Positions 1-36,163 of a stretch of 36,163 bases of DNA are shown piece by piece. Under the pieces are notes generated by a model. It searched no databases. It was not told where the DNA came from and saw only the letters and a program-made list of their open reading frames with translations. Both the position numbers and the translations under genes were made by a program. The stretch comes from an uncultured bacterium. GTDB lineage: Bacteria; Bacillota_I; Bacilli_A; RF39; UBA660. The stretch lies in the NCBI GenBank assembly GCA_949285875.1, contig CASDZZ010000010.1, positions 1-36,163 of the forward strand, in the 5' to 3' direction. How positions within the stretch are numbered: position 1 is the stretch's first letter; each line of letters opens with the position of its first letter.

Positions 1-101
1 ATTTTTTGTTCCAATTAGAAAATTATGTAGTATAATGGTTATAGAAATTAATCTTTTAAGAAATTTCCAAACGTGTATAACTCACGCACCAGATTGATAC
101 C

Positions 102-130
102 AAACTCTAACTTCTACGGTTAGAGTTTTA
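102..130 (+). terminator. hairpin, possible intrinsic terminator
   Basis: A perfect 10-bp stem (AAACTCTAAC at 102-111 and its complement at 119-128) with a 7-nt loop ends in four T's. It probably ends a transcript entering from left of the window. The short T-run makes it a weak terminator. A second small hairpin, CGTG/CACG with a 7-nt loop, lies just before it at about 72-85. I see no gene in positions 1-238. Confidence 0.45.
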
Positions 131-238
131 ATATGCTTCAATTTATGATAGAATATTTATAGAAATTTTAACTTTGTCAATTTAATAAATACACTTGTAT
201 ATTGACCAGCTAATATATATAAGGGGGGAAATTTTTGT

Positions 239-385
239 ATGCAAACAATTTATATTATGGATACTGAAATGCCTATTCCTAAAGAACATTCTAGCGTACA
301 TTCTTTAGAAGAGGTGAAAGAAAAAAATCTTTTAGAATTAAATACATCCTACACTAAATCTGTAATAGATTGGGCTCAAAATTAG
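239..385 (+). pseudogene. 48-aa ORF, probable 5' half of a frameshifted gene
   Basis: An ATG at 239 follows a strong purine-rich ribosome binding site (AAGGGGGG at 221-228). It opens a 48-residue frame (begins MQTIYIMDTEMPIPKEH, ends VIDWAQN) that stops at 383-385. The next coding-like frame overlaps it from 370 in another phase and has no good ribosome binding site of its own, so the two read best as one gene broken by a frameshift near 370-385. I do not recognise the N-terminal part. It could instead be a real short protein translationally coupled to the next frame. Confidence 0.4.
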
Positions 386-642
386 TTTCAAAAATATTTA
401 AAATGATAAAAGTTCAAATCGAATTTAATTTTCAAGATATTTTAATAGTATTTTTCTCAAACTCTTTCTTTGGCACACCGGAAGCGTTCTTTAATTCCGA
501 AAAGAAATTATTAGCTATTAAAACAGCAACATTTTATACAGGAAAAGAGTCTAATTTACAAAAATATGTTTTACATGAATTAACTCATGACACTATTAGC
601 GAAGAGAATAAAGAATTATATTTAATTAAGAAGAAAAAATAG
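370..642 (+). pseudogene. HELTH-motif fragment, probable 3' half of a frameshifted gene
   Basis: This 90-residue frame opens only with a TTG at 370, inside the preceding frame and without a clear ribosome binding site. From about residue 36 onward (GTPEAFFNSEKKLLAIKTA) it looks well conserved in style. It contains VLHELTHD, a match to the HExxH zinc-binding motif of zincin metallopeptidases, and is followed by an acidic stretch (ISEENKE) that could hold the third ligand. I infer a remnant of a small metallopeptidase-like protein from a mobile element; the family is not identified. A terminator follows at 643-687. Confidence 0.45.
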
Positions 643-687
643 AATTGTCAAGGATATTAAATAAATAATACCTTTGGCAATTTTTTA
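643..687 (+). terminator. intrinsic terminator after the HELTH fragment
   Basis: An imperfect stem of about 11 bp (AATTGTCAAGG at 643-653 with CCTTTGGCAATT at 671-682, including a G-U pair and a bulge) is followed by a T-run. It sits directly after the stop codon at 642. Confidence 0.6.
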
Positions 688-701
688 TAAAAGGAAAAAT
701 A

Positions 702-821
702 ATGAGGTTGATACTTCTGAAGGACTTTATAAATTTCTTGAAAGAAAATACAAGAATATTTAGAAAAGTAGATAAAAATAATTTAAATTTTGTAAAAATG
801 ATTATATATAAAAATATATGA
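702..821 (+). pseudogene. 39-aa ORF or coding remnant
   Basis: An ATG at 702, about 8 nt after AAGGA, opens 39 codons (MRLILLKDFINFLKENTRIF...). The neighbouring phase from 701 encodes a more protein-like string (EVDTSEGLYKFLERKYKNI) without a start and ends at a TAG near 760. Two overlapping coding-like phases in 120 bp suggest a decayed gene fragment. Function unknown. Confidence 0.2.
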
Positions 822-858
822 TATAATTATTATAATTAAATTAAAAGAGGGCTTATTT

Positions 859-1125
859 ATGATTATAAAAAATAAAATTGAATCAACGTATAAAAAATTC
901 TTGAAAGAAGATATCATTCAAGAAATATTTAATATTTTTAATGGTGCCTATGATAGATTAAGTTATCCTTGCAAAATTAAAAATACTATTGAACTTAGTT
1001 TAAAATTTTATGAGGAATATAATAAACAATATTATGATTTAATTATAGACGGAATTAAAAATAAAAGAATTATTATAACTAAAGATAAACCCAAATCTTT
1101 TGTTAGTACAAATGAAGATATTTAA
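859..1125 (+). CDS. hypothetical protein, first gene of a two-gene cassette
   Basis: 88 residues, starting at ATG 859 behind AGAGGG at 847-852; two TATAAT-like boxes lie upstream at 822-827 and 831-836. The protein has no signal peptide or membrane segment. It is rich in Lys, Ile, Tyr and Asn and looks helical. It ends 41 bp before the 242-aa gene on the same strand, which has its own ribosome binding site, so the two are probably co-transcribed. I do not recognise the family. Small-upstream/larger-downstream order is common in toxin-antitoxin and effector-immunity pairs, but nothing in the sequence proves this. Confidence 0.6.
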   Translation: MIIKNKIESTYKKFLKEDIIQEIFNIFNGAYDRLSYPCKIKNTIELSLKFYEEYNKQYYDLIIDGIKNKRIIITKDKPKSFVSTNEDI

Positions 1126-1166
1126 AAGGACGTGAATATATTCTTTGAAGGAAAGGGGAATTATAG

Positions 1167-1895
1167 ATGATAATAAGAGGTAAAGTGGATGGTGACTTAT
1201 ATAAAAATTTAATGAATTATATTGTTTCAAAAAGTGACGTTTTATCAGTATCAGTAAATCTTATTTATAATAAAAAAGTTACAGATAAATTTATGAAAAT
1301 TATTTCATATAATAATGCGTATGATATTAATGATATTCTAAATAATGTTCCTAAAAAACTAATAGAGAAAATATCTGAGGAAAATAAGAATAATACTTTA
1401 ATTTTTGATGAAGAATATATAAATAATGAAAAAAGATATTTAATAAAATATATTCAAAATTTTTCAGAAGATGATAGGGTATCTCTCATATATAAAAGAA
1501 GAAAAACTTCTATAAAAAATATGATTTATTGGCTAGTTTATGAATATAAAACAACTAATTGGTTACGTAAATTTAAAACTAGTATTATTTATAAAAAGCG
1601 TAAAAGTTCATCGTATACTACTTATTATCTCAATCTGACGAAGGATTTAATAGATGATATCCTTAGCAGAAATTCATTTGATGATTGGATTTTTCCATTA
1701 TCTGTTGAAGATATTGCATTTTTTAAGAATAAACAATGTTTATTATGTTCAGAAACTCATGAAAATATGTGGGATTTATATTGTAAAGATCAAAATGAAT
1801 ATAAGTATTTTAAATCTATTGGTATTAAATTTAATGATTTTAAATATAAATCAGATGGAAAAAAGGGATTACCTTACAATAATTATTATATTTAA
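1167..1895 (+). CDS. hypothetical protein, second gene of a two-gene cassette
   Basis: 242 residues, starting at ATG 1167 behind a clear AAGGAAAGGGG ribosome binding site (1149-1159). There is no signal peptide or membrane span. The N-terminal two thirds are Lys/Asn/Ile-rich without a motif I know; residues 110-155 are strongly basic (YKRRKTS, YKKRKSSS). The C-terminal part (about 172-218: PLSVEDIAFFKNKQC, then SETHENMWDLY, then YFKSIGIKF) resembles, from memory, the end of Firmicutes proteins often mislabelled 'stage III sporulation protein AH'. That label would not establish a function. The operon partner is the 88-aa gene upstream. Confidence 0.6.
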   Translation: MIIRGKVDGDLYKNLMNYIVSKSDVLSVSVNLIYNKKVTDKFMKIISYNNAYDINDILNNVPKKLIEKISEENKNNTLIFDEEYINNEKRYLIKYIQNFSEDDRVSLIYKRRKTSIKNMIYWLVYEYKTTNWLRKFKTSIIYKKRKSSSYTTYYLNLTKDLIDDILSRNSFDDWIFPLSVEDIAFFKNKQCLLCSETHENMWDLYCKDQNEYKYFKSIGIKFNDFKYKSDGKKGLPYNNYYI

Positions 1896-1899
1896 TTAG

Positions 1900-2055
1900 A
1901 TTGGGGAAAATATATATATTTTTATTTACAATAAAACATTAAATGAATACAATGTTTTACCTGAAAATTCTGGTAATTATAAAATATACACAATGATGTA
2001 TGATGCCTCTAAAAAATTACTTCAAATAGATGATTTTAATTATTTATTTAAATAA
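1900..2055 (+). pseudogene. start-less coding remnant
   Basis: From 1900 to the TAA at 2053-2055 one phase stays open for 51 codons and reads like protein (for example IYNKTLNEYNVLPENSGNYK, and later YDASKKLLQIDDFNYLFK). It lacks any ATG, GTG or TTG near its beginning and any ribosome binding site. It ends at the terminator at 2054-2080. I interpret it as the 3' end of a gene whose start was lost, consistent with the decay seen across 1-2055. Confidence 0.3.
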
Positions 2056-2081
2056 AAATAGCAATAAAATTGCTATTTTTT
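2054..2081. terminator. bidirectional terminator
   Basis: A perfect 11-bp stem (AAAAATAGCAA at 2054-2064, complement at 2070-2080, loop TAAAA) has A-rich and T-rich flanks on the two sides. It can end transcription from the plus-strand cassette and from the minus-strand gene that stops at 2073. Confidence 0.75.
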
Positions 2082-2726
2082 ACTTTTATGTCTATTAAAA
2101 CGATGTTTATTTTTGATTAAAACCGCATTCGATTTTTTATTCTCACGAATTTGATTTTGTCTTGGAGTTTTATACAAAACAAAGTCATCAATATATTGTT
2201 CTAAATAGTCTGTTAACTCAAACGGTAAGCCAATTAATTCTGAAGTATTCTTTCTTAATTCATCATTGTCATCCTTAGCTTTAATTATAATAACATCTTC
2301 TATATTATTTTCTTCTTCCAAAAGTTTTTCTTTAATCTTTTTTTGCTTTTCTTCTTCTTTACTTTTTAAAGCCCAATAAAAGAATAATTTATTATCTTTT
2401 CTATAGAATATACTTGGCTCACCATATCTTCTCTTTAAAATTTGATAGAAATCACTCAATGCAGCTAATTTTTGCCCAATGCAATCTCCTTGGTTGCTAT
2501 AAAAATCATCAACAGAAATTTCAAAAGAATCATTTTCTTTTAGTTTGAATTTAAATTCTAAACTTTCTTCATATGGATATTCGTCTAATGTAGTTTGATT
2601 AAATTTAGAAATATATTGTCCTACCGCTTTATTATTCTTTTGATAGAAAAGTCTCATTTTATTACCAAGATTTTGTGTTAGTAATGTTTTTACTAATTCA
2701 TATTCAGTTGTACTTTTATTTTCCAT
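2073..2726 (-). CDS. hypothetical protein
   Basis: 217 residues, starting with ATG at 2726 behind AAAGGAAG. It looks soluble. The N-terminal half is mixed alpha/beta, including VGQYISKFNQ and FKFKLKENDSFEISVDDF. A Lys/Glu-rich predicted coiled coil covers about 121-143 (KSKEEEKQKKIKEKLLEEEN). The C-terminus is strongly basic (HRFNRHKSKK), which could bind nucleic acid. It is divergent from the gene at 2828 with about 100 bp between starts. I do not recognise the family; it may belong with the accessory region to its left. Confidence 0.65.
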   Translation of the reverse strand: MENKSTTEYELVKTLLTQNLGNKMRLFYQKNNKAVGQYISKFNQTTLDEYPYEESLEFKFKLKENDSFEISVDDFYSNQGDCIGQKLAALSDFYQILKRRYGEPSIFYRKDNKLFFYWALKSKEEEKQKKIKEKLLEEENNIEDVIIIKAKDDNDELRKNTSELIGLPFELTDYLEQYIDDFVLYKTPRQNQIRENKKSNAVLIKNKHRFNRHKSKK

Positions 2727-2772
2727 AATTTCTTCCTTTCAATTTTATTTTAACACAAGATGAACAAATGTG

Positions 2773-2801
2773 TTGAATATTTTTATTTAATCTTGTATAA
2801 T
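2773..2801 (+). promoter_or_regulatory. promoter for the gene at 2828
   Basis: A -35 TTGAAT at 2773-2778 and a -10 TATAAT at 2796-2801 are separated by 17 bp, a strong housekeeping-sigma match. AGAGGTG at 2814-2820 supplies the ribosome binding site. Confidence 0.75.
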
Positions 2802-2827
2802 ATGGAGAAAAAAAGAGGTGTATTTAA

Positions 2828-3340
2828 ATGGAAAATAAGGAAATCAGCAAAAGAATCATTTTAGATAAATTACAATTTTATATTGAAAATGGAATTGAAA
2901 ATAGAAATGGTACCATAAGAGAATTTGACTATTTAGATTACATGGATTTAACAGATGTTAGTGTTGAAGAACTAGATAAATTTTGGAGAAAAGAAGATTA
3001 TCATTTTAGATATAACGATAAAATAAGAAACTTTTTTTCTAAAAATAAAACGGCATCGGTATTAAGTACAATTGATGTAGAATATTTACTTAAAGAACTA
3101 TATGAAATTGATTGTAAAAGGGATAAAAAAGGATTTCCTATGCCTGGGACAGGAAGAATAATTACAAAGGAAGAAAAATTAGCTGCTATTGATTTTGTTA
3201 TAAATAATGGTTATCCATTAACAGATAAAACTTATAACTGTGCGTTAAAAAGAATTTTAAAAGGATATATGTTTATTGATATTAAAAAATATCAAGATTT
3301 AGATGTTAATAATTTACCAAACGTTAAAAAGCATAACTAA
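2828..3340 (+). CDS. hypothetical protein
   Basis: 170 residues, soluble, no signal peptide. The ATG at 2828 has AGAGGTG 8 nt upstream and a near-consensus promoter. Visible features are an acidic N-terminal half (REFDYLDYMDLTDVSVEELD at about 36-55), then a basic segment with KRDKKGFPMPGTGRIITKEE (about 98-117) and a helical C-terminal part. No catalytic motif is evident. A hairpin follows before xseA, so it is probably monocistronic. I do not recognise the family. Confidence 0.65.
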   Translation: MENKEISKRIILDKLQFYIENGIENRNGTIREFDYLDYMDLTDVSVEELDKFWRKEDYHFRYNDKIRNFFSKNKTASVLSTIDVEYLLKELYEIDCKRDKKGFPMPGTGRIITKEEKLAAIDFVINNGYPLTDKTYNCALKRILKGYMFIDIKKYQDLDVNNLPNVKKHN

Positions 3341-3362
3341 TGATTTAGTGTAAGCTTTTTTA
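3325..3362 (+). terminator. terminator between the hypothetical gene and xseA
   Basis: AAAAAGC pairs with GCTTTTTT across an imperfect inner stem that overlaps the stop codon at 3338-3340. The T-run closes the hairpin. Confidence 0.5.
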
Positions 3363-3363
3363 T

Positions 3364-3392
3364 TTGACCTAATTTATATTAAATGTTATGAT
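3364..3392 (+). promoter_or_regulatory. xseA promoter
   Basis: A -35 TTGACC at 3364-3369 and a -10 TATGAT at 3387-3392 are separated by 17 bp. The -10 box overlaps the upstream candidate ATG at 3388, so transcription should start near 3399. This supports the downstream ATG at 3418 as the true xseA start. Confidence 0.7.
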
Positions 3393-3417
3393 AATTATAT
3401 CAATGATAGGTGATTAT

Positions 3418-4686
3418 ATGAATGATAAATATATAAGCGTAACAGCACTTACTAGATATATAAAATATAAAATAGATAATGATAGTAATCTGCAAGAAGT
3501 TTACTTAAGAGGGGAAATTTCTAATTTTAAAGCTCATACTAGAGGTCATTTTTATTTTACAATTAAAGATGAAAATTCAAGAATAAACGCAATAATGTTT
3601 AGCTATAATGCATCAAAATTAAAGTTTATCCCTCAAGACGGAATGAAAATTTTAGTAAAAGGGAAAATTAGTGTTTTTGAATCTACTGGAAATTATCAAA
3701 TCTATGTTGAAGAAATGCTAGAAGATGGAATAGGAAATCTTCATATTGCCTTTGAACAGTTAAAAAAGAAACTTAGTGAAGAAGGATTGTTTGACGAAAA
3801 GTATAAAAAAGGAATTCCAAAAATTCCATTTAGGGTTGGTATTGTTACAGCATCAACCGGAGCAGCTGTAAAAGATATTTTATCTACAATTAAAAGAAGG
3901 TTTCCGGTTTGTAAAACAATTCTTTTTCCTTGTTTAGTACAAGGGGAACTTGCTAAAGATGATATTGTAAAAAAACTTGATATTGCCGATAATTATGATC
4001 TTGATGTTATTATATTAGGTAGGGGAGGCGGTTCCATAGAAGATTTATGGCCGTTTAACGAGGAAATAGTAGCCCGCAAGGTTTTTGCTTGTAAAACGCC
4101 TATAATTAGCGGAGTAGGTCATGAAATTGATTTTACAATATGTGATTTCGTAGCTGATAAAAGGGCAGAAACTCCTACTGGAGCGGCAGAAAGAGTGGTG
4201 CCTAAATTATCAGACTTATTGCTTGAAATTGAAAATTATAAATTAAGGTGTACAAACAATATTAAAAATGTGTTAGAAACTAATAAATTAAGATTAAAAA
4301 AGTTAAAAGAAAGTTATGTTTTAAAAAATCCTCTTAATTTATATGAAATAAAAGAACAAAAATTAGATGGTATCATAGATAAACTTAACACTAATATAAA
4401 TGCTATACTTTACACTAAAAGAGCTAAATTAGAAATAATAGAAAATAGTATTATTTTTAAAGAGCCTCGCATAATATATGAAGATAAACTAAAGAAAAAT
4501 AATCACTTAATAGAAAAATTAGAAATTTTAAACCCTTTAAATGCACTAAAACGTGGTTATGCTATTGCAAAAAAGGAAAATAAATCTATATCAAGTGTAA
4601 AAGAAATAAAAGAAGATGATGTTATAGATATAAGTATAAAAGATGGAAATATAAAAACTAAAGTTTTGGAGGTTAATTGTGAGTAA
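3418..4686 (+). CDS. xseA: exodeoxyribonuclease VII large subunit
   Basis: 422 residues from ATG 3418, chosen over the in-frame ATG at 3388 because AGGTGAT lies just before it and the promoter -10 box covers the earlier codon. XseA with XseB degrades single-stranded DNA from both ends into oligonucleotides, in repair. The N-terminal OB-fold region (about 5-100: VYLRGEISNFK, GHFYFTIKD) binds ssDNA. The catalytic core follows with GRGGGSIEDLWPFNEE and SGVGHEIDFT. A long coiled-coil C-terminal region ends with the family signature NPLNALKRGYA. It overlaps xseB by 8 bp, the usual arrangement for coupled translation. Confidence 0.97.
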   Translation: MNDKYISVTALTRYIKYKIDNDSNLQEVYLRGEISNFKAHTRGHFYFTIKDENSRINAIMFSYNASKLKFIPQDGMKILVKGKISVFESTGNYQIYVEEMLEDGIGNLHIAFEQLKKKLSEEGLFDEKYKKGIPKIPFRVGIVTASTGAAVKDILSTIKRRFPVCKTILFPCLVQGELAKDDIVKKLDIADNYDLDVIILGRGGGSIEDLWPFNEEIVARKVFACKTPIISGVGHEIDFTICDFVADKRAETPTGAAERVVPKLSDLLLEIENYKLRCTNNIKNVLETNKLRLKKLKESYVLKNPLNLYEIKEQKLDGIIDKLNTNINAILYTKRAKLEIIENSIIFKEPRIIYEDKLKKNNHLIEKLEILNPLNALKRGYAIAKKENKSISSVKEIKEDDVIDISIKDGNIKTKVLEVNCE

Positions 4687-4897
4687 AGAAATTAAATTTG
4701 AAGAAAAATTAAACGAACTAGAAAAAATGGTTAATGAATTAGAAAAAGGAGAAATTGACTTGGATGATGCTATAGAAAAATATACGGTAGCAATGAAGTT
4801 AGCTAAAGAATGTTCTGATAAATTAAAAAATGCTGAAGAAAATGTAAATAAAATACTAACTGAAAATGGTAAAGAGGAAGACTTTACTGCTGAATAG
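4679..4897 (+). CDS. xseB: exodeoxyribonuclease VII small subunit
   Basis: 72 residues from a GTG at 4679 inside the end of xseA, with GGAGG in the xseA tail as ribosome binding site. It has the family's typical size and pattern: FEEKLNELEKMVNELEKGEIDLDDAIEKY is split by the conserved E.GE..L..... step, then an amphipathic helix LAKECSDKLKNAEE. Several XseB copies bind the helical arms of XseA. The next gene begins 11 bp downstream behind GGAGG, so the three form one operon. Confidence 0.95.
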   Translation: MSKEIKFEEKLNELEKMVNELEKGEIDLDDAIEKYTVAMKLAKECSDKLKNAEENVNKILTENGKEEDFTAE

Positions 4898-4908
4898 GAG
4901 GAAAATGC

Positions 4909-5811
4909 ATGACATTAATGGTTATGGCAGCTGGAATGGGATCTAGGTTTGGCGGTTTAAAACAAATTGAACCCGTTGGACCTAATGGGGAATTTATTAT
5001 AGATTATTCAATTTATGATGCCATTAAAGCAGGTTTTGACAAAGTTGTATTTATAATAAAAAAAGAAAATTATGAGTTGTTTAAAGAAACAGTAGGAAAA
5101 AGAATAGAATCTAAAGTTAAAGTAGAATATGTTTTTCAAGAATTAGAAAACGTACCTAGTGGGGTTTTAGTTCCTAAAGAAAGAGTTAAACCTTGGGGAA
5201 CTTCTCATGCAATACTATCTTGCAAAGATGTTGTAAAAGAACCTTTTTGTGTAATAAACGCTGATGATTTTTATGGTCCGGATCCTTATGTCAAAATTAA
5301 AAACTTTTTTAATGAAAATAAAAAAGATAATGAGTATGCTATGATAGGTTACGTTGTTAAAAATACTATGACTGAAAATGGAGCTGTAAAAAGAGGTATT
5401 TGTACTAAAAATAAAAAAAATTATTTAACAAAACTAGTAGAAAGTTCTGTAGAAAAAAAAGATAACAAGATATACGCAACACCGTTAGAGGGTGATGTAA
5501 AAAGTTTTGAAATACCTGAAGATACTTTAGTATCAATGAATATATGGGGATATAAACCTTCTATTTTTAAATTACTTGATGATGAAATGCAAGACTTTTT
5601 TGAAAAACATAAAGATAATTTAAATACTTGTGAATTTTTAATTCCAATTAGTACCGCAAAAAGAATTGAAGAATGTATAATTAATGTTAAGGTTCTTGAT
5701 ACGAATGAAAATTGGTATGGTGTAACATATAAAGAAGATAAAGAAATAATTGTTAAGGCAATAAATAAAATGATTGAAGAAGGAAAATATCCTAAAAAGT
5801 TATGGAGCTAG
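4909..5811 (+). CDS. NDP-sugar-type nucleotidyltransferase
   Basis: 300 residues with a GT-A/nucleotidyltransferase fold. The N-terminal MVMAAGMGSRFGGLKQ (about 4-19) is the NTP-binding signature (AAGxGSRF...K); GTSHAI and VINADDFYG (about 115-125) supply the base contact and the metal-binding Asp. The class joins an NTP to a sugar or polyol phosphate and releases pyrophosphate; the substrate cannot be read from sequence. It follows xseB by 11 bp and ends at a strong terminator. Another small-molecule-type enzyme, the kinase-fold gene at 6971, lies beyond spoIVB, and the two may act in one surface-glycan or cofactor pathway (inference). Confidence 0.85.
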   Translation: MTLMVMAAGMGSRFGGLKQIEPVGPNGEFIIDYSIYDAIKAGFDKVVFIIKKENYELFKETVGKRIESKVKVEYVFQELENVPSGVLVPKERVKPWGTSHAILSCKDVVKEPFCVINADDFYGPDPYVKIKNFFNENKKDNEYAMIGYVVKNTMTENGAVKRGICTKNKKNYLTKLVESSVEKKDNKIYATPLEGDVKSFEIPEDTLVSMNIWGYKPSIFKLLDDEMQDFFEKHKDNLNTCEFLIPISTAKRIEECIINVKVLDTNENWYGVTYKEDKEIIVKAINKMIEEGKYPKKLWS

Positions 5812-5829
5812 TTATAAACTAGCTTTTTT
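5806..5829 (+). terminator. terminator of the xseAB-nucleotidyltransferase operon
   Basis: AGCTAGTT (5806-5813) pairs perfectly with AACTAGCT (5817-5824) and runs into six T's. It overlaps the stop codon. Confidence 0.85.
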
Positions 5830-5865
5830 CCATTTTTTATCATTTATTTTTTTTTCTAATAATTA

Positions 5866-5892
5866 CATACTAATAATGTAATTCGAATTACA
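5866..5892 (+). promoter_or_regulatory. spoIVB upstream region: sporulation-sigma-like -10 and palindrome
   Basis: CATACTA at 5866-5872 matches the -10 box known for sporulation sigma-G promoters in Bacillus; spoIVB is a sigma-G gene there. A 16-bp perfect palindrome, TGTAATTCGAATTACA (5877-5892), follows at once and could be an operator. The -35 is not convincing, and overlapping AT-rich sequence could also serve as an ordinary -10, so the sigma assignment is tentative. Confidence 0.4.
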
Positions 5893-5913
5893 AAAAAGGA
5901 GCATAAAAATGTT

Positions 5914-6897
5914 ATGAAAAAATTTAAAAATATTATAATAATTTTTTTAATTACTACATTTATTATGCCACAATGTTTATTCGCTTATTCCGAACATATA
6001 ATTGCAGGAGGCGAAAATATAGGATTAAAGGTTACTAATAATGGTGTTATTGTTGCAGGTTTTTATAAAGTTAATAATGGCTATCCAGGTAAAGAAGCAG
6101 GTTTCTATAAAGGAGATATTATAGTTAAGTCTAATAATAAAATGATAAATTCAATAGATGATTTTATTTCCTCTATCGAAGAATGTAATGAAAAAAAATT
6201 AAGTATAACTTTTAAAAGAAACGATAAAGAAAAAAATACTACTTTAAATTTAATTGAGGAAGATGGTAATTTAAAAACTGGATTATATGTAAAAGATTCT
6301 GTATCAGGGATTGGTACATTAACTTTCATTGATCCTAATACAAAACTTTATGGCGCTTTAGGACACGAAATTTTAGAATCTTCTACAGGTACCTTAATAA
6401 ATGTCAAAGAAGGACAAATTTATGATTCAAAAGTAACTTCTATAGAAAGAAGTACAAGAGGTGAACCTGGAGCTAAAAACGCAAGTGTAGATTCTAATAA
6501 AGTATATGGAAATATAAAAGAAAATACAATTTCAGGTATATTTGGTAATTATACGAGTGAAATCAATAAGAACAAATTATATAAAGTAGCTGATTATGAC
6601 GAAATAAAATTAGGAAATGCAAAAATCATAACGGTTTTAGAAGATAATTTAAAGAAAGAATATGACATAAATATAATCAAAGTAAATAATAATAAAAATG
6701 ATAATAAAAACATATTATTTGAAGTAACTGATAAAAAGCTAATAGAAATGACCGGAGGAATTATACAAGGAATGAGTGGTTCACCAATAATTCAAGGAGA
6801 TAAAATAATTGGTGCGGTAACAAACGTAGTAGTTAATGAACCTACTAAAGGATATGGTATTTTAATAACGTCCATGTTAGAAGAAGCAGAAGATTAG
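5914..6897 (+). CDS. spoIVB: SpoIVB-type S55 serine peptidase
   Basis: 327 residues with an N-terminal signal/anchor (about 1-24), a PDZ-like region (about 45-115: GYPGKEAGFYKGDIIV) and a C-terminal S55 peptidase domain. The family triad is visible: His151 in YGALGHE, Asp273 in EVTDKK and Ser288 in QGMSGSPI. The Asp-Ser spacing of 15 equals that of Bacillus SpoIVB. In sporulation the forespore secretes SpoIVB, which cleaves SpoIVFA to release pro-sigma-K processing. The ATG at 5914 lies 12 nt after AAGGAG, slightly long; the nearer upstream ATG (5908) is out of frame. Position downstream of xseAB recalls the Bacillus order. Whether this organism sporulates cannot be told from the window. Confidence 0.92.
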   Translation: MKKFKNIIIIFLITTFIMPQCLFAYSEHIIAGGENIGLKVTNNGVIVAGFYKVNNGYPGKEAGFYKGDIIVKSNNKMINSIDDFISSIEECNEKKLSITFKRNDKEKNTTLNLIEEDGNLKTGLYVKDSVSGIGTLTFIDPNTKLYGALGHEILESSTGTLINVKEGQIYDSKVTSIERSTRGEPGAKNASVDSNKVYGNIKENTISGIFGNYTSEINKNKLYKVADYDEIKLGNAKIITVLEDNLKKEYDINIIKVNNNKNDNKNILFEVTDKKLIEMTGGIIQGMSGSPIIQGDKIIGAVTNVVVNEPTKGYGILITSMLEEAED

Positions 6898-6926
6898 GAA
6901 TTTTTTTAAATTCCTTTTCTTTTTTT
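6896..6926 (+). terminator. spoIVB terminator
   Basis: AGGAATTT (6896-6903) pairs with AAATTCCT (6908-6915) and is followed by TTTTCTTTTTTT. Confidence 0.8.
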
Positions 6927-6970
6927 AAAATTTTTGTTATTATAAATCCTATAACCAGAAGGTGATAGAT

Positions 6971-7753
6971 ATGACTAAGTTTATAACTAAAGAAGCTTTT
7001 AAAAAAATGACTAAATTTGATAATCCAAACGGGAGAGATAATTTAAGATTTTTTGATGAAGAAAATTTGATAAAATTATCTGTTAGGGACTATTGCTACT
7101 GGAATCAAATATTAAGGAAAGACTTGCAAGGTTTTAGAAAACCAGAAGAAATATACTTTCTAGATGACAGTTTTAAGGATTATGTGGAAAACTTTAAAAC
7201 CGCAATAAAAAATAAATTTTTAAATGATTTTTGTGTGTTGCACGAAAAAGATATTTATAACGTGCCTACTTTACAAAAGTTAAAACTAATAAGAACTTTA
7301 CTTTATAATAATGCTTGCGCAGTTCATAATAATTTAATATACGGTGATTATTCACCTTCTAATATAATGGTAGATAATAATTTCTTACCAACAGTTATTG
7401 ACCTAGAAATGTCAATTGTAAATGGTAATATGCATAATTTCCAAACTAAATACCATAATGCTTTATATTATTATGGTACTGATTTTTTAGAGGATGAACA
7501 TAAAATAATTACTTGTGATAAAATAACTTTATTAAATTTATCGCTAGATTTACTTTTGCAAGGAAAAGTTGATATATATGCACACAAAATAAATCCTTAT
7601 CTTATAAGAAGAAATATTAAACTTTTAAATCTTCCTCCTGAGTTAGAAAAGAAGTATATTGATATTTTATATTATAGAAAAGCTCCGGATAAAAATGATT
7701 TTTTTGTTGACGATTTTGATTATATGATAAAAAATGGTTATAGGTTAAAATGA
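6971..7753 (+). CDS. kinase-fold (APH/choline-kinase-like) protein
   Basis: 260 residues from ATG 6971; the in-frame GTG at 6962 lies inside the ribosome binding site (AGAAGGTGAT), so the ATG is preferred. The catalytic loop of the kinase/aminoglycoside-phosphotransferase fold is clear: YGDYSPSN at 124-131 (Asp126, Asn131), then the metal-binding DLE at 144-146. A typical glycine-rich ATP loop is not obvious in the N-terminal lobe, so the N-lobe is divergent. The protein looks cytoplasmic. The substrate is unknown. Small-molecule phosphorylation is more likely than antibiotic resistance given its core-gene neighbours. It ends overlapping, tail to tail, with the minus-strand gene at 7745. Confidence 0.65.
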   Translation: MTKFITKEAFKKMTKFDNPNGRDNLRFFDEENLIKLSVRDYCYWNQILRKDLQGFRKPEEIYFLDDSFKDYVENFKTAIKNKFLNDFCVLHEKDIYNVPTLQKLKLIRTLLYNNACAVHNNLIYGDYSPSNIMVDNNFLPTVIDLEMSIVNGNMHNFQTKYHNALYYYGTDFLEDEHKIITCDKITLLNLSLDLLLQGKVDIYAHKINPYLIRRNIKLLNLPPELEKKYIDILYYRKAPDKNDFFVDDFDYMIKNGYRLK

Positions 7754-8134
7754 TTGTAGTTCAGAAATTGTTAAATTTTTATTACTATAATTTTTTATGA
7801 CAATATATTTACTAATTATTGACCCAATAACAAATAAATAAGAACTTTGTATTTGAAGAAGAGCATCACTTCTATTTGCACTATCTTCTTTTTTTGTTAT
7901 CTCATATTCCTTATAATTTATATATAAAAATGCAACGGAAACAGCAATAGAAATAAAAGTTTGAAACAAAAGAAGGTTTTGGGCTTCAGTTTCTGAAAAT
8001 AATCCAGTTTTTTTATCTAGTTTTAATTTTTTATCATAAGATAAAATCAGTGATAATAATATCCCAATTAAAAAAACAAATTTTACTATTAATTGTATAT
8101 TTAAAAGAAAATTCTTTTCATCATCTTTACTCAT
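7745..8134 (-). CDS. small membrane protein, unknown
   Basis: 129 residues with three hydrophobic stretches: about 10-30 (IQLIVKFVFLIGILLSLIL), 52-68 (FQTFISIAVSVAFLYI) and 93-108 (SYLFVIGSIISKYIVI). Charged linkers separate them (KKLKLDKKTG, YEITKKEDSANR). No catalytic motif is seen and the family is not recognised. The ATG at 8134 lacks a strong ribosome binding site, so expression may be low. The 3' end overlaps the kinase-fold gene by 9 bp in convergent orientation, which could allow mutual transcriptional interference. Confidence 0.6.
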   Translation of the reverse strand: MSKDDEKNFLLNIQLIVKFVFLIGILLSLILSYDKKLKLDKKTGLFSETEAQNLLLFQTFISIAVSVAFLYINYKEYEITKKEDSANRSDALLQIQSSYLFVIGSIISKYIVIKNYSNKNLTISELQSF

Positions 8135-8153
8135 ATTTAATTATATTAAAAAT

Positions 8154-8178
8154 AAAAAAGAATACTACTGTATTCTTA
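8154..8178 (-). terminator. terminator of the 44-aa membrane gene
   Basis: AAGAATAC/GTATTCTT (8158-8165 with 8170-8177, loop of 4) is followed on the minus strand by a T-run. It overlaps the stop codon of the gene at 8176-8310. Confidence 0.8.
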
Positions 8179-8310
8179 AGCAAAAATAGGTGCTAAAATA
8201 GCTGTTATTGCAGAACTTACCATTGCTATTAAAGCAATCCAAACAAAAACTTTATTCCAATTTATTTTAAATTTCTTCTTCTTTTTTTGTTCTTTTTTTA
8301 TTTCTTTCAA
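8176..8310 (-). CDS. 44-aa single-pass membrane protein (DUF4044-like)
   Basis: A TTG start at 8310 has an excellent ribosome binding site, GAGGTG at 8317-8322, and a TATAAT at 8329-8334 (minus strand). The product starts with a dense Lys/Glu segment (KEIKKEQKKKKKF) and then has one membrane helix (NKVFVWIALIAMVSSAI) ending LAPIFA. The basic head plus a KVFVWIAL-type helix recalls the tiny DUF4044 proteins of Bacilli; that match is from memory. The immediate terminator supports a real monocistronic gene. It is divergent from spoIIM. Confidence 0.65.
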   Translation of the reverse strand: MKEIKKEQKKKKKFKINWNKVFVWIALIAMVSSAITAILAPIFA

Positions 8311-8405
8311 TGTTTTCACCTCAAAAATATTATAATATAAAAAAAGTTAAATTTAAAGTAATATTTTTTTTAAAAGTTAATATAGTTTACTAAAGGAGAG
8401 AAACA

Positions 8406-9038
8406 ATGAAAACAATAATAAATTATATTAACGACACACTAAAAAAAGAAAAACCACTTTTATTTTTTACTTTTATAGTTTTTACTCTTGGTTTATTATT
8501 AGGAACCATTTTTATAACAATGATTACAGAAGAGGATAAAACTCTCTTATTAAATCAGCTTTCTACTTATTTAGAAAGTACAAAAAAACTTTCTAAAGAT
8601 GTTTTTGGGATAGTAGCTTTTAAAAGTTGCTTTTTAAATAATTTTATACAATTACTTATACTTTTTATATTAGGAATTTCCATGATAGGTATCTTGGCAG
8701 TTATTATAATTTTATTTTTTAAAGGATTTATGATAGGTACTAGTTTATCAACCTTTATTTTAAAGTTTAAGGTAAAAGGTATTTTAGGATGCTTTTTGTA
8801 TGTTTTTCCTACAACAATAATTAACATATTAATTTTTATTTTATTATCTTTTTATGCGGTTTATGTTTCTAAAAAATTTTTGTATGCATTATTTAAAAAA
8901 GATAATTTAAATTTTAAAACTTTTCTTGGAAAATATTTATTAACTTTTGTTATTTGTGTTATTTTAATGTTTTTTACTTGCTTTTTAGAAAGTTTTTTAA
9001 CTCCGTTTTTATTAAAATTATTTAATTATGCTATATAA
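8406..9038 (+). CDS. spoIIM: stage II sporulation protein M family membrane protein
   Basis: 210 residues, ATG at 8406 behind AAAGGAGAG. The family pattern is present: a first helix (about 18-40: LLFFTFIVFTLGLLLG), an extracytoplasmic loop, and a core of four or five helices with the conserved FFKGFMIGTSLSTF segment (about 104-117). Known role: with SpoIID and SpoIIP it forms the machine that remodels septal peptidoglycan during engulfment. SpoIIM-like proteins also occur in non-sporulating bacteria, so the name alone does not prove sporulation; SpoIVB in the same window strengthens it. It ends 43 bp before mnmA. Confidence 0.8.
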   Translation: MKTIINYINDTLKKEKPLLFFTFIVFTLGLLLGTIFITMITEEDKTLLLNQLSTYLESTKKLSKDVFGIVAFKSCFLNNFIQLLILFILGISMIGILAVIIILFFKGFMIGTSLSTFILKFKVKGILGCFLYVFPTTIINILIFILLSFYAVYVSKKFLYALFKKDNLNFKTFLGKYLLTFVICVILMFFTCFLESFLTPFLLKLFNYAI

Positions 9039-9066
9039 TGACTCACCATGATATTTATGTTATAAT
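9038..9066 (+). promoter_or_regulatory. mnmA promoter
   Basis: A -35 ATGACT at 9038-9043 and a consensus -10 TATAAT at 9061-9066 are separated by 17 bp. The leader would be only about 9-10 nt, with the ribosome binding site (GGTGTGGTGAT) partly within it. Confidence 0.55.
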
Positions 9067-9081
9067 TGGTGTGGTGATTAG

Positions 9082-10116
9082 ATGAAAAAAGTATTAATTG
9101 GAATGAGTGGGGGAGTGGATTCTTCGGTAGCTGCTTTGCTACTAAAAAAACAAGGTTATGAAGTTATAGGGGTAACAATGACTTTGTTTGACGAAGAAAA
9201 GCCTAATGATGGCTGTCTTTCCAATAGTTCGCTAGAGGATGCTAAATTAATATGTGATAAACTTGGGATAAAGCATTATGTTATAGATTTAAAAAAGGAA
9301 TTTAAAAAATATGTAATTGATGATTTTATTAAAAATTATATAAATGGGTTTACTCCTAATCCATGTGTTATGTGTAATAAATATTTAAAGTTTGGACTTT
9401 TATATAAAAAGGCTAAAGAACTAGGTTGCGATTATATTGCAACAGGGCATTATGCAAGTCAAAAAGAAGGAAAATTAATGATCTCAAATTGTGGTAAAAA
9501 AGATCAAACATATTTTCTTTATGCGATAGATAAAAAAATACTTAAGCATTTAATTTTTCCTCTTGAGAATTTTGAAAATAAAGAGGAAATTAGAAAAATT
9601 GCAATTGAAAATGATTTATTTGTAGCTAAAAAGAAAGATAGTCAAGAAATCTGTTTTATACCAAATAATGATTATGTCTCTTTTATAGGTAAAAACTCTT
9701 CAATGAAAAATCTTGAAGGAAATTTTATCGATAAGGAAGGAAATATATTAGGAAGACATAAAGGTATCATTAATTATACAATCGGGCAACGAAAAGGACT
9801 TGGAATAAGCTATAAGGTTCCTTTATATGTTATTGATATTAATACTGATAATAATACTGTTACTTTAGGAGAAGAAAAGGATTTATATAGTAATTCTTTA
9901 GTGGCTACTAATGTTAATCTATTAGTAGATGAATTACCATCTTCTGTAGAAGCTAAAATTAGGTATAGATCATCGCTTGCTAAAGCTAAAGTCTCTACTC
10001 TTGATAATAACGATTTAAAAATTGTTTTTGATATTCCTCAAAGAGCAATAACTAAAGGTCAATCCGTTGTTTTGTATAAAGATGGAGTTTGTTTAGGTGG
10101 AGGTATTATAAAATAA
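9082..10116 (+). CDS. mnmA: tRNA 2-thiouridylase MnmA
   Basis: 344 residues, a normal length. It thiolates U34 of tRNA-Lys, -Glu and -Gln using ATP and a persulfide. The PP-loop SGGVDSS lies at residues 9-15. Catalytic Cys98 sits in NPCVMCNKYLKF; the second Cys191 sits in KDSQEICFIP. The tRNA-binding signature TIGQRKGLGI and the C-terminal beta-barrel are present. The sulfur-donating desulfurase that often neighbours mnmA is not in this window. It begins behind a short leader and ends at a strong terminator. Confidence 0.97.
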   Translation: MKKVLIGMSGGVDSSVAALLLKKQGYEVIGVTMTLFDEEKPNDGCLSNSSLEDAKLICDKLGIKHYVIDLKKEFKKYVIDDFIKNYINGFTPNPCVMCNKYLKFGLLYKKAKELGCDYIATGHYASQKEGKLMISNCGKKDQTYFLYAIDKKILKHLIFPLENFENKEEIRKIAIENDLFVAKKKDSQEICFIPNNDYVSFIGKNSSMKNLEGNFIDKEGNILGRHKGIINYTIGQRKGLGISYKVPLYVIDINTDNNTVTLGEEKDLYSNSLVATNVNLLVDELPSSVEAKIRYRSSLAKAKVSTLDNNDLKIVFDIPQRAITKGQSVVLYKDGVCLGGGIIK

Positions 10117-10138
10117 AGCACGACTGCTTTATTTTTTA
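10111..10138 (+). terminator. mnmA terminator
   Basis: AAATAAAGCA (10111-10120) pairs perfectly with TGCTTTATTT (10125-10134), loop CGAC, then further T's. The stem includes the stop codon region. Confidence 0.9.
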
Positions 10139-10161
10139 TTTACATATATTGTTTTCGTTAT

Positions 10162-10204
10162 TTTTTTACAAATTTATTGACAATTTTGTAAAAAAGTGTA
10201 AAAT
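10162..10204 (+). promoter_or_regulatory. promoter and probable operator of the HTH gene
   Basis: A consensus -35 TTGACA (10177-10182) and a -10 TAAAAT (10199-10204) are 16 bp apart. A perfect 11-bp inverted repeat, TTTTTTACAAA at 10162-10172 and TTTGTAAAAAA at 10185-10195, brackets the -35 box with a 12-bp centre. A dyad placed over the promoter of an HTH gene is the classic layout of autorepression; this is inference. Confidence 0.6.
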
Positions 10205-10236
10205 AGTAATTGTAACATAGGATAGGGGAGAAAGAT

Positions 10237-11004
10237 ATGGAAAAACTTATTGATATATTGCAAGAACTTGGAATTTCTAAAGTTAAACTAGCTAAATATT
10301 TAGGTGTCTCAAGACAGATGATTTATAATTATTTAGAAATGAATGATATTTCTAGATGGCCAAAAGATAAAAAAATGAAATTATTTAATTTATTAGACAT
10401 TAAAGAAGCTTCTGAAATAGAAAATATAAAAATAGATGCTGAATTTATAAATAAAGTTGATATGATAATTAATGGTGATTCATCTAATGTTTGCGTTACG
10501 CATTCAGAAAATATAGAGTTTAAAGAACTTAAACCAAGAGAACAAGAATTATTAAATGATATCATTTTTCTAATTAAAGAACGCTTTATTGATGGCACTG
10601 AAGATGCTTATACTACATATAAATATTTACTTAATTTTATTCAAGGCTTAGAAAACGTAAAAGAATTAAAATATATGATGGCTTACATTGTAAAATTATT
10701 AGGTTTTGTTAATCCTGAAGAATATGATTTTAACGAAGAAGAACAGTTTGTTTTTGAAAGCATAATTCATACTGCAATGGTTCTTTACCGAAATGGTGGT
10801 GCGTCTAGGTCAAAATTAATTGAATCACATAAAAGATTTGTAGAAGAAATTGAACATAAAAAAGAAGAAAAATTAAGTAGAACGCAAGAGATTAATTCGG
10901 CTAAAATACAAGCTTTACAAGAACTTGGTTACAGTGAAATCAACAGACAAAATGCTTCAGAAGTATTAGCTAAAATAGCTGAAATACAATCTAGAGATGT
11001 TTAA
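10237..11004 (+). CDS. helix-turn-helix DNA-binding protein
   Basis: 255 residues. Residues 1-55 form an HTH: SKVKLAKYLGVSRQMIYNY gives turn and recognition helix, followed by WPKDKKMKLFNLLDI. The rest has no motif I recognise: an acidic middle part (PREQELLNDI, EEYDFNEEEQ), a helical core and a coiled-coil tail (HKKEEKLSRTQEINSAK, then LQELGYSEINRQ). It probably acts as an oligomeric transcription regulator in the cytoplasm, with the C-terminal part for oligomerisation or ligand sensing. ATG 10237 follows GGGGAGAAAG. An inverted repeat over its promoter suggests it represses itself. Confidence 0.75.
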   Translation: MEKLIDILQELGISKVKLAKYLGVSRQMIYNYLEMNDISRWPKDKKMKLFNLLDIKEASEIENIKIDAEFINKVDMIINGDSSNVCVTHSENIEFKELKPREQELLNDIIFLIKERFIDGTEDAYTTYKYLLNFIQGLENVKELKYMMAYIVKLLGFVNPEEYDFNEEEQFVFESIIHTAMVLYRNGGASRSKLIESHKRFVEEIEHKKEEKLSRTQEINSAKIQALQELGYSEINRQNASEVLAKIAEIQSRDV

Positions 11005-11065
11005 ATTTTAATCTCTACTATACTTCGTATAATACATATTATGTTAACATTTACTTTTTTGTTTT

Positions 11066-11101
11066 AAAAAGATAACTCTATATAAACAGTTATCTTTTTT
11101 T
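11066..11101. terminator. terminator downstream of the HTH gene
   Basis: A perfect 12-bp stem, AAAAAGATAACT (11066-11077) with its complement at 11088-11099, has a 10-nt loop and flanking A/T runs. It can terminate in either direction. Confidence 0.85.
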
Positions 11102-11465
11102 ACTTTATTCTATCCTATCCTATCGTAATCTTATTCTATCTTAATTGTTATAGTTAAGTCTATAGATATCTATATAGATATATTTATAGCTTATAATACT
11201 CTATATTTAATATTTAAGTTAATAACACTTAATAATATATTAATATATCTATATACTATTTATTGGCTTCCTCGAATAATTGTTTACCACTTTGTCATTA
11301 TCTTTTAGAACTTCTAAATTAATATTATACTTTAAAACAAATCGAGATATATAATTATACGTTTAAGTTATTTTTGGTGCGTTACAATTAACGATAAAAA
11401 TTTAAAACAATAGAACTTATCAGTAATTTGTATGGTAATTTTAATAAAAAAGCGCAATTATTAAA

Positions 11466-11507
11466 AAATATAGTCCCCTACTTTTACTTGCAAAAAATAG
11501 GGGACTT
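11466..11507 (-). terminator. GC-rich hairpin, terminator of the ASCH gene
   Basis: AGTCCCCTA (11472-11480) pairs perfectly with TAGGGGACT (11498-11506), with an inner TTTT/AAAA extension. On the minus strand it is followed within four bases by TTTTTT, so it should end the ASCH transcript about 95 nt after the stop codon. The G/C block stands out in very AT-rich surroundings. Confidence 0.65.
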
Positions 11508-11601
11508 ACTAATTAAATCCTTAAGAATTATAATTTATATTTTAAAGAGAGAGATTCTCATTTTAAAAATTAAAGTAATAGTTAGTTTCTAGATAATTTA
11601 T

Positions 11602-11991
11602 TTACCTAGTTTGTTCTTCATAATTCCATAAACCTAATTTTCCTTTAGTTGGAATCTGTTTTTTATATTTAACGATATTTTCAAGTTTCCATGCATAGGT
11701 TTCTACGTGATTACTTCGTCCGTATACAATGGGGTCTTTTTTTCTTAGTTCTTCATTAAATTTTTTATCTACTAATATGCAGTCAGTAAGAATAGCCTCC
11801 CCTATTATTGCTCCCCTACTACAATTTAAATTATACTTTTCAAATCTTTTTAACATATCTTTTTCTAAACTTAATCCTGCATGAATTAAAATTTTACCTC
11901 TGTAATTAGTTTTCCAACTTCTAAATTCATATTCTTTGTAACCTTCAATTATTAATGTTGCCCAAGGTTCTTTTATTGTTAGTGTTTTCAT
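11602..11991 (-). CDS. ASCH-domain protein
   Basis: 129 residues forming one complete ASCH (PUA-like beta-barrel) domain. The signature is clear: LTIKEPWATLIIEGYKEYEF at 3-22 followed by RSWKTNYRGKILIHAG, then GAIIGEAILTDC. ASCH proteins are small RNA-binding or nucleoside-hydrolysing domains; some cleave N4-acetylcytidine nucleosides. The exact role here is unknown. ATG 11991 follows AGAGGT. It lies 9 bp after the broken bile-salt hydrolase on the same strand and may be expressed from that promoter. Confidence 0.88.
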   Translation of the reverse strand: MKTLTIKEPWATLIIEGYKEYEFRSWKTNYRGKILIHAGLSLEKDMLKRFEKYNLNCSRGAIIGEAILTDCILVDKKFNEELRKKDPIVYGRSNHVETYAWKLENIVKYKKQIPTKGKLGLWNYEEQTR

Positions 11992-12000
11992 TTTATACCT

Positions 12001-12659
12001 CTAGTTAATATAATTTATACGCTCTTTATCTATTAAATTAAAAATGGTTAATTTTTGAGTATTTTTATTTGTATCGTTCATAGTAACAGCATTTATTTGA
12101 TTATTATTATAAGTTTTATAATAATAAATTCCCTTAGCTAGATTAATGCAGCATGAATAAGTGGTTATATCAAATTTATTATTTGCTGTTATGACGGTTC
12201 CTCTTATCATTGCTACAGAATCTAAAATATGAAAAAATTGAGAAACATTATCTTCTTCTGAACCATCCGATACACTATTTGTTAAATTAAAAGAAGCTCT
12301 AACAAAACGTGATACAGAAGAAGAATCTCCTGGTAATCCTATAGCTCCCATTCCTTCTGAAAATGACTTTAAGTCAAGCTTTTGGGAGAAGTTATTATCT
12401 GGATTTTTAGGAGATAATAACATGTAATTGTTAAGATTTTTTAAATGATAAGGAAAATCTGGGTTATTAGTTAAAACTCCTACATCATTTTTATATATTT
12501 TTAAGCCTTCTTTTGTTTGTTCTATGACAAGACAGCCTTCTTTATCACTTAGCATAAAGTGAAGCGGAGCTAGCGGGAAATCATCTTTAAAACTTATGTT
12601 TACCAAAAATTGCGACCAAAATAGCAATCATTATTTTTATATTTTATGCATGTACACAT
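12001..12659 (-). pseudogene. bile-salt hydrolase / choloylglycine hydrolase, internally deleted
   Basis: The true gene start is intact: AGGAGG, then ATG at 12659 and MCTCIKYKNNDCYFGRN, carrying the N-terminal nucleophile Cys2 and the family FGRN arginine. This frame stops at 12600-12602. The neighbouring frame then continues with the rest of the enzyme (LVNISFKDDFPLAPLHFML, GVLTNNPDFPYHLKNLNNY, GLPGDSSSVSRFVRA, FFHILDSVAM, GIYYYKTYNNNQI) to the stop at 12001. Compared with the usual 315-330 residues, about 100 codons between residue 18 and about 118 are missing, plus a frameshift. Asp21 and Asn82 of the active site fall in the lost part. A TTG at 12627 could start a 208-aa fragment without Cys2, which would be inactive. 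Confidence 0.88.
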
Positions 12660-12665
12660 ATTATT

Positions 12666-12749
12666 AGCCTCCTATATGTTCTTTTAAATATTATAACAAA
12701 TATTATTAATATTTTTTTATTTTTTTTATAAATATTATATAGGAGGGCT
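12666..12749. repeat. near-perfect inverted repeat between divergent genes
   Basis: AGCCTCCTATAT (12666-12677) and ATATAGGAGGGCT (12737-12749) are inverted copies differing by one inserted base, separated by about 59 bp of nearly pure A/T. Each arm contains the ribosome binding site of one divergent gene (bile-salt hydrolase left, FkbM right). It may simply reflect two similar leaders. Confidence 0.5.
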
Positions 12750-12753
12750 TTTT

Positions 12754-13698
12754 ATGAATAATGTAGACAAAAGTTTTTTAGATTTAGTTAAAAAAATAGA
12801 TAGCATGAACACTGAGGAATTATTTTTAAATATTAAAAATAATTTTTTAAGGATTCCAAAAGAAACTCAAAACTCTATTGCAGACTTTTTTAAAAAATTT
12901 AATTTTTGGGGTCAAATTGATGTTTCTTCAAATAATTATGAAGCTTTATATAATAAGGCAATTTCTTTAAAAAATAATTTAAAAGAATATATATGGTTAT
13001 ATCAAAATTTAGCAGATTATAAATCGAGAAAATTACTATATGGAATATTAAATAATTGGTATAAGTATGACTTTTTTACGGTTAAATCATGTCTTGAAAA
13101 TCCTTATAAACATTACTTCGATTTAGATATTATACCCTATTGCAATAATGAGGTTTTAGTTGATTTAGGTGCCTATACTGGTGATACTGTTAAAGATTAT
13201 ATAGAAACTTATGGTAAAGAATCTTATAAAAAAATATATTGTTATGATATTACTCCAGAAACTTTTGCTTATTTAAAAGATAACCTATCTTCATATGATA
13301 ATATTATTTATGAGAGAAAAGCCGTTAGTAATACCAAAGATATTTTATATTTAGATATAAATAATGAGTCAAATTCAGCTAACAAGGTTTCTTCAGAAGG
13401 CAGTATAAAACTTGATGTTACAACACTTGATGAGGATATTAAAGAAAAAATAACCATGATTAAAATGGATATAGAGGGTTATGAAGAAAATGCTTTATTA
13501 GGTAGTGTTAATCATATCAAAAATGATAATCCTAAACTATTAATCTCGGTTTATCATAATAATGATCATTTATGGAAAATACCTAAACTAATAAATAATA
13601 TTAATGAAAATTATAATTATTATTTAAGATGTTATGGAAATAATATTTATCCAACTGAGATAGTTTTATTTGCAATTCCTAAAGAAAAAAACAAGTGA
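12754..13698 (+). CDS. FkbM-family methyltransferase
   Basis: 314 residues. The SAM-binding motif I, VLVDLGAYTGDTVKDY, lies at about 129-144 after a helical N-terminal region. Then come YCYDITPETFAYLKDNL (acidic motif II), VTTLDEDIKEKITMIKMDIE (the FkbM 'lKiDvEG' block) and a C-terminal segment with PTEIVLFAIP. The family methylates hydroxyls of sugars or other small molecules; the acceptor is unknown, with surface glycans a common target. ATG 12754 follows AGGAGGG. It is monocistronic between a divergent pseudogene and a terminator. No sugar-gene cluster surrounds it. Confidence 0.85.
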   Translation: MNNVDKSFLDLVKKIDSMNTEELFLNIKNNFLRIPKETQNSIADFFKKFNFWGQIDVSSNNYEALYNKAISLKNNLKEYIWLYQNLADYKSRKLLYGILNNWYKYDFFTVKSCLENPYKHYFDLDIIPYCNNEVLVDLGAYTGDTVKDYIETYGKESYKKIYCYDITPETFAYLKDNLSSYDNIIYERKAVSNTKDILYLDINNESNSANKVSSEGSIKLDVTTLDEDIKEKITMIKMDIEGYEENALLGSVNHIKNDNPKLLISVYHNNDHLWKIPKLINNINENYNYYLRCYGNNIYPTEIVLFAIPKEKNK

Positions 13699-13716
13699 TT
13701 AAATCTCACTTGTTTT
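13688..13716. terminator. bidirectional terminator
   Basis: AAAACAAGTGA (13688-13698) pairs perfectly with TCACTTGTTTT (13706-13716). It covers the stop codons of the two convergent genes. Confidence 0.9.
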
Positions 13717-14431
13717 CTGCTTTTTTCATGTTTTTTAATTCTTTTATTTTTCTTTTGTAGTATTTATTTTCATCTCTAAAATCTGTATCCATTTCACTAT
13801 ACGCTGTAGTAAATAAACTTGTTAATAATACACTTGAGGAACATGAGATAATACAAGATGTAGTTACAATTGCTTTATTATTTTTTTGAACAGGATCGTA
13901 GTCTAGAAAAGAATTGTAGACTACGGATATCTTAGTATTATTATCTTTAAGATTAACATCTGTTTCAACTTCATATGTATTTTCTTCTTCTGTAATAGAA
14001 AAAGTCTTTTTTATACCTTCAAGATTAGAATTAACTATTTTATCTACTTGATTTGTTAAATCATCTTTAGTTTTTAAAATTACTACTTTTCTTATATAAT
14101 ATTTATCTTTTTCTTCATATGGGTATTTAATAGTAATGATAGATTCTTTATTTTCTTCATTGGCAATGCCTGGAATAGCATAATTAATTTCAGAATCAAC
14201 ATATCTCGTTTCATATCTTGGAATGTTAAGAAAAGAAATATCTACATTTTGAGCTATAGCATATGTAGCAGTTCCTATTATTGTTCCCACAAATACAGGT
14301 GCTGCTATCATTGCGGCAATTTTTGCCCTGTTAACTCTAATAAGTTTTACATATTTTTTTATGCATTCTTTTATTTCTGCTTCTTCTATATTATTGGTAT
14401 TTTTACCTTGTACATCTTTACTATTTTCCAT
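13706..14431 (-). CDS. two-span membrane protein, unknown
   Basis: 241 residues from ATG 14431, chosen over an in-frame start at 14464 because GGAGGCATAGT directly precedes it. A hydrophilic acidic N-terminus (about 1-35) is followed by one membrane helix (about 38-60: AKIAAMIAAPVFVGTIIGTA), a large probably extracytoplasmic region (about 62-185, rich in Thr, Asn and Lys) and a second helix (about 189-215, with CIISCSSSVLL). It ends in a basic tail (YYKRKIKELKNMKK). No family recognised. The two-helix topology would place both ends in the cytoplasm. Confidence 0.6.
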   Translation of the reverse strand: MENSKDVQGKNTNNIEEAEIKECIKKYVKLIRVNRAKIAAMIAAPVFVGTIIGTATYAIAQNVDISFLNIPRYETRYVDSEINYAIPGIANEENKESIITIKYPYEEKDKYYIRKVVILKTKDDLTNQVDKIVNSNLEGIKKTFSITEEENTYEVETDVNLKDNNTKISVVYNSFLDYDPVQKNNKAIVTTSCIISCSSSVLLTSLFTTAYSEMDTDFRDENKYYKRKIKELKNMKKAENK

Positions 14432-14634
14432 ACTATGCCTCCATTTGCTTGAATATTGTAGCAAATTAATATTTTATTGTAAAGTTTTTTGTGAAAAACA
14501 TATAATTTAATAAATATGTAGTTTTTATTTTATATGTTAAGTATTTTTTTAATACACAAAGTAAGCTTTTATATATAAAAAAGATGTTACACCCAATCAA
14601 TTAGAACATTAAATAAAAAAATCTTTTTAGTGAC

Positions 14635-16320
14635 TTATTTTTTATTTCCTATTAAATTTTTTAAGTATCTATTTTTTGCTAATTTTTTATAACTTCCTTT
14701 TACTACTATTTTTCCTTTGTCTAATATAATAAGCTGGTCAGCAACCTTCATAATTTCTTCTTTGTGTGTAATTACAATTAGAGTATGGTCTTTTTTTAAG
14801 TCCTTTAAAACTTTAATTATCTTTTTTGTAGTAGCTGGATCAAGAGAAGATGTTACTTCATCAAACAAAAGTATTTCTGCCTCTGTTAAAAGAGTTTTAG
14901 CAAGTGTTAATAGTCTTTTTTGACCACCTGATAAATTACCTGCATTTTCGCTTAAAACAGTATCGTAGCCTTTAGGGAAATTAACTATTAAATCGTGAAT
15001 CCCTACTCTTTTACATACTTCTATTTGTTTATTTATATCTTTATTAACCATTGATAAATTATCTTTGATACTCATATTAAATAAGAAGCTTTCTTGGTTA
15101 ACAACCGATACATTATTATAATAAACATCTTTTGTATATTCATTTATTTTTATATCATCAATATATACACAACCTTTATCTGGTTTATATAATCTTAACA
15201 AAATATTAAATAAAGTTGTTTTACCACTCCCAGTTTTACCTATAATTGCTGTTATTTTATTTGGTTTAGCCTCAAAACTAATGTTTCTAATTATAGGTTT
15301 GTTTTTGTAAGAAAAAGATACGTTTTTAAACAATACATGACCATAAATAAGATTATTATTTATAGTTCCATATATATTATAATTAGAAGTACTTTCTAAC
15401 AAGACACACACTCTATCCAATGAAATATTATAGTTTCTTATTACTGCAACATCACTTACAAGTTCTAATGCAGAAGAAAAAATATTATTAAAATAGTTAA
15501 TTAATAATACTATAATTCCTATTGTTATCTTGTTATCAAATAAAAGATATGCAGATAATATGTATAAGATAATTCTTGATGCATACATTATATATTTTAA
15601 AGTTACATCATGAGCTATTACATACTTTCTTTTTAACATATACTTTCTTGCCCAACCACGTCTTAACTCATCATATTTTTTATTTAAACCAGACTTCATA
15701 TTAAATGTTTTTATTTCTCTTATTCCATTTAACATTTGACTAAGTAAATTAGTTAATTTATCTTGATAATTTCTTTGTTCTCTCATATAAAATGATGATT
15801 TTTTTGTTAGTATGTTTACTAAAATCATATATATAGTAACAACGAATAATAGCATAATTCCTAAAATTAAACTTGTTTTTATGAAAAATATTAACATACA
15901 CATAATTAACGCCATATTAAATATAATATTAAATATGTAATCAGCCATTTCTGCAATATTTATTGCATCAATATTTACAGTACTTATTATTTCACCTTTT
16001 GGAATGTTTATTAATTCATCATCATAATCATATAATTTACTCATAATCATTTTATGTACGTTAATAAAAGTTTCTCTAAAAAATACCGAATATAATTTGC
16101 AGGCAAAATATGAAAACAAATTTGTTATTAAAAAAAGTAACGATATAATAATTGTTGTTTTAATAAACCTATCAAAATTTTTAATAGTAAGATAATCTAT
16201 TATCCTAGAAGCATAAATAGGGATTATTAAATTTAATATTGCTAAAACAAATAAGACAACTAAAAAAACATAAAGTACTTTTCTTGTTTTCTTACATATA
16301 TTAAAATATTTTTTAATCAT
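14635..16320 (-). CDS. ABC exporter, fused permease-ATPase half-transporter
   Basis: 561 residues from ATG 16320; the in-frame TTG at 16332 is inside the GGTGG ribosome binding site. Residues 1-300 form a six-helix type I exporter domain. The ATPase domain (about 325-561) has Walker A GKTGSGKTT, Q-loop VVNQESFLF, signature LSGGQKR, Walker B ILLFDEVTSSLD with the catalytic Glu, and switch His in VITHKEE. All ATPase residues look intact, so it should act as a homodimer, or with a partner outside the window. Substrate unknown (drug, lipid or peptide). An AraC/GyrI-type regulator lies just upstream on the same strand. Confidence 0.92.
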   Translation of the reverse strand: MIKKYFNICKKTRKVLYVFLVVLFVLAILNLIIPIYASRIIDYLTIKNFDRFIKTTIIISLLFLITNLFSYFACKLYSVFFRETFINVHKMIMSKLYDYDDELINIPKGEIISTVNIDAINIAEMADYIFNIIFNMALIMCMLIFFIKTSLILGIMLLFVVTIYMILVNILTKKSSFYMREQRNYQDKLTNLLSQMLNGIREIKTFNMKSGLNKKYDELRRGWARKYMLKRKYVIAHDVTLKYIMYASRIILYILSAYLLFDNKITIGIIVLLINYFNNIFSSALELVSDVAVIRNYNISLDRVCVLLESTSNYNIYGTINNNLIYGHVLFKNVSFSYKNKPIIRNISFEAKPNKITAIIGKTGSGKTTLFNILLRLYKPDKGCVYIDDIKINEYTKDVYYNNVSVVNQESFLFNMSIKDNLSMVNKDINKQIEVCKRVGIHDLIVNFPKGYDTVLSENAGNLSGGQKRLLTLAKTLLTEAEILLFDEVTSSLDPATTKKIIKVLKDLKKDHTLIVITHKEEIMKVADQLIILDKGKIVVKGSYKKLAKNRYLKNLIGNKK

Positions 16321-16354
16321 TAATACCACCAAAGTAATTTTAACAAAGGATAAA

Positions 16355-16394
16355 ACAAAAAAAGAAACATTTTACATATTAGTTTTGTTTCTTT
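16355..16394 (-). terminator. terminator between the AraC-type regulator and the ABC exporter
   Basis: AAAGAAACA (16361-16369) pairs with TGTTTCTTT (16386-16394). On the minus strand it ends in a T-run. It spans the regulator's stop codon, so the exporter is partly uncoupled from the regulator transcript. Confidence 0.7.
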
Positions 16395-17190
16395 TATTAA
16401 GAGGAACATATATAAAGCAGTTATATTTTGTATAATATTCTATATAAGGTTCATCTTTTACTTCTAGTTTTGATGAATAATACCATATTTCATTTATAAA
16501 TTCTATTGTTTTTATTATATCTTTTTGATTTTTATTTCCAACTTCAAATACTGCGTATTCTCCTTTTAAAACTTTATATTTATAATATTTTTCATTTATT
16601 AATGTACTTCCTACCATGTAATTATGTAAATCTTTCTTATCATAAGTTAATGCATATCTGCCATTCTTACTTAAAATCTCATATGTGCCATCTTTTTTTA
16701 TTTCTTTATAAAGCTCTCTTATCTTATAATGTAAATCATCAAATGTTTTAGCACTTACTTTTTTTCCATAAATAGTAAATTCATTTAAATTTTTAATTTT
16801 ATAATTAATAATGTTTTTACTTTCAAATTCACTACCAAATTTAATTCTAGGAAATATTTTATAACAATCCTCTTTTGTTTTTCTTAAATTACTTGGTGTA
16901 ATACCAAATTCATTTTTAAAACTTCTCGTAAAAGAAATATGCGAATCATAACCATATTTTAAGGCTATATTAATAATTTTGTCGTCTGTTAATTTAATAT
17001 CTTCGTAAGCTAAAGACAGCCTTCTTTTTCTTATATACTCTGTTATTGTAATATTAGTTATTATACTAAATACTCTTTGCATTATAAAATCATTTAACCC
17101 TAATTTTTTAGCTAACTTTTTTGTATCAATTTGATTTGTTAAATTACTTTCTAAATAATCTATAATTTTATTTAATAATTCGTAGTTCAT
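16372..17190 (-). CDS. AraC-family regulator with GyrI-like effector domain
   Basis: 272 residues from ATG 17190; AGAGGA is 9 nt upstream of this codon but abuts the alternative ATG at 17199. An AraC-type double HTH occupies residues 1-105 (IDTKKLAKKLGLNDFIMQRV, then IALKYGYDSHISFTRSFKNE, FGITPSNLRK). The C-terminal half (about 110-272) has the GyrI/SOUL-like small-molecule-binding layout seen in BmrR-type and Rob-type proteins, with GEYAVFEV and PYIEYYT. Such regulators often sense toxic hydrophobic compounds and control efflux pumps, so the ABC exporter next to it is a plausible target (inference). Confidence 0.88.
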   Translation of the reverse strand: MNYELLNKIIDYLESNLTNQIDTKKLAKKLGLNDFIMQRVFSIITNITITEYIRKRRLSLAYEDIKLTDDKIINIALKYGYDSHISFTRSFKNEFGITPSNLRKTKEDCYKIFPRIKFGSEFESKNIINYKIKNLNEFTIYGKKVSAKTFDDLHYKIRELYKEIKKDGTYEILSKNGRYALTYDKKDLHNYMVGSTLINEKYYKYKVLKGEYAVFEVGNKNQKDIIKTIEFINEIWYYSSKLEVKDEPYIEYYTKYNCFIYVPLNKRNKTNM

Positions 17191-17239
17191 AAACTTCATT
17201 CCTCTACTTGTATTATATCAAAAAATCATTTTTTTTAAA

Positions 17240-18004
17240 TTAGTTCATTAATAAATGACTTATAATCATCACCATAAATCCTATTATAAAGTATTTTAAG
17301 ACACTTTTTAAGGTACTTTCTTTATATGCACCAGGAATAAGTTCATAAATAGATATATGCATCATTATACCAGCTATTATAGCATATAATGAAGCCATTA
17401 CGTGTTCATTTATTAAAGGTGCTAAAAAAAAGTAAGCTAATATACTTCCAATAACTTCACTCATTCCAGATATTAAAGAATAAGTGATAGCTTTAAATTT
17501 GTTATTAGTTGCGTGATATATTGGAACTGCTATAGATATACCTTCAGGAATATTATGAAGTGCTATTGCTATACTTAATGTCATTCCAAGTTTAATATTA
17601 TTAGAAGATGTAATAAATGTTGCAATACCTTCGGGAATATTATGTAAGATAATAGCAACCATACTTATTATTCCTATTTTGTATAAGCCTTTATTATCAC
17701 TACTAGAATAATTATCAGGTAAATATTTGTCTATTAACATTGAGATTATTATTCCTATTACTATAAATATTAAAGTAAGAATAAATCTAAGAAAAATACT
17801 AGCATTTTTTAATATCATACTAAATGAATTTGGAATTAAATCTGTTAGTGATACACAAATCATTACACCTGCTGCAAAAGATAAACTAATTGTTACTATT
17901 TTATTATTCTTATGTTTATCTATAAAGATAACAAACGCACCAATAATGGTTGATATACCGGCTAAAAAAGACAAAATAAAAGCATATAAAGTGCTCTCTG
18001 GCAT
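17240..18004 (-). CDS. zupT: ZIP-family divalent metal transporter
   Basis: 254 residues from ATG 18004 with GGAGGT just upstream, preferred over an in-frame start at 18022. About eight membrane helices are visible. The two ZIP metal-site motifs, both HNIPEG, occur in helices 4 and 5 (VAIILHNIPEGIATF and IALHNIPEGISIAVP), and another conserved His is in GIMMHISIYELIPGA near the C-terminus. Members import zinc or other divalent metals. It is monocistronic-looking. The symbol reflects family similarity to ZupT, not a proven specificity. Confidence 0.88.
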   Translation of the reverse strand: MPESTLYAFILSFLAGISTIIGAFVIFIDKHKNNKIVTISLSFAAGVMICVSLTDLIPNSFSMILKNASIFLRFILTLIFIVIGIIISMLIDKYLPDNYSSSDNKGLYKIGIISMVAIILHNIPEGIATFITSSNNIKLGMTLSIAIALHNIPEGISIAVPIYHATNNKFKAITYSLISGMSEVIGSILAYFFLAPLINEHVMASLYAIIAGIMMHISIYELIPGAYKESTLKSVLKYFIIGFMVMIISHLLMN

Positions 18005-18047
18005 AATTATACCTCCTAGCAAATTATATGTTTTATATAGTTATTTA

Positions 18048-19391
18048 TTATAATTCTTCATTTATTAAACTTAAGATTTCTAACCTGTACTTTTCCATAA
18101 TTTCTTTTGTATGGCCTTCAAATCTTACCATTATGCTAGATGAAGTGTTAGATTTTCTAACTAAAGCAAATCCGTCCTCAAACTCTATTCTTACTCCATC
18201 GACAGTTACTATTTTGTAACCCTTAGCAACCGCATGATTTTTAATTTTATTTACGATTTTGTCTTTTTTTTCTTCTTCTACATCAATATACTCTATATCA
18301 GTAGAAAAATACTTTGGTATATCTAAAAAGTAATCAGACAAATTCTTTTCATCATTAGAAATTATCTTTAAAATTCTTCCTGCTGCATAAAGCGCATCAT
18401 CATAACCATAAAAATCATCATTGAAGCAAAAATGACCGGAAATTTCACCTGCAAAATCGTAATTATTCTCCTTTACCGCATGTTTCAAAAAAGAGTGTCC
18501 TATTTTGTTATATCTTGTAATAAATCCCATATCTAATAAAGCTTCTTTTAAAGCGTTGGAGCATGAAACATCGAATGAAGCTACTTTATTTTTTACATGT
18601 TTTTCTATTGATTTCCATAAAAATATCATTAGTAAGTCACTTTTTATCAAATCACCTTTTTCATCTACAATACCTATTCTATCACCATCACCGTCAAAGG
18701 CAATTCCTAAATCAGCTTGTTCTTCTTTTACTTTCTTTTGTAAATCAATCATATTTAGATGAACTGATGGATCAGGTATGTGATTAGGAAAAGTTGGATC
18801 TGACTCACAATATAAAGGTATAACTTCTACCCCCCAGTTACTAATTATCTCAGGATTATAGAAGCTAGTTGTACCATTACCACAGTCAACCACAATTTTT
18901 AATCTTCTTTCTCCTAATTTAATCTTATCATATAACATTTTTTTGTAATCATAGGTTACATCTACAGAATCTATACTTCCCATGCCACTTTTGAACTCTT
19001 GTTTCTCAATTATATTTAACAGATTTTGTATTTTCTCTCCAAAAAGAGTTCCTTCCTCGTCACATAGTTTAAAACCATTATATTCTTTTGAACAATGACT
19101 AGCTGTAATCATAACAGCATAAGGGTATCCTAATAATTCTCTAGCATAATAAAGCATTGGAGTAGTAACTAAACCAATATCTATTACTTTTGTACCTGTT
19201 TCTAATAGTCCTTTTATCAAATTAGTGTTAAGCGCATTAGAAGAGGTTCTTGCATCATGTCCTACGATAACTACCCCATTAGATAAACTTCCAAATCCCT
19301 TACCTACTAAATAAGCCAAATCATTAGTAAGTTCTTTTTCATAAACTCCTCTAATATCATAGCTTGTAAAAACTTCATTTGAATAAACCAT
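18048..19391 (-). CDS. phosphomannomutase/phosphoglucomutase
   Basis: 447 residues of the alpha-D-phosphohexomutase superfamily, which interconverts hexose 6- and 1-phosphates. All four domains are recognisable: the N-terminal YDIRG, the phosphoserine loop ITASHCSKEYNGFK (Ser98), the metal loop AFDGDGDR, the sugar-binding GEISGHF and the C-terminal phosphate site VRFEGHT. The phosphoserine loop reads TASHCS rather than the usual TASHNP, an unusual change next to the catalytic Ser. ATG 19391 follows AAAGGG. It starts 3 bp after the xerD-like gene ends, so the two are an operon. It could feed glycan or peptidoglycan precursor synthesis. Confidence 0.92.
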   Translation of the reverse strand: MVYSNEVFTSYDIRGVYEKELTNDLAYLVGKGFGSLSNGVVIVGHDARTSSNALNTNLIKGLLETGTKVIDIGLVTTPMLYYARELLGYPYAVMITASHCSKEYNGFKLCDEEGTLFGEKIQNLLNIIEKQEFKSGMGSIDSVDVTYDYKKMLYDKIKLGERRLKIVVDCGNGTTSFYNPEIISNWGVEVIPLYCESDPTFPNHIPDPSVHLNMIDLQKKVKEEQADLGIAFDGDGDRIGIVDEKGDLIKSDLLMIFLWKSIEKHVKNKVASFDVSCSNALKEALLDMGFITRYNKIGHSFLKHAVKENNYDFAGEISGHFCFNDDFYGYDDALYAAGRILKIISNDEKNLSDYFLDIPKYFSTDIEYIDVEEEKKDKIVNKIKNHAVAKGYKIVTVDGVRIEFEDGFALVRKSNTSSSIMVRFEGHTKEIMEKYRLEILSLINEEL

Positions 19392-19393
19392 AG

Positions 19394-20278
19394 TTAAACC
19401 CTTTTATTACGAGGATGATATTCCTCATAATCCTTTCTTTTTTTGTTATTTGATAAATGTGTATAAATTTGTGTTGTTTTTATATTTTCGTGCCCTAATA
19501 ATTCTCCTATGGACATTAAATCAGCACCATTTTCAAGTAAATGAGTTGCAAAAGAGTGCCTTAAGGTATGCGGTGAAAAATCTTTCTTTATCCTCTGCTT
19601 TTTAGCTATATCTTTTAATACTTTAAAAAAACCTTGTCTTGTTATTCCTTTGCCATAATTACTTAAAAAAACATTATCTGTTAAATATCCTTTTAATAAA
19701 GAAGGCCTATAAAAAGAAATATATTCTTTTACTAAATCAGTAGCTCTATCGGTTAAAGGTATAATTCTTTCTTTTTTACCTTTACCATAACATCTAACAT
19801 AATTTTCATCAATATTTATATCATTAATTTTTAAATCAACTAATTCACTAACCCTAAGTCCGGTTGAGTACATTAGTTCTAACATAGTCAAGTTTCTATA
19901 TTCAATTGGACTTGTAGGTTTAAAATCAAGTAATTTGTTAACTTCTTCAAAATTTAAAACTTTAGGTAAAGACTTTTTTAATTTTGGGGTTTCAATTTTC
20001 TCGCAAGGATTATAATGTATTCTGTTATTTTTTACTAAAAAATCAAAAAAGGTTCTAATACTAACTATTTTCCTAGCGATAGTTCTATCTTTTTCTTTAC
20101 TGTCACTTAAATGATTAATGTATTTTCTTATGTCATCAGAAGTGACTTTTGTAACATCATCTTTTTTTACAAAATTATAAAAAAATAACAAATCTCTATA
20201 GTAAGCATTTTTAGTATTTTCACTTAATTTTTTTTCAATATATACATGGTTAATATATTCTTCTATTTCAGAAATCAT
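19394..20278 (-). CDS. xerD: XerC/XerD-type tyrosine recombinase
   Basis: 294 residues from ATG 20278, chosen because AGGTGAGACT lies directly upstream; the longer in-frame start at 20323 has none. The N-terminal SAM-like core-binding domain spans about 5-95 (YIEKKLSENTKNAYYRDL). The catalytic domain has the full set: Arg in STGLRVSELVDL, Lys in GKGKKERIIPL, His and Arg in HTLRHSFATHLL, His in LLGHENIKTT, and the Tyr nucleophile in QIYTHLS. It resolves chromosome dimers at dif. Xer length and chromosomal context argue against a phage integrase. XerC versus XerD cannot be settled from sequence alone; the symbol is the likelier guess. Confidence 0.9.
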   Translation of the reverse strand: MISEIEEYINHVYIEKKLSENTKNAYYRDLLFFYNFVKKDDVTKVTSDDIRKYINHLSDSKEKDRTIARKIVSIRTFFDFLVKNNRIHYNPCEKIETPKLKKSLPKVLNFEEVNKLLDFKPTSPIEYRNLTMLELMYSTGLRVSELVDLKINDINIDENYVRCYGKGKKERIIPLTDRATDLVKEYISFYRPSLLKGYLTDNVFLSNYGKGITRQGFFKVLKDIAKKQRIKKDFSPHTLRHSFATHLLENGADLMSIGELLGHENIKTTQIYTHLSNNKKRKDYEEYHPRNKRV

Positions 20279-20374
20279 AGTCTCACCTATTTTAAGTATA
20301 CTATTTTTTTCACTTTTTTGCAAATTATATTATTTATAAAATTATTATGTTATAATTATCTATGAGGTGAAAAC

Positions 20375-21586
20375 ATGGTAAATGAACCTTTAGCTAATTT
20401 AATTAGACCTAGTAAATTAAACGATATAATTGGTCAGGAACATTTAATTGGTAAAAATAAAATTTTAACTAATTTAGTTAATAATAAAAAACTTTTTTCG
20501 ATGATATTATATGGGCCTCCAGGTACTGGCAAAACTTCAATTGCAAATGCGATCGTAAATGAATTAGGACTAAAATATAGATTTTTAAATGCTGTAGTTA
20601 ATAACAAAAAAGATTTTGAAATAGTATTTGAAGAAACAAAAATATATGGAAATATTGTTCTTGTGGTAGATGAAATTCATAGACTTAATAAGGATAAACA
20701 AGATTTATTATTACCATTATTAGAAAATGGATTAATAACTTTAATAGGTCTTACAACTTCTAATCCATATTATAAAATAAATCCAGCTATAAGAAGCAGA
20801 TGTCAAATATTTGAATTAAAATCATTAACTAAAGATAATATAATTAGTGGATTGAAAAAAGTTTGTAATATGTTAAAAGACATAAAAATTGATGCTGAGT
20901 CACTTGAATTGATAGCTAAAATTGCTAACGGAGATTTTAGATATGCTATTAATTTATTGGAAGTTGCTTATTATGCTACAGAAGATAAAATTATAAATAA
21001 GGAATTTATTAAAAGTATCAATAATAAAGCTAACACGTTAATTGATAAAGATGAAGATGGTCATTATGATATACTATCTGCATTTCAAAAGTCTATCAGA
21101 GGATCAGATATTAATGCATCTTTATATTATTTAGCAAGATTAATAGTTGCGGGTGATTTAGAAAGTATTTATAGAAGAATGACCGTAATAGCCTATGAGG
21201 ATATAGGTCTTGCTAATCCTAATATGGGAGTTAGGGTTGATGCTTGTATAAGAGCTTGTGAGTTAGTAGGATTACCCGAAGCAAGAATACCTTTAGCTCA
21301 AATGATAATAGACCTAGCTGCTAGTCCTAAATCAAATAGTGCACATGTAGCTCTAGATTTGGCCATAAACGATGTTCAAAATGGATTAACACCAAAAGTA
21401 CCTAAACATATTAACGCACAGGCTTTTGGATATAAATATCCTCATGATTACCCAAATAGTTATGTGGTTCAAGAGTATTTACCTGATGAACTAAAAAATA
21501 GAGTTTATTACAAACCAAAGAAAAATAAATATGAACGTGTGATAGCTGCTACTATTGAAAATATAAATAAATTAAAAGAAAAGTGA
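20375..21586 (+). CDS. rarA: replication-associated recombination AAA ATPase RarA (MgsA)
   Basis: 403 residues, close to the usual 420. It is related to clamp loaders and acts at stalled replication forks. Walker A GPPGTGKTS lies at about 46-54, Walker B VLVVDEIHR at about 95-103, sensor GLTTSNPYY and the RarA-specific arginine region NPAIRSRCQIFEL. The C-terminal tetramerisation part has AYEDIGLANPN, LPEARIPLAQ and PNSYVVQEYLP, all typical of RarA. ATG 20375 follows GAGGTG; a TATAAT lies at 20351-20356. It diverges from xerD. RarA near tcdA, aspS and hisS matches the Bacillus order. Confidence 0.97.
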   Translation: MVNEPLANLIRPSKLNDIIGQEHLIGKNKILTNLVNNKKLFSMILYGPPGTGKTSIANAIVNELGLKYRFLNAVVNNKKDFEIVFEETKIYGNIVLVVDEIHRLNKDKQDLLLPLLENGLITLIGLTTSNPYYKINPAIRSRCQIFELKSLTKDNIISGLKKVCNMLKDIKIDAESLELIAKIANGDFRYAINLLEVAYYATEDKIINKEFIKSINNKANTLIDKDEDGHYDILSAFQKSIRGSDINASLYYLARLIVAGDLESIYRRMTVIAYEDIGLANPNMGVRVDACIRACELVGLPEARIPLAQMIIDLAASPKSNSAHVALDLAINDVQNGLTPKVPKHINAQAFGYKYPHDYPNSYVVQEYLPDELKNRVYYKPKKNKYERVIAATIENINKLKEK

Positions 21587-21609
21587 TTATTTTTTTACTT
21601 TTCTTTTTT
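21574..21609. terminator. terminator between rarA and the surface protein
   Basis: AAAAGAAAAGT (21574-21584) pairs with ACTTTTCTTTT (21597-21607) and runs into T's. It can serve both convergent genes. Confidence 0.75.
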
Positions 21610-21625
21610 GTTTAAATATATATTT

Positions 21626-22972
21626 CTATTTAAAATCTTCACTTGTTAGTGTTTTTTCTAATTCTTCTTCTATCTTTTTGTTTAGTTCATCATCTAAATC
21701 TAAAACTTTTGTCTTTTCAAGTTCTTTTTCTTCCTCGTAAGTAATTGTTCTAGTTTCTTCAACTTCATCATTATCAACATGACTTGTTGTATCATCAATA
21801 GTTTGTATCTTTTTAGTTTTTTCTAATTCTTCATTATTTTCTTCTTTTTTCTTGGCATCTGTTTCTTCTTTTTTAGTAGAATCTTTATCTTTAGTTTTAT
21901 CCTTCTCTTTTTTACTTTTCTTTTTTATAATAAGGGTAACTAATATTACTAAAATTATAATAGCTAACGTAATACAAACAATAATTACTGGTAAGAAATT
22001 ATCTTCCTTTTCTTTTTTTATAATAATTCTATAAGTTTCTTCATCGCCATTTTCAGCGGTTACTTTTATTTTTATCTGACTTCCAGCAGTTAAATTTTCG
22101 TTACCAAAAATTTCATATTCTGCATTTTCATCACTTGTAACTACTTTAATATTTAGTTTTTCTGTTTTTTCTGCTATTGTTAAGTAAAAGGTTTTTGAAT
22201 TTCGGTCAAAATTAAACTTATAATCTTTAATAGTTATATCTTTTAAAGTCGTATCAGAAGATTTATCTTTTTCCTTTCTAGTTACAATAACTTTATAAAA
22301 TTTTGTTGATTCATCCTCAGAAGTTACACCAATAGTAAATTCATTATCTCCTATTTCTAACTTATCTGGGCCCTCTATATTTACTTTAGCAAGTTCATCT
22401 TCTGCCTCTGCTTTTAATTCTATAATTTCAGTATCATGGTCTACCTCTAAATAATATTTAGTTTTAGTTTTACTAAAATCTTCTATTAGATTGCCATCAA
22501 CTGTTATCGATGATAAATAATTATTGCTAGACTTTTGCTTTGTTGTCGTAGTCTGTTTAATAGTATTAATTTTTACGGGAACTCTTTCTGTTTTGCATTT
22601 ATCATCTACGCAAGTACCCCCGATTAGTAAAAACTCAGTATTGTTTTGAATAACAAGACTTAAAGTACCTACTTCAATAGAACGACTGGTTACAGTAGTA
22701 AAATTACCTGATATTTGATTTTTCGAACTATCATAAGTAAAACCACTTCTAGAAGAAAAACTAGCATATTTTGCATTACCATCGGTTATACTTAAAGTTG
22801 CTTTAAAACCATTTACATCTTTAGTAGCTTCTGGAATAGTAATTAAGCAAGAACTTTTTCCATTAACATCAACTGGTGAATCACATTTTACGTTAAAACT
22901 TGCAGCATCAACTTTTACAAAAAAAATAAAAAAGCAAATCACAAATAATAAAATATTTTTTTTAAATTTCAT
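21626..22972 (-). CDS. secreted membrane-anchored protein with cadherin-like domains
   Basis: 448 residues from ATG 22972, where AGGAG lies just upstream. It has a signal peptide (about 1-24, ending VDA), then an N-terminal beta-rich domain with two likely disulfide pairs (CDSPVDVNGKSSC and CVDDKC). Two Cadherin-like beta-sandwich repeats follow (about 160-240, starting YLSSITVDGNL; and about 245-322, ending YRIIIKKE). A membrane helix (about 325-349) comes before a roughly 95-residue highly charged cytoplasmic tail (KKKSKKEKDKTKDKDSTKK, then EELEKT repeats). The tail's repeated ELEKT/EEELEKT motifs are unusual and could recruit a cytoplasmic partner. Adhesion or cell-wall sensing is a guess. 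Confidence 0.8.
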   Translation of the reverse strand: MKFKKNILLFVICFFIFFVKVDAASFNVKCDSPVDVNGKSSCLITIPEATKDVNGFKATLSITDGNAKYASFSSRSGFTYDSSKNQISGNFTTVTSRSIEVGTLSLVIQNNTEFLLIGGTCVDDKCKTERVPVKINTIKQTTTTKQKSSNNYLSSITVDGNLIEDFSKTKTKYYLEVDHDTEIIELKAEAEDELAKVNIEGPDKLEIGDNEFTIGVTSEDESTKFYKVIVTRKEKDKSSDTTLKDITIKDYKFNFDRNSKTFYLTIAEKTEKLNIKVVTSDENAEYEIFGNENLTAGSQIKIKVTAENGDEETYRIIIKKEKEDNFLPVIIVCITLAIIILVILVTLIIKKKSKKEKDKTKDKDSTKKEETDAKKKEENNEELEKTKKIQTIDDTTSHVDNDEVEETRTITYEEEKELEKTKVLDLDDELNKKIEEELEKTLTSEDFK

Positions 22973-23032
22973 TTTTTCAACTCCTATTTTATACAATGTT
23001 ATTGTAACATTTTATTAATAATAAGACAAGAA

Positions 23033-23061
23033 AAAAAGTTATATATTTTTCTATATAACTT
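23033..23061 (-). terminator. tcdA terminator
   Basis: AAGTTATATA (23036-23045) pairs perfectly with TATATAACTT (23052-23061); the minus-strand read ends in TTTTTTT. It overlaps the tcdA stop codon. Confidence 0.85.
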
Positions 23062-23738
23062 CAGTTAATATATTTATTGATAACATAACTAGCTAGTAAT
23101 ATACCAGCAGAATTTGTTACGGTTGCTAATGAACCCACTGAATCTTTAGTTTTAATTAAAGGAGGTTCTTTTGAACAAACAACGGGTAATTTATAATTTA
23201 AATTTTCTTTTTTTAGTCTTGTTCTTAAAGCCTTAGCTAAAGGATCTTGCTCGGTTTTCCAAATATTAGTAATTTCTAACATTTCAGGATGGATTTTATT
23301 ACCGGTACCGCAAGAAGAAATTATCTCTATATTATTTTTTAAAGCATATTTAATTAATAATATTTTAGCATTTATGTCATCACAAGCATCAACTATAAAA
23401 TCAATTTTAGGAAGCTCTAGGTCAAAGAAATTATTATCAACTTTTTTATTATAAATTTTTAATTTACAATTTTTATTAATTAACGATAATCTTTCTTTAG
23501 CAGCTTCGGTCTTAAATTTACCTATATTATCTAAAGTAGTTAGAATTTGTCTATTTAAATTACTTTTTTCAATAACATCATAATCTACTAAAACAAAGTT
23601 ACATATTCCGCTTCTAGCTAAAACTTCAAGAGCTATTCCCCCTACTCCTCCAAGTCCTACAATCATAACCGTTAGTTTATTTATTTTTCCTATAAAATCT
23701 TTCCCTAGCATTTTTTCAATACGACTATATTCATTCAT
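23061..23738 (-). CDS. tcdA: tRNA threonylcarbamoyladenosine dehydratase (ThiF/E1-like)
   Basis: 225 residues of the E1-like family that activates t6A37 in tRNA with ATP to form cyclic ct6A. The ATP-binding VMIVGLGGVGGIALEVLAR (about 24-42) is present, then VDYDVIEKSNLNRQ with the substrate-site Asn and Arg residues, and FIVDACDD with the Asp for adenylation. The C-terminal NSAGILLASYVI helix is typical. It starts at ATG 23738. It is next to the 6S RNA gene, and in the Bacillus genome the homologue (yrvM) lies between rarA and aspS, as here. Confidence 0.93.
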   Translation of the reverse strand: MNEYSRIEKMLGKDFIGKINKLTVMIVGLGGVGGIALEVLARSGICNFVLVDYDVIEKSNLNRQILTTLDNIGKFKTEAAKERLSLINKNCKLKIYNKKVDNNFFDLELPKIDFIVDACDDINAKILLIKYALKNNIEIISSCGTGNKIHPEMLEITNIWKTEQDPLAKALRTRLKKENLNYKLPVVCSKEPPLIKTKDSVGSLATVTNSAGILLASYVINKYIN

Positions 23739-23756
23739 AAAAAACTCCTTAAAAAA

Positions 23757-23930
23757 TAAAAAAACCCAGAGAGTCGTTCACTAGCAAGATAAACCTGCTC
23801 TATAGCAGGTGGGCATCCCACAATAGCTTTAGACTTCTTAATAAAATTAAGCATGAACACCACTATTGATTCTGATTCCCTTATTGATTCTTAGCGGGTT
23901 AAATGTGCTAGCTTACGATATCTCTAGGCA
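23757..23930 (-). ncRNA. ssrS: 6S RNA
   Basis: The minus-strand transcript of about 170-175 nt has closing sequences that pair well: CCTAGAGA near the 5' end with TCTCTGGG near the 3' end, followed by GCTAGC/GCTAGT inner pairing. A central stretch with little pairing precedes a hairpin (ACCTGCTATAGAGCAGGT). The GC content is well above its flanks. A promoter lies upstream and a T-run at the 3' end. 6S RNA mimics open promoter DNA and sequesters sigma-A RNA polymerase. Its place between tcdA and aspS is where Bacillus 6S-1 (bsrA) sits. The identification rests on structure and synteny, not a covariance search. Confidence 0.78.
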
Positions 23931-23935
23931 TTTAT

Positions 23936-23965
23936 ATTATAACACTAAATCTTAAAATAATACAA
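23936..23965 (-). promoter_or_regulatory. 6S RNA promoter
   Basis: On the minus strand the -35 is TTGTAT (23960-23965) and the -10 is TATAAT (23936-23941), with an 18-bp spacer. Transcription would start at about 23929. Confidence 0.65.
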
Positions 23966-23971
23966 TGCTTT

Positions 23972-24622
23972 TTATATATTCTTTACACTACTTACAAAAT
24001 CATTTAAAAAATTACATATTTTCTTAACAGTAATTTCATTGTTATATATATCTAAACTATTTTTATTTATTACCAATCTTATAGAAGGTATACCTCCAAC
24101 TAAAGAAGTAGTAGAAATTATCTCATTTTCTTTTTCTTTATTAGGAATATTATGCTCATCAATTTTCAAACCATTTTTTATAGCTAGTAATTTTAAAATT
24201 TCAATTAACCTGACATGTCCGCATAATGTTTCGTGGTTATTAGTTACAATATCTATATCACAATCATCTTTAAAATCACTTGAATGGATATCAATTAATA
24301 ATTTAATTTTATAAACTTCTATTAAGTTTAATAAAGCATTTTTATAATTATGTTCTTCATCATTATTAGGATCAGCATGCGTAAACATTTGGTATATTGC
24401 ATAAGAATTGGTTAGAGTACTAATATATCTTGTAAGTGCTCCTGTAAATTTTTCGGCATCCCTTACATCTTCTCCTCTTATTTGATTAACAGAATGAGGC
24501 GAAGAAAAAATAACAGGAATACCACCACTTAAAACACGATATTTTTCTTCAGTCCATACATTAGTTCCAAAATATTCATTATTAGAAAAATCAGACTCTA
24601 AACTTAATATTTCTTCTTTCAT
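23972..24622 (-). CDS. N-formylglutamate amidohydrolase-like protein
   Basis: 216 residues, ATG 24622 behind AGGAGCGGGAG. It carries the FGase-family zinc/substrate layout: VIFSSPHSVNQIRGEDVRD (His and Arg-Gly-Glu) at about 37-55, FTGALTRYI, then LLIDIHSSD with the family's D-x-H and a C-terminal SIRLVINKNS. Family members hydrolyse N-formylglutamate or related amides. It is shorter than classical HutG (about 265) and no histidine-degradation genes are near, so the substrate is uncertain. It lies between 6S RNA and aspS, where Bacillus has no such gene. Confidence 0.7.
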   Translation of the reverse strand: MKEEILSLESDFSNNEYFGTNVWTEEKYRVLSGGIPVIFSSPHSVNQIRGEDVRDAEKFTGALTRYISTLTNSYAIYQMFTHADPNNDEEHNYKNALLNLIEVYKIKLLIDIHSSDFKDDCDIDIVTNNHETLCGHVRLIEILKLLAIKNGLKIDEHNIPNKEKENEIISTTSLVGGIPSIRLVINKNSLDIYNNEITVKKICNFLNDFVSSVKNI

Positions 24623-24679
24623 ACTCCCGCTCCTATTCTCTTCCTAAAAACATTATATATTATTTTAGTTTAAAAAACA

Positions 24680-24708
24680 ATAAAAAAGAACTTCTAATAA
24701 AAGTTCTT
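24680..24708 (-). terminator. hisS-aspS operon terminator
   Basis: AAGAACTT (24686-24693) pairs with AAGTTCTT (24701-24708), loop of 7; the minus strand ends in TTTTTT. It follows the aspS stop by about 10 nt. Confidence 0.85.
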
Positions 24709-24718
24709 AATGTAAAAT

Positions 24719-26020
24719 TTACGGATTCAATCTGTTAGGTCCTCTAAATATAAACATAGCTTCTTTAATAGAAGGAAGACCAAGAAGTAACATAATTAGT
24801 CTATCTACACCAATACCAAAGCCTCCATGTGGTGGGCATCCGTATTTAAAGAATTCTAAGTAGAACTTAACATCTTCATCTAAACCTTTTTCTTTAGCTT
24901 GTTTTTTTAATACATCATATCTATGCTCTCTTTGAGCTCCCGTTGTTATTTCTACCCCTCTCCAAATAAGGTCATAACCTTGAGTGACACCATCTTTTCT
25001 CATGTGATAAAAAGCTCTTTTGTCTTTTGGGTAATCAGTTACAAAAATAAATTCTGAGTTATAAACTTCCATTGCATATTTATAAGAAAGCTTTTCAGCT
25101 TCTGTAGTTAAGTCAAGCTTAGTTTCATCACTTACTTTATAACCATATCTTTCCTCTAGCTCTTTATAAAGGTCTGCTAGTTTAATTCTAGGAAACTTTG
25201 TTTTTGGAACGATTACTTCTTTACCATAAGTTTCTTTTATAATATCTGCGTACTTATCATGTAGTTTAGTTAACATATTGGTTAATAATTCTTCTTCTAA
25301 TTCCATAACATCTTCAAAAGAATTTATAAAGCTAAACTCTAAGTCAAAACCAGTAAACTCAGTAGTATGACGATTAGTATTTGAGTTTTCTGCTCTAAAT
25401 ACTGGCCCAACTTCAAAAATACGTTCAAATCCAGCAGCCATAGCCATTTGTTTATAAAATTGTGGCGACTGCGCTAAGTAAGCCTTACGATCAAAATATT
25501 TAACTTCAAATACTTCACTTCCGCTTTCAGATGCTGTTCCAATTAATTTAGGTGTATGTATTTCTGTAAATTCTTTTTCGTATAAAAACTCTCTTAAGTA
25601 TTTAACCATATCACTTTGAATTTTAAAAATAAGTGAGTTATAATCATTTCTTAAATCAACGAAACGATAATCTAATCTAGTATCAATTTCCGCAGCATTT
25701 TTATCTTTAATACTTATTGGTAGTTCTGGTGCAGATAAACTAGTTACTTCTATCTTACTTGGAATAATTTCCGCTCCGCCCATTTTAACTTTTTCATTTT
25801 TCTTCAAAATACCTGTTACTTTAATGGTTGATTCATTCGTTAAACCATTTACTATTTCAACCATTTCTTTGTTTTGTTCTTCGGATTTTTCGATTGTTAT
25901 TTGAACTCTACCATTTTTATTCCTTAAAACAATAAATTGTACCCACTGTAAATTTCTTACGTTTTCAGCAAAACCAGAAATGGTTATTTCTTTTTCAAAA
26001 AAATCACTTAAATTATTCAT
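24719..26020 (-). CDS. aspS: aspartyl-tRNA synthetase, archaeal-type (AspS2)
   Basis: 433 residues from ATG 26020, supported by GGAGGT 7 nt upstream; an in-frame start at 26056 lies inside hisS. The N-terminal OB fold (about 1-105, VQFIVLRNKNGRVQIT) binds the anticodon. The class II core has motif 1 near EIHTPKLIGTASESGSEVF, motif 2 FEVGPVFRAENSNTNRHTTE and motif 3 GFGIGVDRLIMLLLG. Its short length and lack of the bacterial GAD insertion mark the archaeal/eukaryal type, unlike the roughly 590-residue bacterial AspRS of Bacillus. This type can be non-discriminating and charge tRNA-Asn when GatCAB is present; that cannot be judged here. Second gene of the T-box operon. Confidence 0.93.
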   Translation of the reverse strand: MNNLSDFFEKEITISGFAENVRNLQWVQFIVLRNKNGRVQITIEKSEEQNKEMVEIVNGLTNESTIKVTGILKKNEKVKMGGAEIIPSKIEVTSLSAPELPISIKDKNAAEIDTRLDYRFVDLRNDYNSLIFKIQSDMVKYLREFLYEKEFTEIHTPKLIGTASESGSEVFEVKYFDRKAYLAQSPQFYKQMAMAAGFERIFEVGPVFRAENSNTNRHTTEFTGFDLEFSFINSFEDVMELEEELLTNMLTKLHDKYADIIKETYGKEVIVPKTKFPRIKLADLYKELEERYGYKVSDETKLDLTTEAEKLSYKYAMEVYNSEFIFVTDYPKDKRAFYHMRKDGVTQGYDLIWRGVEITTGAQREHRYDVLKKQAKEKGLDEDVKFYLEFFKYGCPPHGGFGIGVDRLIMLLLGLPSIKEAMFIFRGPNRLNP

Positions 26021-26034
26021 TTTTTTACCTCCTA

Positions 26035-27351
26035 CTAAGCATGATTGCAATGACAAGAATGATCTTCACAGTCACAATCTTCTAGAGCTAATTTTTCATC
26101 TAGATAATATATTAAAGCATCTAGTGAAATAACATCTTCTTCTTTTGTTTTATTATTTTTAATTTTAATTTCATTATTTTTCAAATCTTCACTATTTAAT
26201 ATAGCTATATATTTACTATTTAAACGATCAGCTTGTTTAAACTGCGCCTTTAAACTTCTTTCCATGTAATCAGTCTCAACAATAAAGCCATTCATTCTAA
26301 GTTCGTTAGACAAATATGCAGCTGTTTTCTTTTCATCTTCGTTTACGTATAACAAAAATAAATCTATACTTTCGTTTACTGGTATATTTACGTTTTCTTT
26401 TTCCAATGCAAGCATTAATCTATCCATACCAGCTGCAAAACCAATACAAGGAGTTGATGGTCCGCCAAGTTGTTCTACCATTCCGTTATAACGGCCACCA
26501 CCACCGATAACGTTTTGCGCTCCAAATCCTTCTACTTTAGCTTCTACTTCAAATACGGTGTGGTTATAATAATCAAGACCTCTTACGATATTAGGATTAA
26601 CTTCATAGTTAACCCCCATAACCTCTAAATACTCTTTTACTTTTTCAAATCTTTCCTTAGATGCATCATTTAAGTAATCGGTTGTTTTTGGAGCATTTTT
26701 CATAATTTCTTTTTCTCCATCTACCTTACAATCAAGCACCCTTAAAGGATTTTTTAAAAGTCTTTCTTTGCAATCTTCACAAAGATCATCTTCATGACCT
26801 TTAAAATGATTTAATAAAACACTTCTATAGTTATCACGAGATTCTTTATCTCCTAAAGAGTTTATGTTAACTTTAATTTCTTTTAATCCTAAAATCTTAT
26901 ATATATTAACTGCAAGAGAAATTATTTCTGCATCAGAAAGAGGATCATCACTTCCTAATATTTCCATTCCAAACTGAGTAAGTTCTCTATATCTTCCAGC
27001 TTGAGGTCTTTCATAACGATACATAGGATAATTATAATAAACTTTTGTAGGCTTGTTATCATCCCCGTACATTTTGTTTTCAATATAACTTCTTACAACA
27101 CCAGCGGTACCTTCTGGTCTTAAAGTCATACTTCTTCCACCGCGGTCAGTAAAATCATAAGTTTCTTTAGTTACTATATCGGTTGTTTCACCAACACCTC
27201 TATGAAATAACTCACTAGATTCAAATACTGGAATACGAATGAAATTGTAATTATATTTTTCCATTACCTCATCAATTACCTTGCTAACGTATTGCCATTT
27301 TTTAGCTTCCACTCCATAAATATCTTTAGTTCCTTTTGGTTTTGTTATCAT
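26035..27351 (-). CDS. hisS: histidyl-tRNA synthetase with Cys/His-rich C-terminal tail
   Basis: 438 residues. Class II motif 2 region (VYYNYPMYRYERPQAGRYRE, then QFGMEILGS), HisA loop RGLDYYNHTVFEVE and motif 3 GFAAGMDRLMLAL are intact, and a C-terminal anticodon-binding domain spans about 325-415. The last residues (425-438, DCDCEDHSCHCNHA) hold four Cys and three His within twelve residues, which I do not know in ordinary HisRS. ATG 27351 follows AGGAGG. It is preceded by a T-box and followed at once by aspS (14 bp), so both are induced together when a tRNA is uncharged. Confidence 0.96.
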   Translation of the reverse strand: MITKPKGTKDIYGVEAKKWQYVSKVIDEVMEKYNYNFIRIPVFESSELFHRGVGETTDIVTKETYDFTDRGGRSMTLRPEGTAGVVRSYIENKMYGDDNKPTKVYYNYPMYRYERPQAGRYRELTQFGMEILGSDDPLSDAEIISLAVNIYKILGLKEIKVNINSLGDKESRDNYRSVLLNHFKGHEDDLCEDCKERLLKNPLRVLDCKVDGEKEIMKNAPKTTDYLNDASKERFEKVKEYLEVMGVNYEVNPNIVRGLDYYNHTVFEVEAKVEGFGAQNVIGGGGRYNGMVEQLGGPSTPCIGFAAGMDRLMLALEKENVNIPVNESIDLFLLYVNEDEKKTAAYLSNELRMNGFIVETDYMERSLKAQFKQADRLNSKYIAILNSEDLKNNEIKIKNNKTKEEDVISLDALIYYLDEKLALEDCDCEDHSCHCNHA

Positions 27352-27371
27352 AAATATCCTCCTTTTTATAT

Positions 27372-27508
27372 AAAAAGAGCATGTAATCTTAGGGGTGAAC
27401 TTTTAGGTCCACGGTGCCACCCTAATTCACTTACGTGCTCTTTATTTTTAGTCTAAATTGTCATGTCTTAATTTTTATGTAAGCTGTCACTTTCTTACTT
27501 AAAACATA
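27372..27508 (-). promoter_or_regulatory. T-box riboswitch leader of hisS-aspS
   Basis: The minus strand carries the T-box core AGGGTGGCACCGTGGACC (27406-27423), which forms the antiterminator by binding uncharged tRNA. The competing terminator pairs AAAGAGCA (near 27436-27443) and AGGGTG with CACCCCT and TGCTCTTT, ending in TTTTT at about 27372. Uncharged tRNA, presumably tRNA-His, should allow read-through. The region between the predicted start (about 27507) and the antiterminator is only about 65 nt, short for a canonical Stem I; CAT(A) near 27474-27480 could be a His specifier but is unproven. Confidence 0.85.
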
Positions 27509-27513
27509 AGTAT

Positions 27514-27542
27514 ATTTTAATATATTTAGTTAATAATGTCAA
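27514..27542 (-). promoter_or_regulatory. hisS operon promoter
   Basis: On the minus strand the -35 is a perfect TTGACA (27537-27542) and the -10 is TAAAAT (27514-27519), 17 bp apart. Confidence 0.75.
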
Positions 27543-27686
27543 TTAAAACCATCTATAGCAGTTAGAATTACAACAATTATTAAATCCAAAAATTAAATTA
27601 AGAAAACATATAAGTAGAAAAATAGGAAACAGAATTATAAAAAGAGGCAATAATAATATGAAAAAGAATAGAAACACAAAACACAT
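27543..27686 (-). CDS. 47-aa Cys-containing membrane peptide
   Basis: The ATG at 27686 has an excellent ribosome binding site (AGGAGGGAAGG, about 5 nt away). The peptide is MCFVFLFFILLLPLFIILFP followed by more hydrophobic residues to about 33, then GFNNCCNSNCYRWF. It would be one long membrane helix with a Cys-rich polar tail. It ends next to the hisS promoter and sits between that operon and the DUF2207 terminator. I do not recognise it; its small size means it could be spurious, but the ribosome binding site and composition favour a real gene. Confidence 0.5.
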   Translation of the reverse strand: MCFVFLFFFILLLPLFIILFPIFLLICFLNLIFGFNNCCNSNCYRWF

Positions 27687-27716
27687 AACCTTCCCTCCTT
27701 TAATAATATTTAATGC

Positions 27717-27755
27717 AAATAAAAACAGAGTGACGATAGCGTCTTACTCTGTTTT
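27717..27755 (-). terminator. terminator of the lemA-DUF2207 operon
   Basis: AAAACAGAGT (27722-27731) pairs with ACTCTGTTTT (27746-27755), with an inner GACG/CGTC stem and a small TT bulge. The minus strand continues into T's. Confidence 0.85.
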
Positions 27756-27761
27756 ATCTTT

Positions 27762-29468
27762 TTAACGGAAACCGCCTCCGCCACCTCCGCCGCCGAAGGA
27801 ACCTCCTCCTCCTCCGCCAGCAGAAAATCCGCCGCCTCCAGAAGAATAACTTTGTGCTCTTTGTTGTCCTACTGAAGCAGCATGCATACCACTATAACAA
27901 ATCGTATTAATGAATATAAAATCATCGTAATCATAATCATAATTTTGAATTAATTCAGGGTATAGTTTTTTAAATTGTTTAGCTACCTTATCAGCTATAC
28001 CTAAAATCTGTGCATATATTAAATAATACTCCCACATATTAACTTCAATTGCTTCTTTTTCATCTATTCTTGAAAATTCTTCCAAGAAATTCTTAAGTCC
28101 TTTTAACTTAACTGCATCATTTTTTAAAGTTTCATTAACATTATATGTTTTCTTAGAAATAAATCCAAGACTTTGTTTTTCTGTTATAATTATCTTTCCT
28201 TCTTCTATTAAAGCATCGGTTTCTGCATCCAAGACTTTATCAAACCACTTAAGGATTTTTGAATAATTTTTATTACACCATTTTTCAAATTCTTTAGACT
28301 CTAAAAGTCCATCATGACTTGCTTCATACATCATTTTATGAAGTTCTTTTTCTATTTCATTGTCGCTTTCAAACGAAGGTGTTAAATCAATTGTACTTTC
28401 TTCTTTTTTTATTATTTTACCTGTTTCTACTTTTCTTAAAGAAATTTTCTTTTCCATTAACCATTTAAGAATTATTGCTCCTAAAAAATCAGTTGACTTA
28501 CTATTTAATTTATAAGCTGTAGCAATCCAATAAGTTTTATTTATATCCTTATTAAATGGTATATCCCTATAATTTGGTATATCTTTAGGTAATACTTTAC
28601 CATTTTTTCCAAAATTAAATTTTTTTGTGCCTACCATATTAGCCTTATCATAAGAAAATTTTATAATAAAAATAATAGGTAATATAAAAATCAAATTAGG
28701 CAAGAAAAAAATAAAATTAATTAAGAAATTTAAAATAGATTTATTATTATATTTCTTGCTATCTTTATCGGCCATTTTATGATAATAATCAAAATCTTCT
28801 GAAATAATGTTAGATGTATTAAAGGTATCTTTATCAAATTTAACTAGGATTGTCATGTATTCGTTTGATTGAAGGGTCCCTTCTGAATTCATTTCAATGT
28901 ATCCATCATACACATATGCAGTTCCACCATAATTTCCATAACCCCAAACTTCTAAAGTATCTTTAAATTTTTCATCAGCATATATTTTTATATGTACATT
29001 AGAAGGCTTAGAACTTAACTCGTAAGGAATTAGAGTCCAATAAACCATATCCGCATCATTTAATTTAGCTACAAAATTACTAATATCATAAGTAAGTGTA
29101 TAAGAATGATTTCCATATTCACTAATTCCCCAACATAACTCCACACCATTTTCTATTTGTCTTACACCATTTTTATAAGCTTTTTCAGAAAATGAATCGG
29201 AAGGATTCCAAAATGATTGAGAATCATATGTGGTTCCGTTTTCACTTACCTTAAAATTGGTGAACCTTGAAGCTCCAATGTTATAGTATGGTTTATATCC
29301 TTCTGTTCCTTCATTTAGATAAGCATCCCAAACTTCGGTAACATGTGCTGTACCTTCTTTATCAATATATATATCCATGTCGATATTACTTATAGAATTA
29401 GCCTTAGCTAATACTGGAAATAATAAAAATATAATTAAAGGTAAAATATATTTAATTTTTTTAATCAC
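27762..29468 (-). CDS. DUF2207 membrane protein
   Basis: 568 residues from a GTG at 29468 with GGAGGG upstream. It has a signal peptide (about 1-23), an extracytoplasmic N-terminal domain of the DUF2207 type (about 24-240, starting with ISNIDMDIYIDKEGTAHVTE), membrane segments near 245-275 (FLINFIFFLPNLIFILPIIF), a cytoplasmic region and a striking C-terminal glycine tail (about 541-568, with FSAGGGGGGSFGGGGGGGGF). Glycine tails like this are common in DUF2207 proteins. The family function is unknown. It is paired with lemA upstream, a very common arrangement, with a palindromic terminator between them. Confidence 0.9.
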   Translation of the reverse strand: MIKKIKYILPLIIFLLFPVLAKANSISNIDMDIYIDKEGTAHVTEVWDAYLNEGTEGYKPYYNIGASRFTNFKVSENGTTYDSQSFWNPSDSFSEKAYKNGVRQIENGVELCWGISEYGNHSYTLTYDISNFVAKLNDADMVYWTLIPYELSSKPSNVHIKIYADEKFKDTLEVWGYGNYGGTAYVYDGYIEMNSEGTLQSNEYMTILVKFDKDTFNTSNIISEDFDYYHKMADKDSKKYNNKSILNFLINFIFFLPNLIFILPIIFIIKFSYDKANMVGTKKFNFGKNGKVLPKDIPNYRDIPFNKDINKTYWIATAYKLNSKSTDFLGAIILKWLMEKKISLRKVETGKIIKKEESTIDLTPSFESDNEIEKELHKMMYEASHDGLLESKEFEKWCNKNYSKILKWFDKVLDAETDALIEEGKIIITEKQSLGFISKKTYNVNETLKNDAVKLKGLKNFLEEFSRIDEKEAIEVNMWEYYLIYAQILGIADKVAKQFKKLYPELIQNYDYDYDDFIFINTICYSGMHAASVGQQRAQSYSSGGGGFSAGGGGGGSFGGGGGGGGFR

Positions 29469-29484
29469 TACTTTCCCTCCTAAA

Positions 29485-29508
29485 TAAAAAAGTCTACATA
29501 TGTAGACT
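29485..29508 (-). terminator. intra-operon terminator between lemA and DUF2207
   Basis: AGTCTACATATGTAGACT (29491-29508) is an 18-bp perfect palindrome followed on the minus strand by TTTTTT. It overlaps the lemA stop codon and lies just before the DUF2207 ribosome binding site, so it probably lowers DUF2207 expression relative to lemA. Confidence 0.75.
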
Positions 29509-30070
29509 AAAATTTAACTTGTGGTGTTTTTTTCTCATCTTCTGATGCTTCAAAAAACATTTCAGGTTTAAATTTAAACATATTTGCTACAATATTTGAA
29601 GGAAACATTTCAAGCTTATTTTTATAAGTTAGAACTGTATCATTATAAAATTGTCTAGCAAAACTTATTTTATCTTCTGTATCTTTTAAATTTGCCTGTA
29701 AATCTAAGAAGTTAGTATTAGCTTTCAAATCTGGATAACTTTCTGACAAAGCAAATAATCTTCCTAAAGCCTGAGTAAGTTCTCCAGAAGCTTTCATTTC
29801 ATCTTCTTTAGTATTAGCGCTAGCAACACTATTACGAGCTTTTATAACTTCATCTAAAGTAGACTTTTCATGCTTTGCATATCCTTTTACACTTTCTACT
29901 AAATTTGGTATCAAATCATTTCTTCTTTTTAACAAAACATCTATTTGAGACCATTGATCTTGTACTTTATTTCTTAAAGTAACTAAGCTATTGTATGTAG
30001 CTATTAGGTAAATTACAAGTAATACAACAATAGCAACAACAACTATAAGCAAAATTGTTAATCCGTCCAT
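29507..30070 (-). CDS. lemA: LemA family protein
   Basis: 187 residues, typical LemA length. One N-terminal membrane helix (about 5-25: ILLIVVVAIVVLLVIYLIA) is followed by a four-helix cytoplasmic or outer bundle with family motifs YNSLVTLRNKVQDQWSQIDV, LKRRNDLIPNLVESVKGYA, FALSESYPDLKAN and the C-terminal PSNIVANMFKFKPEMFF. ATG 30070 follows AGGAGG. Molecular role unknown; it forms a conserved pair with DUF2207. Confidence 0.95.
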   Translation of the reverse strand: MDGLTILLIVVVAIVVLLVIYLIATYNSLVTLRNKVQDQWSQIDVLLKRRNDLIPNLVESVKGYAKHEKSTLDEVIKARNSVASANTKEDEMKASGELTQALGRLFALSESYPDLKANTNFLDLQANLKDTEDKISFARQFYNDTVLTYKNKLEMFPSNIVANMFKFKPEMFFEASEDEKKTPQVKF

Positions 30071-30147
30071 AAATATCCTCCTTGCTATGAATATTATATA
30101 TTATTCTTTTTTTAAAAGTAAAGTATTTTATTTTAAAATGTTTATAT

Positions 30148-31200
30148 TTACACTTTCTTTTTAAAACTCAATTTACTATTAATATCATTTTTATAAGATT
30201 TATATATAGCCATTAAAATTATAGTTAAAGGAACCGCAATAATAATACCAGTAAGCCCCATTAATGCTCCTCCTGCAGATACTACAAAAATTGTAAGTAA
30301 AGGTGGTAACTGGTTTGTTTTACCATATATTTTAGGAGAAATAACATACCCATCAATATTAGGAAATACTAAAGTAATTATTAATGTTAGAATAAATACT
30401 TTAATAGAAACTACCGAAGCTATTATTAATGCAATTATATTTGTTATAATTCCCCCAAAATAAGGAATTACGGTAGTAATACATGCTAAAACACCAATTA
30501 ACAAGAAATTAGGGTGTCCTATTATTGCAAAAAGAAATGTATATTCAAAAAATTGAATAACCATAAATATTCCTAAACCTTTTAAATAAGAATATATTTC
30601 TCTATCTATATTATCTAATAACAAATATCTCTTATTATTAGTTCTAATCAAATATTTTTTTAGCCAGCTTCTTATTTTTTCCATATCTGATAAAAAATAA
30701 ATAGTAACTATGAAGATTATAACCATATTAGAAAGATATCCAATAGATGAATTTAATATCACAAAAATTGATCCTGTTGAAATACTTTCTTCTATAATTT
30801 GAAAAATTTTAGTGGATAGAGTTTCTATTATTTTATTAAAAGATGTCATGTTTAAATTATACTTTATTGCTAAATCACTTGAAACTTTTGCTAAATTTGA
30901 AAGTAAATTTATAGCCTGAGTAACAAAAACTGGAACAACAAAATATATTGTAAGTCCTACTATTAAAATAATTACAGCTATTATTATAAAAATTGATAAA
31001 AATTTTGGAATTTTCTTACTAACCAAGAATTTAAGAAAGGGGTATAAAACATATGCTAAGCAAAAAGATATTAAAAAAGGAAGTAAAATACTAAAAATCC
31101 TTTTAAATGCACCTAGCCAAATACCCTTTAATAAAAATAATAAATATATAATACCTAAAAGAAGTAAGATATTTAAATACTTATAATTAACATTTTTCAA
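30148..31200 (-). CDS. AI-2E transporter family (PerM-like) permease
   Basis: 350 residues from a TTG at 31200; the ribosome binding site AAGGAG lies inside the end of dtd. It has six to eight membrane helices with a large loop (about 90-150), the family layout. The characteristic region with helix IFIVTIYFLSDMEKIRSWLK and the later VIPYFGGIITNIIALI and PLLTIFVVSAGGALMGLTG motifs are present. Members have been linked to autoinducer-2 export or sodium/proton exchange, and the substrate is usually unknown. It is translationally coupled to dtd, making a relA-dtd-permease operon. Confidence 0.88.
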   Translation of the reverse strand: MKNVNYKYLNILLLLGIIYLLFLLKGIWLGAFKRIFSILLPFLISFCLAYVLYPFLKFLVSKKIPKFLSIFIIIAVIILIVGLTIYFVVPVFVTQAINLLSNLAKVSSDLAIKYNLNMTSFNKIIETLSTKIFQIIEESISTGSIFVILNSSIGYLSNMVIIFIVTIYFLSDMEKIRSWLKKYLIRTNNKRYLLLDNIDREIYSYLKGLGIFMVIQFFEYTFLFAIIGHPNFLLIGVLACITTVIPYFGGIITNIIALIIASVVSIKVFILTLIITLVFPNIDGYVISPKIYGKTNQLPPLLTIFVVSAGGALMGLTGIIIAVPLTIILMAIYKSYKNDINSKLSFKKKV

Positions 31201-31203
31201 AAA

Positions 31204-31647
31204 CTAACACTCCTTACTATCAATAATTATCGTAACAGGACCATCATTAATCAAATTAACTTTCATATCAGCTCCAAAAATACCTTTTTCTACCGTTATA
31301 CCGCTAGATTTTAATTCATCATTAAAAAGTTCATATAGGTTTTTAGCTTCTTTAAAATTCATTGCAGTAGTAAAGGAAGGTCTATTTCCGTTTAATAAAG
31401 CATATAGCGTAAACTGAGAAATAGATAAAACACCTCCCTTTGCATCAAATATATTTAAGTTCATTTTTCCTTCAATATCACTAAATATTCTAAGCCCTAA
31501 GATTTTTTTTGCCACTTTTTTTACGTCTTCTTTGGTATCTTCTTTATTAAAAGCTACTAATAATACATACCCTTTATCTATATGACCAATAGTTCTTTCG
31601 TCAACTGTAACACTAGCTTCAAGACTTCTTTGGACAACTACTTTCAT
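31204..31647 (-). CDS. dtd: D-aminoacyl-tRNA deacylase
   Basis: 147 residues, full length. It removes D-amino acids (and glycine from tRNA-Ala) mistakenly attached to tRNAs. Signature motifs are intact: MKVVVQRSLEASVTV at the start, SQFTLYA (about 77-83) and the cross-subunit NDGPVT near the C-terminus that forms the homodimer active site. Its ATG overlaps the relA stop by one base (TAATG), indicating coupled translation, and it is followed within a few bases by the permease start. Confidence 0.97.
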   Translation of the reverse strand: MKVVVQRSLEASVTVDERTIGHIDKGYVLLVAFNKEDTKEDVKKVAKKILGLRIFSDIEGKMNLNIFDAKGGVLSISQFTLYALLNGNRPSFTTAMNFKEAKNLYELFNDELKSSGITVEKGIFGADMKVNLINDGPVTIIIDSKEC

Positions 31648-33803
31648 TAGTTATAACCTCGTTCTACATCATTAACGTTAGTAATTTGTTTAAGAGCTAT
31701 AATATATTTTTCTAATTTTTCTTTATCTTCTACCAAAACATCAATATCATACATATTATAATCTGAATTTGAAATCGTATTAACGCTTTTAACGCTAATT
31801 CCAAGAGAAGTAGTTTTTGTAATTATTTCTAAAAGTAAATTATCAACTTTTTCTGCATAAATAAGAACGTTAGCTACATACTTCTTTTTAGAAGAAGGAT
31901 TCCATGATGCCTCAATTATTCTATCAGTTAAATCGCATATGTTGTGACAATTTTTACGATGAATGGTAATCCCATTTCCCTTAGAAATATAACCTACAAT
32001 CTGATCTCCTTTAACTGGTTTACAGCAGCCTCCGTAAGAAACTTTTAAATCATCTAAACCATCTATTACAATATCTCCCGCAGTATCTAGTACGCAAGAA
32101 TTATATTTAAGAGCTTTTTCTATTACTCTTTTTTCTTCATCTTTTTCTCCTAGGATGCTTTTAATAACAGATGTAGGATTAAGCTTTCCTATTCCTAATT
32201 CATAATATAAATCATTTTCATTATTTAGACCTAAATTTTCTAAAGCTATAGCAAGTTTTTTGCTATCTAATATATCATTTGCAGATAATTTTTTCTTTCT
32301 TAGTGTTTTTTGAAGTAGCTCTTTACCATCATTAATTGATTTTGTTTTATCTATTTTACTAAAAAATGCTTTGATTTTATTTTTTGCACTAGTTGTAAAA
32401 GCTATATTTATCCATTCTTTTGAGGGACCACTACTTTTATTTGTATTTATTTTTACTATATCCCCATCTTTTAATTTATAATCCAAAGGTACGATATTAT
32501 TGTTTACTATTGCACCTACCATTTGATGCCCTACCGAAGTATGCACACGGTAAGCAAAATCTACAGGAGTAGAACCAAGAGGCAATTCAAAAACATCTCC
32601 CTTAGGTGTATAAACATAAATATTTGAAGAATTAAAGATTTCGTTTTTAACCGTATTTACAAAATCTTCTCCTTCTACTTGTTGTTCGTTTAGTTCTATT
32701 ATTGACCTAAAAGATTTAAGTTTTTGCTCCATCATGTTTGTTTTATTTACGCCATGTTCTTTATAAGACCAGTGTGATGCAAATCCATATTCCGCAACTT
32801 TATCCATCTCATAAGTTCTAATTTGTATTTCAAATAGTTTACCATCTACTCCAAAAACTGTTGTATGTAAAGACTGATATCCATTAGATTTTGGACGTGC
32901 TATATAATCTTTAAATCGTTTTGGAACTGGCTTATATTTTGCGTGAATTAGACCTAAAGCTAAATAACATTCAGCTTCCGTATTAACTAGATATCTAAGT
33001 GCCAAAATATCATAAATTTCATTAAAAGATTTTCCTTTATTTAATTTGTTATAGATACTATAAACACTTTTTGATCTACCTTTCATCTCATGAGGAATAT
33101 TATTTTCAGAAAGAATTTTTGATACGCTTTTAAGCATTTCTTCAACAGACTTATCAAGTTCTTGCCTACTTTCAGATAAACGTTCTAATATGTCATTATA
33201 AACATCTGGTTTATAATATTTTAAGCAAAGATCTTCTAGTTCGCTTTTTATATGATTGATTCCTAAACGATGTGCTATAGGAACTAATATCTCTAAAGTT
33301 TCTTTAGCTTTTTCTTTTCTTTTTCTTTCGGGAATAGCCCATAAAGTTCTCATGTTATGAAGTCTATCTGCAATTTTAAGAATTATTATTCTTACGTCCC
33401 CTGATAAACCAACAAGTATTTTTTTATGATAAGATGCAATAGTGTCGTTATCTGCTGATAAACTTAGTTTATTAATTTTTGAAATTCCTTCAACTAAATT
33501 TTTTATTTCAACACCAAATTCTTCTTCTACTTCTTCTATTGTTACTTGGGAAAAATTAATAACATCATGTAATAAAGCAGTTGCAAGAGTTTGGGCATCA
33601 GCATAAATTTCTGTTAATATTAAAGCTACATTAAGAGGATGAAGCATAAATTCATCCCCAGAAAGTCTTTGTTGACCCATATGTGCTTTAGATGCAAAAT
33701 CATATGCTCTTTTAATTAAATTTAAATCATCTTCATTTTTTATGTATGTTTTTGCTTTTTCTAATAAATCATCTAAGTTATAAGCTTGTTCTTTATGCTT
33801 CAT
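31647..33803 (-). CDS. relA: Rel/SpoT-family (p)ppGpp synthetase, hydrolase dyad missing
   Basis: 718 residues with the full RSH architecture. The N-terminal HD domain has His41, His79-Asp80 and Asp146 (IADRLHN). The synthetase domain has IYDILALR, the Rel-type RFKD motif in PKRFKDYIARPK, and FEIQIRT. A TGS domain (YTPKGDVFELPLGSTP), a zinc-finger-like region (SYGGCCKPVKGD) and a C-terminal ACT domain follow. In the hydrolase the catalytic HDxxED motif reads HDVINF: the Glu-Asp dyad is replaced by Asn83-Phe84. Synthetase residues look intact, so (p)ppGpp synthesis is expected while hydrolysis is doubtful. It is upstream of and coupled to dtd. Confidence 0.96.
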   Translation of the reverse strand: MKHKEQAYNLDDLLEKAKTYIKNEDDLNLIKRAYDFASKAHMGQQRLSGDEFMLHPLNVALILTEIYADAQTLATALLHDVINFSQVTIEEVEEEFGVEIKNLVEGISKINKLSLSADNDTIASYHKKILVGLSGDVRIIILKIADRLHNMRTLWAIPERKRKEKAKETLEILVPIAHRLGINHIKSELEDLCLKYYKPDVYNDILERLSESRQELDKSVEEMLKSVSKILSENNIPHEMKGRSKSVYSIYNKLNKGKSFNEIYDILALRYLVNTEAECYLALGLIHAKYKPVPKRFKDYIARPKSNGYQSLHTTVFGVDGKLFEIQIRTYEMDKVAEYGFASHWSYKEHGVNKTNMMEQKLKSFRSIIELNEQQVEGEDFVNTVKNEIFNSSNIYVYTPKGDVFELPLGSTPVDFAYRVHTSVGHQMVGAIVNNNIVPLDYKLKDGDIVKINTNKSSGPSKEWINIAFTTSAKNKIKAFFSKIDKTKSINDGKELLQKTLRKKKLSANDILDSKKLAIALENLGLNNENDLYYELGIGKLNPTSVIKSILGEKDEEKRVIEKALKYNSCVLDTAGDIVIDGLDDLKVSYGGCCKPVKGDQIVGYISKGNGITIHRKNCHNICDLTDRIIEASWNPSSKKKYVANVLIYAEKVDNLLLEIITKTTSLGISVKSVNTISNSDYNMYDIDVLVEDKEKLEKYIIALKQITNVNDVERGYN

Positions 33804-33821
33804 TTTATCTTTCCTCTTAAA

Positions 33822-35978
33822 TTAATTTTTTTTAAATTTCTTTTTTTCTATTAAAAACCACATTTGTCCAGCTAGTAGTATTGATGAATAAGCACCAGCT
33901 ATTAATCCAAATATTAAGGCAATATTAAATGGAAGAATACCTTCAGAACCTAAGATTATTAAGCAAATAACGGGTATCATAGTCGTTAGTGTAGTATAAA
34001 TAGATCTAGTAAAAGTTTCAGTTATACTTTTATTTACTATATTTTTTAATTTATCTTCATCCATTTTTCCCTTGTTTAAATTTAAAATTTCTCTTATTCT
34101 ATCAAATACAACGATAGTATTATTTATTGAATAACCTACTATGGTAAGAAGTGCTGCTATAAAAATAACATTTACTTCTATTTTAAATACAGAAAATAAT
34201 ATAATTACAAACAAAACATCATGCAATAAAGCTAGTATAGATGATACTGCATAACTAAATTTAAATCTAAATGAAATATATACAATTATAGCAATAGCAG
34301 CTATTAAAACTGAATATATAGCATTTTTTATTAAATCTTGTTTAACAATATCAGTAACAACATTAACCTCTGTTTTTGCGTTATATTTTTCTTCAAAATA
34401 ATTATTTACCTTATTAATATCTTTTTCTTTTAATTCATCATTTAACTTAACATATATTTCTTTAGAGCTTTGTTTATCTATTTGGTTTACTTTATAACCT
34501 AATTTTTTAAAGTCTTCTTTTACAACATTTTCTTTCAAGTTATCAGCACTTAAAGTAACATCTGAACCAGCCCTAAAATCAATTCCAAGATTTAAGCCAC
34601 TAACCGAAAGAAAGATTATACCAATAATTAAATAAGCTATCGTAAATATAAAACATTTCGTTGTTAATTTTATGGCATTAATTTCTTTTAAGAATTTTCT
34701 TTTTTTATTATATCTTATGAATTTATTAGGTTTTTCATCAAAAACTTTTGTTTTTACAAAAGTTTTTAAAATAAGTCTATTTAAGAAAACCATTACAAAC
34801 ATAGTAGCAAAAATAGTTATCATAAGCATTGTGGCAAAGCCCTTAACAGAGCTTTCACCAAAAATAAATAGTACAATAGCAACTATTAAGGTAGTAACGT
34901 TGGCATCAAAAATTGAGTTCCAAGATTCACTATTACCACTTTCGTAAGCTGTTTTCATATTTTTACCATTTTGCAACTCTTCTTTTATACGTTCATTTGT
35001 TACAACACAAGAATCCACTGCCATTCCTATACCTAAAACCAAAGCAGCGATACCAGGTAGCGTTAATACCCCACCTATTAACCAAAAAATTCCCATGACT
35101 AAAAGCATGTAAAATAACAAGTTAAGTCCAGAAATGAAACCACTAAATTTATACAAAATAGTCATAAAAATAATTACTAAAACCATCCCTATTATTCCAG
35201 ATGCAAAAGTTTTATAAAGTACATCTTCTCCATACGAAGCATTTACATTCTGGGACGAAATTTCATTTAATTTTGTAGAAATAGAACCAGCATTAATACT
35301 AGTTGCTAAACTTTCTGCCTCTTCTTTTTCAAAATTACCTTTAATTATTACATCACTTGAAAAACCTTGGTCAACACTGGCAGCTGATAAACATACGCTA
35401 TTTTCCTCACCACATGTATCTTTATCTTTTTCATAAGAGTTTACCCCGTTTTCAAAGTTATACCAAATTACCATAATATTTTCGCCATCAGCTTTTTCGC
35501 TAACCTTAGTTGTTGCTTCTAAGAATTTTTCTTTATCTGCAACTTGTAATGATATTGCTGGTTTCCCAGTTTCATCATAACCTAACTTAGCTCCTTTTAT
35601 TACGGTTGCATCCATTAGCAGATTATCATCTGTATCTCTAAACGAAATATTAGCTACGTTAGAAAGCGTTTTTCTAGCACTTTCTATATCTGTTACACCA
35701 GCTAGCTTAACTCTTATTCTATCATTTCCTTCAATTGTGATTTCAGGTTCTGAAACCCCAAGAGAATCAACATTTCTTCTTAGTACGTCATAAGTACTAT
35801 TTAAATCATTACTCGTAAGTTTTTTTCCATCACTTCGTTTTACTTGATATAAAACTTCGAAACCTCCTTTTAAATCAAGTCCAAATTTCATATCTTTAAA
35901 TAGCGGTATATAAATTAAACTAAATAAAAATATTACCACAAAGAATATTAAAATTCTTTTAACAAATTTTTTTCTCAT
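33822..35978 (-). CDS. secDF: SecDF protein-export fusion
   Basis: 718 residues, SecD (about 1-425) fused to SecF (about 426-718), as in Bacillus. SecDF uses the proton or sodium gradient to help pull secreted proteins out of SecYEG. The D1 motif GLDLKGGFEVL (33-43) and the SecF GIDFRAGSDV block are present, as is the SecD helix-4 Asp322 in GIGMAVDSCVV. In the SecF half the usual YSxND motif reads YSINNT: Asn620 replaces the ion-relay Asp, although the partner Arg658 (TFTRS) remains. The P1 head between helices 1 and 2 is relatively short. ATG 35978 follows AAGGAAGG. Confidence 0.96.
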   Translation of the reverse strand: MRKKFVKRILIFFVVIFLFSLIYIPLFKDMKFGLDLKGGFEVLYQVKRSDGKKLTSNDLNSTYDVLRRNVDSLGVSEPEITIEGNDRIRVKLAGVTDIESARKTLSNVANISFRDTDDNLLMDATVIKGAKLGYDETGKPAISLQVADKEKFLEATTKVSEKADGENIMVIWYNFENGVNSYEKDKDTCGEENSVCLSAASVDQGFSSDVIIKGNFEKEEAESLATSINAGSISTKLNEISSQNVNASYGEDVLYKTFASGIIGMVLVIIFMTILYKFSGFISGLNLLFYMLLVMGIFWLIGGVLTLPGIAALVLGIGMAVDSCVVTNERIKEELQNGKNMKTAYESGNSESWNSIFDANVTTLIVAIVLFIFGESSVKGFATMLMITIFATMFVMVFLNRLILKTFVKTKVFDEKPNKFIRYNKKRKFLKEINAIKLTTKCFIFTIAYLIIGIIFLSVSGLNLGIDFRAGSDVTLSADNLKENVVKEDFKKLGYKVNQIDKQSSKEIYVKLNDELKEKDINKVNNYFEEKYNAKTEVNVVTDIVKQDLIKNAIYSVLIAAIAIIVYISFRFKFSYAVSSILALLHDVLFVIILFSVFKIEVNVIFIAALLTIVGYSINNTIVVFDRIREILNLNKGKMDEDKLKNIVNKSITETFTRSIYTTLTTMIPVICLIILGSEGILPFNIALIFGLIAGAYSSILLAGQMWFLIEKKKFKKN

Positions 35979-36023
35979 TTTTTACCTTCCTTTACACTTT
36001 CCATTAATATAATTACATTTTAT

Positions 36024-36052
36024 ATTATATAACATATGTTTTACAAAATCAA
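36024..36052 (-). promoter_or_regulatory. secDF promoter
   Basis: On the minus strand the -35 is TTGATT (36047-36052) and the -10 is TATAAT (36024-36029), 17 bp apart. Confidence 0.6.
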
Positions 36053-36116
36053 AGATAAACAACTTTTGAGTTTCGGTATTTTACAAGAAATTTATATAAG
36101 ATTATAATAGTTTTTA

Positions 36117-36147
36117 GGATTTTGATAAAATTTTTCAAAATCTTATT
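36117..36147. other. hairpin near the right edge
   Basis: GATTTTGA and TCAAAATC form an 8-bp stem around an A/T loop. The flanks are A/T rich but neither side has a clean T-run. It may be the terminator of a gene beyond the window. Confidence 0.35.
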
Positions 36148-36163
36148 TTAAAATTTGGTATTT

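Follow-up and report, generated by a model that had tools for sequence, protein, structure and literature searches.

In bacteria, protein export is usually coupled to an ion gradient through SecDF. The SecDF encoded in the sequence analysed here (a stretch of 36,163 nucleotides from an uncultured gut bacterium, referred to below as the window) carries a neutral asparagine in transmembrane helix 10 (TM10), at a site where homologues carry an aspartate. This raises the question of whether the protein is still an ion-driven motor and, if so, on which of its membrane carboxylates the motor depends. The gene and the codons concerned are the following.

33822..35978, minus strand: secDF, fused SecD and SecF, 718 amino acids (open reading frame, Pfam and TIGR profiles)
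35013..35015, minus strand: codon 322, GAT, Asp of TM4 (Thermus D340, E. coli SecD D519)
34131..34133, minus strand: codon 616, Tyr of TM10, presumably the TM10 Tyr of the relay in PMC8277102
34119..34121, minus strand: codon 620, AAT, Asn, at the TM10 (SecF) Asp site (Thermus D637)
34005..34007, minus strand: codon 658, AGA, Arg of TM11 (Thermus R671)

The secDF reading frame is single and uninterrupted; it starts with ATG at minus-strand position 35978 and extends to 33822. Its product passes both family profiles, with 324.8 bits on the SecD profile TIGR01129 (cut-off 244.4) and 329.6 bits on the SecF profile TIGR00966 (cut-off 160), and contains the Pfam domains SecD_SecF_C (222 bits), SecD_1st, SecDF_P1_head and Sec_GG, the accessions matched being PF02355, PF21760, PF22599 and PF07549. 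The AlphaFold model (pLDDT 79, pTM 0.68) has a predicted RND-type membrane domain of 12 helices together with P1 (head and base) and P4 domains, and its top matches in the PDB are SecDF entries throughout (Z 36–45), with other RND proteins at Z of 34 or less. SecDF of Thermus thermophilus (3aqp, 5yhf) is likewise one chain of the same fold, aligned to the model by VIA-align over about 660 residues with Z 43–45, rmsd 6.6–8.9 and 30% identity. The SecDF of Deinococcus radiodurans (5xan, 5xap, 5xam) shares the architecture (Foldseek E 1e-36, 27% identity), whereas in E. coli (5mg3) SecD and SecF are two separate proteins. Downstream of secDF, at window positions 29507..33803 on the minus strand, lie genes for a RelA/SpoT homologue, a D-Tyr-tRNA deacylase, an AI-2E family transporter and LemA.

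Residue 620 lies in the context YSINNTIVVFDRIRE, with the local motif Y616-S-I-N-N620-T-I. In phmmer alignments with solved chains it stands opposite the Asp of YSIND or YSLND in Thermus (3aqp, Asp637), Deinococcus (5xan, YSLND) and E. coli SecF (5mg3_F), so that all three differ from the window protein at this site. In the same alignments the Thermus counterparts of D322 and R658 are D340 and R671, and the TM4 Asp and TM11 Arg are also shared with E. coli. Translation and alignment thus bear out the preliminary description of this DNA, which had read codon 620 as AAT, giving Asn where homologues have Asp, and had listed Arg658 and SecD Asp322 as retained. The Thermus numbers D637, D340 and R671 were counted from the PDB sequences; for the TM10 and TM11 sites of E. 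coli SecF we take the numbers to be D213 (Asp) and R247 (Arg). Judged by its profiles, its fold and the TM4 Asp, TM11 Arg and TM10 Tyr, the protein is a member of the SecDF protein translocase family, and N620 at the TM10 Asp site places its sequence outside the two-carboxylate (textbook) subtype.

To survey how Asn is distributed among relatives, 386 genomes of the window's family (f1) were searched with a degenerate DNA pattern covering the TM10 motif, in one run for Asn alone and in another for Asn or Asp. Translation verified the Asn version in 38 genomes from 12 genera, and a thirty-ninth Asn genome (G004) has the motif YAINN, which the DNA pattern missed. Most other SecDF-bearing genera have Asp at the site (about 50 of these genera verified by translation), and the genera g39, g49 and g159 each contain both residues. 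In a phylum-wide sample, Asn is found in 14 of 16 aligned SecDFs of a second family (f19), in most of them as GYSINNS, and also in a TGA-recoding mollicute (L154), while searching further genomes with a profile brought in versions with Ser (L174) and Ala (L178), two with Asp-Asp at positions 619–620 (L175, L176) and one divergent protein (L179). Asp-Asp takes the place of Asn-Asp at 619–620 in a few f19 members, namely L169, L175 and L176. The earlier suggestion that the change belongs to "this lineage" is therefore too narrow, as neutral residues appear at this site repeatedly within the phylum. Pattern matches in L058, L071, L086, L096, L113, L114 and L134, and likewise in L161, L162, L164, L171 and L172, were not SecDF and were removed. 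The literature searched, which is weak evidence here as the principal SecDF papers lay outside it, contains no report of a natural Asn at the SecDF TM10 site. About half of the 386 family genomes gave no match to the TM10 pattern, and a profile search detected no SecDF in about half of 117 relatives. The f1 genomes with no recognisable SecDF are mostly more than 90% complete, indicating repeated loss or genus-level absence.

The residues around the site show very different degrees of conservation. In an alignment of 141 SecDFs, position 620 is D in 71, N in 67, and S, A and H in one each, the H coming from a divergent protein (L179) whose alignment there is uncertain. Seventy of the 141 proteins consequently have no Asp at the TM10 site and do not belong to the two-carboxylate subtype. 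D322 is retained in 140 of the 141, Y616 in 138 and R658 in 137. The four exceptions at R658 are L179 and three f19 proteins (L139, L140 and L141; two with Glu and one with Met), and this replacement of the TM11 Arg by Glu or Met is confined to a clade whose TM10 site is already Asn, with a Lys one residue before the TM11 site. L179 itself (genome G549, family f24) is a very divergent SecDF-like protein, apparently from a genome that reads TGA as Trp; it has kept neither the Asp of TM4 nor the Arg of TM11, nor the TM10 site.

A tree of these proteins built without column 620 places 12 changes between Asp and a neutral residue, at least 11 of them forced by supported branches, and a first, smaller tree gave 10 changes with at least 8 forced; the exact numbers are soft because both are quick-search LG+G4 trees. 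The mixed genera g39, g49 and g159 were defined independently of secDF. The state at 620 is strongly clustered on the tree (none of 500 shuffles was as low), which indicates that switching is slow and hence that the residue is not freely exchangeable. The tree gives no direction for the switch; from the residues in Thermus, Deinococcus and E. coli we infer that Asp is the older state.

These results lead us to consider it probable that the window encodes an intact, selected SecDF motor with a neutral Asn at TM10, built on a one-carboxylate core to which the TM10 Asp of other SecDFs is an accessory. The core would consist of the TM4 Asp (D322) as the sole proton-carrying carboxylate, facing the TM11 Arg (R658) and aided by the TM10 Tyr. 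The TM10 Asp would be an accessory, partnering R658 through its charge and a hydrogen bond, and Asn could take its place by hydrogen bonding with the loss of one negative charge, Ser and in one case Ala being further possibilities. Over evolutionary time the TM10 site would alternate between two-carboxylate and one-carboxylate versions while D322 stays in place. We infer from the sequence comparisons that the Asn motor would still be driven by an ion gradient, its side chains sharing the proton in the proposed way.

The accessory role is assigned to the TM10 Asp because the SecDF relay, as given in a review, comprises the Asp of TM4, the Tyr of TM10 and the Arg of TM11 (PMC8277102). Mutation of the TM4 site in E. 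coli (SecD D519N) leaves no proton movement and no complementation (PMC7695460). As the relay residues are kept and the TM10 Asp varies, the natural record agrees with both reports. That every close relative shares Asn, and that the swap has arisen repeatedly in evolution, suggests that the second membrane charge, the TM10 Asp, is dispensable, whereas its partner, the TM4 Asp, is not. Some evidence counts against this interpretation. In AcrB, a change of either of two aspartates to Asn abolishes transport, and calculations on D407N and D408N leave one protonatable site (PMC4359379), so that an Asp-to-Asn exchange can destroy the function of an RND relay. As in the window protein, one of two relay aspartates is gone, but D407N and D408N are inactive laboratory mutants and both aspartates lie on TM4, whereas the state considered here is natural, conserved and on TM10. 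The strong clustering of the state at 620 on the tree, with its slow switching, also counts against it. In addition, the SecDF fold can evidently persist without a relay, because the divergent L179 keeps none of the three polar sites.

The preliminary description had concluded from Asn620 that ion coupling is altered or weakened, or that a different ion relay operates in its place, and had proposed a search for covariation of Asn with other membrane residues in the SecDFs of relatives. None was found to follow the residue across independent switches: in 3691 column-residue tests over 8 independent pairs no column tracked the Asp/Asn switch closely, and positions 326 (on TM4), 577 and 456, which came closest, did so in about 4 of the 8 pairs, which is not significant given the number of tests. 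The membrane helices of the Asn proteins contain no new acidic residue. Site 624, polar (T, S or C) in many Asp versions and V or I in most Asn versions, looked suggestive but was not among the top columns. Faster evolution of the Asn lineages was also considered and rejected, since their root-to-tip distance is equal to that of the Asp lineages (2.38 for N and 2.35 for D). Every Asn genus of the window's family retains SecDF in all members sampled. With no covarying residue, equal rates and SecDF retained in the Asn genera, neither a replacement relay nor decay is indicated. What stands of the earlier view is a real, lineage-wide Asn beside a TM4 Asp and a TM11 Arg that are retained; weakened coupling or another relay is so far unsupported by these comparisons, in which the gene also appears to be under purifying selection.

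Nevertheless, it is conceivable, though in our judgement rather unlikely, that coupling is weakened or lost and that the Asn protein works on emerging chains as a holdase or ratchet that is passive or weakly driven, a state that fermenting cells with reduced genomes and a low proton gradient would tolerate. The energetics of the family lend this some plausibility. A rotary ATP synthase c subunit was found in 0 of 32 f1 genomes and an a subunit in 0 of 23, membrane pyrophosphatase gave no match above the cut-off, and Rnf was present in 1 of 26; P-type ATPases occur in 7 of 10 genomes of the family. The SecDF motor moreover appears dispensable in the family, because about half of its genomes have no recognisable SecDF. 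However, a link between residue 620 and the ATP synthase was examined and discarded: the enzyme is missing from Asp and Asn members of f1 alike and present in Asn genomes of f19 (a subunit in 12 of 13 f19 genomes, and in 4 of 4 of family f15), so the residue does not track it. The conservation of D322, Y616 and R658 in the Asn lineages also speaks against weakened coupling, as a passive protein would not need these residues, and so does the retention of SecDF throughout the Asn genera.

The same absence of SecDF from about half of the family genomes could point to neutral drift or to decay of an outgoing gene, a reading that has little support and is largely contradicted by the pattern of selection, and which we regard as improbable. 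Asn occupies site 620 in all 18 genomes sampled in the genus, namely the window genome and 17 others, which come from several different metagenome projects and whose SecDFs are 71–79% identical to that of the window. The preliminary description had considered that close relatives might all carry Asp; all 17 congeners carry Asn. The codon is AAT in 11 of the 18 species and AAC in 7, and the genus tree contains at least 3 synonymous AAT/AAC changes and no replacement. Over secDF within the genus pN/pS is about 0.24, a value that is indicative only because synonymous sites are near saturation, and TM10 (residues 604–633) is conserved more strongly than secDF overall, with pN of 0.075 compared with 0.153. 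Judged by this substitution pattern, secDF is under purifying selection. An open frame, a conserved TM10, an Asn fixed in 18 species and an evolutionary rate in the Asn lineages that is no faster are not what a decaying gene would be expected to present.

To our knowledge there is no sequence marker for a sodium-driven SecDF. The notion that Asn marks another coupling ion, such as sodium, can appeal to the sodium-driven second SecDF proposed in marine bacteria (cited in PMC6028853). It has little support and seems very improbable, as no membrane ligand covaries with the switch in the 8 pairs, Asn is found in lineages with and without ATP synthase, and the Ala of one relative (L178) is unlike an ion ligand. 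A sequencing or assembly error is refuted, for although AAT is one base away from GAT and the window is a contig from a fragmented draft genome (46 contigs), Asn620 is repeated in congeners from separate studies by way of two synonymous codons.

The Asn620 of this gut bacterium is accordingly a real and recurrent natural variant of a known protein. The exchange of Asp for a neutral residue is frequent at TM10 and almost never seen at TM4, which ranks the two residues independently and offers a natural experiment for telling which carboxylate is the proton carrier. The matched natural Asp/Asn pairs within g39, g49 and g159 make the roles of the two aspartates testable. More tentatively, we speculate that there may be a one-carboxylate class of SecDF in which TM10 has repeatedly become neutral, working with a proton relay that is simpler, or with another stoichiometry, than in the model proteins, and that in a subgroup the loss of the TM10 Asp could have enabled the loss of the TM11 Arg.

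Elsewhere in the window, at positions 5914..6897 on the plus strand, a gene encodes a SpoIVB-type S55 peptidase with a PDZ domain, a sporulation-type signalling protease retained in a reduced genome of 1.1 Mb.
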